NCBI GenBank assembly: GCA_020629155.1
Contig: JAHDDW010000002.1
Coordinates: 62,001 to 126,000 of the forward strand
Direction: 5' to 3'
DNA length: 64,000 bases
Origin: Acidimicrobiales bacterium
Lineage (GTDB): Bacteria; Actinomycetota; Acidimicrobiia; Acidimicrobiales; SZUA-35
Numbering within the stretch: position 1 is the stretch's first letter; each line of letters opens with the position of its first letter. Below the pieces are notes generated by a model, which did not search any database, was not told the origin of the DNA, and saw nothing but the letters and a program-made list of their open reading frames with translations. Shown here piece after piece: positions 1-64,000 of the stretch. The position numbers and the translations under genes were made by a program.

Positions 1-2
1 TG

Positions 3-1347
3 TCGGTCACGGTTTCTCGCAGACAAGTACCACCAGCGAACGCGACAAACCCAACAGATGCATCAACTGGGGCTCTTTCTAACAATGCAAAATTTTCAGA
101 TTCGGCTCGACTGCAAGATTGCGCCCCACGCCCAGCTGATCTAACATCGGCTCCTGCTGGCATGTTGATGCCATCAACGGCTAGTTTTTCAGGCCTTGGA
201 GCAACTCCAGCGACCTTTTGGAACGCAACGACGTTTCCGGCTGGGAACCAGTTAGATGCAGCTTTGTTTGAATTTTCTCGACCTGTTGGAGCATTTGGTT
301 TATGGTTTGGCGATCTTGAAACCCGGCCACCAGTTACTGGTGGCGGCGGCGCATTGGCTATCGTCAAGTTACTTGACAGTGCGGGTAATGTCATCCAGTC
401 GACAGAGATTTTACCTGATGAAGCTAGCATCGATGACAGCGTTTGTGGAGGCGCAGCGCAATCAACTGACAATCTTGGCTGCGGTAACCAAGCATCTCGA
501 TTTATCGGGTTCGTTGAACCCACAGAGTCAGTCGCATCGATGCTTGTGATCGTTGGCGAAGATGATTCATGCGCCCAAGCTAGCCAATGTGACGGCATTA
601 CTGAGTATCTTTCATGGATAGGGCCAATGCTTGCCGAGCCACAACCCGACCTTACAGTCACAAAGACGCTGGCTGCTCCTGCGCCCCAAGCAGTGGGCGA
701 CCCTGTTTCGTGGACTATAACGGTGTCTAACATTGGGCAGCGTCATGCCGCAGCGGGCTGGAGCGTCACTGACGTATTTGACTCAGGCGTCAGCGGTGTG
801 ACGCTAAGTGGAAACGCAACCGAGGTTGACTGTAGCGCAATAACTAGTTGTGTTGGGTTGATGCAATTAGACGAAAGTGATTCAATTACATAACAGCCAG
901 CGGCATCCACGAAGCGGCCTATGGAGTTGATGTTCACAACGCTGCGTATGTCCTGCCGAAGGTGATATTACTGAACTTGTTATAGAAGGAACACCACCAA
1001 ACCCAGACGAAAACAGCGCCGAAACTGAAACAAATAACGACGCAAACGCAAAACAGATCTCAGAACCTCCGCCAGAGACTACAACAACCACATCGTCAAC
1101 AACCATTATTGAAACAACAGACGTTTCAGAGACGACGGGGCAAACCACTCTAGAGCCAAATAGCACAACTGTGGCTACACAAAAAACAACGCAGCCAGCT
1201 ACGACCGTTACTAACCAGCAAGTAGACAGTGCAGAGTTAGGACAGTTAGCATTCACAGGGGTCTCATATCGATATTCAACTTCTGCAGCCTTGGTTTTTC
1301 TCGCTATTGGAATTGGGCTGGTCCGACACAAACGCCAACATCTTTAA
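3..1347 (+). pseudogene. Wall-anchored surface protein with DUF11-like domain, two frameshifts, 5' end outside window
   Basis: An open frame enters from the left edge and runs to TAA at 891-893. Its C-terminal part (from about 645) reads as a DUF11/Ig-like repeat (DLTVTKTL...GDPVSWTITVSN). The same domain continues in frame +2 from 893 (TASGIHEAAYGV) and again in frame +1 from 961, through a Thr/Ser-rich stretch (ETTTTTSSTT) to LAFTG, a hydrophobic helix and a KRQ tail ending at 1347. This tail is a LPxTG-like sorting signal, so the ancestral protein was exported and sortase-anchored. Each shift fits loss of one base, near 891 and 959. No homopolymer is involved. It is either a pseudogene or two sequencing errors 70 bp apart. 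The function of the N-terminal region is not recognised. Confidence 0.75.
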
Positions 1348-1375
1348 CGGCTAAATAGCTATTTCAAGCCACACC

Positions 1376-1532
1376 ACGTCATTCCCAGCCCCGACTGGGA
1401 ATCCAACCATGGAGATCCCCAATCAAGTTGGGGATGACGGGACCAAGTGGGGATGACGGGACCAAGTGGGGGATGGAGAGATCAAGTTGGCAATCTAGAA
1501 TACACAAACACCTTGGAATAAACCATCTAGTT
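1376..1532. repeat. Degenerate intergenic repeat with 19-bp tandem units
   Basis: The gap between the surface-protein gene and the DUF1800 gene holds hairpins (attcccag...ctgggaat; ccccaatcaagttgggg) and a direct repeat of the 19-mer ggggatgacgggaccaagt at 1430-1448 and 1449-1467, with a third partial unit. It ends in ggaataaaccatctag, which resembles the right end of the CTAG-ended element family seen elsewhere in the window. The hairpin with its trailing ggatgacg recurs at 44743-44770. It is non-coding. Confidence 0.6.
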
Positions 1533-1592
1533 TAGGCTCTGCGAATCATACGCCTGTGTATAAGTAGCCTTGAAGAACCATATATAAGCCTG

Positions 1593-1598
1593 TATGCT
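1593..1598 (+). promoter_or_regulatory. -10 box TATGCT, leaderless start of the DUF1800 gene
   Basis: TATGCT lies 6 nt before ATG 1605, the TANNNT-to-start spacing of leaderless actinobacterial transcripts. This supports 1605 as the start. Confidence 0.5.
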
Positions 1599-1604
1599 TG
1601 GCAT

Positions 1605-2831
1605 ATGGCGGACAGAAAACCTTCTCACAGCATGGCGGCGCAACTCGTTCGACGAGTGACGCTAAATAATGATCAGTCGTTGGTGAACAAATATGCTTCT
1701 GCTTCGCGTGGGGAGATCGTCAAAGACCTTTTAGCAGCTCCGCCAGACACAAGCATTGCACCAGGTGAGTCGTTCAAAACATATGCAAGTGGTACAGTTT
1801 CTTGGTGGGTCGACAAAATGTTGAAACCGTCGAATCCGCTCCAAGAACGCATGACCTGGTTTTTCCATACGTTTTTAACGTGCAATACGTTTAAAATTAG
1901 TGAGCTTATGGTCGCAGACCAGCTAAATATTTTACGCCAGGGATGTTTTGGCAACTATAGGGATCTACTTAAAAAGTTTTGCAGTTCAGGGGCCTTAATT
2001 GTCTTTCTTAACGCAAATCAAAATAGCAAAGATGCCCCTAACGAAAACTTAGCTAGAGAGCTCATGGAGCTTTTCACAACAGGCACGGGTCATTACACGC
2101 AAGATGATGTAAAGGCGGCAACCATCGCCCTTTCTGGATGGTTTGCTCATGCTTGGGATGGCTACCCAGACGGAGATCATCAAAAGGGTGAAGCGCCAGG
2201 CACTTCTAAATGGAACATTCCTGATACCCGCGAAGTCACCTTTATGGGTGAAACTAAAAAATGGGATCTTTTTTCCGTCATCGACAAACTATGCTCTATG
2301 GAGGCTACCGCTACTCGCATCGCCTCATTATTGTGGTTCCACCTTGTAGGCACTGAAATTCCTAAGCCAAAAGCTGATGAGCTTGGCAAATGGTGGTCTG
2401 GGCAGGATCTCGAAATGAAGCCGCTTATCGAAAAAATAGTATCAGATAGCGCATTTGACGAAAATTATTATGCGCGCACGCGCACAGGGCTTGAATACTA
2501 CTGCGCCGTGCAAGGGGCTGTAAATAACAGCCACCCTTATGACGAAAAAGACCTTCGCCTTTTGAGCCAGACACCGTATAACCCGCCGAATGTCGCTGGC
2601 TGGCCGCAATCACAATGGTTCAACCCAGGATCAATGCTTTGGCGAGCTAACTTTTTACGAAGAATTTCTTTTCCGCAGGCTTCTCTTGATGAGGTATTAG
2701 ACAGTTGTGGCCTGTACAGCATTAGCGACGCTACATTAGCGTTGCTAAAATCGCTTGACTCGAAAGGCGGCGACACAAACAAACTTCGCTGGCTTGTGAC
2801 GTTAAGCAGTCCGGAGTTTAACGCAATATGA
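1605..2831 (+). CDS. DUF1800 family protein
   Basis: This 408-residue protein matches the DUF1800 family. It contains the hallmark NENLARELMELFTTG stretch at about residue 147 followed by a LSGW segment, and a PYNPPNVAGWP motif near residue 325. Family members are usually encoded next to DUF1501 genes, as here: the stop codon overlaps the next gene's ATG (ATGA), so the two are translationally coupled. The biochemical role of the family is not established; it is often linked to exported or surface proteins. No clear signal peptide is seen at this start, which is set by the leaderless -10 box just upstream. At 408 residues it is on the short side for the family. Confidence 0.85.
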   Translation: MADRKPSHSMAAQLVRRVTLNNDQSLVNKYASASRGEIVKDLLAAPPDTSIAPGESFKTYASGTVSWWVDKMLKPSNPLQERMTWFFHTFLTCNTFKISELMVADQLNILRQGCFGNYRDLLKKFCSSGALIVFLNANQNSKDAPNENLARELMELFTTGTGHYTQDDVKAATIALSGWFAHAWDGYPDGDHQKGEAPGTSKWNIPDTREVTFMGETKKWDLFSVIDKLCSMEATATRIASLLWFHLVGTEIPKPKADELGKWWSGQDLEMKPLIEKIVSDSAFDENYYARTRTGLEYYCAVQGAVNNSHPYDEKDLRLLSQTPYNPPNVAGWPQSQWFNPGSMLWRANFLRRISFPQASLDEVLDSCGLYSISDATLALLKSLDSKGGDTNKLRWLVTLSSPEFNAI

Positions 2832-4222
2832 GCAACAACATAAACAATCCGTATGCAAAAAAAACGGTCACTCGACGAAACTTCTTACTAAGTCTTGCTG
2901 GCACTGGAGCAGTAGGCCTTGGCGGGGGTGCGCTTTTAACACTGCTCAATAAATCTGATGGCATAACCGTCGACCAAAAAGCTAAGGTCGACGTGGCCAA
3001 TCCGCTTAAAAATAGCACCTCGCCACTCATCATGGGTTCAGATAACGTGACGGCCACAAAAGAACCAGTGGTTGAAACTGCACAAGATTTTTCGGGACTT
3101 ACGATTGACCCTAAATACAAAGACCGCATTCTTGTCGTTATCGAACTTTTCGGCGGCAACGACGGTCTTTCTATGGTGCCGCCCTATGGAACTGGCAAAT
3201 ACTATGATCTGCGCGGCGGGTTAGCTGTTCCACAGAATGAAGTGCTTCCTATAAACGACCAGTTTGGGCTTCATCGAGAACTTGTGAATTTACATGAGCG
3301 TAAAGACCAGTTAGCGATTGTGCAAGGCATCGGCCATACCGACGGCAACCTGTCGCATTTCCAAATGCAAGATCAAGTAAATCTGGGTAATAGCGGTAGC
3401 GAAAATTATCGGACAGGGTTTCTAGCACGTTTAGGCAACGCTATAGGCTCGCAAGATCCCGACGCTGGCCTGTTGGCTGCGTCAACCTATGGCTACTCGT
3501 TGGGAATGCGCAATATAACAGCACCTTTCTTAAGCACAAGCGACTTAGCACAGCTAGACGTGATCAGCGACAAAGACGCAACCTATGCTGCCTATCGAGA
3601 AGCAGTTTCTTCGTTTAAAGGTGATCCTCTTTCTGACGCCACGGGAGATATTTTCTCAAAAATTTATAACCCAAAAAATGTTTTTCCTTCGGCTGCCGAG
3701 TCTGCTGCGAGTGAGCTAGCTTCCTATGATTCGGGAGATAACGCTACTGGACGCGATTTAGGAGCCCAACTTGCTATTGCTGCGCATCTAATCCGTGCTG
3801 ACATAGGTGTAAAAATAATTCAAACAAAAATTTCTGGATTCGACAACCATAGCGGCATGGGGTTTGCTTATCCAGAGCTTATGAAAGGTGTTGACGGAGC
3901 ACTCGGCGCGTTCTTAAACGACATCGAGACTATGGGCAAAAAAGATGATGTGCTTGTCTGCATAATAAGCGAATTCGGTCGTCGATGTCAGGTGTCAGGT
4001 GACGGCTTAGATCACGGAAATGGCTCTATGACAATGGCGATAGGGCCAGTAAAACCAGGCATCTACGGCGACGATATTTCGTTGAACGACCTTGACGAGA
4101 AAGGCAACATCAAACCTACGGTGACCTTTGGCCAATATCAAGCTTCTTGGGCACAAGACTGGCTTGGCGTTCCAGCAGATTTGCTTCTGGATGAATCGCC
4201 TGAAACACTCAAATTTGTTTAG
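2828..4222 (+). CDS. DUF1501 family protein with Tat signal
   Basis: The 464-residue product starts with a twin-arginine signal (TRRNFLLSLAG, arginines 16-17, then a Gly/Ala/Leu-rich h-region), so export of a folded, probably cofactor- or metal-containing protein is expected. The body matches DUF1501, an alkaline-phosphatase-superfamily-like fold: VVIELFGGNDGLSMVPPYG near residue 100, a DNHSGMG stretch near 340 and SEFGRRCQ near 380. It overlaps the DUF1800 gene by 4 nt. The pair is a recurrent two-gene module whose substrate is unknown. It converges with the CDF transporter gene 12 nt downstream. Confidence 0.85.
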   Translation: MSNNINNPYAKKTVTRRNFLLSLAGTGAVGLGGGALLTLLNKSDGITVDQKAKVDVANPLKNSTSPLIMGSDNVTATKEPVVETAQDFSGLTIDPKYKDRILVVIELFGGNDGLSMVPPYGTGKYYDLRGGLAVPQNEVLPINDQFGLHRELVNLHERKDQLAIVQGIGHTDGNLSHFQMQDQVNLGNSGSENYRTGFLARLGNAIGSQDPDAGLLAASTYGYSLGMRNITAPFLSTSDLAQLDVISDKDATYAAYREAVSSFKGDPLSDATGDIFSKIYNPKNVFPSAAESAASELASYDSGDNATGRDLGAQLAIAAHLIRADIGVKIIQTKISGFDNHSGMGFAYPELMKGVDGALGAFLNDIETMGKKDDVLVCIISEFGRRCQVSGDGLDHGNGSMTMAIGPVKPGIYGDDISLNDLDEKGNIKPTVTFGQYQASWAQDWLGVPADLLLDESPETLKFV

Positions 4223-4234
4223 AGGCAAGACCTA

Positions 4235-5167
4235 TTACCAGTGGGCTTCGATGCAGTCGCTATGCGATGCTGGTTCCACCTGAATTGTCGTGTGAGCAAT
4301 ACCGTAGTCTGCCGCTAAGATATCTCGTGCGGTGTCAAGCACAAGGTGAGCATCGGCGTCTTCTTCTGTTGTAATATGCGCAGTTGCGGCGTCCATGTTT
4401 GATGTCAGTGTCCACACGTGAATATCGTGCACATCGATAACATTGCCAATCGAAGCGAGCGACGTGTGCAGCGCTTCTAGGTCAACCCTTTTCGGCGCCG
4501 ACTGCAACAAAATGCGTATAGCATTACGGCCGAGCAAAGCCGTGCGCGGCAAAATCCATAGCCCGATAGCGGCGCCAACAACAGGATCAATCCACGCCCA
4601 CCCAGACACTTTGATAGCGATCGCAGCGACAATCACACCGACCGAGCCAATCATATCTGCGATAACTTCAAGGTACGCACCTTGAATATTCAACGACTCT
4701 TTCGCGCCATCTCGAAGCAGTAAGAAAGCCGCAATATTTGCTAACAGCCCGAGGGTTGCGACCAGCAGCATCTCTGTTGCCAGCACTTCGTCGCTGTTTC
4801 CGAGACGTCCAACCGCTTCGATTAGAACCCAAATACCAACGACGAAAAGCAGCAAAGCATTCAAAAGCGCCGCTAAAATTTCTAGCCGATAGAGGCCAAA
4901 CGTATGCGGTGAATGTTTCGTATTTTTTGTTTGGAAACGTGCCGCAAGCTGAATGGCCGCAAAGGCCACACCTAGACCAACGACATCAGTGAGCATATGT
5001 CCAGCATCAGATAGAAGCGCTAAGGAGTTGGTTAGAAAGCTAGCAATAGCTTCTACAACAAAAAAGGCAGCAATAATAAAAAAGGCGAGAAGCAGACGAT
5101 TTTTGTGACGCCCGCCAGCACTGCTTAGCTCGATATGCGAATGTCCATGATCATGCGAACCTCCCAT
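4235..5167 (-). CDS. Cation diffusion facilitator (CzcD-like Zn/Co efflux transporter)
   Basis: This 310-residue inner-membrane protein has a His-rich N-terminus (GGSHDHGHSH), six predicted transmembrane segments and the CDF metal-site motif D54-x2-H57-x3-D61 in helix 2 (DAGHMLTD). The cytosolic C-terminal domain from about residue 215 contains the usual DVHDIHVWTLTS and HITTEED segments. CDF proteins export Zn2+ or related divalent cations using the proton gradient; the His-rich tail suggests zinc or cobalt. A small membrane-protein gene ends 9 nt upstream on the same strand and is probably co-transcribed. No metal-responsive regulator lies next to it. Confidence 0.92.
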   Translation of the reverse strand: MGGSHDHGHSHIELSSAGGRHKNRLLLAFFIIAAFFVVEAIASFLTNSLALLSDAGHMLTDVVGLGVAFAAIQLAARFQTKNTKHSPHTFGLYRLEILAALLNALLLFVVGIWVLIEAVGRLGNSDEVLATEMLLVATLGLLANIAAFLLLRDGAKESLNIQGAYLEVIADMIGSVGVIVAAIAIKVSGWAWIDPVVGAAIGLWILPRTALLGRNAIRILLQSAPKRVDLEALHTSLASIGNVIDVHDIHVWTLTSNMDAATAHITTEEDADAHLVLDTARDILAADYGIAHTTIQVEPASHSDCIEAHW

Positions 5168-5176
5168 AACACGGCG

Positions 5177-5365
5177 TTAGCGTTTTTTTGCTACTGTTTT
5201 TATATGCGCCCCGGTGCGATCACGAGGAGTGTTTGTTGGCACCTGCTTCGCTTTAAACTTGCGCTGTGGAAAGTTTATGCGATCAATAAGCACCACAGCA
5301 AGGCCAAGTGCAATTGTGATAGCACCCATTATCAAAAGAAGCAGAAGAAGACCAATTTGTTGCAT
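5177..5365 (-). CDS. Small single-span membrane protein
   Basis: This 62-residue ORF begins with one hydrophobic helix (IGLLLLLLIMGAITIALGLA) and continues into a basic cytosolic tail (FPQRKFKAKQ...HIKTVAKKR). It stops 9 nt before the CDF transporter gene, so it likely forms an operon with it. The family is not recognised. Support is the typical membrane topology, the purine-rich GTAAGG upstream of the ATG and the tight spacing. It could be an accessory subunit of the transporter, which is only an inference. Confidence 0.55.
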   Translation of the reverse strand: MQQIGLLLLLLIMGAITIALGLAVVLIDRINFPQRKFKAKQVPTNTPRDRTGAHIKTVAKKR

Positions 5366-5489
5366 AGTGACACCTTACGTAAAGCCAACTGTTTCCAGTG
5401 TACTTGATCAACCGCTGAGAAACAGGCCGCAAAAAACTTACTTAGCGGTCTTCTCTATAGAGTTCATCTGTTTGAGAGATGTCAAATGG

Positions 5490-5879
5490 CTATCTAACTA
5501 CAGCTTGCTCTTTAGTTACTACAATGTATGCACTAGGATCCCCAGGAGGACATTCCTCGCCATTTGGATAACTCAACTCAGTTGCGACTTGTCCGACATG
5601 AGTAAAAACTTCTCCATTTTGCTTGCCGACGACAGAAAAGGTATGCGTCTGAACTCTATTAGGAACAGGATTAACATTGATTTTTGTATCTTCAATTTTT
5701 TCTGTGCACTGATTGTCCACGCATGCTTTAGTTACTATGATCCCATCGCCAGCTTGAAAATGAACTCCTGGAACAGCAGCTATTAAAGTACATGCTTGTT
5801 CTGTGCTGTCACATCCAGCAAAAACGCTTAAGAAAAGAAGACTGAGCACTTTGAATTTGCCGCCCCAAGGAAAAGCCAT
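5490..5879 (-). CDS. Hypothetical lipoprotein
   Basis: The 129-residue product has a signal peptide with a lipobox ending SVFAGC (Cys23), so it should be lipid-anchored outside the membrane. The mature part has four cysteines (ACTLIAA; ACVDNQC; EECPPGD) that could form two disulphides. No family is recognised. It stands alone on the minus strand, between the CDF operon and the divergent AlbA-type regulator. Confidence 0.65.
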   Translation of the reverse strand: MAFPWGGKFKVLSLLFLSVFAGCDSTEQACTLIAAVPGVHFQAGDGIIVTKACVDNQCTEKIEDTKINVNPVPNRVQTHTFSVVGKQNGEVFTHVGQVATELSYPNGEECPPGDPSAYIVVTKEQAVVR

Positions 5880-6008
5880 ATAGCAATATTGTATCTACTA
5901 CTAACACAAACTTTTGTCTACTACGGTTCAAAGGGGCAACCCCAACCTTGACGAGAAAGGCAATACCGTAGGTGCACTAACCCACTATTAAAAAGTGTCG
6001 AAACAACT

Positions 6009-6055
6009 AAATGTAACCAAATGTAACCAAATGTAACTCGTGTTATGTTACATTT
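6009..6055 (+). promoter_or_regulatory. Operator array: three direct and one inverted 9-mer
   Basis: AAATGTAAC occurs at 6009-6017, 6019-6027 and 6029-6037, exactly 10 bp apart (one helical turn). Its inverse complement GTTACATTT lies at 6047-6055, just before ATG 6062. The array covers the promoter region of the AlbA/HATPase gene, which encodes its own winged helix, so autoregulation is a reasonable inference. Confidence 0.7.
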
Positions 6056-6061
6056 AAAACT

Positions 6062-7516
6062 ATGGTCAACATTAACATCGAATCTATCGTTGCAGAACTG
6101 CGCATAGAAAGAGGTGACCTTCCCCATATAGAAGTTAAATCGGCAGCAGGTGGTTTCCCAGAATCTATCATTCCAACACTTAGCTCTCTGTCAAATAAAC
6201 CTGGCGGAGGCATGATCATTCTTGGGCTTGACGAAGCAAGCAACTTTAAACCTGTCGAACTTCGAAATGTACGAAAAATAAAAGAAGCTTTAGCTTCAAA
6301 AGCTCGACAAGCAATAAAACCACCATTGGTCTTAGAAATCGAAGAGTGCGCATTTGAAGGTAAGCAGATTATTGTTGCATTTGTGTCAGAACTTGATGCC
6401 GCCCAGAAACCTGCCGAAGTAATATCAGGTAAATTTCAAGGAGTATGGATCAGAGCATGGGATGGCGATTATCGTGCTTCTCAGCCAGAGATTCAATGGC
6501 TGCTTGCAAGTCGCTCTCAACCACGCTTTGATTCAGATTTAGTAGCTGATGCTACAATTGAAGATTTAGATTCTGCTCTGGTTGACAACTTTGTTGCTAC
6601 CTGTCATCAAGCTTCTTCGCAGCTATCTCGTATTAAAAGTCGAGACGAGCTGCTCTGGCGGATGGGGGTCTTAGTTGGCGAAGGTAGAACACCATCAGTC
6701 GCAGGCCTTTTAGCTCTAGGTGTTTACCCTCAACAGTTTTTACCAATGGCATCACTGCAAGCTGTCCAGATAACTTCATCTGGAGAGCGTGCGCAAGATG
6801 CGCAGCGGTTTGATGGACCAATCCCTCACATGTTAAGCGACGCTCTGGCTTGGGTCGCCAGGACAACACCAACTGCGATAAAGGCACAAACTGATGGCAC
6901 CGTGCGAGATCGCCAACAGTGGCCTCTAGAAGCAGTACGAGAATTGCTCTCTAACGCCCTTATTCACAGAGATTATTCGCCTTGGGGCTTAACTGAATCG
7001 GCGTTACTAAGACTCGATGAGGAAACATTGGTTATGAAAAACCCAGGTGGGCTCTATGGCGTAACATTAAATCGGTTAGGTAATGTTGGAGTAAGCTCTG
7101 CACGCAACGCCCATCTGCTGCGCATTTGTCAATACGTGCGATTGCCTGACGGAAGTAGAGTCGTGGAAGCGCTAGCCTCAGGCATCCCCACAGTTTTGAA
7201 AACTTTACGGCAAGCGAAGCTACCTGAACCCATATTTGATGATAATGGATTGCGTTTCACGGTGGTTCTGAAACAACCCAATCGTAGCCTTTCCCATATT
7301 TCTGATTTATCAGGTACTGCTTTAACCATTTTTGAATCGATTGAAGATACACCAATAACCGTTGCAAAAATTTCTGAACTGACGGGCCATGCTCCAGCAA
7401 CTATTCGTAAACACCTACGCAATTTAAAAAGCAAAGGACTAGTTGCTCAAACAGGTGGCAAAGGACAAATCACTACATACAGGTCTGCTATGAGCAAAAA
7501 CGAGACGTTTAGTTGA
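6062..7516 (+). CDS. AlbA/Schlafen-type DNA-binding protein with ATPase-like and winged-helix domains
   Basis: This 484-residue protein has three parts. Residues about 10-130 form an AlbA_2 (Schlafen-like, divergent AAA_4) domain, opening with E-x-KSAAGG and including GGGMIILGLDE. Residues about 220-400 form a GHKL-type HATPase_c_4 domain with the N-box RELLSNALIHRDYS near 293-306. Residues about 420-480 form a winged helix (VAKISELTGHAPATIRKHLRNLKSKGLV). Proteins of this design are annotated as RecG-related transcriptional regulators and often sit in accessory or stress loci. The operator array directly upstream suggests self-control. Targets are unknown. Confidence 0.85.
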   Translation: MVNINIESIVAELRIERGDLPHIEVKSAAGGFPESIIPTLSSLSNKPGGGMIILGLDEASNFKPVELRNVRKIKEALASKARQAIKPPLVLEIEECAFEGKQIIVAFVSELDAAQKPAEVISGKFQGVWIRAWDGDYRASQPEIQWLLASRSQPRFDSDLVADATIEDLDSALVDNFVATCHQASSQLSRIKSRDELLWRMGVLVGEGRTPSVAGLLALGVYPQQFLPMASLQAVQITSSGERAQDAQRFDGPIPHMLSDALAWVARTTPTAIKAQTDGTVRDRQQWPLEAVRELLSNALIHRDYSPWGLTESALLRLDEETLVMKNPGGLYGVTLNRLGNVGVSSARNAHLLRICQYVRLPDGSRVVEALASGIPTVLKTLRQAKLPEPIFDDNGLRFTVVLKQPNRSLSHISDLSGTALTIFESIEDTPITVAKISELTGHAPATIRKHLRNLKSKGLVAQTGGKGQITTYRSAMSKNETFS

Positions 7517-7629
7517 CGTTTCAGAACGCTTCTGGTTTAGATCTCTAGTACGACTCGTAAGCCTTCCTTTAAGATCGATGAGGTGTGTCAATCTAGCTCG
7601 TTTCTTGTCTCTGAAGGTAAACTGCAAGA

Positions 7630-8349
7630 GTGAGAAAAATTTCAATTAAAATAGTTTCTAGGTGCCTGTTCCTCGTTACGTTTTTCCTGTCTGCGTGTGC
7701 TTCAGAAGGCCTTGAACCAAGAATATCTGAGCCAGAAAAATCGAAAGATCCTGAGTCAGAGGAACTAAAAATGTCTGAGGCAGAAGAGGTAAAACCAGTC
7801 GTCTTTTCTGAACCTCCTATACGTTTAAGCGTTCCAGAGGGATGGACAGCTACTGAAGGCGAGTTAGAAGATCCAGATGATCTTGAAGAAGGATGGGTTT
7901 GGAGGGTTTCAAAAGATACGAATTCAGAAGTGCTTGACGCCTTAGCTCTAAAATATGGCTTGCCGAAATCAGTAGACGGGAAAATACCCAACGATTTTTT
8001 TCAAGATGGAGCTGAACCATTAAAGGACCCAGAAGCGAAAAATTTAGGTTATCTAATAATTAAAGTTTCTGAGCCGCCTTGGAAAGATACACATGGGAAT
8101 CTCGCTGATTGGAACGATACAGATGATATAGAAATATACGTCAAGGAACATAGAAGTACTTCTTCGTATGAAGCTGTGGAATTTGCGGGTTTTGCTGGTT
8201 ACAAAACAACTTCAGACCTCATTCATGCAAGCACATTGTATGATCTACTTTTCCAGCCAGGAAGTAGGTTGTACGTCGATGCAGGTATTGCAGATTCCAA
8301 CCATCAAGATCAAATCGAAATGATTCTAAACTCGAAAGAAAAACAGTGA
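7630..8349 (+). CDS. Hypothetical acidic lipoprotein
   Basis: This 239-residue protein starts at GTG with a basic n-region (RKISIKI), a hydrophobic stretch and a lipobox FLSAC (Cys23). A low-complexity acidic linker rich in Glu, Ser, Lys and Pro follows (about residues 28-60), then a compact domain beginning IRLSVPEGWTATEG, a pattern common in uncharacterised actinobacterial lipoproteins. No catalytic motif is recognised. The HNH-like pseudogene starts 7 nt after the stop. Confidence 0.6.
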   Translation: MRKISIKIVSRCLFLVTFFLSACASEGLEPRISEPEKSKDPESEELKMSEAEEVKPVVFSEPPIRLSVPEGWTATEGELEDPDDLEEGWVWRVSKDTNSEVLDALALKYGLPKSVDGKIPNDFFQDGAEPLKDPEAKNLGYLIIKVSEPPWKDTHGNLADWNDTDDIEIYVKEHRSTSSYEAVEFAGFAGYKTTSDLIHASTLYDLLFQPGSRLYVDAGIADSNHQDQIEMILNSKEKQ

Positions 8350-8356
8350 GAACTTT

Positions 8357-9180
8357 ATGAACCGTTCGGCTGGTATAAACAAGGGTCATTGCTACTGGTG
8401 TGACAAGAAAGGATTAAATGATGAACATCTTTTTTCGGAATGGTTCAACGATTTTTTAGAAGATTCATTTTCATGGGATTCTATTTCTTTAACCACTAGG
8501 CATTGGATAGATAGAGGGCCAAAGTTTGGTCTTGGTCTTAAACCAAGATACAGTACGGGAAAGTTGGAGCGTCCAGCAACTAAAAAACCTCTGCTAAAGC
8601 TCCCTGTTACGATTGCAATAGCGGTTGGATGGGTAGTGCTGAAAACAAATCGAAACCTATCTTGAAGCGTCTTATTCTGGGACTGCCGACGTCGTTGACA
8701 GTTGACCAACAAGCCGATTTGGCTCACTGGGCAATGATCAAGTTTTGTATGTTTGACGGTGATCAGAAACGTTTACATCTTAGATATGGCAGCGGCGTTA
8801 CCAGTCGAAGCACCCGAGATCAGATTAAATCATTTAGTAAAACTCGCCAGCTTCCTTCAAACCTAATGGTGTCAATCGGCTCATCGCAAAAACTTACAGG
8901 AGGCATCCATTGCGCTTCTACTGAGTCTGAGATAGCAGACTGCTGGCAATGGGCCTTTCTATACCAAATCGGCTTTCTAAACATAATCGTTTTGGGGTTC
9001 ACAAACAATTCTATGGGCAGGCTACATCCGGCAGGGCTAGGCCGAAGAGATTCTATTACTATCTGGCCAGCGCAAAAAGAAAGATTATGGAATAACAACT
9101 ACCCTCAAACCGAGAAACAGCTTGACCGCATCGCAAAACAGATATCACCATCAAACAGTTTTTATCGGCGAGGTTGTTAA
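8357..9180 (+). pseudogene. HNH-like zinc-binding protein, frameshifted
   Basis: Two overlapping frames are pieces of one gene. Frame 2 (8357-8613) encodes GHCYWCDKKGLNDEHLFSEW, a CxxC plus EH arrangement as in HNH-like proteins that begin CxxCG...T-EH-IPKW. Frame 1 from 8614 resumes with CNSGWMGSAENK, the usual downstream half (C-N-x-GWM...E), and continues to QISPSNSFYRRGC. The frames join at about 8608-8614 in TTACGATTGC, where a few bases around the expected first Cys of the second zinc knuckle are missing. The family role is probably a restriction- or defence-associated nuclease, which is inference. The gene looks inactivated. Confidence 0.65.
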
Positions 9181-9204
9181 GAATCGGCCGGGATTCGATC
9201 TCTC

Positions 9205-10023
9205 TTAAGACATTTTCCTGAGGAGCGCATGTGCGTAAGGTACAGTCCATACTGCTTCGTGTGCTAACCGGTGGCCGGTGTAGCCGCCATCGCCGTAGCG
9301 TGTGCCATGGTCACTTGTGAAAATAACAAAGCAGTCACGTCGCGCGGTTAAGGTCTCAATCAAAGCAGGTAGTTGCTGATCAACATAGCGTAATGCCGCT
9401 CTGTGGCTTTCAATTGTGTCTTGTTTGGCCTCGGGTAAGTAATGACAATTGGGTTGATGCATAGCGGACACGTTAATGAACGTGAACGCTAGCTTGTCTT
9501 TCGGCAGTGACGCTAGCGAGGTAGCGCATCGCTGTGTTTGTGCTTCAAGCGAATGCGGGTTTGTGACGCCATAGGAGGTTTCCCAATGACGTTCAGCGAA
9601 AAGGCTTGGCAATGTTTTACTTAATGGGTTCTGTAAGTTAAAAAACCCTACGCCACCAACACACAGCGTGTGGTAATCAGCATGAGAAAGTCCGCTGAAA
9701 ATATCGGGAGCATCAAAAACAGCGGTGTTCTCGTCGATTGTTTCGCTGCCGGCGAAGGTGAGCGCAAACAGTCGGCTATGTGGCCCCGGGTAGCTTGGTG
9801 TGGGAAGGAAACCAGCAAAAAATGCTGCATGTGCAGCATAGGTAAAGCTAGCTGGGCTGTGCCGTTTTCCCCAGCCTTTCGACAAGTAGCGTGCGAAGTT
9901 ACGTGTTTCTCCTGCCGACATCGCCTCGACAGTAACGTCAAAGCGTAACGTGTCAAGCGTTATCAGGGCAATATCGCATGAACCAACAATATCGTTCATA
10001 TTCATTTCATCATTTTTGATCAT
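9205..10023 (-). CDS. STM4013/SEN3800 family protein (phosphatase/sulfatase-like fold)
   Basis: The product (272 residues from the chosen ATG) has an alkaline-phosphatase-superfamily core: DIALITLDTLRFDV at the N-terminus (metal Asp and candidate nucleophile Thr), AAHAAFFAGFLPT near residue 60 and FIFTSDHGTRYGDGGYTGHR near the C-terminus (DHG metal motif). This layout, and its position after an STM4014-like gene, fit the STM4013 family. The chosen ATG overlaps the stop of STM4014 (ATGA), although in-frame ATGs exist at 10041 and 10032. Its usual radical-SAM partners (STM4011 and STM4012 families) are absent downstream. The biochemical role is unknown. Confidence 0.72.
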   Translation of the reverse strand: MIKNDEMNMNDIVGSCDIALITLDTLRFDVTVEAMSAGETRNFARYLSKGWGKRHSPASFTYAAHAAFFAGFLPTPSYPGPHSRLFALTFAGSETIDENTAVFDAPDIFSGLSHADYHTLCVGGVGFFNLQNPLSKTLPSLFAERHWETSYGVTNPHSLEAQTQRCATSLASLPKDKLAFTFINVSAMHQPNCHYLPEAKQDTIESHRAALRYVDQQLPALIETLTARRDCFVIFTSDHGTRYGDGGYTGHRLAHEAVWTVPYAHALLRKMS

Positions 10024-11093
10024 TTCGTCCATGCTTGCCATAGCCCAGATTGTAATGCTTCAATTTCGCTAGCGTAGGTAGATTTGGTTGCTCGTGAGCT
10101 CGGGAAAAGTGTCGGATCGCCGCAGAAAGCAGTATTAGGGAGAAGGTCGCCAAAAGCGTTGACCTCGGCCACAGCAACAGCGCCAGCAGCTGAAACCATA
10201 ACATCGATGCCAAGATGTAAACAACCAGAAAAACAAGCAGCTACTTTCGTGCACTCCTCGACTATTTTCTGCCAAGTTCGCTGACCGACATGTTGACGAA
10301 AACGTTGAAGATCGCCACGTTTGTTACCTGCTTGAAGGTTTGTTATTGGCCCCTGGCTTGAACGTAGAACGCCATGGGTCACATGGCCGGCAACAGTAAG
10401 CATTCGAAGGTCGGCTGTTGCGCCGTCAAATCCTATTTTCGGAAACCAACGCTCGATGTGAAGTCCATCAGCTGCAAGATAGTTCACAATAGTCTCGATG
10501 TCATCATGATTGGTGTATCGACATAACCCGATTTTGTTCTTGAGTCGAATTGGTTTGTGTTCAAGAGAGACTGTTGTCGTGGCATGCACTTTCTGTTCGC
10601 TTAAAGCTACTGCTAAAACACCGCTAGCCGATGAACCATAACGAGGTTTAACAAAAAATCGTTGCCACCGGTTCTCACGTAACGCTTTGCGCAACGCCTC
10701 ATAACTGTAAACAGGTGCCAAAGCATCAGGAACTGAAATGTTGGCGTTTTGTAAGTGTGCATGGCAGGCAACTTTGTCCAACATAACAGCGGTTTCAGTT
10801 GGATCGTTCAGCAGCTGCGACGAATGAAAATAGCTTGTTGCAGTGTGTGTAACATCACTAAATTTCGCATACCAATCAGCCAGCAGGGCAATATCTTGCG
10901 AGCTGCCGTTAGGCCCAGGTGACTCAATACGCACCCATGAAACATCGTTTTGGCAAGGCGGTTCTTGATTACGCCAAACGTCTTGCCAATCCCAAAGCGT
11001 TACTTTCATCCCAGCATCGATAGCTGCTCTTTTGAAATATTGAAACCGCCGGTCATCTGGATTAGCGATAACCACAATATGGTTAGCAGCCAT
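10020..11093 (-). CDS. STM4014 family ATP-grasp-like protein
   Basis: The 357-residue protein begins HIVVIANPDDRRFQYFKRAA and carries features of an ATP-grasp ligase: FVKPRYGSSASGVLAV near residue 145 (nucleotide-binding loop) and the metal-binding end LGIDVMVSAAGAVAVAEVNAFGD near 305-325. Together with its neighbours this identifies the STM4014 family. ATP-grasp enzymes join a carboxylate to an amine or thiol; the substrate here is unknown. It lies between the STM4015-like and STM4013-like genes with an 11-nt gap and a 4-nt overlap, so the three form one operon. Confidence 0.75.
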   Translation of the reverse strand: MAANHIVVIANPDDRRFQYFKRAAIDAGMKVTLWDWQDVWRNQEPPCQNDVSWVRIESPGPNGSSQDIALLADWYAKFSDVTHTATSYFHSSQLLNDPTETAVMLDKVACHAHLQNANISVPDALAPVYSYEALRKALRENRWQRFFVKPRYGSSASGVLAVALSEQKVHATTTVSLEHKPIRLKNKIGLCRYTNHDDIETIVNYLAADGLHIERWFPKIGFDGATADLRMLTVAGHVTHGVLRSSQGPITNLQAGNKRGDLQRFRQHVGQRTWQKIVEECTKVAACFSGCLHLGIDVMVSAAGAVAVAEVNAFGDLLPNTAFCGDPTLFPSSRATKSTYASEIEALQSGLWQAWTK

Positions 11094-11103
11094 AAAAAGT
11101 GGC

Positions 11104-12037
11104 TTATTCTGTCACAGACGGGTAATAGCAGATCTCTTCATCCCATTCATCTGGCTCTTTCTGCTCAGACGCATTGACTTCAAAAGAAAGTTTTTGGAGC
11201 TTCTGAACCATATCTTCAGACAAGTAGTTTTCTGTAAGATTCAGAGCTGTGAGATGCCCAAAAGACTTGCTATCTACCAGTAGCTGAACATGTTCATCTG
11301 TAAGGACACCTTGAGAAAGATCAAGTTTCTGGAGCCGCTGGACAAGAGGTGCTGAAGCAAGCATTGTCATGAACTCGGCAGTAAATACTGAGTTTCTTAA
11401 TCCTAAAGATTTGAGTGAAGGGAAAGACTTTGAATGTAGGAGAGGTTCAAGGTCGGCTATTTCTGTGTCTCCACCATAGTCTTGCACGCCAAACCAAAAT
11501 TCGAGATGCTCCAACGCGGGTGCGGTCGATTGGCCGACATTGCCGACAACATTCTTAGGCAACCCACCTGTCTGAAAGGTTAAGCTGGTTAGTTTCTGGT
11601 GTGTAAAAGGTTTCACAACAAGACCTTCGCCGCCGCGAACAGTAAGAACCTCAAGATCTGGCAAAGCGTTAAGTATCGGTGTTATGTCGCTTTGTTGTAT
11701 CCAAGAAATCTCGCTGTCTTCTGCTGTTAAGTCTCCTATGAAAAGCGCGCGAAGTTTAGGAAATTGTTGGGTTATCAACAAACCATTGCACGATCGCTTG
11801 CGTGTCGACTTCGTAGCATGCCCCGTATGGCCCTATGACAATCGCAGAGACTTCATTTTTGTTTGGCGAGCTTGCTAGCGCATCAAGAAGTATCGGTGCC
11901 TGATTCGTCATTGCATCATAATTGTCCTCATCTGTTGAAAGTCGGATAGCGCCTTTCAATAACGCATTTGGATCTTTAAGATCAAAGTTAACAACTGGTA
12001 GACCAGCAAACGTGGATTGGTGTTCATAAATAGACAT
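11104..12037 (-). pseudogene. STM4015 family leucine-rich-repeat-like protein, frameshifted
   Basis: The N-terminal frame (12037 to about 11777) reads YEHQSTFAGLPVVNFD...AIVIGPYG...IVQWFVDN. The rest is in another frame (about 11772 to 11104): QQFPKLRALFIGDL, SEISWIQQSDI, VLTVRGGEGL, LGLRNSVF and LDLSQGVLTDEHV, with LRR-like spacing and a C-terminal YYPSVTE. Concatenated they give one STM4015-like protein of about 310 residues. The frames change in GATAACCCAACAATTT; one missing base would restore reading. An SD-like GGAG precedes ATG 12037. It heads the operon with STM4014 and STM4013. Either the gene is inactive or the base is a sequencing error. Confidence 0.72.
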
Positions 12038-12105
12038 AGGTTTTCTCCAGTCGAAGTGCGTTAGAAGACATCAACTCTAGCTGTTTAGCAGCTGGAACCA
12101 TAGCG

Positions 12106-12798
12106 CTACTTCATATCGACCATTTCTTCAACCAACTGAGCTAGATGTTGTACTTGATGAGCTGCTGGTATCTGGTAAGAAAGCGTCGGATCAAGCAAGC
12201 GTGCCTGCAACCCTGCAGCAGTAGCCCCTAGGTAGTCATCGTCATAGCTATCACCTACATGAAGTAGCTGATGCGGCTCTAGTTCTACTTGCTTGCAGCT
12301 ATCAAGGAAAATAGATGATGATGGTTTTCTTTGTCCATGTTCTATAGAGGTAGTGATATGTCGAAAATATTTTAGTAAATGGTGTTCGCGAAGGTTGGTA
12401 TAGACAAGCGGGGCGTAGTGCGTATTTGAAATTACTAAAAGCGTAAAGTGTTTAGACAGCGCATCAAGCGTCGATCGAACTTCGCTGATGAGCGTTGCTT
12501 TCTTGCTCCAAATTGCAAGATACTTTTCACAAAAGAGTGGTATGTTTGCTTCGATCCGTAATTGAGCAAAAACGAGTTCACATAGCTGTGACATAGAGAA
12601 TTCTTTATGGATTTTAGCTGACTCAACAGCTAGCTGTTCGTAGCGCGTACGCCAGAGAATATAAAATGTTTTAGCATCGCCGTCGTAGCCGCAATCGTGA
12701 AGGTAAGGGAGTAGCAATGCGTGGTCTTGCTCCGTAAAAGGCCCAGGTTTTTTGATTAGTGTGCCGACGAGGTCAAAGCTGATTGCATGTATCGACAT
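12106..12798 (-). CDS. HAD superfamily hydrolase (subfamily IA)
   Basis: This 230-residue protein shows the HAD motifs: motif I FDLVGTL (nucleophile Asp9, Thr13), motif II ISNT near residue 121, motif III Lys in GQRKPS near 155 and motif IV GDSYDDDYLGA near 182-192. The second Asp of the usual DxDxT is Val11, so the general acid/base residue is atypical. DxVGT variants exist in the superfamily. A helical cap lies between motifs I and II. It probably acts on a small phosphorylated metabolite. TAGCAT lies 6 nt before the ATG. It is not clearly part of the STM4015 operon. Confidence 0.85.
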   Translation of the reverse strand: MSIHAISFDLVGTLIKKPGPFTEQDHALLLPYLHDCGYDGDAKTFYILWRTRYEQLAVESAKIHKEFSMSQLCELVFAQLRIEANIPLFCEKYLAIWSKKATLISEVRSTLDALSKHFTLLVISNTHYAPLVYTNLREHHLLKYFRHITTSIEHGQRKPSSSIFLDSCKQVELEPHQLLHVGDSYDDDYLGATAAGLQARLLDPTLSYQIPAAHQVQHLAQLVEEMVDMK

Positions 12799-12804
12799 TG
12801 GTTA

Positions 12805-12810
12805 ATGCTA
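12805..12810 (-). promoter_or_regulatory. -10 box TAGCAT, leaderless start of HAD gene
   Basis: On the minus strand TAGCAT is 6 nt before ATG 12798. Confidence 0.45.
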
Positions 12811-12812
12811 TC

Positions 12813-12846
12813 GATTGTGCTGATATCAAGCGACATCAGCACAATC
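12813..12846 (-). terminator. Hairpin after DUF4214/Excalibur gene 1
   Basis: A perfect 12-bp stem (gattgtgctgat / atcagcacaatc) with a 10-nt loop lies 17 bp beyond the stop of the minus-strand gene at 12864. The related gene at 14745 has a near-identical hairpin, so the structure was copied with the gene. No long T-tract follows. Confidence 0.6.
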
Positions 12847-12863
12847 GGGTTTACACTTTAGTC

Positions 12864-13499
12864 CTAGCGAGGGTCTGTTTCGCAGCCAGTGCCGTCTTTG
12901 TCAGTGTCTAGATCATGGCTATAACCTGCATCGCTATATTTAATCGCGCGACCTAAGTCTTCCCACACTTCGGTGCAGTTGGCGTAAGTTTTGTCTTCAG
13001 TCTCTTCTTCTGATTCTTCTAACTCTGGGCAGCTGTCGGCGACTTCATATGGGTGACGTGCAGCGAGTTCAGGCGATTGTGCCATCCAACGCACGGCAAG
13101 ATGTGGCTCAAGGCCTTCATCAAGTTGTCCGACCCAATAGGTTTTCCCTTCATCGTCTGGTGTTCGTTTGAAAATGTTTTGATAGAACTTGTCTACCAAA
13201 TCAGCGTTTGTTTCGATTCCTTTGTATTTGATATAGAACTCAGGCCCTTTAGACATCCAAAAAGCTAATTGGCTCAGAGATGCTCCTTGCCTGTGTTCGT
13301 TAATCCAGTAATCGCCACCATCTTGGTCTGCTTCACGGTTAAACAGCGCAAAATAAAGACGCAATAAATCGGCTTCACCATCTGAACAAAGTTTAAATGA
13401 TACTTCATCCTCGCCTGATTCTGCATACGCAGGCGCGCTGATTAGCAGCGTGCTGACCAGCAGTAAGAGAGAAACAATAGCTATACCTAATTTTTTCAT
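12864..13499 (-). CDS. Secreted DUF4214 protein with Excalibur domain (copy 1)
   Basis: The 211-residue product has a Sec signal peptide (KKLGIAIVSLLLLVSTLLISAPAYA). A DUF4214-type domain follows at about residues 40-150, with the repeated pattern LYFALFNREADQDGGDYW / FYQNIFKRTPDDEGKTYW. The C-terminus is an Excalibur calcium-binding domain (YANCTEVWEDLG...HDLDTDKDGTGCE). It should be secreted and bind Ca2+ through the DxDxDG loop. A close paralogue lies at 14745-15428 in the same orientation, with matching upstream sequence and downstream hairpin, so the two arose by segmental duplication. Confidence 0.82.
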   Translation of the reverse strand: MKKLGIAIVSLLLLVSTLLISAPAYAESGEDEVSFKLCSDGEADLLRLYFALFNREADQDGGDYWINEHRQGASLSQLAFWMSKGPEFYIKYKGIETNADLVDKFYQNIFKRTPDDEGKTYWVGQLDEGLEPHLAVRWMAQSPELAARHPYEVADSCPELEESEEETEDKTYANCTEVWEDLGRAIKYSDAGYSHDLDTDKDGTGCETDPR

Positions 13500-13761
13500 A
13501 TGTAACCTAACGTGTGTGAGCGAATTGACAAAAACATTACTTCAAACGAGGTTTCTCTTGTTGGATTTCATGGAACTACAGAATGATCTCATGGCTATCG
13601 CTGTAGCCTAGTATGGCCGCTCTACATGCACCGAAAGTGAACGATGGCAACAATAGCACAGTCACAATACATGATGAAAAAGCTCAGTCACTCCATTCAA
13701 GCATTCAGTGCAGCACAACACATCTACTTGCGTTTAATGCTTACATTCGTAACCGCTAAAA

Positions 13762-14454
13762 CTATGCAGGTCCTTCGATCGTTATGTCGGTGAGTGGAAA
13801 CGGAACTATCACAGGCTCATCCCAAGCGCGATAAAGCTGTATTCCCTTAGCTGAAACGTCGATTTGGTTACCTAAGTAGAAATCTGTTTCTTGTTCTATG
13901 GGCTGCCCTTTACGCAATAAAACCTTGACCTCACAAGTTGAGATCGTATTTGTCTCGATATCAATTACTTCCAAGGTTACCCATGGCACTGTGGTATCGT
14001 CTTCAACAAACTCGCTGTCGTTGTTTTTATAATCCTCTACATATAGCGAAGCGTTAACTGTGCACGCAATAATGAGTAGCTTCTCATCATCAGAAAATGT
14101 TGGACATGAGCTGAAACCCGACTTGCATGAGATACTTTTACTGTGTCTCAAAGGGTTTAACTCGAACAGCTCAATCCAGTTGTCACCTTGACCAGAGAAA
14201 AACCCGGCTGCTAGAAAGCGTTCATTCTTTGAGAGTTCTAGCTGATGGCCTCCGTAGCCACAGCTTGGGTAGGGTAGAGCGACATCAAATGTGTTGTCTG
14301 TAATTCGAATTTCAGATGGTTCTGTAGCCTTAGGTATAACACTAACACTACGCCCATCAGATAAAGTAAGTGCAGTTGACCCCATTGATTCACTATATTT
14401 TGCCATCAGGCTTAGTGTACCTGTCACCAAGTCTGTATCGTTGATAAAGTCCAT
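13762..14454 (-). CDS. Hypothetical protein, possibly beta-propeller-like
   Basis: The product is 230-237 residues, depending on the start. It has alternating beta-rich blocks such as LELSKNERFLAAGFF and PTFSDDEKLLIIACTV, reminiscent of WD40/quinoprotein-like repeats (S-D-E/G-x-L-L). No signal peptide or catalytic motif is evident. The ATG at 14454 is preferred, although in-frame TTG 14475 and GTG 14469 are possible. The CTAG-ended repeat element begins at 14477, so the promoter must lie inside or across that element. The gene sits between the two DUF4214/Excalibur copies. Function unknown. Confidence 0.55.
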   Translation of the reverse strand: MDFINDTDLVTGTLSLMAKYSESMGSTALTLSDGRSVSVIPKATEPSEIRITDNTFDVALPYPSCGYGGHQLELSKNERFLAAGFFSGQGDNWIELFELNPLRHSKSISCKSGFSSCPTFSDDEKLLIIACTVNASLYVEDYKNNDSEFVEDDTTVPWVTLEVIDIETNTISTCEVKVLLRKGQPIEQETDFYLGNQIDVSAKGIQLYRAWDEPVIVPFPLTDITIEGPA

Positions 14455-14476
14455 ATGCTGTGGAATCACACACAAA

Positions 14477-14654
14477 CTAGATTGATTCCAAGCCTATTCA
14501 GATCGTCATTCGCACGAAAGTGGGAATCTCTGCTGGACAAGATCCCCGATTCCCTACGATGACTACCCTGGATCAAGACAGAGCAAAAAACGATAGCGCT
14601 ACTTGCGTGCAAAATACTTTCAAGTTCGACATGCCCTTGGAATCGACCAACTAG
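14477..14654 (-). mobile_element. CTAG-ended MITE-like element, copy C
   Basis: This 178-bp copy is inverted relative to copy A (21483-21662). It starts ctagattgattcc and ends ggaatcgaccaactag, and contains the core hairpin attcgcacgaaagtgggaat and the block tctgctggacaagatccccgat. It has no coding capacity. Confidence 0.7.
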
Positions 14655-14691
14655 GCGAATACCAGTTTCCCCGAAATGGGCTACTGCTAGC

Positions 14692-14725
14692 GATTGTGCT
14701 CATATCAAGCGACATCAGCACAATC
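14692..14725 (-). terminator. Hairpin after DUF4214/Excalibur gene 2
   Basis: gattgtgct pairs with agcacaatc. It corresponds to the hairpin at 12813-12846 with one mismatch near the loop and lies 19 bp after the stop of the gene at 14745. Confidence 0.55.
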
Positions 14726-14744
14726 GGCAGTTTACGCTTTAGGC

Positions 14745-15428
14745 CTAACTTGGTTCTGATTCACAGCCAATCCCGTCTTTGTCTCTATCAAGGTCGTGGC
14801 TATAACCCTTGTCTGTTTTGGTGATTGGTCGCCCTAAATACTTCCATACTTCAGTGCAGTTTTTGTAGTACACGGTTGTTTTCTTGGTTTCTTCTTTTTT
14901 GTGGTCTTCCTTTTCTTGCGTTTTATGGTCGACCCCTTTCGCTTTCTCTAACTCTGGACAGCTAGGTGCAACAGCGTACGGGTGGCGTTTCGCTAGCTCG
15001 GGCGATTTAGCCATCCATCGAGCGACTAGGTGAGGGGAAAGACCTTGATCTAGCTGATTCATCCAGTAGGCTTTACCTTCTGCATCTGGTTTGCGTTTGA
15101 AAATATTTTTGTAGAACTTGTCTATCAATTCATCTTTAGTGGTCACCTTTTTGTATTTGATAGAAAACTCTGGACTTTTACTCATCCAGTAAGCCAGATC
15201 ATCGAGTGAAGCGTTTTGCCTGAACGCGTGCACCCAGTAATCGCCACCTTTTTGATCTGGTTTGCGATCGAATAAAGCGAAATAGAGCCGCAAAAGGTCC
15301 GCTTCTTCGTCGGAGCAAAGTTTGAACGTCGCTTCGCTTTGTTCTGATTCTGCATGAGCAGGCTGTGACACCAGCAAGGTGCTTGCGAGTATCAGCAGCG
15401 AGATAACAGCTATGCCCAGTTTTTTCAT
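14745..15428 (-). CDS. Secreted DUF4214 protein with Excalibur domain (copy 2)
   Basis: The 227-residue paralogue of the 12864-13499 gene has the same architecture: Sec signal (KKLGIAVISLLILASTLLVSQPAHA), DUF4214-type domain (FALFDRKPDQKGGDYW / FYKNIFKRKPDAEGKAYW) and C-terminal Excalibur domain (YKNCTEVWKYLG...HDLDRDKDGIGCE). It differs by a Lys/Glu-rich insert of about 16 residues (KTQEKEDHKKEETKK) before the Excalibur domain and by a more basic composition. The region upstream of the start is recognisably similar to that of copy 1. It is probably a secreted or wall-associated Ca2+-binding protein. Confidence 0.82.
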   Translation of the reverse strand: MKKLGIAVISLLILASTLLVSQPAHAESEQSEATFKLCSDEEADLLRLYFALFDRKPDQKGGDYWVHAFRQNASLDDLAYWMSKSPEFSIKYKKVTTKDELIDKFYKNIFKRKPDAEGKAYWMNQLDQGLSPHLVARWMAKSPELAKRHPYAVAPSCPELEKAKGVDHKTQEKEDHKKEETKKTTVYYKNCTEVWKYLGRPITKTDKGYSHDLDRDKDGIGCESEPS

Positions 15429-15636
15429 ATACTACCTAACGTTGTGTGTGAGTTAATTGCCCAAGAATCATATTTCAAGCAGTGGTTCTGCTGTTGGATT
15501 TGAAAAAGAAAGATAGATTTCTTAGTCACTTTTAGAGTGCCTGGTTTGTCATAGCAGCATGGAGCAAGTATTTGATGAAATATCGTTACGCTTGCAAACG
15601 CTCAAAAGCTGAACCTCTGGGATGACGCAGCAAGCA
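15429..15636. other. Intergenic region homologous to 13500-13700
   Basis: The upstream region of DUF4214/Excalibur copy 2 matches that of copy 1 (acctaacg...gtgtgtgag...ttcaa...tgttggattt), which marks the outer part of the segmental duplication. No further gene is visible. Confidence 0.5.
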
Positions 15637-15813
15637 CTAGATGGTTGATTCCAAGGACACGTCAAACTTTAAAGTAACTTTACACACAACTAGCACTATC
15701 GTATTTGAGCTCTCTTGATCCCAGGGTGGCCACCCCCGAGAAATCGGGATCTTGCCCAGCAGAGATTCCGACTTTCGTGGGAATGACGACCCAGGCTTAG
15801 AATCAACCATCAG
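15637..15813 (+). mobile_element. CTAG-ended MITE-like element, copy B
   Basis: This copy, about 177 bp and in the same orientation as copy A, starts ctagatggttgattccaag and ends gaatcaaccatcagac, with the right-hand CTAG mutated. It has the shared internal blocks aaagta..ttacacacaa, gagaaatcgggatcttg and agattccgactttcgtgggaatgac. It lies directly before the purA promoter. Confidence 0.75.
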
Positions 15814-15820
15814 ACATTAG

Positions 15821-17222
<1,402 letters not shown>

Positions 17223-17232
17223 TGGCGAACTA

Positions 17233-18357
17233 CTAGTTTTCTTCTCGTCTGCGTTTGGGCAGAGGGCTATCGTTATACCCTTTACCTCGAAGCGCAGGCG
17301 GAACATACACCCCGCGTTGATCTAGCTCTTCTTCCGCTGGGGCCCCCACAAATGCTTCCACTTTTTCTTCTTCAGGACGCATCAATGAGGTTTCAAAGGT
17401 CTCTTCTCGTTGCAGCTCAGACGGGTGCACGTTGTTTAGCACCGCTGGCACTTCTGCCGTGTTTTCTTTTTGATGCAAACGTCGATGTGATGGCGGCTGC
17501 GCCATAGCGTCGATTTGTTGCCGTATTGAAGTTTTCTCTACAACAGCGCTGCCAGCTTCTGACGGTATTTCTGACGCCGCTGTTTGTTTAGGGGTATACG
17601 AAGTGTTCGCAAGGTCGATTGCAGACTTATCGAATGACCCTAAACGGATGTAGTCTTTGGGCGACTGCGGCGTGACTATGTCTAGCGTGGCGACGGGCGG
17701 CTCTTCTTTCGCTGCTGCTAGTTGTTCGATGGTTAGATGTGTTGGCTCTGGTAGCGGTATTTCTTCTACCTGCGTTGCGAATGTCATCCGGTCGCTTTTT
17801 TTATGACGCACACTTGTTGTTTCTAACCCTAAGTCAAACTCTTCAATGGCATCGAACCCTTTGGGTTGCGTATCGCCAGCATCAAGGCCCGTTTCTTTTT
17901 GGTTTTCAGATGGTTCGGCACGTTCTTCGACAGCCACAGGGACAGCTGCAATAGCTTCTTTTGGATCAGGTTCTGCTAGCAGTTCTTCTTGCGGAGCATC
18001 CGCTTCTGATGGCTTAGCATCTGCTGCAGGTGCTGGCGTACTGTTTCTGATCTCGCTGATCGCTTCAAAACTTGGCGTGTCAACTTCGTCTTTTTCATCA
18101 TCGAAAAACGAGAAATATTTCTCGTTTTTCGCCTGTTTTTTAAGGTTCTGGCGTCGCTGCTTTACCGTTTTTTTATCGCCGATGATTTTCGGTTTCCTTG
18201 TCCCTCTAACTCCAGAGAGTATAAGGGCGCACTCTTTGCAAATCGGATGGGGTTTTGTTCGTAAGGTCACCAAGCAATCTGAGCAGAATGATCCATAGCA
18301 GGAATCACAGACATCGTCTGCACTATCTAGTGAATCGTTATGGCAGCGTTCGCTCAT
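17233..18357 (-). CDS. Zinc-finger (B-box-like) protein with long disordered tail
   Basis: This 374-residue protein has a Cys/His-rich N-terminal module in the first 45 residues (RCHND...CDSCYGSFCSDC...CKEC), able to bind two zinc ions in a B-box/RING-like arrangement. A basic segment follows (KTVKQRRQNLKKQAKNEK, about residues 62-80), then about 270 residues of low-complexity Glu/Pro/Ala-rich sequence with no predicted fold. It ends YVPPALRGKGYND...KRRREEN. No transmembrane helix is evident. Proteins with a short Cys-rich head and a disordered tail are found in actinobacteria without known function. It sits between purA and purB on the opposite strand. An SD-like GGAAAG precedes the ATG. Confidence 0.7.
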   Translation of the reverse strand: MSERCHNDSLDSADDVCDSCYGSFCSDCLVTLRTKPHPICKECALILSGVRGTRKPKIIGDKKTVKQRRQNLKKQAKNEKYFSFFDDEKDEVDTPSFEAISEIRNSTPAPAADAKPSEADAPQEELLAEPDPKEAIAAVPVAVEERAEPSENQKETGLDAGDTQPKGFDAIEEFDLGLETTSVRHKKSDRMTFATQVEEIPLPEPTHLTIEQLAAAKEEPPVATLDIVTPQSPKDYIRLGSFDKSAIDLANTSYTPKQTAASEIPSEAGSAVVEKTSIRQQIDAMAQPPSHRRLHQKENTAEVPAVLNNVHPSELQREETFETSLMRPEEEKVEAFVGAPAEEELDQRGVYVPPALRGKGYNDSPLPKRRREEN

Positions 18358-18463
18358 GTTGCTTTCCGAAAGTTAGACGTTCTAATGATGTACGTATCGT
18401 CTTTTTTCCTACCTAGCTTTAATGATGTCTTGCATTGTTTTTCTGCTGAATTACCTGGATCGA

Positions 18464-18541
18464 GAACCCTTAAAATCTGCGTGGAAATGCCCCCAAGTCG
18501 AGCGGATAAATCGAGGAGATGTATACTGATAGACATCTCCT
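18464..18541 (+). promoter_or_regulatory. Structured leader unit 1 upstream of purB
   Basis: This is the first of two related units. It reads GAACC, then a small hairpin (GCGT-GGAA-ATGC, a GNRA loop), AAGTCGAGCGGATAAAT, and a 9-bp hairpin AGGAGATGT / ACATCTCCT (18514-18541). The order, spacing and single-stranded segments match unit 2. Confidence 0.55.
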
Positions 18542-18571
18542 ATGGCTTTTCTGCTATACAGCTTGCGTAAA

Positions 18572-18648
18572 GAACCGCTACAGCTGCGTGTCAACGCGCT
18601 AAGCGCAGCGGAAATACCGAGGGGATGTAAAATTATTAGACATCCCCT
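18572..18648 (+). promoter_or_regulatory. Structured leader unit 2 upstream of purB
   Basis: The second unit starts 108 nt after the first. It reads GAACC, then hairpin GCGT-GTCA-ACGC, AAGCGCAGCGGAAAT, and hairpin AGGGGATGT / ACATCCCCT (18620-18648). Compared with unit 1, paired positions change together (A-T to G-C in the terminal stem, G-T to G-C in the small stem). It ends 11 nt before the purB ATG, next to the AGAGG ribosome binding site. Confidence 0.55.
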
Positions 18649-18659
18649 TAAGAGGCCAA

Positions 18660-20078
18660 ATGACCATAGTAAATGTTCTTGCTGATCGTTATGCAAGCGA
18701 CGAAATAACCGCACTTTTTGATAATGAAGAGCGTGTTAAGCTCGAACGCCGTTTCTGGGTTGCTGTTCTGAAAGCGCAAATTGAGCTGGGGCTTGATGTT
18801 GACCCGTCTGTTATCGCCGACTATGAAGCCGTTATTGATTCAGTTGACCTAGCCTCGATCCGTAAACGCGAAGAGGTTACTCGTCACGACATTCCTGCAC
18901 GACTGCATGAATTTAATGAACTTGCTGGTCATCAACATGCCCACAAAGGGTTGACAAGCCGTGATTTAACCGAAAATGTTGAACAGCTGACGATGTGGCA
19001 GGCGTTACAGCTTTTAGAGGGACGAACGGTTGCTTTGCTAAGCCGTCTGGCCGAAAAAGCGGCCCAATATAGTGCTTTGTCTATTGTCGGTCGTAGTCAT
19101 AATGTGCCTGCGCAACCTACAACGGTGGGGAAACGATTTGCTCAAATCGCTGAAGAGCTCTTGACGGCGCATCGAAGACTACAAGCACTGCTTGAAGGTT
19201 TTGCGTTGCGTGGGATTAAAGGCCCTGTTGGAACCCAGCAAGATCAAGTCACATTGCTAGGTTCTGGAGAAAAAGCGGTAGAACTCGAACGCAAAGTTGC
19301 GCACCATCTTGGCGTTGGCAATACGTTAGCGTGTGTTGGTCAGGTCTATCCTCGGTCGTACGATTTTGAAGTTGTGTCGACGCTTTTGCAGCTAGCATCT
19401 GCTCCCGCAAACCTTGCGTTGCAGGTGCGTTTGATGGCGTCGCACGACTTAGCGACTGAAGGTTTTCAACCAGGTCAGGTTGGCTCGTCGGCTATGCCAC
19501 ACAAAATGAATGCTCGATCGTGTGAGCGGATCAACGGTTTGTTTACTATTTTGCGTGGCTATGTGACGATGGCGTCTAGCTTGGCTGGCGATCAGTGGAA
19601 CGAAGGCGATGTTTCCTGCTCTGTAGTGCGCCGTGTTGTGTTGCCTAACTCATTTCTTGCATTTGATGGCTTGTATGAAACCTCGTTTGCGGTCCTGCGA
19701 GAATACGGCGTGTTCCCTGGCGTGATCAAATCCGAATTGACCCGTTACCTTCCGTTCTTAGCCTCGACCACGCTTTTGATGCATGCCGTGCAAAATAATG
19801 TGGGGCGTGAAGTAGCACATGAGCTTATTAAAGAACACGCAGTCGCTACAGCGCTAGCAGTTCGTGAGGGCAACGCCGACGGGACGTTGTTGTTAGAAAA
19901 GCTTGGTAATGACGAGCGTTTCCCAGGTTCTGCACAGCAACTGCGCGAACTTGTAAAAAGCCCTGAAAAACTGCTAGGACGAGCTAGTGATCAGGTCGGC
20001 GAAGTGTGCGGCGTTATAGCAAAGTTGGTTGAAGGACGTGAAGGCGACGCAAGCTACAACGGCGCCGACATCCTCTAG
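18660..20078 (+). CDS. purB: Adenylosuccinate lyase
   Basis: PurB cleaves adenylosuccinate to AMP and SAICAR to AICAR, releasing fumarate. The 472-residue protein belongs to the fumarase/aspartase superfamily. It has HKGLTSRDLTEN near residue 98, GRSHNVPAQPTT near 146 (catalytic His region), and the signature GSSAMPHKMN near 276-285 with the catalytic serine loop. The start is preceded by AGAGG and by the tandem structured leader at 18464-18648, which probably controls it. The TAG stop (20076-20078) is part of the CTAG end of repeat copy D. It supplies the step after PurA. Confidence 0.96.
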   Translation: MTIVNVLADRYASDEITALFDNEERVKLERRFWVAVLKAQIELGLDVDPSVIADYEAVIDSVDLASIRKREEVTRHDIPARLHEFNELAGHQHAHKGLTSRDLTENVEQLTMWQALQLLEGRTVALLSRLAEKAAQYSALSIVGRSHNVPAQPTTVGKRFAQIAEELLTAHRRLQALLEGFALRGIKGPVGTQQDQVTLLGSGEKAVELERKVAHHLGVGNTLACVGQVYPRSYDFEVVSTLLQLASAPANLALQVRLMASHDLATEGFQPGQVGSSAMPHKMNARSCERINGLFTILRGYVTMASSLAGDQWNEGDVSCSVVRRVVLPNSFLAFDGLYETSFAVLREYGVFPGVIKSELTRYLPFLASTTLLMHAVQNNVGREVAHELIKEHAVATALAVREGNADGTLLLEKLGNDERFPGSAQQLRELVKSPEKLLGRASDQVGEVCGVIAKLVEGREGDASYNGADIL

Positions 20079-20168
20079 ATGGTTGATTCCTACCCTATCC
20101 AGGTCGTCATTCCCACGAAAGTGGGAATCTCTGCTGGACAAGATCCCCGATTTCTCACAGATGACCAC
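20075..20168 (-). mobile_element. CTAG-ended MITE-like element, truncated copy D
   Basis: It begins ctagatggttgattcc at the purB stop codon, followed by attcccacgaaagtgggaat (a perfect 8-bp stem), ctctgctggacaagatccccgattt and tcacagatgaccacc. The orientation is inverted relative to copy A. The far end is lost or unrecognisable. Confidence 0.65.
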
Positions 20169-20189
20169 CCGCACATTTGCATACGAAGG

Positions 20190-20220
20190 GGTTCTAGATA
20201 GATATATTCGATCTAGAACC
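20190..20220 (+). terminator. 10-bp hairpin downstream of purB
   Basis: ggttctagat pairs perfectly with atctagaacc around an 11-nt loop. It may end purB transcription, although no T-tract follows. The rest of the 363-bp gap (20079-20441) holds repeat copy D and a leader sequence shared with the second M14 gene (about 20360-20441 resembles 22535-22619). Confidence 0.4.
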
Positions 20221-20441
20221 ACGAAGACAAAAACTTTCAAGCTACTTTCGGGACAGCTGCACGGATCACATTTTATATCGATGATGACGTCGACGTAAAC
20301 AATAAGACAGTCTGTAGCATTAAAGTAGCAACAAACTGACTATGGGCAATTAGGTCATGCAAACAAGCAATTGAAGCTTTTTCTGAAATCCGGTTTTCAA
20401 GACCAACTATGTTGTCACTGTTTAAAGGAATGTAACAAAGT

Positions 20442-21374
20442 ATGAATGACTATCTTTATCCAATTGGAGAGCCAGGGAAGAAATGGGGTGCTGTTGAAAA
20501 GCAGGCGTGGCATAACCAACAGACAATAAAACGCTCATATAAAGCCGAAGTACTCGACAAACTTACAGAGCTTGAAACGCTGTTCGAAATCGAGCAATAC
20601 GGAGAGTTATCATACCAAGCCGACAACTATCCACTTTTTGCGTTGCGCAGTCGTTCTTGGCATGAACGCAAGCCAATCGCTTTCATCACAGGCGGTGTAC
20701 ACGGCTACGAGACGAGCGGGGTACAAGGTGCACTGCGGTTTGCTGCAAGAGAGGCAGAAACCTATAGCAAAGATTTCAATATCATTGTCGCTCCATGCGT
20801 CAGCCCATGGGGTTATGAGACTATCAACCGTTGGAACCCCGACGCAATCGACCCAAATCGATCGTTTGTGCCAAATAGTCCAGCGAAAGAATGCGAACTG
20901 TTGATGACCTATGTCAAAAATCTAAACATTCAGATTACTGCGCACCTAGATTTGCACGAAACAACAGATACTGACAATAGCGAGTTTAGGCCAGCGCTAG
21001 CTGCTCGTGACGCTACAACACACGATGTTTGGGATATCCCAGATGGTTTTTATCTCGTCGGCAACACCCAAAAACCTGCAAAAGAATTCCAGAAACGAAT
21101 CATCGACGGTGTGAGTGAAGTAACGCACATAGCACCTGCTGACGAAAACGAAATGTTAATCGGCTCGCCGATCACGCAAAAAGGCGTTATCAACTACAGA
21201 TTCCAAACACTAGGCATGTGTACTGGCTTCACAAATTCTCCTTTTAGTACATTAACTGAAATGTATCCAGATAGCCCAAGAGCCGACGACGAGATTTGCA
21301 TTCAGGCACAAGTCAAAGCAGTAACCAGCGGCTTAGACTACATTCGCGAGCAATCCCACGAACAAAACACCTGA
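20442..21374 (+). CDS. M14-type zinc carboxypeptidase-like protein (copy 1)
   Basis: This 310-residue protein has an M14/succinylglutamate desuccinylase-like zinc site: H-x2-E in TGGVHGYETSG (about residues 82-92), a distal His in HLDLHET (about 170-176) and a candidate catalytic Glu in TEMYPD near 280. No signal peptide is present, so it is probably cytosolic and could trim a peptide or an N-acyl amino acid. A paralogue lies at 22620-23543, with very similar N- and C-termini and a more divergent middle (about residues 185-260), which may mean different substrates. AAAGGA precedes the ATG. Confidence 0.75.
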   Translation: MNDYLYPIGEPGKKWGAVEKQAWHNQQTIKRSYKAEVLDKLTELETLFEIEQYGELSYQADNYPLFALRSRSWHERKPIAFITGGVHGYETSGVQGALRFAAREAETYSKDFNIIVAPCVSPWGYETINRWNPDAIDPNRSFVPNSPAKECELLMTYVKNLNIQITAHLDLHETTDTDNSEFRPALAARDATTHDVWDIPDGFYLVGNTQKPAKEFQKRIIDGVSEVTHIAPADENEMLIGSPITQKGVINYRFQTLGMCTGFTNSPFSTLTEMYPDSPRADDEICIQAQVKAVTSGLDYIREQSHEQNT

Positions 21375-21482
21375 CATACCCTAACGAAGACTAGGCGTAA
21401 GGCTTGAGTCTCTCGATGTATAGCTATAACTGACTAGAGGCAGAAAAGATGTTTCAAACATCAATTTTTGAACCACCCACCA

Positions 21483-21662
21483 CTAGATGGTTGATTCCAA
21501 GAACATGTCGAATTTTAAAGTATTTTACACACAAGTAGCGCTGTCATTTTACTCTATCTTGATTCCAGGTGGTCATCTGTGAGAAATCGGGGATCTTGTC
21601 AATCAGAGATTCCCACTTTCGTGGGAATGATGACCTGAGTAGGCTAGGAATCAACCATCTAG
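21483..21662 (+). mobile_element. CTAG-ended MITE-like element, complete copy A
   Basis: This 180-bp element has perfect 16-bp terminal inverted repeats (ctagatggttgattcc / ggaatcaaccatctag). Inside are a stem-loop attcccac-tttc-gtgggaat and the block gagaaatcggggatcttg. It has no ORF. The CTAG ends match the target of IS630/Tc1-mariner transposases, which insert at TA within CTAG. It fills much of the gap between the first M14 gene and the HigBA locus. Confidence 0.8.
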
Positions 21663-21729
21663 ATCCCACCACGATAAGCCTTATAAAGCGTTGAAGAATA
21701 ACTCGCTTTTCTACTACATCTATCCACTG

Positions 21730-21758
21730 TTTACAATGTATATCAAATCTGATATACT
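21730..21758 (+). promoter_or_regulatory. higBA promoter and operator
   Basis: TTTACA (21730-21735) and TATACT (21753-21758) are separated by 17 bp. A perfect 8-bp inverted repeat gtatatca/tgatatac (21738-21745 and 21750-21757) covers the spacer and -10 box. This is the expected place for HigA-type antitoxin binding and self-repression. Confidence 0.7.
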
Positions 21759-21763
21759 TAGTT

Positions 21764-22096
21764 ATGGTTATTGATAGCAAACCACTTGTATGACTTCACG
21801 GAGAAATAAAAACACCACCACTGTCAACCGAAGCGCGACTAGAGGCAGGCTATCTACTGAGACTTTTACAGCTCGGACAAACACTATCCATGCCTCAGTC
21901 AAGACCTATGCCAACAATAGGCAACCGTTGCCATGAACTGCGAATACAAGACAAAAACTCGACATGGAGAGCCATCTACAGAACAGACCAAGACGCAATA
22001 ATAATCGCCGAAGTATTCCAAAAGAAAACACAGACAACACCGAAGAAAGTAATAGATAACAGCAAAAGAAGATTAGCCAAATACGACGAGGTTTAA
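21764..22096 (+). pseudogene. HigB/RelE-type toxin with premature stop
   Basis: From ATG 21764 the frame reads VIDSKPLV, TGA (21791-21793), LHGEIKTPPLSTEARLEAG, then GNRCHELRIQDKNSTWRAIYR and AEVFQKKT to 22096. This is the phage-derived Gp49-like/HigB family (DUF891), which normally has Trp before LHGEIKTPP, so a TGG-to-TGA change explains the stop. Restart at an internal codon such as ATG 21890 would lose the first third. The XRE antitoxin starts 5 nt downstream. HigB toxins are ribosome-dependent mRNA interferases; this copy is probably inactive. Confidence 0.75.
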
Positions 22097-22101
22097 AAAA
22101 T

Positions 22102-22425
22102 ATGGATGCAGCAAAAAAGAAAAAACTCGAAGAAAAAGGCTGGACAGTAGGGGACACCTCCGACTTTCTCGGCCTTACCACCGAAGAAACAATCTACACA
22201 GATCTAAAAGTCACATTAGGCACCGTCCTTAAACAAGTACGCGAACGAAACAAAGCCACACAAAAAGACGCCGCCGCCCTAAGTAAAACCAGCCAATCGA
22301 GAATAGCTAACCTGGAAGCAGGCGACCCATCAGTCACAATCGACCGACAAATAAAAGCACTCCTATCAATAGGCGGCACAAAAGCCGATCTATCACAAGC
22401 AATAAACCAACTCACAAAAATCTAA
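22102..22425 (+). CDS. higA: HigA-type XRE antitoxin
   Basis: The 107-residue protein carries a Lys/Glu-rich N-terminus, the family segment DFLGLTTEET and a helix-turn-helix of the XRE type at about residues 45-100 (RNKATQKDAAALSKTSQSRIANLEAG). It should bind the inverted repeat at 21738-21757 and neutralise HigB. It is intact although the toxin gene has a stop codon, as expected when the toxin decays first. The promoter is upstream of the toxin. Confidence 0.8.
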   Translation: MDAAKKKKLEEKGWTVGDTSDFLGLTTEETIYTDLKVTLGTVLKQVRERNKATQKDAAALSKTSQSRIANLEAGDPSVTIDRQIKALLSIGGTKADLSQAINQLTKI

Positions 22426-22441
22426 ATTGATTCGGCGGGTG

Positions 22442-22507
22442 GGTCCAGCCAAATATAGAATTTGATGTGTAAAGAAATATTTTTGATTTACATACATTCT
22501 CTGGACC
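22442..22507. repeat. Nested imperfect palindrome downstream of higA
   Basis: GGTCCAG (22442-22448) pairs with CTGGACC (22501-22507), and TGTAAA (22468-22473) pairs with TTTACA (22487-22492) inside it. It may be the higBA terminator or the remains of a small mobile element. No coding sequence lies in 22426-22619. Confidence 0.4.
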
Positions 22508-22619
22508 TACAACTACCGCAGGTAGTGGCATATTGCAGACAAGCAATTGAAGATTTTCTCTGGGATCCAGCTACTCAAGGCCAACTATGCTGCCACCGTT
22601 TAAAGGAGTTTAAGAAACT

Positions 22620-23543
22620 ATGAATGACTATCTCTATCCAATTGGCAAACCAGGGAAAAAATGGGGCACCACTGAAAAGCAGACATGGCTTAAACAACAG
22701 ACAATAAAACGCTCATACAAAACCGAGGTACTCGACAAACTCCCACAACTCAAAACACTATTTGAGATCAAACAATACGGCGAGTTAGTCTATGAAGCTA
22801 GCAACTATACACTTTTTGCGTTACACAGCCGTTCGTGGCAGGACAAGAAACCAGTCGCTTTCATCACAGGCGGAGTACACGGCTACGAAACAAGCGGTGT
22901 ACAAGGCGCACTACGATTTGCCGCAACAGAAGCCGAAACCCATAACAAAAATTTCAATATTATTATCGCTCCATGCGTCAGCCCCTGGGGCTATGAAACC
23001 ATCAACCGCTGGAACCCAGACACAATCGACCCAAACCGATCATTCATAACAAACAGCCCAGCAAAAGAATGCGAACTACTGATGACCTACATCGATGCCC
23101 TAAACGTACAAATTGCTGCACACCTCGACCTACACGAAACAACAAACAGCGATAGAGATGAATTTGAGCCGGCATTGGCTGCTCGCGACGGCAAGACACA
23201 CAGCTCTAGCGACATTCCAAACGGTTTCTATGTTGTCTGCGATGCCAGCAAACCCGCAAAAATGTTTCAGGCAGATGTTATTAAGGGTGTCAGCAAAGTG
23301 ACGCCTATTGCACAGGCTGATAAAGACGCCATGATTATCGGAAGATCGATTTTGCAAGATGGCGTTGTCTGTTACCAACCTGACGCGCTAGGGCGATGCG
23401 CAAGTTTCACAGGCGCTCCATATAGCACCACGACAGAAATGTATCCAGATAGCCCAAGAGTCGACGACGAGATTTGCATTCAGGCACAAGTCAAAGCAGT
23501 AACCAGCGGCTTAGACTACATTCGCGAGCAATCCAGCGAGTAA
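22620..23543 (+). CDS. M14-type zinc carboxypeptidase-like protein (copy 2)
   Basis: The 307-residue paralogue of the 20442 gene keeps the zinc-site motifs GGVHGYETSG and HLDLHET and the TEMYPD segment. Residues 1-140 and the last 40 are nearly the same in both copies; the middle differs (ARDGKTHSSSDIPNGFYVV). Upstream sequence (caagcaattgaag...gtttaaagga) and downstream sequence (aaaacacctgacataccct...acgaagac) are also shared. The duplicated unit therefore runs from the leader to just before the lysC -10 box. lysC follows 41 nt after the stop. Confidence 0.75.
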   Translation: MNDYLYPIGKPGKKWGTTEKQTWLKQQTIKRSYKTEVLDKLPQLKTLFEIKQYGELVYEASNYTLFALHSRSWQDKKPVAFITGGVHGYETSGVQGALRFAATEAETHNKNFNIIIAPCVSPWGYETINRWNPDTIDPNRSFITNSPAKECELLMTYIDALNVQIAAHLDLHETTNSDRDEFEPALAARDGKTHSSSDIPNGFYVVCDASKPAKMFQADVIKGVSKVTPIAQADKDAMIIGRSILQDGVVCYQPDALGRCASFTGAPYSTTTEMYPDSPRVDDEICIQAQVKAVTSGLDYIREQSSE

Positions 23544-23571
23544 AACACCTGACATACCCTGACGAAGACGC

Positions 23572-23577
23572 TATCCT
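23572..23577 (+). promoter_or_regulatory. -10 box TATCCT, leaderless lysC start
   Basis: TATCCT is 7 nt before GTG 23585, which begins SLLVQKFGGTS, the usual N-terminus of aspartokinase. Confidence 0.55.
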
Positions 23578-23584
23578 TGAAAGA

Positions 23585-24802
23585 GTGTCTTTACTAGTAC
23601 AAAAATTTGGGGGAACGTCAGTTTCAACTCCAGAGCGGATCCGAGAAGTAGCCGACCATGTGGCTCGATGCCGACGACGCGGTGACGAAATAGCTCTCGT
23701 TGTTTCGGCCATGGGCAAAGAAACCGACGATCTTCTCTATATGGCGAAGCAAGTCTCATCGAAACGTCCTGGCCGAGAAATGGACATGTTGATCACCGCT
23801 GGTGAGCGTAAAGCAGTTGCACTTGTTTGTATGGCACTCGCCGATCTGGGAGTGCCAGCACAATCATTCACTGGCAGCCAAGCAGGCTTCCTCACCGACA
23901 CGAACCATCAAAACGCTCGCATTCTAGAGATTAACCCTACACGTATTAAGCAAGCACTTACTGAAGGCGCTGTGCCGGTAGTCGCTGGCTCACAAGGCGT
24001 ATCGACCGACAAAAATGTAACTTTTCTCGGTAGAGGCGGCAGCGATACAACTGCCGTCGCATTGGCGCAAGCGCTCGACGCCACCATGTGCGAACTCTAT
24101 ACCGACGTTTCAGGCGTCTACAGCGCAGACCCTCGACTTGTCGCTAAAGCCAGCAAAATGGAAACCGTCACATTCCAAGAATTATTAGAAATGACCGCTG
24201 CGGGCTGCCCAAAACCAGCGCTGCGTTCAGTAGAGTTTGCCTATTCGCACAATGTCACCTTGCATATACGGTCGGCGTTTACGTGGGAAAGCGGCACCAT
24301 GGTTGTTAGAGAGGACCAAGAAATGGAAAAAGCAATTGTCAAAGCGGTCACACACGAAACAAGCAAAGCAAAAGTAACGGTAATTGGTGTGCCTGACAAG
24401 CCAGGTCTGTCAGCTTCGTTGTTTGGGAAAGTCTCAGAGATGGGCTTAAACGTCGATGTTATCGTCCAAAACGTTTCAGCCGATGGACTAACTGACGTTT
24501 CTTTCACTATTCCATCTGAGCAAATTGATTTAGCAAAAACCTCGCTAGACGCGACGTATCTTGCGTCGATTGAAGCTGACTCCATTGCGGTGACGCCTTC
24601 GGTTGGCGTTGTCACGCTCGTCGGGGCAGGCATGAAATCAAACCCAGGTGTTGCCGCTAAAATGTTCGGCGCACTTGGCGATGAGAATATCAATATCGAT
24701 ATGATTTCAACGTCGCCGATTCGTATCAGCTGCGTTATTGAACCTTCAAAGGCAGAACAAGCTGTGCAGCTGTTACACACTACATTCGGATTAGATTACT
24801 AA
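23585..24802 (+). CDS. lysC: Aspartate kinase
   Basis: LysC phosphorylates aspartate, the first step to lysine, threonine, methionine and diaminopimelate. The protein (405 residues from GTG 23585) has the kinase motif KFGGTS at residues 7-12, FLGRGGSDTTAVALA near 150, and two C-terminal ACT domains (about 265-400; VTVIGVPDKPGLSASLFGKV and VTLVGAGMKSNPGVAAKMF) that normally mediate feedback inhibition. The frame is open further upstream, into the M14 gene, but that N-terminus is unlike the family and the -10 box supports GTG. asd follows 116 nt later. Confidence 0.96.
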   Translation: MSLLVQKFGGTSVSTPERIREVADHVARCRRRGDEIALVVSAMGKETDDLLYMAKQVSSKRPGREMDMLITAGERKAVALVCMALADLGVPAQSFTGSQAGFLTDTNHQNARILEINPTRIKQALTEGAVPVVAGSQGVSTDKNVTFLGRGGSDTTAVALAQALDATMCELYTDVSGVYSADPRLVAKASKMETVTFQELLEMTAAGCPKPALRSVEFAYSHNVTLHIRSAFTWESGTMVVREDQEMEKAIVKAVTHETSKAKVTVIGVPDKPGLSASLFGKVSEMGLNVDVIVQNVSADGLTDVSFTIPSEQIDLAKTSLDATYLASIEADSIAVTPSVGVVTLVGAGMKSNPGVAAKMFGALGDENINIDMISTSPIRISCVIEPSKAEQAVQLLHTTFGLDY

Positions 24803-24818
24803 AATCTCTTGCTATTGC

Positions 24819-24893
24819 AGATGCCCCCTCAGTGTTGTGTTGCACTCGACGCGTTACGCGCAAGCTTCGCTAGTTGCTGAGTAGGCCATCTCA
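24819..24893 (+). promoter_or_regulatory. Possible structured leader between lysC and asd
   Basis: AGATG...CTCAG near the left end can pair with CTGAG...CATCT near the right end, enclosing cgcgttacgcg. It may be a lysC terminator or an asd leader. Only the pairing is visible. Confidence 0.3.
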
Positions 24894-24903
24894 CTATTAC
24901 TAG

Positions 24904-25938
<1,035 letters not shown>

Positions 25939-25939
25939 A

Positions 25940-26107
25940 ATGGACAAACCCGTTGACAATTCGACAGTGGAGATAGAACGCCGACGTATCGGAAAACAGA
26001 TTGCGGACTCTTACCAAAACAACCCGCAGACTCCCTCCGACGACCAACTTGCTATTGAAAACGCTTTTGCTTTAACAGAGAGCTACTCTACAGCTCCGCA
26101 CAGGTGA
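25940..26107 (+). CDS. Small protein downstream of asd
   Basis: A 55-residue ORF starts 1 nt after the asd stop, a spacing typical of translational coupling. It is charged and Gln/Asn-rich (DKPVDNSTVEIERRRIGKQI, then ENAFALTESY), without a membrane helix or known motif. Support is the close coupling and amphipathic composition only. Confidence 0.4.
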   Translation: MDKPVDNSTVEIERRRIGKQIADSYQNNPQTPSDDQLAIENAFALTESYSTAPHR

Positions 26108-26122
26108 ACAAGGTTCTGGAAC

Positions 26123-26488
26123 TTACAGTTCGGTTAGCGATAACGTGTTGTCGTCGGGGTCTTTAAACCAGGCGACAGATGCGCCACTAGGCGACGCCCA
26201 AACGCCTAGTTCGTCTTGTGGCAAGTGTGGGAATTTCTCAAACTGGACGCCTTTCTTCGCCAAAGCAGCAACACACTGCCTAATGTTGGTTACTTCCCAA
26301 CCAAGGACCGTGTGGTTTGTTTCAGGGATCGACGCAACTTTTTGGATCCGCAGCGTGTTGCTTCCAAGCGTAAACACCATCGCATACAGGTCGTCAGATT
26401 GGCATTGCAGCCCTAACATATTTTCATAAAAATCGCGGGATTCAACAGGGTTAGCGGTTGCGATAAAGCAAACTGGCGTATCAAGCAT
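26123..26488 (-). CDS. VOC (glyoxalase/bleomycin-resistance) family protein
   Basis: This protein of about 121 residues has the VOC fold pattern: FIATANPVESRDFYENMLGLQ at the N-terminus, a second half starting TVLGWEVTNIRQCVAALAKKG, and KDPDDNTLSLTEL at the C-terminus, including a Glu metal-ligand position. The start ATG 26488 is chosen because TAAGAT lies 7 nt upstream; an in-frame GTG at 26494 falls inside that spacing. The substrate is unknown. It converges with the asd unit. Confidence 0.82.
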   Translation of the reverse strand: MLDTPVCFIATANPVESRDFYENMLGLQCQSDDLYAMVFTLGSNTLRIQKVASIPETNHTVLGWEVTNIRQCVAALAKKGVQFEKFPHLPQDELGVWASPSGASVAWFKDPDDNTLSLTEL

Positions 26489-26495
26489 AGACACT

Positions 26496-26501
26496 ATCTT
26501 A
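26496..26501 (-). promoter_or_regulatory. -10 box TAAGAT, leaderless VOC gene
   Basis: On the minus strand TAAGAT is 7 nt before ATG 26488. Confidence 0.45.
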
Positions 26502-26524
26502 ACCGAAAGGAAGTTTAGGAGATG

Positions 26525-26608
26525 CTAGGCCATATAGAATCGGGGATCTTGTTCAGCGGAGATTCCCACTTTCGTAGGAATGGCGACCTAAATAGGCTAG
26601 AAATCTAG
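26525..26608 (+). mobile_element. CTAG-ended MITE-like element, truncated copy E
   Basis: This 84-bp remnant in copy A orientation reads ctaggcc...gaatcggggatcttg...agattcccactttcgtaggaatggcgacct...aataggctagaaatctag. The left half is deleted. Confidence 0.6.
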
Positions 26609-26669
26609 GCGGATAATTTCTTTCTACCCCTTGATTAAAGTTCCGCGCAACAGGCACCGACTATTTGTC

Positions 26670-27623
26670 ATGCCCAACATTTTCGCGCTTCGAATGCACA
26701 AACTCCGCAAGATCCTGGCTGTTGTTTTTGTTTCGCTAGCTGCCATTACCACGCTCGCTACCCCTGTTGCGGCTGCACCTATTGCTACGGCAACGTCTGT
26801 TGATGACATCCGCTGGTCAGAAGAATTTCAACCAGAACATGCCGATGTGTTACGACTGTATCGTGCTTTCTTCAACCGTGAAGCAGAACTAGAAGGCGCT
26901 CAATACTGGATCCAACAATCTCGAAATGGGGCAAACCTAGACGATATTGCGTGGGCGTTTGCTAACGGCCCAGAGTTTAAAAAACGATATGGCAACGCTA
27001 CTGACGCCCAATTCGTGGCAATCGTCTACCAAAACGTGCTGGGCAGAAACTACGATCAAGACGGTTTTAACTATTGGCTTGGAAAAATTCAATCTGGTGA
27101 GCTTACCCGACACGGCGCTGTGCGGTGGATCGCCGCATCACCCGAATTTCGTATTCGTCGACCACAAGCACCTGCCGAACGCTATTACAAAGTCATACCT
27201 AGCGAAAATGTAACGCCAGGTTACACGATTACCGACGAAAAGCTTCTAGCTCCTCAAAGCCCTCGCAGCTGTGCAGAACCTGGCTATCCTTATGGCGCTT
27301 TCGCTTCCGAACGAGAGGACGATAACGGCCAAACATATGTGATGACCGTGCTTCCTTTCCGTACTGCTGCTGAAGCTACCAACTACTTACATACCCGTAT
27401 TGCTCCAGCGTTCTTATATTGTAATGACGGATGGTCAGCAAAAGCTGGCGCAGGCATCGGCGACGAATCTTTCGCCGTGCAAAGCAGCTTCTTTCTCTTT
27501 CAGCTAGACGTCCAGGTGGTTAGAAAAGGCAATGTTCTTGTCTCGCTGTATGAGGCACGGTTGGCTACAGAGCCAAGCCAAAGCAACGCCCTGCTTTCAA
27601 CAATGATCAGCCGCATCAACTGA
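26670..27623 (+). CDS. Secreted DUF4214 protein
   Basis: This protein of about 317 residues has a signal peptide (RKILAVVFVSLAAITTLATPVAAAP) and a DUF4214-type domain at about residues 50-160 (LYRAFFNREAELEGAQYW; VYQNVLGRNYDQDGFNYW; AVRWIAASPEF). A C-terminal domain of about 140 residues without recognised homology contains two cysteines. Unlike the two other DUF4214 genes here it lacks an Excalibur domain. ATG 26670 is chosen; ATG 26694 would give a more compact signal peptide, and the upstream 26631 is less likely. The stop overlaps a small hairpin (tgaccc-ttat-gggtca) at 27621-27636. Confidence 0.75.
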   Translation: MPNIFALRMHKLRKILAVVFVSLAAITTLATPVAAAPIATATSVDDIRWSEEFQPEHADVLRLYRAFFNREAELEGAQYWIQQSRNGANLDDIAWAFANGPEFKKRYGNATDAQFVAIVYQNVLGRNYDQDGFNYWLGKIQSGELTRHGAVRWIAASPEFRIRRPQAPAERYYKVIPSENVTPGYTITDEKLLAPQSPRSCAEPGYPYGAFASEREDDNGQTYVMTVLPFRTAAEATNYLHTRIAPAFLYCNDGWSAKAGAGIGDESFAVQSSFFLFQLDVQVVRKGNVLVSLYEARLATEPSQSNALLSTMISRIN

Positions 27624-27671
27624 CCCTTATGGGTCAGGCTAGACTACACTTGATGCGCCGGTTCGAAAAAG

Positions 27672-29234
27672 TTACGCAGTCGTTGTCGTTTGGTCGGTGT
27701 CAATTGTTGTGCGTGGCGTTGTTGTGGTTGTTGTTAATCGACTACGTTCGGTGAAATAAACGTTGACTGTTATTTCTTTCGCCGCTATTTGTTCTAGCTC
27801 TTGCGACAGTACAGAAATTTCAGGTTCGGTCACACCAGCTAAATCAAGTTCGACACTCGAACCGTCATAGTCAAAATGGCTGACCATCACATCACGCTCG
27901 GCAGCCCACTGGTTTATAGCAAAACGCATCTTTTGCGCGGTGAACTCTCTAGAAGCATTCTCAACAGTGATTGTTTCTCGCTGCGTCCAACGAAGCGAAG
28001 CGTTGATATCGTCGCCTAAAGAGAACTGCAAACTTTCTATTAACTCGTCAAGCGATGGAGGCGTGCCAGACCCTGACGCCTCAACCTGAAGATCGCCGCT
28101 CTCTAAACGCACGCCGTCTAACGTATTAGAAGCGTCATCTTCTGCTAACCATTGATTGATAATTTGCGTCGCCTCGGCAAGAAGCTGTTCAGAAGGTTCT
28201 ATGACAGTAGTAGTCGTAGTGGCTATTTCGGCACGAATCCATTGCACCACTACTCGCCTATCACCAAATTGCGATCGAAGACGTTCTTTAAGCGCAGCAT
28301 CATCTGGCGGCTCACCTGTGCCACGCAAGTTAACTTTTATCCGCTCGTTAGAAACATCAATATCAAGAATTTCGTCTGTGTCTGATACAAGCTCATCTCG
28401 TACTATTTGGCTGACAAGTTCATTATTAGTCACATCTTCAGCAGAAGCTAATGAGGCTCTCACAAGCGGCACGCCTACCAAAACAATGGTGCCTAAGATA
28501 ATTACAACAGCAACAGCGACCTGCTTTAAGTTCGACAAAAGACGACGTGGCGGCACAAAACCTGTCGACACAAAAACCACGATGCTGGCAAACACTATCG
28601 CCACAAGGTTTGTCACATACAAAAGCGTTGCGCCCCATGCCAGATCCCACTGACCTGCTTCTAATGTCACACCTATTGCACCAAGCGGCGGCACTAACGC
28701 AACCGCGACGGCAACACCTGGCAACGACGCGGATGCGTCTTCTCTAATTGTGGCATAGGCACCTGCGGCACCTGCTGCCAATGCGACTACTAAGTCTTTA
28801 CTGTCGGGCCGTGTCCTTGAGATGATTTCTTCTGTCAAGATCTCATCAGGCATTATTTTGGACAAAATGTAGGCAATAGCAATGCACCACAACGTTGCTA
28901 ACGTTACCCTCAATAACGATTTAAGTGATTTGACAAACAACGCTAACGAGACACACGCTGCGATAGCTAGCACTGGCTGCATCAACGGCGCCAGCAGCAT
29001 CGCTCCAATCACTACCGCCGCAGAGTTGAGTTTCAGACCCATCACTGCGACAATGACAGACAACGTCAACATGACGGCAAAACGATAAATCCAATATTCG
29101 ACCCGAGATACAGACAGGTCTTTCATCACACGGCGTCGCTGTTCGGGTTCTAGATGCTGATGCCACCACGCACGAGTGCGTTCTATAGGTTTAGAAGGAT
29201 CAATTGCCTTTAACTTCGTTGATGCTTGAGACAC
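27672..29234 (-). CDS. DUF389 family membrane protein
   Basis: The 520-residue protein matches the DUF389/TIGR00271 family of uncharacterised hydrophobic-domain proteins. It has a cytosolic N-terminus, then about six to eight transmembrane helices from residue 55 to 270, including VIGAMLLAPLMQPVLAIA and AVALVPPLGAIGVTLEAGQW. The extracytoplasmic C-terminal half (about 270-500) holds three beta-rich repeats, and the protein ends in a Thr-rich tail (TTTTTTPRTT). The start GTG 29234 lies 7 nt after TAGCCT. Function unknown. Confidence 0.85.
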   Translation of the reverse strand: MSQASTKLKAIDPSKPIERTRAWWHQHLEPEQRRRVMKDLSVSRVEYWIYRFAVMLTLSVIVAVMGLKLNSAAVVIGAMLLAPLMQPVLAIAACVSLALFVKSLKSLLRVTLATLWCIAIAYILSKIMPDEILTEEIISRTRPDSKDLVVALAAGAAGAYATIREDASASLPGVAVAVALVPPLGAIGVTLEAGQWDLAWGATLLYVTNLVAIVFASIVVFVSTGFVPPRRLLSNLKQVAVAVVIILGTIVLVGVPLVRASLASAEDVTNNELVSQIVRDELVSDTDEILDIDVSNERIKVNLRGTGEPPDDAALKERLRSQFGDRRVVVQWIRAEIATTTTTVIEPSEQLLAEATQIINQWLAEDDASNTLDGVRLESGDLQVEASGSGTPPSLDELIESLQFSLGDDINASLRWTQRETITVENASREFTAQKMRFAINQWAAERDVMVSHFDYDGSSVELDLAGVTEPEISVLSQELEQIAAKEITVNVYFTERSRLTTTTTTPRTTIDTDQTTTTA

Positions 29235-29241
29235 AACTCTA

Positions 29242-29247
29242 AGGCTA
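29242..29247 (-). promoter_or_regulatory. -10 box TAGCCT, leaderless DUF389 gene
   Basis: On the minus strand TAGCCT is 7 nt before GTG 29234. Confidence 0.5.
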
Positions 29248-29309
29248 CCTTCTAGTAAGTGTTTTTAGATAGCTACTTGCGCCACAAAACACATAGCAGG
29301 ACGAGGATG

Positions 29310-29344
29310 AAGAGGCAGAGCCGACTATGGCAGCCCTGCCTCTT
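29310..29344 (-). terminator. Terminator hairpin of amt
   Basis: AAGAGGCAG / CTGCCTCTT form a 9-bp stem about 20 bp beyond the amt stop on the minus strand, with further internal pairing (GGCTGCC...). Confidence 0.6.
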
Positions 29345-29364
29345 TGCGCTGGCGGAGTATTCTG

Positions 29365-30828
29365 TTATGCGATAGCAGTGTCTGAAGGAAGAATCACTTC
29401 TTTCTCACTTGGTTGAAGAATCACCTGCGGGTCAGCCTCGGGCACAATGCCAGCTGGCAACGTGATGCTATAACCAGGAGCTCCGTGTTCTATCACGTCT
29501 AGGCCTGCAAGCTCTTCAGTTTCGCTAACTCGCAGTCCTACTGTGTATTTCAGCGCAAGGAAAAGCGCACCAGAGGTTGGGATAACCCAAGCAGCAACGA
29601 TGAGCACAAACAACGCTTGCACAAGAAGTTGATCTAGATCGCCTCCATAGAAAAGACCTGACGGGCTGTATTCATCGCCTGCGACGCTTTCAACAAACGC
29701 GTCTGGGTTCACTGCGAAGAATCCGATCGCTAAGGTGCCCCACACACCGCAAACACCGTGCACTGAGATAGCGCCAACTGGGTCGTCGATTTTGACTCGT
29801 TCAAAGAATAGCACTGACCCGACAACAATAATGCCGCCGATGAAACCAACACAGACTGCACCAAACGGGGTGATGGTTCCTACACCAGCGGTTATCGATA
29901 CAAGCCCTGCTAACGCACCGTTGCCAGCCATGCCAACATCAGGTTTGCCTGTTTTGAGCCATGTCAACGCGCTAGCGCCAACAACACCAGCCGCAGCTGC
30001 AAGCGCAGTGTTCAATGCGAGATAAGAGATAAGGTTGTCGGCTGCTAGCTCAGAGCCAGCGTTAAAACCAAACCAGCCGAACCATAGAATAAACACACCG
30101 ATTACAACAAACGGCATCGAATGGCCAGGCATTGCTTTTGGTTTGCCATCTTTACCGTATTTGCCAATGCGAGGGCCGATAATTAGTGCGCCCATTAACG
30201 CAGCGAAACCACCGACGCTGTGCACAATCGTCGAGCCAGCAAAGTCGCTATAGGCAGCATCGCCGATGGTTATTTCAGAGATGAAACCGCCGCCCCATGT
30301 CCAATGCACAACGAGTGGATAGATAAGCCCTGTCATGACTATGCCGAAAAGAATATAGGTGCTGAACTTGGCGCGTCCAGCGATAGCACCTGACACGATC
30401 GTGACCGCAGCAGCAGCAAACATTGCTTGGAAAAAGAATACTGTCGCAGGTGATAGATCTTCACCAGTGGCAGTAAATGTTTCTTGACTGGCTCCAATGA
30501 ATGAGTTGCCCCAGCCCCAGACGCTGTTACCACCTTCGCCGAACGCCAGCGAAAAGCCGACAAAGAAAAACACCAGCACGCCGATGGTGACATCAGCTAA
30601 GTTTTTCGCCATAATGTTGGCAACATTTTTTGCTCGCGTTAAACCAGCTTCAACAAAAGCAAACCCTGCTTGCATCAGAAAAACCAAGATGCCAGCGATA
30701 ACAATCCATAGGTTGTCAACCACTGCGTCTAAGCTTGCGACAGGGTCAGGCTCTTGCCCATAGGCAGGCGTTGCCAGAAAAACACCAACAAACAGAAACA
30801 CAGCTGCGATACGCAACTTGGATAACAT
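29365..30828 (-). CDS. amt: Ammonium transporter
   Basis: The protein (about 487 residues) is an Amt/MEP/Rh channel. A cleavable signal peptide (LRIAAVFLFVGVFLATPAYG) is followed by eleven transmembrane helices, the motif FVEAGLTRAKN near residue 60, a DFAGSTIVHSVGG segment near 190 with the first conserved pore His, and VHGVCGVWGT near 345 with the second. It imports ammonium, usually when nitrogen is limiting. ATG 30828 is chosen because AAGGAG stands 5 nt before it. No glnB/glnK gene is adjacent. It is divergent from the MFS gene. Confidence 0.94.
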   Translation of the reverse strand: MLSKLRIAAVFLFVGVFLATPAYGQEPDPVASLDAVVDNLWIVIAGILVFLMQAGFAFVEAGLTRAKNVANIMAKNLADVTIGVLVFFFVGFSLAFGEGGNSVWGWGNSFIGASQETFTATGEDLSPATVFFFQAMFAAAAVTIVSGAIAGRAKFSTYILFGIVMTGLIYPLVVHWTWGGGFISEITIGDAAYSDFAGSTIVHSVGGFAALMGALIIGPRIGKYGKDGKPKAMPGHSMPFVVIGVFILWFGWFGFNAGSELAADNLISYLALNTALAAAAGVVGASALTWLKTGKPDVGMAGNGALAGLVSITAGVGTITPFGAVCVGFIGGIIVVGSVLFFERVKIDDPVGAISVHGVCGVWGTLAIGFFAVNPDAFVESVAGDEYSPSGLFYGGDLDQLLVQALFVLIVAAWVIPTSGALFLALKYTVGLRVSETEELAGLDVIEHGAPGYSITLPAGIVPEADPQVILQPSEKEVILPSDTAIA

Positions 30829-30966
30829 ATGCACTCCTTACATCGACGATCCCTAAAAGAAGGGTTAGCGTCGAAGGTAGAGGACAATTGTTTCCGCAGT
30901 GTTTCGCCAGTGTTAACATCGTGGTCGACTACAAAACCACTAGCTAGCGTGGTACTCTCGATAAGA

Positions 30967-32187
30967 GTGCGTCGCCAATTCACTTTATCCAAAACAGCGT
31001 ATCTATTCTATGGGTTCACGGCGTGTCGAAGTGCGTGGTTCGCTAACGGTGTTTGGCTTTTCTATGTCAGAGATTTTCTTTCATATACAGAAATTATTGT
31101 TATGGAATGTCTTGCCTTTGCCGCAGGTTTTTTGGTTGAAGTGCCCTCTGGCACGCTTGCTGACCTTCTAGGCAGGAAGAAAATTGCAACAGTCGGCTGC
31201 CTACTCGTCGCGTTAAGCAACGGAATTTACCTTTTAGGTTCAACACATGCCGCGTTTTTCTATATCGCAAGTTCACTTATAGCTATCGGAGTCTCTTTGC
31301 AAAGCGGTTCTGTCGAAGCGCTCGTGTACGACTATTTCTTAGAGGCAAAACGGCCAGATTATTTCACCACTGTTATAGGGCGATCGAAAGTAGCCAGATT
31401 GCTGGGGTTGGCAACTGCCGCGATGATTGGCGGTTTCGCATGGAAGATACACAAGTTTTTGCCGTGGGTTTTAGTTTCTTCGAGTTTTCTTTTAGGTGCG
31501 CACCTCGTTCAAAAAATGCCAGATATAGCTGGTCGGAATAAAGCAGAGAGAGCTAGTTTTTTGCAACAAACTAGAGACGGCATAGCGGCACTTACGAAGA
31601 AGACGTTTATTCTTTTCACCATAGTGTATGGTGTGCTGCGATTTTCTTATGTAATTTGGTCCTGGGGGTTTATCCGCACCTTGATGGGTGAACGGTTCGG
31701 CTACACCGATGCAAGTTTTAGTTTCGTCTTGAGTTTTGCTTTTTTCGTCGCTGCCTTTTTTGTGTATAACCTCGATAAGGTACAAGCCTTGTTGGGTGAC
31801 CGATCTGGCTTCATCTGGCTACTATCATGTAGCGCAATTGCTTGGTTTGGCGCGTATCTCTTCTCAAACTCACTACTAGCTGGCGGCTTCGTGTTTGTGA
31901 TCTTTACATGCAGCGGAATGATGGCAGAAGCCTGGGTGTCAGTGGCTATTAACGCGAATGTCGGTTCACATGTTCGAGCGACAGCTGTTTCTGCGTTCTC
32001 GTCGTTGCAGCAGTTCTTTCGTTTCGTGGTGGTCGTTTTTCTAAGCATCTTGGTGTACAAAAACGTGGAGGTTTCTTCGACGGTTACGATGTTCTTCCTT
32101 GCGATGAGCTTGTTGCTTACGGCGGCTTTGGCGAAATATAGTATGATCTCACGAAAGAATAGGACTCTCAATAGCAGTCAGCTGTAG
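30967..32187 (+). CDS. MFS transporter
   Basis: This protein of about 406 residues has twelve predicted transmembrane helices and the MFS loop motif GTLADLLGRKK near residue 70, so it is a proton-coupled or facilitated transporter of unknown substrate. GTG 30967 is chosen because TACTCT lies 8 nt upstream and the N-terminus then begins RRQFTLSKTAYLFYGFTA, a normal first helix; the open frame from 30829 would cross the amt promoter. Its 3' end overlaps the convergent GH92 gene by 20 bp. A sugar substrate is possible from this neighbour but unproven. Confidence 0.8.
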   Translation: MRRQFTLSKTAYLFYGFTACRSAWFANGVWLFYVRDFLSYTEIIVMECLAFAAGFLVEVPSGTLADLLGRKKIATVGCLLVALSNGIYLLGSTHAAFFYIASSLIAIGVSLQSGSVEALVYDYFLEAKRPDYFTTVIGRSKVARLLGLATAAMIGGFAWKIHKFLPWVLVSSSFLLGAHLVQKMPDIAGRNKAERASFLQQTRDGIAALTKKTFILFTIVYGVLRFSYVIWSWGFIRTLMGERFGYTDASFSFVLSFAFFVAAFFVYNLDKVQALLGDRSGFIWLLSCSAIAWFGAYLFSNSLLAGGFVFVIFTCSGMMAEAWVSVAINANVGSHVRATAVSAFSSLQQFFRFVVVVFLSILVYKNVEVSSTVTMFFLAMSLLLTAALAKYSMISRKNRTLNSSQL

Positions 32188-34363
32188 AAGGTCGCGAACC
32201 ATGTCCCCACTGGGTTGGTGAATCAGCTAAAGAAACTATTATTTCGCCGCCTTCGTAAAGCTGTTTCATAGCGAACGAAACTGCATCTAACTTTTTACCA
32301 TTTAGCGTAACAGACTCAACATATTGCACAGGGCTGTCTTTGCTAGGCTTATTAAACCCTTTTGTCTGGAGTGCAAAAGTTTTTTCTCCAACTGTTAGTT
32401 CGGCAGTTTCCCACGAAGGCGGGTGGATCAAAAAGATGCCTTGCCCAGCAACGGGGAACAGACCTAACGAAGCCCACACGTACCACGAGCTTAAACCGCC
32501 AGAATCGTCGTTGCCTGGCAAACCGCCTCGACCTGTTGCAAACTGATTATGGACAGCACTGTGCACAACCTCGGCTGTTTTATCAGGACGACCTGCATAG
32601 TAGTAAGCCCAGGGAGCTTCAATGTCAGGCTCGTTGTTGAGACCTTCAAATCGGTTTAATGCATACCCTCTTGCCAGCTCTTCTTGTGAAGGGTTCACGC
32701 CGAGCTGGTTCACGCGAGGCTGCCCATAGCCAAAGAAAGTATCAAGCATCGAAACAAATTTTTCTTTACCTCCAGCTAACTTGATGCGCCCCTCCATGTC
32801 GTGCATAAGTTTGAATGAATAATTCCACTTGCCGCCTTCATAGAAGTTGGAATCTGCCAACAAGCCTGTTGTAGCGTCATAGGCGCGACCCCATTTGTTT
32901 GCCTGCTTACATAGCTCGGCAGCCAATTTTTTGTCGCCTAGGTTGCGTGCTATTTTTGCTGTGCAATAGTAACCATAGGTAATGTCTGTTGTATGGCTAA
33001 TAGGATGCGCGATACCTTTTTCAATGAAGTCTTCACCATAATTGCGCAGCAAGTCCATATGCATATGAGCAAGAATTAACTCCCAATCAAGCCCAGGTAT
33101 TTCTATAGAGAAAAGGTCAGCGATAAGCGTATGCGCCAACGCGCTTGCTTGCCTGTTAAAGCGGTCGAACCCTCTCGATAACCTATAGCCAATAGGAAAA
33201 TTGCCTTCAATTTGGCTGACAAGCAGCAGCGAGTTCACAATGTCAACAGCCATAGAACTGTCAACACAGGTGAGCAACGGCAACTGTGTTTTGTATATGT
33301 CCCACATCGTTGCGAAATCAAAGATAAACGGGCTATTTTGCGGCCAAAAAGGAGACTCGTCAGCTGCTGAGCATGGTTTAATCAACGAATGATACAGGCT
33401 TGTCGCAAATATTTTTTCACGATCAGTATCTGACGTTGTAATCTTGATCTTACTCAGTTTGGTATCCCACACTGCTTGCGTGCTTGCTTTACGCTCTTCA
33501 AAACATAGAGGCTCCGAACCGCAATCGGTATACAGATTAGTGCGCGCCTGTTCGACTCCTCGTAGAGAGAAACCAATGCGCAGTTCAATGCTTCGCCCAG
33601 CTTCTGTCGGGCCTCGAAAAAGATAGCCAAAAGGGCGCAGCGTCGTACGACGAATAAAGTCGAACTCAAGGCCCGTGCCACCTGTCATCAGACGCTTGTC
33701 ATACCATGGCATTTGCCGCCACGTCGGTTCAGATAATTCTGCATATATAGAGATTGGTACGCCTTCAAAAACCACAGTGCCTGACATTTTGCCAGGCCCG
33801 AAACTTTCAACTTTCGCACTTAACGGTATGGTGCGGCCGTGTTCGGTTGCTAAACCTCCAAGCGAAAAATCAAGCACAATCCGAGCGTCGTTATGCGCTG
33901 GAAAACTATAGCGATGCACCACAGACTTAGGGCCTGCCGTTAGTTCACAACCAATACCAGAGCCAAGCGTGGTGCTATAATAGCCTGGTTCGGCCTTTTC
34001 GTCTTGTAATTCCCACTGCGTATCTAGATCATCGAGAGGGCCAAGCATCGGCGTAACCCGAAAGTAGTTGTAATATTTGCGGATTGCACCCGTACCTGAA
34101 TGCTGAAAATGGGTGAATCCAGAAGCTTGGTATTTGTCGAAGAGCCGTTCGGGGAGGCCTTCGGTAGAAATGTTATAGAGTCCATAGCCTGTGGGGTAGG
34201 CGCCAGAATATGGAGTGGCCGACACCATGCCAAATGGATAGCAAGGGCCTGGATGGGTGTTACCAACAGCTGGTTTGGGCCACCACCACGTCGCTGCCAA
34301 ACCTTTTTGCTCAGGTAAATTTGCTGGTTCTGTACCAATAAAGGGGTCCACATTTTTAAACAC
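32168..34363 (-). CDS. GH92 family glycoside hydrolase (alpha-mannosidase-like)
   Basis: The 731-residue protein matches GH92: VDPFIGTE...GNTHPGPCYPFGMV at the N-terminus (beta-sandwich domain), GFTHFQHSGTG near residue 100, and the catalytic-domain motif GLPGNDDSGGLSSWYVW near 614-631. GH92 enzymes are Ca2+-dependent exo-alpha-mannosidases. No signal peptide is seen at GTG 34363 and the domain begins at residue 4, so the enzyme is probably cytosolic, unlike most characterised members. It may degrade imported mannosides or internal oligosaccharides. Confidence 0.92.
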   Translation of the reverse strand: MFKNVDPFIGTEPANLPEQKGLAATWWWPKPAVGNTHPGPCYPFGMVSATPYSGAYPTGYGLYNISTEGLPERLFDKYQASGFTHFQHSGTGAIRKYYNYFRVTPMLGPLDDLDTQWELQDEKAEPGYYSTTLGSGIGCELTAGPKSVVHRYSFPAHNDARIVLDFSLGGLATEHGRTIPLSAKVESFGPGKMSGTVVFEGVPISIYAELSEPTWRQMPWYDKRLMTGGTGLEFDFIRRTTLRPFGYLFRGPTEAGRSIELRIGFSLRGVEQARTNLYTDCGSEPLCFEERKASTQAVWDTKLSKIKITTSDTDREKIFATSLYHSLIKPCSAADESPFWPQNSPFIFDFATMWDIYKTQLPLLTCVDSSMAVDIVNSLLLVSQIEGNFPIGYRLSRGFDRFNRQASALAHTLIADLFSIEIPGLDWELILAHMHMDLLRNYGEDFIEKGIAHPISHTTDITYGYYCTAKIARNLGDKKLAAELCKQANKWGRAYDATTGLLADSNFYEGGKWNYSFKLMHDMEGRIKLAGGKEKFVSMLDTFFGYGQPRVNQLGVNPSQEELARGYALNRFEGLNNEPDIEAPWAYYYAGRPDKTAEVVHSAVHNQFATGRGGLPGNDDSGGLSSWYVWASLGLFPVAGQGIFLIHPPSWETAELTVGEKTFALQTKGFNKPSKDSPVQYVESVTLNGKKLDAVSFAMKQLYEGGEIIVSLADSPTQWGHGSRPSTADCY

Positions 34364-34643
34364 GATATCTATTTTTTCTTTAGCGGCTACTTCAGAGCCT
34401 AGCGTATGAATTGGTAGTGTCTAAAGATAGAAAGAAGTAACCGTGTGTTCAAATTCACCGACTCGACATATGCTTACGCTATCACGAGTCAGTTTCGCTG
34501 CAACGACCCATAAGAACGCTGAGGTCTACGCTGCCTACTATTTCCCTCCTAAATTATGTTTTGCTGTTTATCCGTTTAATTATGATTGTGGAGCTAGTTT
34601 CCAACTTGACTAAGCTTCTAAGGGTCGCGTATGTTCTAAGGAA
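34364..34643. other. Intergenic region, nothing recognised
   Basis: There are 280 bp between the GH92 gene (minus) and the glycosyltransferase pseudogene (plus). No repeat element, tRNA or strong hairpin is seen. It should contain two divergent promoters. Confidence 0.5.
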
Positions 34644-35856
34644 ATGAGAAAGACCCCAATGAAGTTTCTAATAAATGAACCAGTTACTTTTCTAGAAGCG
34701 TATGATACCATCACGCAAAATTCTAAAGATTACTACAATAAAGTGAAAGAATGGTTTGTGCATCAAGATAGTGATCTCGCCACCATCGACAAAGAAGCAA
34801 AAAAGTATGGAGCGCAGGCTTTACCGTTTCGAACAATGCTTAAATTTATAGAATCGGAACAAGTTATCAAAGGCCTAAATATTCCTGTTGCGTTAACTTT
34901 GGTAAACCCGCTCTACAAAGAAACTGGAAGGATGCAAAGAAGAGACGAGCATCCTCACGGAGAAAATTCTTTACGGACTAAAATCGAATGTATTCAACAT
35001 TTTGAGAATCTCAACCCTCACTTCTCAGGCCGAATGATGATTGTAGACGACGAGTGTCCAGAGAATTCAGGAAAGATGGCGACTCAAATAGTGGAAGAAT
35101 ATCCAGAGTTAGATCACGAAGTTTTTTTTCTGGGTAAGGCTATTGAAGATGATGATCCCGATTTACCCCCAAAGATCACGCATAAAAATGGTCCAAATCG
35201 TAGCGTTAAAAGGTGGTTCTACGCTATTTGGGATGCGAAAAGCGTTACATTCTCAAAGGGATTTGACCAAATTACATATTGTCGTAGATAATGATGCTGA
35301 TCTTTCTATTCATCCGATGCAATTAGGAATAATTATGAAAGACATAGTAGAAGGAAAGGCCAACGTAGTCGCTGGTTCACGCCGTGAAGCGGATTCTGTT
35401 TCCTTAATCGGAGGCAGCCGCAATCAAAGGGGCTTGCTATTCATTAGCATATGGAAGTACTTCTTGCCCCAGCTAGCAGAAATCATAACAGATACCAATC
35501 GAGCCTTTAAAGCTTTTGAGCATACGACACTCGAAAAGATTTTACCTATGATAGAAACTTACACTTTTGCATATCAAGTTGAGATGCTGCAAGCATGTAT
35601 TTCTAGCGGATTTTCGTTAACTAAAAAAGGAATCGCCTATGTTGACTCTGAAGCCGCATCGACTCAAAACACTGAAGACATAACAGACTCTTACCTTAAC
35701 CAAGTTCATCAAATAATTGATATTGCTCAAAGGTTTAACACTATCTCGAAGCAAGATAAGTGGCTGAATTATTTTCTCAATATTTCAGAAGAAGAGTGGT
35801 TAAAAATCGAGACGAATCCACCTAAAGAATTGCTCAATTTACAGAATAGTATCTGA
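34644..35856 (+). pseudogene. Glycosyltransferase-2-like protein, frameshifted
   Basis: Frame 3 (34644 to about 35210) encodes the N-terminal half (IPVALTLVNPLYKETGR...MMIVDDECPENSGKMA). Frame 1 then carries on with GGSTLFGMRKALH, IVVDNDADLSIHP (a DxD-like region), VVAGSRREADS and ITDTNRAFKAF, the usual order of a GT-A nucleotide-sugar transferase. The frames meet in the A4 run at 35208-35211; removing one A restores VKGGS. An intact gene would give about 403 residues. It may be a decayed gene, a phase-variable switch at a short homopolymer, or a sequencing error. Confidence 0.65.
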
Positions 35857-35880
35857 TCGCATATCCTATTAATCAACTGG

Positions 35881-36822
35881 TTACTCTTTTGTCCAGATGC
35901 GGGTGTTTAGATTTAGCTCGTCAACTAAATCTAGAAACACTTTGATTTCTTCCAAGAAGAATCGTATTTGCGTCGTGTCTGTAGCGGTGGTTCCCGTTGA
36001 GGCTTCTAAAAAGTTTCTTTTATAAGGCACTGCGATCCACACAGCTGAATCTTTAAACGCGACACGAATTTTGCTGTTACCAAACTTCGCCCGCACCGCC
36101 AAAATACGCTGCATCATCGACGAGCTAAGAATATAGCGGCCTTCGACTTGATCAGTCGCGTGTACAGCGAACGCTTTTTCAAACTCAGGGTCTTCCATCT
36201 GCAACAGGTCAGTGTTTTTACGGCCAACAAGACCTTGCAATGCACGTCCGACACCGCCGAACATACGCTCAGCCACGTCAGGCATCAAAAACGTGCGACC
36301 GTGAAAATCTTTGTGAAAGTCGGCGATAAAAAGAATTCCTTTAAAAATAGTGGAGTATGAACGGTCACCGTCGCTGTCTCGATGTTCTGACTCGGCATGC
36401 ACTTCGGCCATCTGCAAATCGGTTTCGCCATAACGACCCCAAAGCAGATCTTCAGTACTATAACGATCTGGCCTACTGCGAAACAGTTCCGAATGCATAA
36501 AATAGTCTGCGCCGATGCCTCCGTCTGCATCAAAGGCAAGCTCAGGGCTGATGAGGTTCACAAGTGCAGGAACAACCAAGCTTTTGTAACGCCACCGATA
36601 CTGCGAAGATTTTCTGTGATAAATCCAGCCTGTTGCTATCAAACCGATGATAAGAACACCAAGTGCGATAAACGCTAGTTGCGGAGCAACCAAAACGATA
36701 ATGCCTGCTGCGGCAACAGGAATCAAACCGTATCCCAAAACGTTTTTTATGCTGCGTCGTTGCTGGTCCAACATCTGCAAGGTCGGCTGCAACTGCTGCA
36801 AAATATTGCTACTATCAAGCAT
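35881..36822 (-). CDS. DUF3137 family membrane protein
   Basis: The 313-residue protein has two adjacent transmembrane helices at about residues 27-65 (VLGYGLIPVAAAGIIVLVAP; LAFIALGVLIIGLIATGWIY) and a cytosolic DUF3137 domain (LFRSRPDRYSTEDLLWGRYGETDLQMAEVHAE; FKGILFIADFHKDFHGRTFL; MEDPEFEKAFAVHATDQVEGRYILSS, in order). DUF3137 genes are commonly paired with lemA, as here (24 nt gap). The function is unknown; a role in membrane remodelling or surface stress is inferred for such pairs. Confidence 0.85.
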   Translation of the reverse strand: MLDSSNILQQLQPTLQMLDQQRRSIKNVLGYGLIPVAAAGIIVLVAPQLAFIALGVLIIGLIATGWIYHRKSSQYRWRYKSLVVPALVNLISPELAFDADGGIGADYFMHSELFRSRPDRYSTEDLLWGRYGETDLQMAEVHAESEHRDSDGDRSYSTIFKGILFIADFHKDFHGRTFLMPDVAERMFGGVGRALQGLVGRKNTDLLQMEDPEFEKAFAVHATDQVEGRYILSSSMMQRILAVRAKFGNSKIRVAFKDSAVWIAVPYKRNFLEASTGTTATDTTQIRFFLEEIKVFLDLVDELNLNTRIWTKE

Positions 36823-36845
36823 TACGAACTCCCCATTTCAACCCA

Positions 36846-37412
36846 TCAACCAGTGAAATTTGTTGCGACTGCGCCTCGTTTATCTTCTGCCGCTTCAAAA
36901 TAGCGGACCTCTTTGAAACCAAAAAGTGAAGCCACGATATTTGTCGGAAAAGCAGAAACAGAGGTGTTCATAGCCATGACCGATGCGTTATAAGAACGTC
37001 GCGATGCAGAAAGCTGCTCTTCAACCTCAGTTAGGTTTCGCTGTAGGTTAAGAAATTGGCTGTCTGCTTTTAAGTCGGGGTAGGCCTCAGCAACTGCGAA
37101 GAGTTGCCCTAGCGCAGGGCGAACTTGTTCTTCAAGTTCAAGCCGCTGAGGGCTGACACCGCCTTGATAGGTTTGCTGAATCTGCTGGCGAAGCTGCGTT
37201 AGTTGTGTCAACGTTTGTTTTTCATGTGCCGCATAGCCTTTCACCGTTTCAACGAGCGAAGGGATAAGATCGGCACGTTTCATCAAGTTGACGTCAATCG
37301 AACTGAACGAATTTTTGACCATGTTTCGTTTGCGAACGAAACCGTTATAAACAACAATGACAAATAACACTAAGAAAAGAACAATCCCACCAACCACATA
37401 CACGATAATCAC
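36846..37412 (-). CDS. lemA: LemA family protein
   Basis: The 188-residue protein has one N-terminal transmembrane helix (VYVVGGIVLFLVLFVIVVYNGFV), then a four-helix LemA domain (NMVKNSFSSIDVNLMKRADLIPSLVETVKGYAAHE; YPDLKADSQFLNLQRNLTEVE; RRSYNASVMAMN) and ends KEVRYFEAAEDKRGA, the usual LemA terminus. The start GTG 37412 lies 6 nt after TAGACT. It heads the operon with DUF3137. The LemA domain is probably periplasmic or outside the membrane; its role is unknown. Confidence 0.93.
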   Translation of the reverse strand: MIIVYVVGGIVLFLVLFVIVVYNGFVRKRNMVKNSFSSIDVNLMKRADLIPSLVETVKGYAAHEKQTLTQLTQLRQQIQQTYQGGVSPQRLELEEQVRPALGQLFAVAEAYPDLKADSQFLNLQRNLTEVEEQLSASRRSYNASVMAMNTSVSAFPTNIVASLFGFKEVRYFEAAEDKRGAVATNFTG

Positions 37413-37418
37413 AAGGCA

Positions 37419-37424
37419 AGTCTA
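37419..37424 (-). promoter_or_regulatory. -10 box TAGACT, leaderless lemA
   Basis: On the minus strand TAGACT is 6 nt before GTG 37412. Confidence 0.5.
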
Positions 37425-37504
37425 ACATTGTTACCCTCGCAATGAATCCTCAGTGCAATCAAGCCGACTGCAGAAACAGCTGAGCATCATAAACTGCGGC
37501 GACT

Positions 37505-38317
37505 CTACATATTGGTGTTGATAGCGCTGCCCGATTCATACCTGCGTAAGCCGAGCGAAAACGTTGCCACGGTGAATAGCCACGCAAAAGCCACAGCAGC
37601 CGCTAAACCTAGCAACAATAACCAATCACTATCTGCGACGACCTGTGTGGGCACGAAACCGACGAACGCTGCTGGGATGACTGTGAACAGCAATACTTTG
37701 GTGGTGCCTGAAAAAATGCCTATTGGGTAGGTTGCCGAGATGATCATACTGCCTTCTCCTTGAGTGGCTACTTGCTGCGCATTTCCGAAGAAAAACGCTA
37801 AACAGCCGAGCATAACCATGGCAGCAGACCAAAATAAAGCAGACAACATGACCACAAGAATAAACGTTGCCAGCTCTGCCATGTTTGAAGCCACGGTCAG
37901 ATATAGGGCGGCGCCAAAGAGCAGATCACCCAACCCGTTTAGCTGCATGCGAGAAAAAATGATGTGTGAAATCAACGTTCTCGGTAGCACAAGGTAATAA
38001 TCCAAACGGCCTTGTGCAACGAGATACGCCAGCTTGCCAGATGTATTTCCAGCAAAAACAGTAGATAACCCATACGAAGCTGCAACGATCGAGAACAACA
38101 GAAACATATCATTCGCTTCATAACCAGCAACCGTGTCAAATCGGTCGAAGAAAAGAATCCAGAAACAGAGATAGACAATGTTGTTAAGTAGCATACCTAC
38201 AACTTGCACGATGAAACTTGTTCGATACGCAAGGGCTGCTGCAAGGTTCACACCAGCCAACGTTTTTAGAAACGAAAGTTCGTTGCAAACCTTCGTTAGC
38301 CAAGAAAGATTTTTCAT
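37505..38317 (-). CDS. ABC-2 family transporter permease
   Basis: This 270-residue protein has six hydrophobic segments and matches the ABC-2 permease group with DUF990-like features (LAAALAYRTSFIVQVVGMLLNNIVYLCFWILFF; GRLDYYLVLPRTLISHIIFSR). It overlaps the upstream permease gene by 4 nt (ATGA) and forms the membrane domain with it. Partnered with the ATPase at 39120-40130 it makes a three-gene exporter; relatives export daunorubicin-like compounds or polysaccharide precursors, so the substrate is open. Confidence 0.88.
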   Translation of the reverse strand: MKNLSWLTKVCNELSFLKTLAGVNLAAALAYRTSFIVQVVGMLLNNIVYLCFWILFFDRFDTVAGYEANDMFLLFSIVAASYGLSTVFAGNTSGKLAYLVAQGRLDYYLVLPRTLISHIIFSRMQLNGLGDLLFGAALYLTVASNMAELATFILVVMLSALFWSAAMVMLGCLAFFFGNAQQVATQGEGSMIISATYPIGIFSGTTKVLLFTVIPAAFVGFVPTQVVADSDWLLLLGLAAAVAFAWLFTVATFSLGLRRYESGSAINTNM

Positions 38318-39123
38318 CCGCCGTTCACCTCCAATCGTTTAACAGCGCTGCCATATTGCAGTCGTAGAAGAACTGCGAAAATCGTTAGCCATAAAGCCTG
38401 CAGCGTCAGCGTCAAACCAAAATGGTTCCAAGAGAAGTCGACAAGAAGCTTCGCGGGCGCATACGTCGTCAGCTGAAACGGTAACAAAATAGCTATGTTG
38501 TAAAGCCAACTTGGTAGAAAGTCGAGTGGCAGCAGAAGACCTCCTAAAACAAAAACTAGCTTCTGGTAAATCATTCGCAGTGGCCCAACTTCTTCAACGA
38601 CAAATGCAGCGAGGCCAATTATTGAATAAATAAGAAAGTTGAGAAGCAGCGCAAGCGAAACAGCAATCAACGCCGCTACTGCGCTGATGATGGTGGTTGG
38701 CGGCAGCCCTGCATAGAAAAGAATTAGTGGCAGCCCCATGCCTGCAAGCAACAACAGCTTTGGTATGGTTTCGCCAGCAGAATAAGCAAAATGGTAGCCC
38801 AAATAGTTATATGGGCGGACGAGAGCATACGCGATCGTTCCCGACTTTACTTCTTCTGCAATGGTCATATCATGTTTAGATCGACCAATTTCAAGCACCT
38901 CGACAAGCAAGAAATACCAAAGTGTTTCTGACAGTGTAAGGCCCGCTATTTCTGTTGATCCTTGTGAAGTAAAAACGGCGCTCCATAGTTGCACAAAAAT
39001 AAAGAGAATGACGAGGATAAAAAACCCACGACTAACCGTTTCGGCTGCATAGGCTAGCTGATTAGAGAAGTTGACAGACGTGAGGGACCAGTATTTACGC
39101 ACCGAAGCGTACATGCCCGTCAT
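38314..39123 (-). CDS. ABC-2 family transporter permease
   Basis: The 269-residue protein has six predicted transmembrane helices (FFILVILFIFVQLWSAVF; LSETLWYFLLVEVLEIGRSKHD; GTIAYALVRPYNYLGYHFAYSAGE), typical of the DUF990-type ABC-2 permeases that occur as tandem pairs. It overlaps the ATPase gene upstream and the second permease downstream, each by 4 nt, giving strict co-translation and a likely heterodimeric membrane domain. Confidence 0.88.
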   Translation of the reverse strand: MTGMYASVRKYWSLTSVNFSNQLAYAAETVSRGFFILVILFIFVQLWSAVFTSQGSTEIAGLTLSETLWYFLLVEVLEIGRSKHDMTIAEEVKSGTIAYALVRPYNYLGYHFAYSAGETIPKLLLLAGMGLPLILFYAGLPPTTIISAVAALIAVSLALLLNFLIYSIIGLAAFVVEEVGPLRMIYQKLVFVLGGLLLPLDFLPSWLYNIAILLPFQLTTYAPAKLLVDFSWNHFGLTLTLQALWLTIFAVLLRLQYGSAVKRLEVNGG

Positions 39124-40130
39124 AGCTCGTTGCCCTTTTCGGTATAGATTTCGTGGATTGTTTCTTCTAGCGAAGGGTCCGAGATAGTGATATCGCTACA
39201 CGTTGCGAAATCAAAAATGTTTTTCACAACGAGTTCGCTGGCTACAACATTCGTGTCGAACTCAACGGTCAAGGCATACGATGTTTGATCTGCCACTGCA
39301 ACACCCGCCATTGCAAATACGCTTTCCAATGGAGATGAAAATCTAGCAGTCAAGACTTTGTGCTGCAGAAACTTTTTGCGAAGCACCTCGATTTTGTCGT
39401 CGAAAATCACCGATCCGTGATTGATGATAATGGCTCGACGACATAACGATTCAATATCGCCAGCGTCATGACTTGTCAAAAAAATAGTCGTGTTAAGTTC
39501 TTCATGAAGAGTCTGTATAGCCGTGCGGATTTGCTGTTTCGCTACGACGTCTAAACCAATTGTTGGTTCATCTAAAAAAATTATTTTCGGGTCGTGCAAA
39601 AGAGATGCTGCTATTTCACACTTCATTCGCTGCCCTAAGCTCAACTTACGCACAGGCGTTTTTAAGAAGTCTTGCAGCTCTAATGCTTCAACTAAAAACC
39701 CACGCCTGTTTTTATACTGATCAGCGTCAAGCTCGTACATTTTCGAAAAAAGTTTAAACGTATCGCCCGCTGGCAGGTGATAGTGCAGCTGCGGTTTTTG
39801 ACCAAACACGGTTCCGATTTGGTATGCAAGTTTTTTGCGATCTTTCCACGGTGTTATGCCAAGCACTGTTGCAGTGCCAACGCTTGGGTGCAAGATCCCT
39901 GTCAAGATTTTGATCATTGTTGATTTACCAGCACCATTAGGGCCAATAAAAGCCAAAATTTCACCAGTAGGTAAAGAAAAATCGACGCCGCGAACTGCTT
40001 CAACAGAGCGGACCGTCGGCGTCACCAAAGAAGAAAAACTAGAACGAAGCCCAGCGGTTTTTTGTTTCACTTGGAAAGTTTTTTTAATACCACAAACTTC
40101 AACAGCTGCGAACGAACCTGGTATAGCCAT
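39120..40130 (-). CDS. ABC transporter ATP-binding protein
   Basis: The protein (336 residues from ATG 40130) has Walker A GPNGAGKS at 63-70, signature LSLGQRMK near 170, Walker B IIFLDEPT near 190 and an H-loop in LTSHD near 225. A C-terminal domain of about 85 residues follows, as in the DrrA/NatA export subfamily. It energises export with the two permeases encoded downstream. ATG 40130 is chosen because TACCAT lies 6 nt upstream and the sequence before it is atypical. The gene is divergent from the RhuM-Fic gene. Confidence 0.92.
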   Translation of the reverse strand: MAIPGSFAAVEVCGIKKTFQVKQKTAGLRSSFSSLVTPTVRSVEAVRGVDFSLPTGEILAFIGPNGAGKSTMIKILTGILHPSVGTATVLGITPWKDRKKLAYQIGTVFGQKPQLHYHLPAGDTFKLFSKMYELDADQYKNRRGFLVEALELQDFLKTPVRKLSLGQRMKCEIAASLLHDPKIIFLDEPTIGLDVVAKQQIRTAIQTLHEELNTTIFLTSHDAGDIESLCRRAIIINHGSVIFDDKIEVLRKKFLQHKVLTARFSSPLESVFAMAGVAVADQTSYALTVEFDTNVVASELVVKNIFDFATCSDITISDPSLEETIHEIYTEKGNEL

Positions 40131-40136
40131 CTGTCC

Positions 40137-40142
40137 ATGGTA
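40137..40142 (-). promoter_or_regulatory. -10 box TACCAT, leaderless ABC ATPase gene
   Basis: On the minus strand TACCAT is 6 nt before ATG 40130. Confidence 0.4.
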
Positions 40143-40218
40143 GCTTCTCACCAAGAACAAATCTTTGAATTAGCCCCTAACCCAATAGAACATACGTTTG
40201 CTTGATGTTGTTTGTTGC

Positions 40219-40224
40219 TATGCT
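40219..40224 (+). promoter_or_regulatory. -10 box TATGCT, leaderless RhuM-Fic gene
   Basis: TATGCT is 6 nt before ATG 40231. Confidence 0.5.
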
Positions 40225-40230
40225 TACCCT

Positions 40231-41223
40231 ATGACAACGAATGAAAAATCCACGATTGCCGTATATCAAAACGAACGGGGCGCAATTGCGTTGTCCGTCG
40301 ACACTGATGAAGATACTATTTGGGCTTCTCAGAAACAAATTGCGGAGCTTTTCGATGTGAACATTCCAACCATCAATGAGCATCTCAACAATATTTACGC
40401 AACTGATGAGCTTGAGGAAGATCCAACTATTCGGAAATTCCGAATAGTTCAAAAAGAAGGATCCAGAGACGTTACACGCGATATCAAGCATTACAATCTT
40501 GACGTCATCATTTCAGTTGGTTACCGAGTCAGCTCTAGAAACGCCACACATTTTCGCAGATGGGCTACCGAGACACTAAAGGCCTATATCGTGGAAGGGT
40601 TTGCGATTAACCCTACTTTGATAAAAAAGAATCAATCTCGCTTTATACAAGCTATGGAGGAAATGAAGCAGCTCGCCGCTGATGCCCACTATGTAGGAAG
40701 TTCTCAGGTAGCAGATTTATCAGTGCAGTTTGCCAAAACCTGGTTCTCACTCGATGCGTATGACAAATCTGAATTACCCACAACAGGCAACGTTCGAAAA
40801 GCCGTTGACCTTAAGGCTTCTGAGCTTCACAAAGATCTGAAGAAACTCAAAACGCAACTTATTGCAGAAGGTGAAGCGACAGATCTTTTTGCTCAAGAAA
40901 AGAACGCAGGGTCATTTGAAGGAATATTTGGCAATGTGTTTCAGTCTTTCGGTGGTCAAGATGTATATCCAACGTTGGAAGAAAAGGCGGCGAATCTACT
41001 CTATTTTGTCGTTAAGAATCATGTGTTTAACGACGGAAACAAACGCTCGGGAGCGTACTCGTTTATCTGGTTTCTTAAAGAAGTAGAACTACTTAACACG
41101 CAAGAAATTAGCCCACAAGCTCTTACTGCATTGACCTTACTAGTTGCTGAAAGTGACCCTAAAGACAAAGACAGAACAATCGGCTTGATCCTGCTAATGC
41201 TGGGCGTAGAAAAAACTAACTAA
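40231..41223 (+). CDS. RhuM-Fic/Doc family protein
   Basis: The protein (330 residues from ATG 40231) joins two parts. Residues about 10-180 form a RhuM domain (ALSVDTDEDTIWASQKQIAELF; TIRKFRIVQKEGSRDV; YNLDVIISVGYRVSS; FRRWATETLKAYI). Residues about 205-325 form a Fic/Doc domain with the motif HVFNDGNKRSG (264-274), including the catalytic His. Fic proteins usually transfer AMP or phosphate to target proteins; RhuM-Fic fusions occur in genomic islands and are presumed toxins or defence proteins. No obvious antitoxin is adjacent, although an inhibitory helix could be internal. A 25-bp palindrome lies inside the RhuM part. Confidence 0.9.
   Translation: MTTNEKSTIAVYQNERGAIALSVDTDEDTIWASQKQIAELFDVNIPTINEHLNNIYATDELEEDPTIRKFRIVQKEGSRDVTRDIKHYNLDVIISVGYRVSSRNATHFRRWATETLKAYIVEGFAINPTLIKKNQSRFIQAMEEMKQLAADAHYVGSSQVADLSVQFAKTWFSLDAYDKSELPTTGNVRKAVDLKASELHKDLKKLKTQLIAEGEATDLFAQEKNAGSFEGIFGNVFQSFGGQDVYPTLEEKAANLLYFVVKNHVFNDGNKRSGAYSFIWFLKEVELLNTQEISPQALTALTLLVAESDPKDKDRTIGLILLMLGVEKTN
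40425..40449. repeat. Perfect 25-bp palindrome inside RhuM-Fic gene
   Basis: aactattcggaa and ttccgaatagtt are inverse complements separated by one base. They lie in the codons for TIRKFRIVQ, a conserved RhuM segment. It could be an operator or cruciform; coding constraint alone would not require symmetry. Confidence 0.6.
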
Positions 41224-41290
41224 CCTCTCGGTTAATTCTGTGGCCTTCTTCAACCCTTTCAAACGCTTAGGAATCCTTCAGCGACATTAT

Positions 41291-41773
41291 TTAGGCTGTA
41301 ATGATTTGTTTTTCTATGAAACCGTTTCTCCAAGTGTTAAAAGGCTCTGGGACCGTTGGCGTAGGTTTTTGTGGGTGTCCTACTAAAACAAAGCCCACCA
41401 GCCGTCCAGAGACCCGCATCCTTTGTGCCAGTGCAATCTGCCATCCTAAATCTGTGAGCGTCTTTGGAGTCTCCATATTCATATCAGTGATAACACATAG
41501 TCGGCTCAGGTTTGGCATGTCGAGAGCGACTTTCCAAAAATTTTCCAACGAACCGTCAAGTTGTCCTTCGACTTCAAGAACACGTTTCCATGGCGGATTA
41601 AAGAAGACTTTTCGATGCGCTCCATATATTTCGAAGGAATCGTCAAGCTGAGATACTTCTCCAGCGGCGACCCATTCCATCCCATGTATTGTGCTTGTGA
41701 GGAACGAACGCGGATCGACCTTTTTGATTTTAACTTGCGATACCCACCCACCATACCTATCGGCCAGCCAAAT
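41291..41773 (-). CDS. Hypothetical protein with unresolved start
   Basis: The first ATG is at 41680 (130 codons), but the frame upstream is open to a stop at 41819-41821 and reads like real protein: KRIWLADRYGGWVSQVKI, then KKVDPRSFLTSTIHG, before MEWVAAGEVSQ. No ATG, GTG or TTG is in frame there; ATT 41773 or CTG 41767 would be rare starts. Either initiation is unusual or the 5' end was lost. The sequence has a mixed alpha/beta pattern and no recognised family. It is divergent from the PhyH gene. Confidence 0.45.
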   Translation of the reverse strand: MWLADRYGGWVSQVKIKKVDPRSFLTSTIHGMEWVAAGEVSQLDDSFEIYGAHRKVFFNPPWKRVLEVEGQLDGSLENFWKVALDMPNLSRLCVITDMNMETPKTLTDLGWQIALAQRMRVSGRLVGFVLVGHPQKPTPTVPEPFNTWRNGFIEKQIITA

Positions 41774-41800
41774 TCGTTTTGCCGCTGCCTGTTTGTAAGT

Positions 41801-41806
41801 TATGGT
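41801..41806 (+). promoter_or_regulatory. -10 box TATGGT, leaderless PhyH gene
   Basis: TATGGT is 6 nt before ATG 41813, which argues for this start over the in-frame ATG at 41561. Confidence 0.5.
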
Positions 41807-41812
41807 TTTGGG

Positions 41813-42571
41813 ATGGAACTAACCGAGACACAAGAACAAAGGCTTGTTGATGAAGGCTATTTGCACCTGCGGAACATCGTGCCGCAACCACTCATCAATA
41901 AAGCGCTACAAGCTATAAATATGTCTCTCGGCAAAGGCATGAACGAAAAAGATATGACAACGTTCAGCTCTCAGTCTTTCACCCCTGAGCTATGCGAGTC
42001 GCCTGCTATCTGCGACTTGTTGAAGAAAAGCCCGCTTTGGGACTTAGCTGAATCAGCTATTGGCAAGGGCAAGATCATTAATGAAGACCGAGCGCAAATA
42101 GCTTTACGTTTCCCTCAGGCAAGTGATAGCTCAAAAGAACTCACGCCACATATCGATGGAATCCACACGCCAGACAATGGAGTTCCTAAAGGAGAAATAT
42201 GGAACTTTACTATGCTCGTCGGCATCGCCTTAAGCGAAACAAAAGTTCCTTACTCAGGCAATTTCGTCTTATGGCCTAGAACACACGAAAGCTATGCAAA
42301 CCACTTCAAGGAACATGGAACAGACGATTTACTTAATGGACTTGAAGGAATGCCTTCCGTCACCTTGCCTGAACCGAAGCATGTATTAGCAAAACCAGGA
42401 GACGCCTTCTTTGTTCACTATCAAGTAGGTCACACCTGTGCAGTCAACCTTTCGCCTCACGTCCGCTACGGCACATATTTCAGGTTGCAACACAAAGACC
42501 ATGACGCCTTCAAAGTCGAAGCAATGACAGATCTTTGGTGCGGATGGGATGGAATCAATCGTCCGAGATAG
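41813..42571 (+). CDS. Phytanoyl-CoA dioxygenase (PhyH) family protein
   Basis: This protein of about 252 residues is a predicted Fe(II)/2-oxoglutarate oxygenase. The HxD metal motif is in PHIDGIH (about residues 110-116), and the distal His is in HYQVGHT near 205, followed by RYGTYFR with the Arg that binds 2-oxoglutarate. The PGDAFFVHYQ segment is typical of PhyH proteins. The substrate is unknown. The frame is open further upstream, but that part lies in the divergent gene and lacks homology. Confidence 0.85.
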   Translation: MELTETQEQRLVDEGYLHLRNIVPQPLINKALQAINMSLGKGMNEKDMTTFSSQSFTPELCESPAICDLLKKSPLWDLAESAIGKGKIINEDRAQIALRFPQASDSSKELTPHIDGIHTPDNGVPKGEIWNFTMLVGIALSETKVPYSGNFVLWPRTHESYANHFKEHGTDDLLNGLEGMPSVTLPEPKHVLAKPGDAFFVHYQVGHTCAVNLSPHVRYGTYFRLQHKDHDAFKVEAMTDLWCGWDGINRPR

Positions 42572-42596
42572 ACTTTGCCAAACAACGTTTGTGCTT

Positions 42597-42638
42597 ATTT
42601 TAACACAATGGGTCAATTGTGTGCTATTGTGTTAAAAT
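42597..42638 (+). promoter_or_regulatory. HipB-type operator and promoter
   Basis: attttaacacaat (42597-42609) is a perfect 13-bp inverse repeat of attgtgttaaaat (42626-42638), spacer 16 bp. TATTGT (42625-42630) is 6 nt before ATG 42637, so repressor bound here would block a leaderless promoter. Confidence 0.7.
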
Positions 42639-42876
42639 GAGCACAAAACGATTCATTATTAGAAGCGCACAAGATCTCAACCGAACGCTAACAGAAGCAC
42701 GAATAACACGAGGCTTGACACAACAACAACTAGCAGAAATGACGCGGACAGAACGCACCTACATCGCAAAAATCGAGGCGGGCCACACAGTCAAACAAGT
42801 CGAAAGAATTCTTGGGCTTCTCAGACTTCTTGGCGTTTCTATCACTGCTGAAATGGAAACGGATATCGAACAATGA
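42637..42876 (+). CDS. HipB-like XRE antitoxin
   Basis: The product (79 residues) is a compact XRE repressor. Its helix-turn-helix lies at about residues 20-60 (LTEARITRGLTQQQLAEMTRTERTYIAKIEAG) and its C-terminus (GLLRLLGVSITAEME) resembles HipB. It should bind the 13-bp inverted repeat that overlaps its start. Its stop overlaps the ATG of the HipA-like fragment (ATGA), the usual hipBA arrangement. The antitoxin appears intact. Confidence 0.8.
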   Translation: MSTKRFIIRSAQDLNRTLTEARITRGLTQQQLAEMTRTERTYIAKIEAGHTVKQVERILGLLRLLGVSITAEMETDIEQ

Positions 42877-43202
42877 CTACAAAGAAAGACGCAGCCAACC
42901 AACTATTTTGCTGGTGGGGCGACACCCACATAGCAACCTTACGAGCAGCAAAGTTCAACGATATTCGACTCACCTATTCTCACGAAGCACAAGAACTATG
43001 GCCAATCAACACACCGTTACTCTCGTGTTCTTTACCAGTTCAAAGCGAAGAACAATCAGCTACCCCTTTCTTTAAAGGGCTACTACCAGAAGGCAGCCAC
43101 CTAGAAACACTCTCACAACGAATCGGCGCAAGCCCAATAAATGGACACCCGAGCAAGCACCTCACACAGCCTCAATATGCTTGGCAAAAATACGATTTTT
43201 AG
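42873..43202 (+). CDS. HipA N-terminal fragment / HipS-like protein
   Basis: This 109-residue product matches only the N-terminal subdomain of HipA: QLFCWWGDTHIATLRA, RLTYSHEAQELWP, PLLSCSLPV and PFFKGLLPEGSHLETLSQRIGASPIN. After that the family pattern ends and the frame closes within 25 codons; no kinase domain follows, because the convergent flavin reductase gene begins. It is either a truncated hipA, or a HipS as in three-part HipBST systems that has lost its HipT kinase. Without the kinase it cannot phosphorylate targets. Confidence 0.7.
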   Translation: MTTKKDAANQLFCWWGDTHIATLRAAKFNDIRLTYSHEAQELWPINTPLLSCSLPVQSEEQSATPFFKGLLPEGSHLETLSQRIGASPINGHPSKHLTQPQYAWQKYDF

Positions 43203-43819
43203 CCTGCATGGCCAGTATTCCGCACGAAACTTGAGGCTTGCACTTTTTTATGATCTCCGACCTCAAAAAAGTTTCCTCCAACGGTGTAATACAAAGCTGG
43301 CAACTTTACTCGCCGATTCTTATAATCGTCATCCCAGAAACTAGCGTCCAGTGCTACATGATTCACTGAAATGCCGCAAGCGACATGGTCGCCAGAATCT
43401 TGCTCCCAAAGCAGTTGCCCCTCAGCTACAAACCAGCATTCACGAAGCCTAGGCGGCTCCACGGTAACTGCTGGTTCTGTATTGAAACCAACCAACTCAA
43501 CTTCTGATATTCCTCTAGGAAGGCGCACACCAGCATCATAAACCTTTTGCACAGAAGCTGGATAAGGGTACCCTATAACGCACTCTCGATGATCTCGAAG
43601 ATTATGCAATGTATCGCTTTTAGGCGAGACAGCCAAAATGATAACAGGAGGCACGTTAGAGCAAAGCATTGTCTGCTCAAACGCTCCGACGTTAACAGTG
43701 CCGTTAGGCGCTATTGTTGTCACCAAAGAAGGGGCATGGCCTGGCATTGAATAGACAATACGATCTTCTCGCTTAGATGTTAAATAGTCATAGTCCATCT
43801 CGCGCAGGCTTCGAGTCAC
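43199..43819 (-). CDS. Flavin reductase-like domain protein
   Basis: The 206-residue protein matches the flavin reductase-like family: a split-barrel FMN-binding fold with PSLVTTIAPNGTVNVGAFEQTMLCSNVPPVIILAVSP at about 30-66, and HNLRDHRECVIGYP near 72-86. It may bind FMN and reduce it with NAD(P)H, or act as a flavoprotein of related use. GTG 43819 is 2 nt after the pirin stop; ATG 43798 is an alternative. It is probably co-transcribed with pirin. Confidence 0.8.
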   Translation of the reverse strand: MTRSLREMDYDYLTSKREDRIVYSMPGHAPSLVTTIAPNGTVNVGAFEQTMLCSNVPPVIILAVSPKSDTLHNLRDHRECVIGYPYPASVQKVYDAGVRLPRGISEVELVGFNTEPAVTVEPPRLRECWFVAEGQLLWEQDSGDHVACGISVNHVALDASFWDDDYKNRRVKLPALYYTVGGNFFEVGDHKKVQASSFVRNTGHAG

Positions 43820-43821
43820 CG

Positions 43822-44694
43822 TTACAAACCTTCTGGCGCTATTTTACCCATGCGGCCAGCGTTGAAATCTTCGACTGCTTCTTGCAGTTCTGCTCTGGTG
43901 TTCATCACGAATGGACCATAACGAGCAACAGGTTCATTCAATGGTTCGCCGCCCATAAAAAGCGCCTCGAACGGTTCGTCCGATTTTGCTTCTATCTCAA
44001 TAGCGCCTGCGGCTCGTTCATAGGAAACAAACTGTTGTTTCTCAAGCAGCGCATTAGACTCCCCCACGTTTGCGCTGCCTGCGAAAACGTAAAGTCCACA
44101 GTTATAGGTGGCAGGCGCTTCGAATGAAGCGATCGCGCCAGGCTGTACTGTCACATGGGCGTAGATAATAGACGTATGCGTTGCGGCTGGGCCATCGACC
44201 CCAAGAAGCGACCCTGCCAGAAGTCGAACCTGCCAACCATCGCGCTCGATCAGCGCAATGTTTTTCTGATCTAACGGTTGATAGCGAGGCGGAACTCGCT
44301 TTTTAGCTTGCGGCAGATTAACCCACAGCTGAAAACCATGCAACTTGCCACCTTTTTGTTGCATCGCGTCACTGGGCATTTCAGAATGCACCACGCCATC
44401 GCCAGCGGTCATCCACTGCACATCGCCAGCAGTGATAACCCCATGTCCACCTGTCGAATCTTTATGCTCAAACTCGCCTTCTAGAATATAGGTGACCGTT
44501 TCAAAACCTCGATGCGGATGATCGGGCGCACCTTTTGCTTCGCCAGCGGCAAATGTTTCTGGACCCATTTCGTCAAGCAATAAGAAGGGGTCTAACATGT
44601 CAAGATTTGCGGTCGGAAACGGGCGGTTAACCCAAAAACCTGCGCCTTCTTGCTGTCTCGCAGCAGTGAAAATATTCTTTATAGCACGGTGCAC
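43822..44694 (-). CDS. Pirin family protein
   Basis: The 290-residue protein is a bicupin of the pirin family. The N-terminal cupin carries the metal ligands in HPHRGFETVTYILEGEFEHKDSTG (about residues 59-82) and GVVHSEMPS near 101-109; the C-terminal domain begins near 165. Pirins bind iron or another divalent metal, and some are quercetin dioxygenases or redox-linked regulators. AAGGAG stands 5 nt before the GTG start. Confidence 0.92.
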   Translation of the reverse strand: MHRAIKNIFTAARQQEGAGFWVNRPFPTANLDMLDPFLLLDEMGPETFAAGEAKGAPDHPHRGFETVTYILEGEFEHKDSTGGHGVITAGDVQWMTAGDGVVHSEMPSDAMQQKGGKLHGFQLWVNLPQAKKRVPPRYQPLDQKNIALIERDGWQVRLLAGSLLGVDGPAATHTSIIYAHVTVQPGAIASFEAPATYNCGLYVFAGSANVGESNALLEKQQFVSYERAAGAIEIEAKSDEPFEALFMGGEPLNEPVARYGPFVMNTRAELQEAVEDFNAGRMGKIAPEGL

Positions 44695-44742
44695 AACAAC
44701 TCCTTACAGGGAATGCTTCCAAATCTATCTACTCATTGACGT

Positions 44743-44770
44743 AGATCCCCTCAATCAAGTTGAGGATGAC
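44743..44770. repeat. Small hairpin repeat shared with 1413-1440
   Basis: gatcccctcaatcaagttgaggatgacg resembles gatccccaatcaagttggggatgacg near the left edge of the window, with changes in both stem arms. It belongs to a short REP-like family in the pirin-prfA gap. Confidence 0.45.
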
Positions 44771-44843
44771 GAATAGGCCATGTTGCAGTAGCAATTGTGC
44801 ACCACTGCATCCCACCAGACAAGGGAAAGACTCAAATATTCGC

Positions 44844-44849
44844 TAGCCT
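44844..44849 (+). promoter_or_regulatory. -10 box TAGCCT, leaderless prfA
   Basis: TAGCCT is 6 nt before GTG 44856. Confidence 0.55.
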
Positions 44850-44855
44850 CAAAGG

Positions 44856-45923
44856 GTGTTAGATCGTATAGAATCACTCGTTCGAGAGCATAAAGAGCTA
44901 GAAGGCCGCATTGCTGACCCTGCGATCGTTGCTGACCAAAAAAAGTTCGTCAAGCTTTCTCGTCGATACGCTGATTTAACAGACATCGTCAAATTGGGAG
45001 CAACGCTACGCGAACGCCACGAAGACGTTGAAACCTTGGCAGAAATGATTGGCGAAGTTTCTGGAGACGAAGCCGACGAGCTACGCAACGAACAGGCACA
45101 AGCACACCAGCAGATAGAAAAACTTGAAGAAGAACTGAAGCTTCTGCTCCTCCCTAAAGATCCTAACGCTGGCCGTAACGTCATCATGGAAATACGCGGT
45201 GCTGAAGGCGGCGAAGAAGCCAACCTTTTCGCTCGCGACCTTTATGAAATGTATCGCTCCTATGCCAGCGCACAGGGCTGGGGATTCGAACCGCTGGGCT
45301 CTAAAGCATCTGATATGGGTGGTTTTAGCGAAGTAACATTCATGTTAAAAGGCGACAACGTGTGGACTCGCATGAAATTTGAAGCAGGGCCGCATCGTGT
45401 GCAACGAGTGCCCAGCACTGAATCACAAGGTCGTGTCCATACCTCATCTTCGACCGTAACAGTACTGCCAGAAGCCGATGAAATAGACATTGAGGTGAAC
45501 CATAACGATCTACGTTTTGACACCTACCGTTCGTCAGGTTCAGGCGGCCAGCACGTTAACACCACAGACTCAGCCGTGCGCATCACGCACTTGCCTACAG
45601 GGCTTGTGGTGTCGATGCAGGACGAAAAAAGCCAGCTACAAAACCGCGAGAAGGCTCTGAAAGTTCTACGATCTCGTCTCTTGAAACAAGAACAAGATAA
45701 GCAACGAATCGAAGCGTCCGAGGCTCGCAAAGGGCAAACAGGCAGCGGCGGCCGATCAGAAAAGATCCGCACATACAACTTTAAAGAAAGCCGAGTCACA
45801 GACCATCGACTAGGTTTAACACTCCACAAACTTGACCGAGTTCTTGCTGGCGAACTAGACGACATAAGTGATGCGCTTGTCCAAGACGAACGCACAAGGC
45901 AGTTACAAGCCGAATCAAGTTAA
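44856..45923 (+). CDS. prfA: Peptide chain release factor 1
   Basis: RF1 reads UAA and UAG in the ribosomal A site and triggers release of the finished protein. The 355-residue protein has the PxT-type recognition segment in RVPSTESQGRVHTS near 187 (Ser in place of the more usual Ala of PAT) and the GGQ loop at about 230-232 (SGSGGQHVNTTDSA). The RF1-type C-terminus carries KIRTYNFKESRVTDHR. The start is GTG 44856, set by the -10 box. prmC, which methylates the GGQ glutamine, follows after 9 nt. Confidence 0.96.
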   Translation: MLDRIESLVREHKELEGRIADPAIVADQKKFVKLSRRYADLTDIVKLGATLRERHEDVETLAEMIGEVSGDEADELRNEQAQAHQQIEKLEEELKLLLLPKDPNAGRNVIMEIRGAEGGEEANLFARDLYEMYRSYASAQGWGFEPLGSKASDMGGFSEVTFMLKGDNVWTRMKFEAGPHRVQRVPSTESQGRVHTSSSTVTVLPEADEIDIEVNHNDLRFDTYRSSGSGGQHVNTTDSAVRITHLPTGLVVSMQDEKSQLQNREKALKVLRSRLLKQEQDKQRIEASEARKGQTGSGGRSEKIRTYNFKESRVTDHRLGLTLHKLDRVLAGELDDISDALVQDERTRQLQAESS

Positions 45924-45932
45924 AGATATCTC

Positions 45933-46790
45933 ATGATTTGGAAAGAGTTACTTAGCGAAACCGAGTCAACGCTAGCTGCTGGCAATGTTCCCAACCCTGG
46001 CGTCTGCGCAAAACGGCTATGCGAGCAGGCAAGCGGCTACCACGGCGTGCACTGGCCTGAAGCTTTGCTGCAAGACGCAACGAAACGTTGTGTCGCGTCA
46101 CTTGACGCAATGATCGCCCGGCTATCTGGCGGCGAACCGTTGCAATACGTTTTAGGCTCATGGGGTTTTAGAACGCTAGATGTTTTCGTTGATAAAAGAG
46201 TGCTTATCCCTCGCCCTGAAACCGAAGAAGTTGCCGGCCACGCAATCGCCGCTGTCAAACAATGCGTTGCTGCAAATGGGTCGGCGAAGGTTGTCGACCT
46301 CGGCACAGGCTCTGGCGTCATCGGGCTAAGCATCGCTGCTGAATGCGACAACGTAGACGTTTGGCTTACTGACGCTTCGCATGATGCGTTGACGGTTGCA
46401 CGAGCTAACCTTGCTGGGCTCGGCCGCAAAGGCTCAACCGTCACGCTGCAACACGGCGACTGGTTCGAAGCATTAGATGCTGATTTACAAGGAGCGTGCG
46501 ACGTGATCGTTTCAAATCCGCCATATTGCGCACCAGACGACGCTTTTGGCGTCAACGTTCAAGAATACGAACCAGACAGCGCCTTAGTTTCAGGACCAAC
46601 AGGCCTAGAAGACCTAGACCACATTATCGCAAACGCACCAAACTGGTTAACCAAACAAGGCACACTGGTGGTAGAGTTCGCCCCAGGGCAAGAAACCCAT
46701 CTGTGCGTTGAAGCGCAAAACTCTTTCAGCTATGTCGAAGCTATCAAAGATATTGCGGGTCGCTACCGATGTTTAGTCGCAAAAATCTAG
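45933..46790 (+). CDS. prmC: Release factor glutamine methyltransferase
   Basis: PrmC transfers a methyl group from SAM to the Gln of the GGQ loop in RF1 and RF2. The 285-residue protein has an N-terminal helical domain (about 1-85) and a Rossmann methyltransferase domain with VVDLGTGSGVIGLSIA near 126-141 and the substrate-amide motif NPPYC near 194-198. PLQYVLGSWGF and RVLIPRPETEE, before the SAM site, are also typical. It lies 9 nt after prfA, a widely conserved pair. Confidence 0.95.
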   Translation: MIWKELLSETESTLAAGNVPNPGVCAKRLCEQASGYHGVHWPEALLQDATKRCVASLDAMIARLSGGEPLQYVLGSWGFRTLDVFVDKRVLIPRPETEEVAGHAIAAVKQCVAANGSAKVVDLGTGSGVIGLSIAAECDNVDVWLTDASHDALTVARANLAGLGRKGSTVTLQHGDWFEALDADLQGACDVIVSNPPYCAPDDAFGVNVQEYEPDSALVSGPTGLEDLDHIIANAPNWLTKQGTLVVEFAPGQETHLCVEAQNSFSYVEAIKDIAGRYRCLVAKI

Positions 46791-46851
46791 AAGGAAGAAC
46801 GCGCTCTATCCTTTGGGGTAACTAATCTGGCTGCTAAAATGCTAGAAATAG

Positions 46852-47337
46852 CTAGTCAGCGATGGTGTAGCGCATCTCGTAGGCCGTTATGCCTCGCCAC
46901 GGCAACGGCACATTGGTAGAGCGAAACCCTTGACCTTGATAGTAGCTTTCCAACCAACTGTCTTGCTCTAAGAAATACAGTTGCACTTGCTGCGCACCGA
47001 TCTTCTTCGCGTAGTCAATGATGATTGAAACTATTTTCTTGCCCAGACCCTGGCCTTGTTCCGACTTTTTTATAGCTAAACGACCCATAAAAAGTACGTT
47101 TTCTTCTCGCTCTTTAAGCAGATGGAACGATCCAATGAGTTCGCCTTCTAAATTTCTGCAAACATAGAGGTCAAAGCCTTTTTCGTTACGCTCTCTAACA
47201 TTGCCAAGAGTGATATATGGCTCACCCAAGAAAGGCTCAATATGGGTATAGGCCTCTCTCACCAACGCAACGACGTCTGCGTATTCTGCAGATTTCGCCT
47301 TTTGGATTGTTATGCCATCTTGTTTATAAACCAGCAC
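46852..47337 (-). CDS. GNAT family N-acetyltransferase
   Basis: The 161-residue protein has the GNAT fold, with the acetyl-CoA loop in GRLAIKKSEQGQGLGKKIVSIIIDYAKKIGA near residues 80-112 (Q/R-x-x-G-x-G/A pattern: QGQGLG) and LYFLEQDSWLESYYQGQGF near 120-140. The substrate is unknown. GTG 47337 is the start. Its start lies 6 nt after the pgl stop on the same strand, so it may be transcribed with zwf and pgl. Confidence 0.85.
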   Translation of the reverse strand: MLVYKQDGITIQKAKSAEYADVVALVREAYTHIEPFLGEPYITLGNVRERNEKGFDLYVCRNLEGELIGSFHLLKEREENVLFMGRLAIKKSEQGQGLGKKIVSIIIDYAKKIGAQQVQLYFLEQDSWLESYYQGQGFRSTNVPLPWRGITAYEMRYTIAD

Positions 47338-47343
47338 AGCAAC

Positions 47344-48075
47344 TTATGGTTCGCTAATAATCGTTGAATTCTGTGCGTTGAGTAGCCCTGCGGGGATCGT
47401 AGCATCGTTTGCGATCAGCCGTTCAACCATCGGAGCTTTATCGCTGCCTTTTGTGAGCCAAACGAGTTGCTTACTTACATCAAGTACGCTGCGACCAAGC
47501 GTCATACGATACGTCCCTTGATAGGGCTCTTTAGTTATAGCAACAAGACAAGTAGCATCATCAACGGCAGGGTCGCCTGGGATAAGTGAAGCGGTGTGTC
47601 CATCAGATCCCAAACCAAGGTGAACAACATCAAGCTCAGGAGGGTTGCCAGCGAGCGACAACAAAGACTCACCAAAGGCACCAAGCACAGCAGCAATAGC
47701 AGGATCATCTGGGTTGCTAAGCGACGCACCTTGCTCGACGACGGCGAGCACTTCTTCGACCGGCAATGGCAGCCAACCAGCGCCTGTTTCGGCAAAAAGT
47801 TCTTGCTGTTGCAACAAGTTGCGCTGCGTGCTGTCACCTTCAACGATGCGATCGTCAGCTTGCAGCAGCGTTACTTTTTCCCACGCAATAGGCGCTTTTG
47901 CAAGTTCTACAAACACGGGCCACGGCGTTGAGCCGCCGCTGAGCGCAAACAAACAGCGGCCGTTTGTTGCGATTGCTTTGTTAATTGCTTCAGTGAAGGT
48001 TTGAACAGCAAGTGAAACCCATTCGTGTCCCTCTGCTTCTTTAAGAATATGGTGGGCGTTGCCTGTATCTGTCAT
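47344..48075 (-). CDS. pgl: 6-phosphogluconolactonase
   Basis: Pgl hydrolyses 6-phosphogluconolactone, the second step of the oxidative pentose phosphate pathway. The protein (about 243 residues) matches the glucosamine-isomerase-like fold: CLFALSGGSTPWPVFVELAK near 40-60, LLQADDRIVEGDSTQRN near 72-88 and VHLGLGSDGHTASLIPGDP near 148-166. ATG 48075 is chosen over an upstream in-frame GTG, since AGAAG lies 5 nt before it. zwf ends 30 nt upstream on the same strand. Confidence 0.92.
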   Translation of the reverse strand: MTDTGNAHHILKEAEGHEWVSLAVQTFTEAINKAIATNGRCLFALSGGSTPWPVFVELAKAPIAWEKVTLLQADDRIVEGDSTQRNLLQQQELFAETGAGWLPLPVEEVLAVVEQGASLSNPDDPAIAAVLGAFGESLLSLAGNPPELDVVHLGLGSDGHTASLIPGDPAVDDATCLVAITKEPYQGTYRMTLGRSVLDVSKQLVWLTKGSDKAPMVERLIANDATIPAGLLNAQNSTIISEP

Positions 48076-48105
48076 TCGCACTTCTTTCGTATCTTCTGTT
48101 GAGAC

Positions 48106-49455
48106 TTATTCGACGCAATCTGGCTGGTCTGGACGCTCCGCTCCATAGCTGTATTGTTCGACAGGTAGCGGATCATCGAGCACGGGCTGCACGATCCTCC
48201 ATGCTTCTTCGACCTGATCGCCGCGAGCGAAAAGTCGTTTGTCGCCTTCGATAGCATCACCAAGCAGACGATGGTACGGACCAGAACCAGACTCTGTACC
48301 TTTTTGATCCACTTCAAGGTTAATCAGCTCACTTACAAGGTTGTCGCCTGGCTGTTTTGCTTGCATTTCAAGTTCGATCACGTCATCTGGTTTCATCACA
48401 AATCGCAAACGGTTAGGCGAGGGACGTTTTTGGCCAGTGAAAAGATAGCGAGGCGGCGCTGTAAACTCGACGACAGCTTCTGTGAACGTTTTATTTAATG
48501 CTTTACCTGTTCGAATTCGCCACGGCACGCCAGCCCAACGCCATGAATCTATTTTTGCTTCTAACGCAACATAGGTTTCAGTATCGGAATCCTCAGCGAC
48601 GCCTTCTTCGTTGAGATACCCTTCGTATTGGCCACGCCATACGGTTGTTGGTTTAAAAGGTCGCATTGCCTTCAACACTTTGACAACTTCGTCGCTCATT
48701 GCATCGGCTTCTTCGCTAACAGGCGGCTCCATAGCCAACAGTGCCAGTATTTGCAGCAGATGGTTTTGCACAACGTCTCGCATAGCGCCGACGTTGTCAT
48801 AGAATTTGCCTCGACCTTCGACACCAAAATCTTCGGCCATCTCAATCGTGACACTTTTGATGTAATGGCGGTTCCAAAGCGGTTCAAGTATTGAATTCGC
48901 GAAGCGGAACACAAGCAGATTCAAAACAGGCTCTTTGCCGAGAAAGTGGTCGATTCGATAAATTCTTTCTTCGGGGTAATGTGCTTTCACTGCGCTGTCT
49001 AACTGCTGCGAACTTGTCAGATCTCGCCCAAAAGGTTTCTCTAAAACAACCCGGCCTTTGTTAAGTCCGACAGCAGCCAAGCCATCAACGACCGTCACAA
49101 ATAACGACGGCGGAATCGCTAGATAACAAACAGGACATGTCGCATCGCCAACTTTTTTGGCAACATGATCAAACGTCTCATTATTGCGATAATCACCTGA
49201 AACATAGTCGAAACGCATCGCAAATCGTTCCCAAATGGCTTCATCTATTGCGATGTCGTCAGCAAGTAACGCTTCACGAACTTTCTCTTTTAGAATCGGC
49301 ACAGTCCATGGTCTGGTCGCAACACCAACAATCGGCCCGTTCAATTTTTTGTCTACTTCAAGCTGGTAGAGCGAAGCAAAAAGCTTCTTGCGAGCCAGAT
49401 CTCCTGTTATACCAAAGAGAACAAGAGCGTCTGCATTTTGTAGGTTGCCTTCCAT
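48106..49455 (-). CDS. zwf: Glucose-6-phosphate dehydrogenase
   Basis: Zwf oxidises glucose 6-phosphate to 6-phosphogluconolactone with NAD(P)+. The protein (449 residues from ATG 49455) opens with the Rossmann segment [15 protein letters not shown] (about residues 9-23) and has the family signature [10 protein letters not shown] near 166 (active-site His in DHFLGK) and [15 protein letters not shown] near 204. The -10 box TAGCCT is 7 nt before the chosen ATG; in-frame ATGs further upstream would overlap it. It heads a unit with pgl. Confidence 0.95.
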
Positions 49456-49462
49456 ACACATA

Positions 49463-49468
49463 AGGCTA
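49463..49468 (-). promoter_or_regulatory. -10 box TAGCCT, leaderless zwf
   Basis: On the minus strand TAGCCT is 7 nt before ATG 49455. Confidence 0.55.
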
Positions 49469-49646
49469 CCTATCAAGGCGTCAAAAAAGTCTATCTAGCC
49501 AGACCTTCGCTGCTGCCGTTGTTTCCATGGCTTTAACGTTGTAGTGTTGAAACTCTTACGACATGATCTTTGGTCGGCTTTCAACTACTCATGCTACTTA
49601 GATCTTCACATGTCACCTATTTTGTTTTACGGGAGTTATTAGCGCA

Positions 49647-51191
49647 ATGGTTGATCAAGCAAGCACGGAACGAAAAAGTCTTGAGAAGAAAGACAAAGAC
49701 GAATTACGGTCGATCGTTACCGCATTAGGCGGCAAAGCTTCACCACGGATCCGCAAAGCTGCTTTGATTGATCAGGTTCTTGAACTTTCTGGTGTTGTGT
49801 TGCCAGCAGCAGAGGCTCCAGAAGAAGAGCCCGCTGAGAAACCGAAAAAAGCTGAGCGCCCACGTAAGAAAGTAGCAAAAGAACCATCTCAGGCAGCAGA
49901 CATCGAAGCCAAGGAACCCCAAAAACCTCAGGAGTCGAAAACTTCTGACTCTGCAAAAAAGTCGGACGGCAAAGACACAGCAAAACCCAATTCACGTCTT
50001 AAAAACGGCAACGGAGATCGAGATTCTCGACGCAACAACGGTCGTGGACGCAATCGTGGGCGAGGTCGAGAACGTGAAGAAGCTGGCAACGATCCGATAT
50101 CTAAAGAACCTGAAAAAGTTGACGGCTATCTTGATTTGCGTGACGAAGGCTACGGCTTTCTTCGAGTCAACGGCATTTTGCCGAGCAGGGATGACGTGTA
50201 TGTTTCGGTGAAGCAAGTCCGCCAGCTTGGCCTTCGTAAGGGCGATCAGCTTTCTGGCCTTGCTGTGCCAGCGCACCGCCACGAAAAAAACCCTTGCTTT
50301 CAAGAAATTACCGCCGTAAACGGCAAAACCGTCGAGGAAGCAAAAGCTCGGCCGCGTTTCGAAAAACTTACACCTGTTTTCCCCACAGAACAGCTAGTTC
50401 TGGAGCGTGAAGACCAGCCACAGAATCTGACTTCTCGTGTTATCGACCTTGTGGCTCCAGTAGGGAAAGGCCAGCGAGCGCTTATCGCGACACCTCCTCG
50501 GACTGGGAAAACTGATCTGATTAAAGAAGTAGCCACCTCTTTAGAAGCGAACCACAAAGATCTTGCGTTACTTGTTTTACTTATTGATGAACGACCCGAA
50601 GAAGTTACGGCGATGGCTCGCCATCTTGAAAATGGTGAAGTGGTCGCCTCGACCTTTGACAGGCCAGCAGAGGAACATACCGCTGTTGCAGAACTGACTA
50701 TTGAACGTGCGAAACGGATGGTTGAAGAAGGCCAAGATGTTTGTGTGATTCTTGACGGGATTACGCAGCTGACAAAAGCGTATAACACGTCGCTTTCTAC
50801 GGGACGAATCCTTGCAGGCGAACTTGACAGCAACGCGCTATATCCTGCTAAGAAGCTTTTCGGGGCTGCTAGAAACCTTGAAGAGAGCGGATCGTTGACG
50901 ATCATAGCCACGGCGCAAATCGAAACAGGCTCGCCACTAGACGATGTTATCTATCGAGAATTTAGAAACACGAGCAATAGCGAGCTTAAACTTGATCAGC
51001 GTGCAGCTGACAAAAAAATAACGCCAGCTATTGATCTGCTTGAATCTTCCACTCGAAACAAAGAGTTATTAACAGACACTAACTGGACTGCGGCAAGCCC
51101 CACTGAAGAGGATTCAGACAATGTTGCGAACATAACTAAACTGCTTGAAGATCTCAACAAAGCAGCTACAAACGCAGAATTATTTGCATAA
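49647..51191 (+). CDS. rho: Transcription termination factor Rho
   Basis: Rho is a hexameric RNA helicase that ends transcription of untranslated RNA. The 514-residue protein is longer than the E. coli type (about 419) because of an N-terminal region (about 45-155) rich in Lys/Glu/Pro and then Arg/Gly/Asn (NNGRGRNRGRGRERE), a common actinobacterial feature that probably binds RNA. The cold-shock-like RNA-binding domain begins near 157 (VDGYLDLRDEGYGFLR). The P-loop is ATPPRTGKTDL near 281-291; LLVLLIDERPEEVT and the Q-loop region follow. CGGGAG precedes the ATG. Confidence 0.96.
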   Translation: MVDQASTERKSLEKKDKDELRSIVTALGGKASPRIRKAALIDQVLELSGVVLPAAEAPEEEPAEKPKKAERPRKKVAKEPSQAADIEAKEPQKPQESKTSDSAKKSDGKDTAKPNSRLKNGNGDRDSRRNNGRGRNRGRGREREEAGNDPISKEPEKVDGYLDLRDEGYGFLRVNGILPSRDDVYVSVKQVRQLGLRKGDQLSGLAVPAHRHEKNPCFQEITAVNGKTVEEAKARPRFEKLTPVFPTEQLVLEREDQPQNLTSRVIDLVAPVGKGQRALIATPPRTGKTDLIKEVATSLEANHKDLALLVLLIDERPEEVTAMARHLENGEVVASTFDRPAEEHTAVAELTIERAKRMVEEGQDVCVILDGITQLTKAYNTSLSTGRILAGELDSNALYPAKKLFGAARNLEESGSLTIIATAQIETGSPLDDVIYREFRNTSNSELKLDQRAADKKITPAIDLLESSTRNKELLTDTNWTAASPTEEDSDNVANITKLLEDLNKAATNAELFA

Positions 51192-51262
51192 AAGATATCT
51201 CTTCTAGATTTTCCCTCAAGTAGTGATGTTTTCAAGCGAAAATTTGGCACACTGGTTTAGTT

Positions 51263-51553
51263 ATGAAGTCTGATATTCACCCTAATTACCGTCCAGTAGT
51301 ATTCTCTGATACGTCAACCGAGTTTTCTTTTTTGACGCGATCAACTATTGAGACAAATGAAACCATCGAATGGGAAGATGGTCAAACATATCCTTTGGCG
51401 AAGGTAGAAATTTCTTCTGCTAGTCATCCTTTCTACACAGGCACCATGCGTATCGTCGATACTGCTGGTCGTGTTGAGCGCTTCGAGCGTCGTTATGGTT
51501 CTCGCCGCAAAAACAAAGCTGCCGAAGCAAAGGCAAGTTCGGAAGAGAACTAA
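51263..51553 (+). CDS. rpmE2: 50S ribosomal protein L31, type B
   Basis: This 96-residue protein starts [16 protein letters not shown] and includes [29 protein letters not shown], the L31 pattern. It has no cysteine, so it is the zinc-independent (type B) form, often used when zinc is scarce. The C-terminus is a Lys/Ala/Glu-rich tail. It follows rho by 71 nt, a common neighbour pair. Whether a zinc-binding L31 exists elsewhere cannot be seen. Confidence 0.92.
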
Positions 51554-51565
51554 CCTACTCAGGGG

Positions 51566-52552
51566 ATGCGCAATACAAAAACAACCCCTAACGCAGCAGT
51601 TGCTCTCGCAACCTATGCGAAGGCAGCTCTTGCTGTAGAACTACCTTCGGTAGATGAAGATAGTGGTGCGTCGCTTGTCGACGACACCGCTTTTTTTCTG
51701 TTGAGCGACTCTGGTACTGACCTCGGGAAAGCGTTATTTTGGGCGAAGCGCCATAGCGTGAAAGCCCTTCACGCATTTGCTCCATCAAGCTGCGCTGGCG
51801 ATTACGCTCGCAAAGCTTCCTATTTTGCTGCCTTGCCTTTTACTGTCACCATCTGGGCTTTTAACGCAACAGATGTTAGCGTCGCACAGTCTTGTGCTAT
51901 TGTTCCACCTCCCACCCTGCCCCAAGCCATGTGGGATCTAGCGCTGCCGCATGCTTCTGACGAGGTTTCCGTCATACAATCATATGACCGTCTTATTTTA
52001 GACTATAAAGGTCTAGAAATTGGGCGTGTGATAACCCATGAAGGAGAACTGCATCTTGATGTGGGCGTCGGCCAGGCCGATCGCGAATTGCAGCTTATGC
52101 TCAACCCTAAGCGTCCGATAGCCGAGTCTGTAGCTGCTGTTGTTGAAGCTGTCGCCAAGGTTAGGAACAGCGATGTCGTGGCGTCACATCCATTGGCGAG
52201 GATAAATAGGCAAGGGTGGCTTCGATCACATCTTGCTGCTAACCCTCAACGTATTGGTATGACAGATCCTGTCATACTTTCCACGATGTCTCCACGAGAT
52301 ACAGTTCTCACTGATCTGCCAGCCGCTATGACAATGACCTCACTTGATGGGCAACCTCACATGGTTGTTTGCTCTGTCGGTGCTTCACTCGATGTTGTCG
52401 CAAACGCCGCCGATTATCGTCATTGGCATGCTCCGAAATCGAAATTGCTGATTGTCTCGCCAAAGAAAGATAGCTATTTTATCGCGTCATGGCTTACCGA
52501 TGCGCTGCCAGGCTGTCACACCATCGGCGTTGACACTCCTTGGCATGACTAG
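51566..52552 (+). CDS. Hypothetical protein
   Basis: The 328-residue soluble protein starts 12 nt after the L31 gene and is probably co-transcribed. It has an alpha/beta pattern with the segments SLVDDTAFFLLSDSGTDLGKALFWAKRHSVKALHAFAP, LHLDVGVGQADRELQLML, VRNSDVVASHPLARINRQGW and PSKLLIVSPKKD-like turns. I recognise no catalytic motif or family. The position after rpmE suggests a conserved actinobacterial gene of unknown role. Confidence 0.7.
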   Translation: MRNTKTTPNAAVALATYAKAALAVELPSVDEDSGASLVDDTAFFLLSDSGTDLGKALFWAKRHSVKALHAFAPSSCAGDYARKASYFAALPFTVTIWAFNATDVSVAQSCAIVPPPTLPQAMWDLALPHASDEVSVIQSYDRLILDYKGLEIGRVITHEGELHLDVGVGQADRELQLMLNPKRPIAESVAAVVEAVAKVRNSDVVASHPLARINRQGWLRSHLAANPQRIGMTDPVILSTMSPRDTVLTDLPAAMTMTSLDGQPHMVVCSVGASLDVVANAADYRHWHAPKSKLLIVSPKKDSYFIASWLTDALPGCHTIGVDTPWHD

Positions 52553-52572
52553 GTGGTGTCTTCTTCCCCTTG

Positions 52573-53532
52573 TTATGCCCAAATAATCTTTCGTGACACA
52601 CTATTGCGTGACAACATCTTTATTACGGCAGTCCAAAGGATTTTTCCAACAATCCCAAGAGCGATCGAAACCGCAAGAGCAGCATATTTTGTGACTATGC
52701 TCATTGTAAAGTTTTCAAAAGTTGACACAACTTGGAAATGAGTCAAGTAAATAAATAAGGAAGCAAACGCAACTTGAAAGATAGGAAACTTCATAAACGC
52801 GAATACTTTTATTTCTTTAAACCACACTAGAAGTAAAGACGAAATCAGCAGAATAATAAAATCTCGTCTTGCTTGCCCCAGCATGATAGGCACTAACAGA
52901 ACAAATGCGATAAACAAGCTAGAAAAAAGACGCTGACGTGTCTCTTGACTAGATGCCACAAGTCCTCCAAGGAAAAACACGAACGCAATAACGTTAGGCA
53001 ACTGATGAGGAAATACTTCTAACAGCCCTGTTGAAACTGACAAATTCCAGGTTATGAGCCTCATAAAGAAACAAACACCTGTAGCCACCAAAAAGAAGTT
53101 ATATGGTTTGTCAAACATATAACTTCTTGCCGTTTGAGAGAAAGAGAGAAAGATCCCAGTAATCAAAATAATTTGGATAAGCACCTCTATAAACCAGTAA
53201 CGAATACCGTCGCTATACGTCGGTTCTTGAAAGTTACTTATCATCAAAATACTGTGGATGTAGAATCTACGCAGCAAAATAAATAGAGCAGCTAGATATG
53301 CAGCAACTGGTAAATACAGCCTCCATGAATATCTGAGGAATGCTTTTAAAGTAGGTGAATCTTCGGAATGAAGTTTTTTAGCTTTTGGAAGCGTGAACAC
53401 AACAAAATTGTACCCAGCTAGAAAAAGCAGAAACAAAGCACCACCTGTTACGCTAATCAACTCTAAATGATGCATCACAATTGCTACTATCGAAACGGCT
53501 CTAAACAAGATTGAAATATCTAGCTCTTTCAT
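52573..53532 (-). CDS. Acyltransferase-3-like membrane protein
   Basis: This protein of about 319 residues has roughly ten transmembrane helices. The N-terminus ILFRAVSIVAIVMHHLELISVTGGALFLLFLAGYNF resembles the acyltransferase_3/OafA group (R-x-x-A-x-x-x-V-x-x-x-H, then GG and a glycine helix), and the C-terminus has FIYLTHFQV. Such enzymes acylate surface sugars. The similarity is moderate, so another polytopic family is possible. ATG 53532 is chosen over an in-frame TTG at 53550. Its 3' end is 20 bp from the convergent gene. Confidence 0.6.
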   Translation of the reverse strand: MKELDISILFRAVSIVAIVMHHLELISVTGGALFLLFLAGYNFVVFTLPKAKKLHSEDSPTLKAFLRYSWRLYLPVAAYLAALFILLRRFYIHSILMISNFQEPTYSDGIRYWFIEVLIQIILITGIFLSFSQTARSYMFDKPYNFFLVATGVCFFMRLITWNLSVSTGLLEVFPHQLPNVIAFVFFLGGLVASSQETRQRLFSSLFIAFVLLVPIMLGQARRDFIILLISSLLLVWFKEIKVFAFMKFPIFQVAFASLFIYLTHFQVVSTFENFTMSIVTKYAALAVSIALGIVGKILWTAVIKMLSRNSVSRKIIWA

Positions 53533-53768
53533 ATCAACTTGACTATTCAAGGTACGCCAACCTCACATTCATCATCTTTGGGCATCTTTTGAACTACCTG
53601 CCGCTACAACTATAGATCTGTTTCTAATCAAGTGGTGAGATATCAAGGCTGCGTCCCTTTTTAGTCTACAAGCATATGCACTCTTGCTGCACTCGACCAT
53701 CAAATCGAAACGACAACGAATAACTCATTAGAAATCTATTCGAGCTGGCCCACTTCGCCAGGCTGAGT

Positions 53769-55178
53769 TTATAGCGCTGCTACTTCTATTTTGGTACGGT
53801 AACGGGGTTTCTCAACTTGTTCGACGAATTCGCCAAGAAGGTATTGGTGCGATGCATCAGTTACCTTTACATGCACATAGGTGCCTTTTTTAAGAGGGTT
53901 TGACGGGAAATGTATCAACTTGTTTTGTGCTGAACGACCTGTCAAAACGGCTGGATCTTTTTTAGAAGGGCCTTCAACAACAAACTCTTCAACTTTTCCT
54001 ATGCGTGCCTGATATTTCAGCAAAGCTGAACGTCGAGTCACTTCGCGTAGCCTGATGTACCGGTCTTGCATTTCGGCTGGATCACAGAAATCGTCCTGCA
54101 TCTCAGCAGCCTGTGTCCCTTCACGAGGAGAGAAAATAAAAGTGTACGCATTGTCAAATTGAGCTTCAGCAGCAACTTCTAAGGTTTGCACAAAATCTTC
54201 TTCTGTTTCGCCTGGGAAGCCTACAATAATGTCAGTGGTGATAGCGACATCGCCTAGTGTTTCGCGAGCTGCGGCTACTTTCTCTAAGAACCGTTTACCT
54301 GTGTAGCCACGATGCATCTTTTTGAGTATCCGATCAGAACCAGATTGAAGAGGAAAATGCAGGTGAGGAACAACTGACGGAACTTCTGCCATGGCATCAA
54401 ACACGTCTTGAGTCATATCTTTCGGGTGTGGGCTGGTGTAATAGACTCGACGGATGCCTTCAGTCTGGCCTACACGGCGAAGCAGTTCGGCGAACATAGG
54501 GCGAGCTTTGACCGCTTCGCCAGCTTTACGTTTCGCTAAGGCAAGATCACGACCATAAGAGTTAACGTTTTGCCCAAGAAGCGTTATTTCAGACACCCCA
54601 CGAGCAGCTAGTCGCTGCGCTTCAGCCACGATTTCATCGATCGGGCGGCTTATTTCTTTTCCTCGCACAGATGGCACGATGCAAAACGCACACGAGTTAT
54701 CGCAACCGACTTGAATAGTTAACCAAGCAGCATAGTCGGATTCGTTTTTGGCTGGCAATGCCGAAGCAAACGCATCGTCATCATCGGCTGCTTCTTCCCA
54801 AATTTCGGTAACAGGACCCCCATTGCGAGCTTGTTCCATCAGCTCAGTTGCTCGATGCACGTTATGGGTGCCGAAAACCACGTCAACATGGCCTGCTTTG
54901 GATTGAATCTTCTCTCGGTCTTTTTGCGCTAAACAGCCGCCCACAACAATTTGCAGATCAGGATTATCTTCTTTGAGATGCTTCAAGTTACCTAACGCAC
55001 CATAGAGCTTGTTGTCGGCGTTTTCTCTGATACAGCAGGTATTGAGCACAATAACATCTGCATCATTTTCTTCCGAAGTTGCTTCATACCCGTCAGACTC
55101 TAGAAGCCCCGCAATTCGCTCCGAATCGTGTTCATTCATTTGGCACCCATAGGTGCGCATCAGGTATTGTTTAGCCAT
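53769..55178 (-). CDS. miaB: tRNA-2-methylthio-N6-dimethylallyladenosine synthase
   Basis: MiaB adds a methylthio group to i6A37 of tRNAs reading UNN codons. The 469-residue radical-SAM enzyme has the N-terminal UPF0004 domain with TYGCQMNEHDSERIAG, NTCCIREN and GGCLAQK (three auxiliary-cluster cysteines). The radical-SAM motif is in GCDNSCAFCIVPSVRGKE near 160-177 (CxxxCxxC), and a C-terminal TRAM domain begins near 395. A TAGCCT box 7 nt upstream supports ATG 55178. Confidence 0.96.
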   Translation of the reverse strand: MAKQYLMRTYGCQMNEHDSERIAGLLESDGYEATSEENDADVIVLNTCCIRENADNKLYGALGNLKHLKEDNPDLQIVVGGCLAQKDREKIQSKAGHVDVVFGTHNVHRATELMEQARNGGPVTEIWEEAADDDDAFASALPAKNESDYAAWLTIQVGCDNSCAFCIVPSVRGKEISRPIDEIVAEAQRLAARGVSEITLLGQNVNSYGRDLALAKRKAGEAVKARPMFAELLRRVGQTEGIRRVYYTSPHPKDMTQDVFDAMAEVPSVVPHLHFPLQSGSDRILKKMHRGYTGKRFLEKVAAARETLGDVAITTDIIVGFPGETEEDFVQTLEVAAEAQFDNAYTFIFSPREGTQAAEMQDDFCDPAEMQDRYIRLREVTRRSALLKYQARIGKVEEFVVEGPSKKDPAVLTGRSAQNKLIHFPSNPLKKGTYVHVKVTDASHQYLLGEFVEQVEKPRYRTKIEVAAL

Positions 55179-55185
55179 TACATCT

Positions 55186-55191
55186 AGGCTA
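55186..55191 (-). promoter_or_regulatory. -10 box TAGCCT, leaderless miaB
   Basis: On the minus strand TAGCCT is 7 nt before ATG 55178. Confidence 0.55.
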
Positions 55192-55238
55192 GTGGTGTGT
55201 CGTCTAAATGGCGACGTACCGCTAGTCCTTTGACGCCT

Positions 55239-56132
55239 TTACGCAAACGCTTTGTGCCATGCTGCTCCGCCGACAAGTCCTGCATCATCGCCAAGTGATG
55301 CTGCAGCTAACGGAATGTGAAGACCAGCTTGTTCAGGGCCAAAGTTTTTCAAGAAGTCAGCGATAACAGGATGTGTGATGTCGGCGTTTAATCCGACGCC
55401 GCCGCCGATGACGATCAGCTCTGGAGCGTATATCCATGCGACGCTAGCAATACCAGCTGCTACCGCTTGCAAACCTTCATTCCAAACTTTTACCGCTTGT
55501 GGGTCTCCGCTACGAACCAGGGCAGCTAACGCTTCTGTTTCTTCTGCTAAGCCTAGCGAGGCAGCTGTCGCTGCTAGACCTGTGCCTGACCCTAATAATT
55601 CTGGGGTGTATCGTTTGCCAGCAATCGCCGCTTGATAATCAACAGTGATATGGCCCATGTCGTTTGCAGACAACTTGCCATGAACAAGTTTTCCGCCAAG
55701 AACAACACCGCCGCCGACACCTGTCGAAATGGTCACAAAAATAATGTCACTCAAGCCTTTGCCGCCACCGAAGTATGCTTCGCCAACTGCGGCAAGATCA
55801 GCATCGTTAGCCAGCTGAACAGATAAACCCGATTGCTCTTCTAGCCATTGTTTTGTGAGATAGCTAACCCAACGCTCAGGCAAATTAGGCGGGTTAACCA
55901 TTTCTTGTGTCGTATAGTTTATTAAACCTGGAAGTCCGATAACAGCCGAAGAAACATCGCTGCCAGCAGAAATTTCCTTTATAATATCGGGCACGATCTC
56001 AGGCGTCGCTGCTTCCAAAGAAACTGACCGTTTGCTAACGTTTAGCAACTCACCAGAAGCATCAACCAAAGCTGCACGCACGTTAGTGCCACCCAAGTCA
56101 ACCGAAACTATGATTTCATCTGTTTTATCCAC
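55239..56132 (-). CDS. ROK family kinase, probable glucokinase
   Basis: The protein (297 residues from GTG 56132) has the ROK phosphate-1 motif VSVDLGGTNVRAALVD near residues 9-24, LANDADLAAVGEAYFGGG near 110 with the catalytic Asp, FVTISTGVGGGVVLGGKLVHG near 133-153 and the GGGVG adenosine segment near 248. It probably phosphorylates glucose, feeding zwf and pgl. The usual ROK zinc motif CxCGxxGC after GHI is absent; the text there is GHITVDYQAAIAGKRYTPELLGSG. TATGAT lies 6 nt before the GTG. The upstream TTG 56156 is less likely. Confidence 0.85.
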   Translation of the reverse strand: MDKTDEIIVSVDLGGTNVRAALVDASGELLNVSKRSVSLEAATPEIVPDIIKEISAGSDVSSAVIGLPGLINYTTQEMVNPPNLPERWVSYLTKQWLEEQSGLSVQLANDADLAAVGEAYFGGGKGLSDIIFVTISTGVGGGVVLGGKLVHGKLSANDMGHITVDYQAAIAGKRYTPELLGSGTGLAATAASLGLAEETEALAALVRSGDPQAVKVWNEGLQAVAAGIASVAWIYAPELIVIGGGVGLNADITHPVIADFLKNFGPEQAGLHIPLAAASLGDDAGLVGGAAWHKAFA

Positions 56133-56138
56133 ATATGC

Positions 56139-56144
56139 ATCATA
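56139..56144 (-). promoter_or_regulatory. -10 box TATGAT, leaderless ROK gene
   Basis: On the minus strand TATGAT is 6 nt before GTG 56132. Confidence 0.45.
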
Positions 56145-56191
56145 GCCACTAGCCAACCTCTTTGCGTTTTCTCAAATGACCGCAAAACAAA

Positions 56192-56224
56192 CAGCGACCC
56201 ACTCTTTTTCAGAGTGGGTCGCTG
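56192..56224 (-). terminator. Rho-independent terminator of the GH26-like gene
   Basis: A perfect 14-bp stem (cagcgacccactct / agagtgggtcgctg) with a 5-nt loop lies 22 bp after the stop. On the minus strand it is followed by TTTGTTTTG. It is the strongest terminator in the window. Confidence 0.88.
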
Positions 56225-56245
56225 GTTCAATAGAAATTCAATTGT

Positions 56246-57739
56246 TTAGCAAGATTGTTTAAAGTGGTTGCGATTTCCGACGGCAGCAAACGCTGACTTA
56301 GAACTTGTGCTTGAGTCGTATCGCCAGTTATATTCTGGGTTTGATTCAAAATGCACAACCGCTTTAAGCCTATTTTCTGACTCTATGTAGTTTGCTGCGT
56401 TGTGATACCATTGAGCTTTGCGGCCTGACTGGTTTGGATCTTCCACAGATCCCCACTCGCCGAGCATCCACGGCTTATTGATGTTGCGACGTTCAACCCA
56501 TTTGGTGAAATCTTGCATCAAAGGCTCTAAATGTGACCATGTTCTACCGCCATGGAAGAAGTTATAAGGATCTAGACCAACCCAGTCGACATAGGTATCT
56601 CCAGGATAAAGACGATCTGCAAACGCACCGCCATTAGCAAATGGCGTTCGGCTCATTAACCAAACCCAACTCACATTTGTGACGCCTTCTTGTTCATAAA
56701 TCTTGTGGACTTGACGCCACGCTGCAACATACTGTGCTTCTGAGCCAGCGTCAGCTTTTATGTGTCCTCCGCCTGTGTTTCCAGGCTGAAAGTCACCAAC
56801 GCGAGCGTTCGCTTCATGGTCGAATGAAATAAACACTGGCATGTTTAGCGATTTAACGAGTCTCGCTTTTTCTCGAATCAACTTGTCGTGTTGCCCGTTA
56901 GCTATAGAGGCCCAAGAAATATTGGTGCCGTCTTTATAGACAGGTTTCCAAGAAAGAAACGGGATTCTTCCTTCTGCAGCAGATTTTTTAACGTAACGGT
57001 CAAGGTTTGTTTGGTTAGCGAAATCGTCCCAACGATAGAATTGGTGATCTATATCAAACGTGCGTCCGATTGTGCTTTCAACCTTGTTGATAGCTCGCAA
57101 TTTAGCCGCTGCGTCTGTTCCGCCACCATGCAAACGTGAATTAACGTAACTGCCCCAATAAGTTCCACATTGAGGAACAGGAACAGGACCAGCGTTCGAT
57201 ACAGGGTTTTTTATAGCAGGCTTAGCTGTTGTGGTTGTTCGCTTGACCGTTGTGGTCGTTTGTTTCGCAGTAGTAACAGGCGTAGTGTTTTCCTTCGGCG
57301 CAGTTGTTGTTACAGGCGTAGGTTCTGTTGTTGGTTTCGTTGTAGCTGGTGTCTTGCTAGCAGAAACTAAAACGCAAGGACGCACCCCTGAAATTTTTCC
57401 TTTATTTGTGCGGGTATACACACGGAATTTATATTGGTCTTGCGAACGAAGAGTCTTATCAGATAGTTGAGTTTTTGGCGCTTCTGCTCGGCCTGCCCAA
57501 TACCACGAGCCGTTGTTACGACGACGTTCCACAACATAGCGAGCAGCTTGGTCTTTATTTGCCGCTTTCCACTCGACGTTGACAGATTTCCGGTCGACAG
57601 ACCTTGTCGCAGTACACGCAGATGGAGCTTTCGGATCAGAATCTGCAGCCAAAACACTCTGCGAGGAAAGGACAGCTGCCCCTCCAAAGAGACCGACCGC
57701 CACGAGAGCGCCCAACATTTTCTTTCCCACCAATTTCAT
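56246..57739 (-). CDS. Secreted GH26-like glycoside hydrolase with FN3 domain
   Basis: This 497-residue protein has a signal peptide (KKMLGALVAVGLFGGAAVLSSQSVLA) and a fibronectin-III-like domain at about 35-130 (SVNVEWKAANKDQAARYVVERR). A Thr/Pro linker follows at 130-175 (TTTTVKRTTTTAK), then a catalytic TIM-barrel resembling GH26 from about 185. Candidate acid/base Glu is in FISFDHEANAR and nucleophile Glu in WMLGEWGSVED. GH26 enzymes are usually beta-mannanases; the real substrate may be another beta-glycan. GGCGGAG precedes the ATG. Confidence 0.82.
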   Translation of the reverse strand: MKLVGKKMLGALVAVGLFGGAAVLSSQSVLAADSDPKAPSACTATRSVDRKSVNVEWKAANKDQAARYVVERRRNNGSWYWAGRAEAPKTQLSDKTLRSQDQYKFRVYTRTNKGKISGVRPCVLVSASKTPATTKPTTEPTPVTTTAPKENTTPVTTAKQTTTTVKRTTTTAKPAIKNPVSNAGPVPVPQCGTYWGSYVNSRLHGGGTDAAAKLRAINKVESTIGRTFDIDHQFYRWDDFANQTNLDRYVKKSAAEGRIPFLSWKPVYKDGTNISWASIANGQHDKLIREKARLVKSLNMPVFISFDHEANARVGDFQPGNTGGGHIKADAGSEAQYVAAWRQVHKIYEQEGVTNVSWVWLMSRTPFANGGAFADRLYPGDTYVDWVGLDPYNFFHGGRTWSHLEPLMQDFTKWVERRNINKPWMLGEWGSVEDPNQSGRKAQWYHNAANYIESENRLKAVVHFESNPEYNWRYDSSTSSKSAFAAVGNRNHFKQSC

Positions 57740-57876
57740 ATACTCCGCCTTACATAGTATTTGAGCAAATAAACCTAGCCCAATCTGACCCTAGCAAAAA
57801 AACTAGGGATAACAACCTAGCCAACCATCCACTTTTGGGAAATAAATGTAAGTAGCCGAAAAAGACTACATCCTAG

Positions 57877-57882
57877 TAGGCT
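57877..57882 (+). promoter_or_regulatory. -10 box TAGGCT, leaderless uORF of the UvrD-like gene
   Basis: TAGGCT is 6 nt before ATG 57889, the start of a 12-codon upstream ORF. Confidence 0.5.
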
Positions 57883-57888
57883 ATACCT

Positions 57889-57924
57889 ATGAACTTTTTT
57901 GCTCTAGCGAAGCACGACCTATGA
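57889..57924 (+). CDS. Short upstream ORF (11 residues) overlapping the UvrD-like start
   Basis: ATG 57889 opens the peptide MNFFALAKHDL and stops at TGA 57922-57924, which overlaps the ATG of the helicase (ATGA). It lies at leaderless spacing from TAGGCT, while the helicase ATG has no upstream ribosome binding site. Ribosomes probably load on this uORF and reinitiate at the helicase. It could be chance. Confidence 0.5.
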   Translation: MNFFALAKHDL

Positions 57925-59876
57925 CATCTCTCAAAAACCCTTCCGTGCTTGACAACCTCGACGAGACCCAGCTTGAAGCCGTGACGTCGACAGCGGGCCA
58001 TCTTGCCATTTTGGCAGGTGCTGGTAGTGGGAAAACTCGTGTTTTAACAAGACGCATAGCTTGGAGAGCAGCACAAAAAGATCTTGACCCTACCAAAACT
58101 GTGGCAGTAACATTCACTCGAAAAGCGGCTGGCGAACTGGGCCAGCGACTTGCATCTCTTGCCGTTGGCGGCATTAAAACAGGCACGTTTCATTCGCTGG
58201 CCTATGCGCAGCTTCACAAACGGTGGGCGCAACGCAAAATAACGCCACCGCAGCTCCTAGATCGAAAAATAGGTTTCGTCGCTCGACTATTGCCTAAAGG
58301 TGACAAAAACCTGCCGTTAGATGTGACCTCAGAGCTTGAATGGGCATCGGCGCGCGCGTTAACCGAGCAGACCTACCGTCATGCCACGACTCGGGCGAAA
58401 CGCACTCCGCCGTTACCTATGGCAGAGATGATCACTATTTTGAAGCGCTATAAGGAAGAAAAACGTGCTCGTCGTTTGGTCGATTTTGACGACCTGCTTT
58501 GGCTTGCAATTCGAGATCTTAACGATGAGCAGTTCGCTGATGAAGTAGCGTCACAGCAGCAACATTTTTTCGTTGACGAATTTCAAGATATTAACCCTCT
58601 GCAATTCAACTTGTTAAAAGCATGGCTCAACAATCGCGAAGATCTTTGCGTTGTCGGCGACCCGAACCAGGCTATCTATGGTTGGAACGGTGCCGACGCG
58701 TCGTATCTCCAATGGTTTGAAAATAAGTTTCATGGAGCGCAAACGATTCAACTTGGACATAACTATCGTTCCACTTCGCAAGTTATTACTGCTGGCCATA
58801 GCGTCCTGCCGTCAAATATGCGGACCAAATCACCGCCCATAGCGCATCAGCCCGAAGGTGAAAAACCACAGATTCATTCGTATGCAACAGACGTTGACGA
58901 AGCGAAAGCCATTGCGTTAGCAACAAAAAAAGCGTACGAACAGGGCACAACATATAGTGAGCAAGCTATTTTGGTTCGTACTAACGCACAAACAGCGTTG
59001 CTTGCCGAACAGTGCCGCAAACAAAATGTTCCCGTCTCGATAAAAGGCGGCTCCAGCCTTACAAGCCAGCCAGAAGTGAAAGAACTGCTTCGTGCGTTGC
59101 GACAAACGACCGAATTACAGCAAGGTTTTTCGATACTGAAAGACGCCGTTGAGCGACAGAAACCATCCGATGATGCTAGCGTGGCCGAAACCACACGACA
59201 TGCGAATCGGTTAGCGCTTGTGCGTCTTGCAAGTGACCACCTTGACACGCACCCAGAAAGCACGACTGTTTCGTTCATTGAACTTTTGCAAGCAACTATC
59301 GGGCGTGACCATCTTTCTGCTGCCTCACAGTCAGTCGAAATAATGACGTTTCATGCGGCGAAAGGGCTTGAGTGGACGACCGTCTATGTCGCTGGTCTTG
59401 AATATGGTCTGGTGCCTATCGGTTATGCAGATACACCTGCCGAGTTAGCTGAGGAACGACGACTTTTGCATGTTGCGTTCACCCGAGCGAAGCGGCAGCT
59501 GGTTTTGAGTTGGTCTGAGCAACGCCAATTCGGCGAGAAAACAACAACACGTAAGAGGTCTCCGTATCTGGATGCACTTTCTCCTCCACCTAAAAAAGCT
59601 GCCGCCTCGAAAAAGAAACCTGTTTCACAGTCGCTATTGAAACCTGACCTGCCTGCCGACGATCCGCTGTATAAAGCGTTAGTCGACTGGCGTCGAGACC
59701 GAGCTGAACAAGATTTAATGCCTGCTTACATTGTTTTTAACAATCGCACGCTTGCTGCCATTGTCCGCTTGCAGCCACAAACAGAAAAAGACCTCCTGGC
59801 AGTACCAGGGATAGGCCCAGCGAAAGTGGAACGCTATGGCAAAGCCGTGCTGCAACTAGTCACCGAGCTGACCTGA
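57921..59876 (+). CDS. uvrD2: UvrD/PcrA-like ATP-dependent DNA helicase with HRDC domain
   Basis: This 651-residue superfamily 1A 3'-5' helicase acts in DNA repair. It has the Q-motif LDETQLEAV near 10, motif I LAGAGSGKT near 31-40, motif II VDEFQDINPLQF near 218, motif III VGDPNQAIYGWNGA near 243 and motif V FHAAKGLEWTTVYVAG near 475. The C-terminal HRDC domain begins near 590 (LYKALVDWRRDRAEQDLMPAYIVFNNRTL), as in mycobacterial UvrD2, though the zinc-motif linker of that protein is not obvious. Translation appears coupled to the uORF. Confidence 0.9.
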   Translation: MTSLKNPSVLDNLDETQLEAVTSTAGHLAILAGAGSGKTRVLTRRIAWRAAQKDLDPTKTVAVTFTRKAAGELGQRLASLAVGGIKTGTFHSLAYAQLHKRWAQRKITPPQLLDRKIGFVARLLPKGDKNLPLDVTSELEWASARALTEQTYRHATTRAKRTPPLPMAEMITILKRYKEEKRARRLVDFDDLLWLAIRDLNDEQFADEVASQQQHFFVDEFQDINPLQFNLLKAWLNNREDLCVVGDPNQAIYGWNGADASYLQWFENKFHGAQTIQLGHNYRSTSQVITAGHSVLPSNMRTKSPPIAHQPEGEKPQIHSYATDVDEAKAIALATKKAYEQGTTYSEQAILVRTNAQTALLAEQCRKQNVPVSIKGGSSLTSQPEVKELLRALRQTTELQQGFSILKDAVERQKPSDDASVAETTRHANRLALVRLASDHLDTHPESTTVSFIELLQATIGRDHLSAASQSVEIMTFHAAKGLEWTTVYVAGLEYGLVPIGYADTPAELAEERRLLHVAFTRAKRQLVLSWSEQRQFGEKTTTRKRSPYLDALSPPPKKAAASKKKPVSQSLLKPDLPADDPLYKALVDWRRDRAEQDLMPAYIVFNNRTLAAIVRLQPQTEKDLLAVPGIGPAKVERYGKAVLQLVTELT

Positions 59877-59921
59877 CACAAGACTATGACAAGCCTGCTT
59901 GTTGATGGACACTTTGCGAAG

Positions 59922-59927
59922 TAGGCT
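59922..59927 (+). promoter_or_regulatory. -10 box TAGGCT, leaderless triple winged-helix gene
   Basis: TAGGCT is 7 nt before ATG 59935, supporting that start over ATG 59899. Confidence 0.5.
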
Positions 59928-59934
59928 AACACCT

Positions 59935-61020
59935 ATGGCAGACCCCGAGGCTACTCCACTAGAAGCAACATATCTTGTTTCTCTTCTAAGGGCTGCTTCG
60001 AGTACGCCCCTTTCAACAGCAGAGGAAATTGCTGCTGCTTTCAAGCTGCTCATCCGCAATGGAATAAGTAGTGATGAGGCTCCGCTTCAGCCACAAACAA
60101 TGCTACCTGACCAGACAGAACTTGCAAAGAATTTAGACTGTCGCCGTTCAGTGCTTAGCGAAGCTTTTGAATTGCTTGAAGGCTGGGTTACTCAGCTCAA
60201 CGGGAAACACCAAGTGGCTCATCTAGGGTTTATCCAGGAAGCGTTAACCAAAGAAACTGAGCAATTTACCGATCCTCAAACTCTGGTCTCATCATTGAAT
60301 AAAAGCTCTGAGGAATTTAGTACAGCAACCATACGAGACACTATTATTCTTCTACTACGAAATAAGAAGTTAGATGCAGGAGAAACCCTCGCAGGCCTTG
60401 AGAACTGGACCAGGGCCTTTGGGGGCATTCATATCACGTCAGAGAATTTTACTTCACGAAAAGAAATAGTTCAAAGAACTTTTGCTTCGCTATACGACCA
60501 AGGTTTTTTGGCTAAAGAAAAGCAAGGCGCTCAAACAATTTATCGAGTGGAATCGCCAGAAGTTCTCACGTGCGCATTTGAGTTACTCGAAGCCAAAGAT
60601 ACTACTGGACAATTCATAACTAGCAAGACTTATCGTATAAGTTCAGCTAATGCGAGTTCGCCTTCGCTAGCGGAGGAAATACAAAAAAATATATTCAGTA
60701 AAAAACTTGCTCCTGGAACAAGACTTATGAATCCTAATAAAAGTAATAAAGTGACGCTTGCGCTGCAACTGTTACAAAGAAAAGGGTTAGCCGTTGTAGT
60801 TAAGCAGCGCACCTACGTGGCTCCAGAAAATATTCTAAAGAAAGCCAATTCACTCCACGAGGCAAGGAAGCGTCAAGATTCTCAGAAACCTAGCGGCGGC
60901 ACTACAGCTAAGCTTTCTATCGGAGGCTTTCAACCACCACCGAACGATTTTGCGACCCTGCATGTTCCTGCTGTGGCACGGCGGCTTAATGGAAGTAACT
61001 CTACCAGCCGACTTTCTTAG
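59935..61020 (+). CDS. Protein with three GntR-like winged-helix modules
   Basis: The protein (361 residues from ATG 59935) seems to have three consecutive GntR-type DNA-binding modules and no ligand-binding domain. Module 1 at about 50-100 (LPDQTELAKNLDCRRSVLSEAFELLEGWV), module 2 at about 165-215 (FTSRKEIVQRTFASLYDQGFL) and module 3 at about 255-300 (APGTRLMNPNKSNKVTLALQLLQRKGLAVV...RTYVAP). The tail is Ser/Gly/Pro-rich. GntR proteins normally have one such module plus an effector domain, so this layout is unusual. The target is unknown; it follows the helicase gene by 58 nt. Confidence 0.65.
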   Translation: MADPEATPLEATYLVSLLRAASSTPLSTAEEIAAAFKLLIRNGISSDEAPLQPQTMLPDQTELAKNLDCRRSVLSEAFELLEGWVTQLNGKHQVAHLGFIQEALTKETEQFTDPQTLVSSLNKSSEEFSTATIRDTIILLLRNKKLDAGETLAGLENWTRAFGGIHITSENFTSRKEIVQRTFASLYDQGFLAKEKQGAQTIYRVESPEVLTCAFELLEAKDTTGQFITSKTYRISSANASSPSLAEEIQKNIFSKKLAPGTRLMNPNKSNKVTLALQLLQRKGLAVVVKQRTYVAPENILKKANSLHEARKRQDSQKPSGGTTAKLSIGGFQPPPNDFATLHVPAVARRLNGSNSTSRLS

Positions 61021-61089
61021 TTGCAGCCAACACAACACTCTGTTTGAAGGAAAAAGCTATACCATGTATTCTTAGCTAGGGATATTTTG

Positions 61090-61647
61090 ATGAGAACTGT
61101 TACAACAACTCTATTTGTTTTATCACTACTAGTTTTTGCTTCTTGCACTGGAAATACCACTCCTAAAGCTGACGAAACGCTCACGATCAAGCAAACCAGT
61201 GAACGTCTTATCAAAAATGATGTGGCTGCTATTGTCGCCAAAGGTGACCTTGAACCGCAATGCCCAGAGATACCGAACCCGGCCATAGGTCAAGTTTTTC
61301 GATGCAGTGCTTTTACTGAAGACAAACGAGAAGTGCTCGTCGAAGGAGTAGTGCAAAATAGTGGCCGGATTCTTCTAAAAACGGTAAACGTCATCATGGC
61401 AGAAGATCTTTCTAAATTTGAGATAGCAGCCGTCGACCGTTTAAACGAAAAAGGAGGCTTTAGCTATGATTACAGCACTGTTCGATGTGAAGACGAAAAT
61501 ATTATTCTTGTGACAAATCAACTCGGGAAACAAGTTATTGCATGTTCTTTTGTCGATCCGAGCAATGCTAGTGTTTTTAACGCAGAAATAAGTGTTACCG
61601 ATGTTTCAAAACCTTCTGTCGAAGTCAATATCTTTCCACGCCAATAA
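61090..61647 (+). CDS. DUF4333-like lipoprotein
   Basis: The 185-residue protein has a lipobox FASC (Cys19). The mature part holds two repeats of a small domain resembling DUF4333: C-P-E-I...GQVFRCSAF at about 58-75 and VRCEDENI...GKQVIACSF at about 135-160, each with a pair of cysteines likely to form a disulphide. GGGA stands before the ATG. It is probably membrane-anchored on the outside. The role is unknown. It converges with hemD. Confidence 0.65.
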   Translation: MRTVTTTLFVLSLLVFASCTGNTTPKADETLTIKQTSERLIKNDVAAIVAKGDLEPQCPEIPNPAIGQVFRCSAFTEDKREVLVEGVVQNSGRILLKTVNVIMAEDLSKFEIAAVDRLNEKGGFSYDYSTVRCEDENIILVTNQLGKQVIACSFVDPSNASVFNAEISVTDVSKPSVEVNIFPRQ

Positions 61648-61668
61648 GCAAGAGCAACGAGCAGGCAG

Positions 61669-62421
61669 TCATTTCCACGCTTCACATAAAGCGTCGAGTA
61701 CACCTTCTTGAGAATGGTATTGCGCCACGATATGGGCAATACCAGCTTTGGCGGCTGCGGCCGCTGTTGAAGGGCCGATACAAATAGCAAGCTGCGGCGC
61801 TAAATCAGCACCAAATAACGCAACGAATCGTTGCACGGTTGAAGGGGACGTGAAAAGAATTGCATCAGATGCAGCTAGTTCGTTTTTCAAAAATGTAACT
61901 TGCCCAGCGCTATACGTAGGCGACTTAGCGCAGTAGACTTCAACACGAGTAACGTTATATCCTTTCGATGTCAGCCCGTCAACAACAGTTTCGCTTGCTA
62001 AATCACCCAAGAACGCTGCGACTGACTCGCCTGGCTTGCCAGCATCAGGAAATGCAGTTACTAGATCGGCGGCGGTTTGCACTGCTGGGCGGACGTCTAC
62101 TCGCAGACCAGCTTCCTCCAAGGCAGATGCGCTTTGTCGACCCACAGCAGCTAACTTGTATTGCTGCAAAACATTTGCTCTCTGAAACCAAGCGGCGACA
62201 ACCCGCGCCCCGTTAACCGAAGTAACCACTGCCCACTTACATGAACCGTCTGCAAGCGAGGCGAGAGCCTTTGTTAACTTCTCACTCGTTGAGAACTCTA
62301 TCTTTATCAACGGCACGTTGACAGGTTCGGCACCAACATTGCGTAACTGTTCGCTAAGCCACTGCGCATCTGATTCGCTGCGGGTGACAACCACTCGGCA
62401 ACCAGCCAACGCAAGCGTCAC
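61669..62421 (-). CDS. hemD: Uroporphyrinogen-III synthase
   Basis: HemD closes hydroxymethylbilane with inversion of ring D to uroporphyrinogen III. The 250-residue protein has the typical weakly conserved two-domain fold: CRVVVTRSESDAQWLSEQLRNVGAEPVNVPLI at the start, VTSVNGARVVAAWF near 66, LAAVGRQSASALEEAG near 90-105, and AILFTSPSTVQRFV near 188 followed by CIGPSTAAAAAKAG near 215. The GTG start overlaps the hemC stop (GTGA), so the two are coupled. Confidence 0.9.
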   Translation of the reverse strand: MTLALAGCRVVVTRSESDAQWLSEQLRNVGAEPVNVPLIKIEFSTSEKLTKALASLADGSCKWAVVTSVNGARVVAAWFQRANVLQQYKLAAVGRQSASALEEAGLRVDVRPAVQTAADLVTAFPDAGKPGESVAAFLGDLASETVVDGLTSKGYNVTRVEVYCAKSPTYSAGQVTFLKNELAASDAILFTSPSTVQRFVALFGADLAPQLAICIGPSTAAAAAKAGIAHIVAQYHSQEGVLDALCEAWK

Positions 62422-63296
62422 AAGGTGTACCCAAGTGCAGCTTGTTTCAAACTAGCCGCCAACTTACGGCCCGGATCAGCACGCCACGCACCGATCTGCT
62501 CACCGCGATGCATCGCACCAGCAGCATCGCCGAGAAACCCTCGCACACGCAGATCATTACCGTGTCGGAAAGCGTGCGCCCCAGCAGGCATATCACAATC
62601 ACCGCCGAGTTCAGCTAAGAATTTACGTTCGGTGCTTACCGCCAAACCTGTCGGGCGATGATCAACAGCAGCCAAAATGTCGAGAATTTGATAGTCGTCA
62701 CTGCGGGCTTCAACTGCTAACGCACCCTGCCCAACTTGCGGAATGAACATTTCAGGGTCAAGCTCTTGCACCACAGGCAAGTCTTTCCCTAGACGTTTTA
62801 ACGCAACAGTCGCCATCACGATAGCGTCAACTTCGTCCAGTTTCTTTAAACGAGTATCAATACCGCCGCGCAAACCAACGATCTTCAAATCAGGGCGCTG
62901 CTCTAACAGCAAGATTTCACGCCGCCGAGAACCAGTCGCCACCGTTGCACCGTTAGGCAAATCTTTCATAGTGGAGCCGACGAGGCAGTCAGTGATTTCA
63001 CCTCGCACAGGGAATGCCCCTATCCGTAAACCGTCAGGTGTTTTCGCTTGCAGGTCTTTTGCTGAATGCACTGCAATGTCGGCTTGACCTGAAAGCACAA
63101 CGTTTTGTACGCCTTTGCTAAAAGCGCCTTTGCCGCCTAGTTCTTTAATAGGAAGCGTGAGATCTTGATCGGCTTTCGTTGAAACAGGCACGAGAAAAAC
63201 TTTTAAACTGCGATCGACAGCACTTATAAGGTCATAAATATTGTTTGCTTGCCATAACGCCAACGGCGATTTTCGTGTCGCTATCCTAATAATCAC
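62418..63296 (-). CDS. hemC: Porphobilinogen deaminase (hydroxymethylbilane synthase)
   Basis: HemC polymerises four porphobilinogens to hydroxymethylbilane. The 292-residue protein starts IIRIATRKSPLALWQAN and has HSAKDLQAKTPDG near 77-89 and GSRRREILLLEQRPDLKIVGLRGGIDTRLKKL near 121-152. The cofactor-attachment Cys is in LGGDCDMPAGAHA near 231. The GTG start overlaps the hemA stop (GTGA) and its own stop overlaps the hemD start, so hemA, hemC and hemD form one tightly coupled operon. Confidence 0.95.
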   Translation of the reverse strand: MIIRIATRKSPLALWQANNIYDLISAVDRSLKVFLVPVSTKADQDLTLPIKELGGKGAFSKGVQNVVLSGQADIAVHSAKDLQAKTPDGLRIGAFPVRGEITDCLVGSTMKDLPNGATVATGSRRREILLLEQRPDLKIVGLRGGIDTRLKKLDEVDAIVMATVALKRLGKDLPVVQELDPEMFIPQVGQGALAVEARSDDYQILDILAAVDHRPTGLAVSTERKFLAELGGDCDMPAGAHAFRHGNDLRVRGFLGDAAGAMHRGEQIGAWRADPGRKLAASLKQAALGYTL

Positions 63297-64000
63297 GATT
63301 GATCAAAAAATTCTCTAGAAGCCTGAGCGAGTAGCTCGCCTTCAAGGGTACCAGCTGTATCTTTAAGCTTCACCGTCGGGCCGTGCAACAACTTCGCCAC
63401 AACGCTTTTTGTTAACGCCTCAATCGCTTTTTTGTCTTTGTCTCCTAGCTCGGCAAACATTTTTGCATAACGATCGACTTCTTTATTGCGCACATCATCA
63501 GCCCACCGATGCAGATCGCCAATTAAAGGAGAAACAGAACGTTTTTTATCATCGCGTAGATACCGTTGGACTTCTTGGGAAATTATTTCTTGCACCGCAG
63601 CTACTTCCTGACTGCGTGCAGTAGCGCTCGATTGTACTTGTTCTTGTAGCTGTGCAAGAGTCAAAACGCTCGCATTAGGCAATTCTGCTATTTCTTGTGA
63701 AACGTCACGAGGTACAGCGACATCAACAAAAAGCGTGCTCTTTCCACCGACGAGCGGTGCCACGTTTTCAGTTGAGAAAAGAACCGTCGGGGCAGATGTA
63801 GCCGAAATAATCACATCACTCGAAGAAACATGTTCTAGGTAGGAATCAAACTCTATAGAACGACCAGCGAGTTCAGCGGCAAGTTTGTCGGCACGCTTTT
63901 TTGTTCGATTCGCCACGGTGAGACGTAGAGGTAAAACCTTTGCCATAGTGCGCACGATCGACGAACCAAACTCACCTGCGCCGAGCAACAGAACGTTCAA
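63293..64000 (-). CDS. hemA: Glutamyl-tRNA reductase, partial (N-terminus outside window)
   Basis: HemA reduces glutamyl-tRNA to glutamate-1-semialdehyde with NADPH, the first step of C5-pathway tetrapyrrole synthesis. Visible are the NADPH-binding domain from its glycine loop (LLGAGEFGSSIV) through ANRTKKRADKLA, DVIISATSAP and FVDVAVPRDVSQEI, and the C-terminal dimerisation helix domain (HRWADDVRNKEVDRYAKMF; KLLHGPTVKLK). The catalytic N-terminal domain with the active-site Cys lies beyond position 64000. It is first in the hemA-hemC-hemD operon. Confidence 0.94.
   Translation of the reverse strand: MNVLLLGAGEFGSSIVRTMAKVLPLRLTVANRTKKRADKLAAELAGRSIEFDSYLEHVSSSDVIISATSAPTVLFSTENVAPLVGGKSTLFVDVAVPRDVSQEIAELPNASVLTLAQLQEQVQSSATARSQEVAAVQEIISQEVQRYLRDDKKRSVSPLIGDLHRWADDVRNKEVDRYAKMFAELGDKDKKAIEALTKSVVAKLLHGPTVKLKDTAGTLEGELLAQASREFFDQS

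Follow-up and report, generated by a model that had tools for sequence, protein, structure and literature searches.

Two similar structured units lie in tandem directly upstream of an ORF in the genome of an Acidimicrobiales bacterium. We take this ORF to be purB (adenylosuccinate lyase) from its protein similarity and the neighboring purA-like ORF. Do the units form a leader that controls the gene, or do they belong to something else that happens to lie there? A first reading, made from the sequence only, had proposed a ligand- or protein-responsive purB switch. We analyzed the locus within a window of 64 kb (the whole stretch of DNA under study), the genome that contains the window (G000; 3.17 Mb in 59 contigs, ≈97% complete and 89% coding) and the genomes of relatives.

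Two Units in Tandem Before purB

The motif GAACC can be read directly at 18464 and 18572, a spacing of 108 nt, and the tandem units with their matching hairpins are present as first described. The small hairpin is GCGT-GGAA-ATGC (18479–18490) in unit 1 and GCGT-GTCA-ACGC (18586–18597) in unit 2. Both units have an AGCGGA joint (18501–18506 and 18607–18612, respectively) and a 9-bp terminal hairpin, formed by AGGAGATGT/ACATCTCCT in unit 1 and by AGGGGATGT/ACATCCCCT in unit 2 (Table 1). The paired differences that had been pointed out between the units could also be recovered, from A-T to G-C in the terminal stem and from G-T to G-C in the small stem. Folded together, the two units beat 200 of 200 shuffled sequences (z −3.7). 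Most of this signal comes from unit 2, which folds strongly alone (z −4.1), and unit 1 is weak when folded by itself (z −1.9).

R1, a covariance model of the genome-wide family built from an alignment of 27 copies (A1), matches both units (79 bits for unit 1 and 109 bits for unit 2). The coordinates given earlier mark real units but cover only part of the element, which extends in the 5′ direction to ∼18418 and ∼18543. The tandem pair ends ∼10 nt 5′ of the purB start. Its second terminal hairpin had been described as touching the ribosome binding site, but it stops just 5′ of a Shine-Dalgarno-like AAGAGG and does not overlap it. The repeats are located in the upstream region common to purB and a divergent ORF of 374 aa, and they are the sole R1 occurrence within the window. 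Two similar ORFs of 310 and 307 aa (20442–21374 and 22620–23543) are also found in tandem in the window, with a 107-aa ORF (22102–22425) between them. Both start with MNDYLYPIG, and a carboxypeptidase/deacylase-like gene seems to have been duplicated locally here.

Table 1. Repeat copies at the purB locus, their parts and the flanking genes (positions in the window).
Feature	Position	Strand	Basis
Repeat copy 1 (∼125 bp: 5′ terminal arm, 5′ stem region, core, 3′ hairpin)	18418–18542	+	R1 18437–18542, 79.4 bits
Copy 1, 5′ arm TTTAATGATGTCTTGCATT	18418–18436	+	Aligns with family 5′ terminal repeat
Copy 1, core: small hairpin 18479–18490, then CCCCAAGTCGAGCGG	18476–18505	+	Alignments A1 and A2, pair counts
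Copy 1, 3′ terminal hairpin, 9 bp	18514–18541	+	Fold; covariation of hairpin in family
Repeat copy 2 (∼108 bp; no 5′ arm distinct from the 3′ arm of copy 1)	18543–18650	+	R1 18545–18649, 108.9 bits
Copy 2, core: hairpin 18586–18597	18583–18611	+	Family model positions 40-48, 55-63
Copy 2, 3′ terminal hairpin, 9 bp	18620–18648	+	Fold; covariation in family
purB (presumed adenylosuccinate lyase), downstream gene, outside element	18660–20078	+	ORF
Divergent neighbor, 374-aa ORF, outside element	17233–18357	−	ORF, gene context

A Family of Roughly 140 Copies

A plain BLASTN search of the genome with the 206-nt region gave 46 matches, and a second query from another copy gave many additional ones. 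Using R1, at least 138 places were identified at E up to 1 (from the best 150 of 1088 candidates scored), a total that is possibly somewhat low and of which the weakest few may be chance matches. In a sample of 864 kb of the genome, R1 has 49 matches at E < 0.01. The family comprises about 140 copies in this genome.

Tandem or truncated copies were also found elsewhere in the genome (loci L039, L052, and L066). One copy at L066 (1480–1611) has an internal duplication of GGAAATACCGAGGGCATCTATAATAA, which suggests slippage at the 3′ hairpin. Solo 5′ arms (GGCTATCTCTATGTATT and similar) with no recognizable core occur at L204:17458, L209:14941, and L220:4923, some of them just 5′ of an ORF, and may be decayed copies of the repeat. 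The copies are spread unevenly over contig C58: its first 81 kb contain ∼10, and the other 172 kb yield a single weak match. GC content is similar in the repeat-rich first 81 kb and in 81–253 kb (the window from 18650 onward and beyond).

The full unit has a median length of 125 bp (about 108–125 bp) and imperfect terminal inverted repeats. It begins with the 5′ arm AAGGCTATCTCTATTTATT, followed by the stretch TTTTCTG...CAGAAAA, in which pairing is weak, then by the core CCGCTAAAAGCTGCGTGNNAACGCCCCGAGCGGAGCGGAAATAC and finally by a 3′ hairpin. The 3′ arm of this hairpin, AATAAATAGAGATGCCCTT, repeats the 5′ arm in inverted form and thus has two possible partners, the internal arm next to it and the 5′ arm; in copy 1 at purB it is likewise complementary to both. 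For one diagnostic base, the 5′ and 3′ arms agree in 34 of 41 copies (Fisher p 0.001, uncorrected for relatedness). Identity over 3 bp at the two ends was seen in 18 of 54 copies compared to 7 expected, with TTA-like triplets, a weak signal that loses significance once the number of offsets tried is allowed for.

The Core Is Selected as a Folded Strand

The strongest covarying pairs among 110 copies are 55-63, 81-101, and 84-98 (both in the 3′ hairpin), 40-48 and 43-54. Pair 55-63 has the composition CG 55, GC 30, and TA 11, with a covariation z of 24.3. Pair 40-48 (z 10.4) occurs as GC, TG, GT, CG, and TA, and its covariation may partly reflect subfamilies. Positions 40/48 and 55/63 connect the loop of a small hairpin with its 5′ flank or serve as the closing pair of a very short stem. 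The covarying pairs in the core of copy 2 at purB are G18583-U18591 (loop to 5′ flank) and G18598-C18606. In the 110 copies 90.9% of the paired cells can pair compared to 79.7% in shuffles, and 214 cells are changed on both sides of the pair compared to 69.5 (the shuffles are not phylogeny-aware). When the partner is shifted by 1 to 3 columns, pairing falls to 38–49%.

Because the base pairs covary this strongly, including the two loop-to-flank pairs, the core is selected as a folded single strand. The pattern fits RNA or DNA and either strand. Selection on RNA structure had already been proposed from the differences between the two purB units. The structural part of the sequence-only reading is correct, and the case for it is better than its author could know: selection on a folded strand stands, but the covariation does not tell RNA from DNA.

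In principle the repeats could be chromosomal sites for a protein, palindromic arrays that a nucleoid, gyrase or segregation factor recognizes in double- or single-stranded DNA. Their many intergenic copies and uneven spread along the contigs are in line with this. The loop-to-flank covariation at 40-48 and 55-63 is hard to reconcile with duplex binding, however, and this copy number is limited to one species; we consider such a site quite improbable.

Copies Lie Between Genes in Both Orientations

To identify the genes flanking the 110 copies, ORFs were scored by codon use, with the window as training set. All but three of the copies (107/110) are intergenic with a gene overlap of at most 40 nt, compared to 8.8% of random 106-mers. 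Two copies, at L055:1536–1644 and L132:501–604, lie wholly inside predicted ORFs and may be insertions in genes or gene-calling errors. A cis-regulatory leader is expected upstream of the genes it controls and co-oriented with them, yet the gene on the 3′ side of the element has the same direction in 54 cases and is opposed in 52 (p 0.92). Where the gene is opposed, the median distance between its stop codon and the end of the 3′ hairpin is 2 nt, and in 23 of the 52 cases the stop codon falls within −4 to +4 nt of the copy end. Of 104 copies, 19 lie in divergent spacers, fewer than the 34% share of these spacers in the intergenic bases would suggest, which makes the purB site one of the less usual kind. 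Since the copies lie between unrelated genes in both orientations, they most likely do not represent a switch that senses purines but a miniature mobile or REP-like element.

The purB loci of relatives point the same way. Homologs of purB are found in 59 of 61 genomes (best 67% identity), and the sequence-only reading had staked its switch on finding the motif before purB in related genomes. No match to the repeat could be found at the purB loci of 29 relatives. An Rfam search of the window gave nothing at gathering score and, at permissive thresholds, only a chance match to SNORD5 (E 4.8); the sequence-only reading had not assigned a named riboswitch class either. Placement, orientation and the empty purB loci of relatives together make it very doubtful that the units arose as a leader specific to purB. 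The short distance to the purB start and the stable fold are what one would expect of a switch that responds to a ligand or a protein. With some 140 copies at unrelated sites in both orientations, none at the related loci and no Rfam match, this main claim of the sequence-only reading is not supported, and we attach hardly any probability to it. Local co-option at purB after insertion is at most conceivable.

The feature instead consists of two copies, in tandem, of an interspersed repeat that is extragenic and species-specific. We find it likely that this repeat is a mobile element of the REP/MITE type, miniature and non-autonomous. The core would then be retained because a putative mobility protein recognizes the folded strand, and copies would be tolerated immediately 3′ of stop codons. 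Most likely those at purB are passengers, which affect transcription or mRNA stability only incidentally, if at all.

The Repeat and Its Core in Other Genomes

R1 gave no match in the genomes of 60 relatives, of which two belong to the same genus (stricter filters apply for more than 40 genomes), and the core was not found in that genus either. No match to the repeat was found in the plasmids and phages searched. As far as the compared genomes show, the expansion is specific to the G000 species.

Core patterns, both strict and loose, were run over 84,980 species and IMG/VR and gave one true match, the array L107 in an Acidimicrobiales MAG. This is a 54-nt tandem array, found with the loose pattern, directly 3′ of the stop codon of a protease-like gene; an array in genome G304 looks like the same one. 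A match in Corynebacterium is likely due to chance. The strict pattern is narrow and matches only 8 copies among 37 loci of the own genome (L039–L075), and its empty result therefore says little alone. Using a core covariance model (R2) alongside a gap-tolerant pattern, we were able to identify cores with longer loops in G063, a second genome of the L107 genus, where 55-63 is U-A, and in two genomes of another genus (G475 and G554), several of which adjoin tRNA genes. Two arrays in G475, L227 and L238, adjoin tRNA-Val and tRNA-Pro genes and are accompanied by CGAGCGAAGCGAG-type repeats. Weak R2 matches in high-GC genomes (L226 and L229–L234) look like chance and are probably in coding sequence.

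The core arrays in these two other Actinomycetota genera are short, have different flanks and lack the terminal arms of the G000 family. As the core occurs in other genera without the arms, and not in the same genus, it is older or more mobile than the 125-bp unit. A tentative possibility, which we hold to be rather unlikely, is that the ∼30-nt core itself (two small hairpins, each with a loop or base paired to the 5′ flank) is the replicating unit. It would spread among Actinomycetota by a non-Y1 mechanism, and would here have gained terminal inverted repeats and expanded to ∼140 copies.

The arrays also bear on a function at the level of the host. The repeat might be a dispersed functional RNA or terminator, transcribed from either side in the 3′ ends of genes, with hairpins that end transcription or protect mRNA and a core that binds a host RNA-binding protein. 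Such a role would fit the 3′ hairpin that often begins right after the stop codon of an opposed gene, the covariation of core and hairpin as a single strand, and the position of the arrays in the two other genera next to gene ends or tRNA genes. It is difficult to combine with the missing U-run (a terminator scan finds none at the purB units) and with the lack of an orientation preference. The repeat is also absent from the same genus, which argues against any long-kept function at given genes, and its terminal inverted repeats and tandem truncated copies indicate amplification of the element itself. We therefore regard selection for such a host function as unlikely.

Candidate Mobility Proteins and Parent Elements

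No Y1/RAYT transposase (PF01797) could be detected in the ≈97% complete G000 genome with a search that detected its positive controls, and a RAYT-driven REP was therefore rejected. The sole DDE_Tnp_1 match in the genome is a gene of 484 aa (L224) on contig C55, a stretch of 2671 bases. We presume this gene to be IS1182-like. It was considered as mobilizer, but no link to the repeat was found, and it may be a contaminant or a collapsed IS. A search by terminal repeat for an autonomous parent in the 864-kb sample turned up solo or chance arms only, and no larger element that carries these ends.

The mobile nature of the repeat is thus something we infer. A mobile repeat is the most likely reading in view of the number of copies, some of them tandem or truncated, their inverted repeats at the ends, their position outside genes and close to stop codons, and an expansion limited to this species. 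Against it stand the missing link to a mobility protein and the lack of an autonomous parent in the sample. The strong single-strand covariation of the core also counts against it, as a plain DDE-type MITE does not need it.

Comparison With Known Repeats

REPs are extragenic and found near stop codons (PMC3733652). The present repeat shares with REPs and REPINs more than 100 copies per genome, palindromic structure, extragenic position, tandem clusters and folding as a single strand, and like them it lies mostly downstream of genes and is less common in divergent spacers (PMC3733652; PMC3116915). With at least 138 copies, and 107 of 110 intergenic, it is a high-copy extragenic palindrome. Yet it is much longer (108–125 nt compared to 20–40 nt), its terminal inverted repeats are long and its core has two hairpins, and it is not a 20–40 bp palindrome ended by an unpaired GTAG or CGTC tag. 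Its consensus lacks either tag at its termini, and an antisense GTAG is found inside the 3′ hairpin. The genome also lacks the RAYT (Y1) transposase that goes with the GTAG superfamily.

The bacterial MITE-like repeats that have been reviewed include Correia/NEMIS, RUP, ERIC, and RPE (PMC2229807). Like these, the present repeat is shorter than 200 bp, non-coding and intergenic, with terminal inverted repeats and ∼100 or more copies, and their transcripts too are predicted to fold (PMC2229807). Being short, non-coding, bounded by terminal inverted repeats and present in many copies, it has the general features of a MITE. It differs in that target duplication is only hinted at (3 bp, TTA-like) and no matching insertion sequence was found. 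Its core is conserved more than its ends, covaries as a single strand and recurs, without the ends, in arrays of other genera.

Covarying hairpins and loop contacts are also seen in the riboswitches and structured RNAs of Rfam, but the present repeat has no family match there and its placement is unlike that of a cis-regulatory leader. It is best read as a new family of species-specific REP/MITE-like interspersed repeats.

Two copies of a selfish-looking genome-wide repeat can thus pass for a convincing tandem RNA motif with covariation upstream of a metabolic gene, a trap for riboswitch hunts. The family is well populated, with its at least 138 copies and the core arrays elsewhere, covaries strongly as a single strand and has no known transposase, and it therefore offers a clean case for how repeats multiply without RAYTs.
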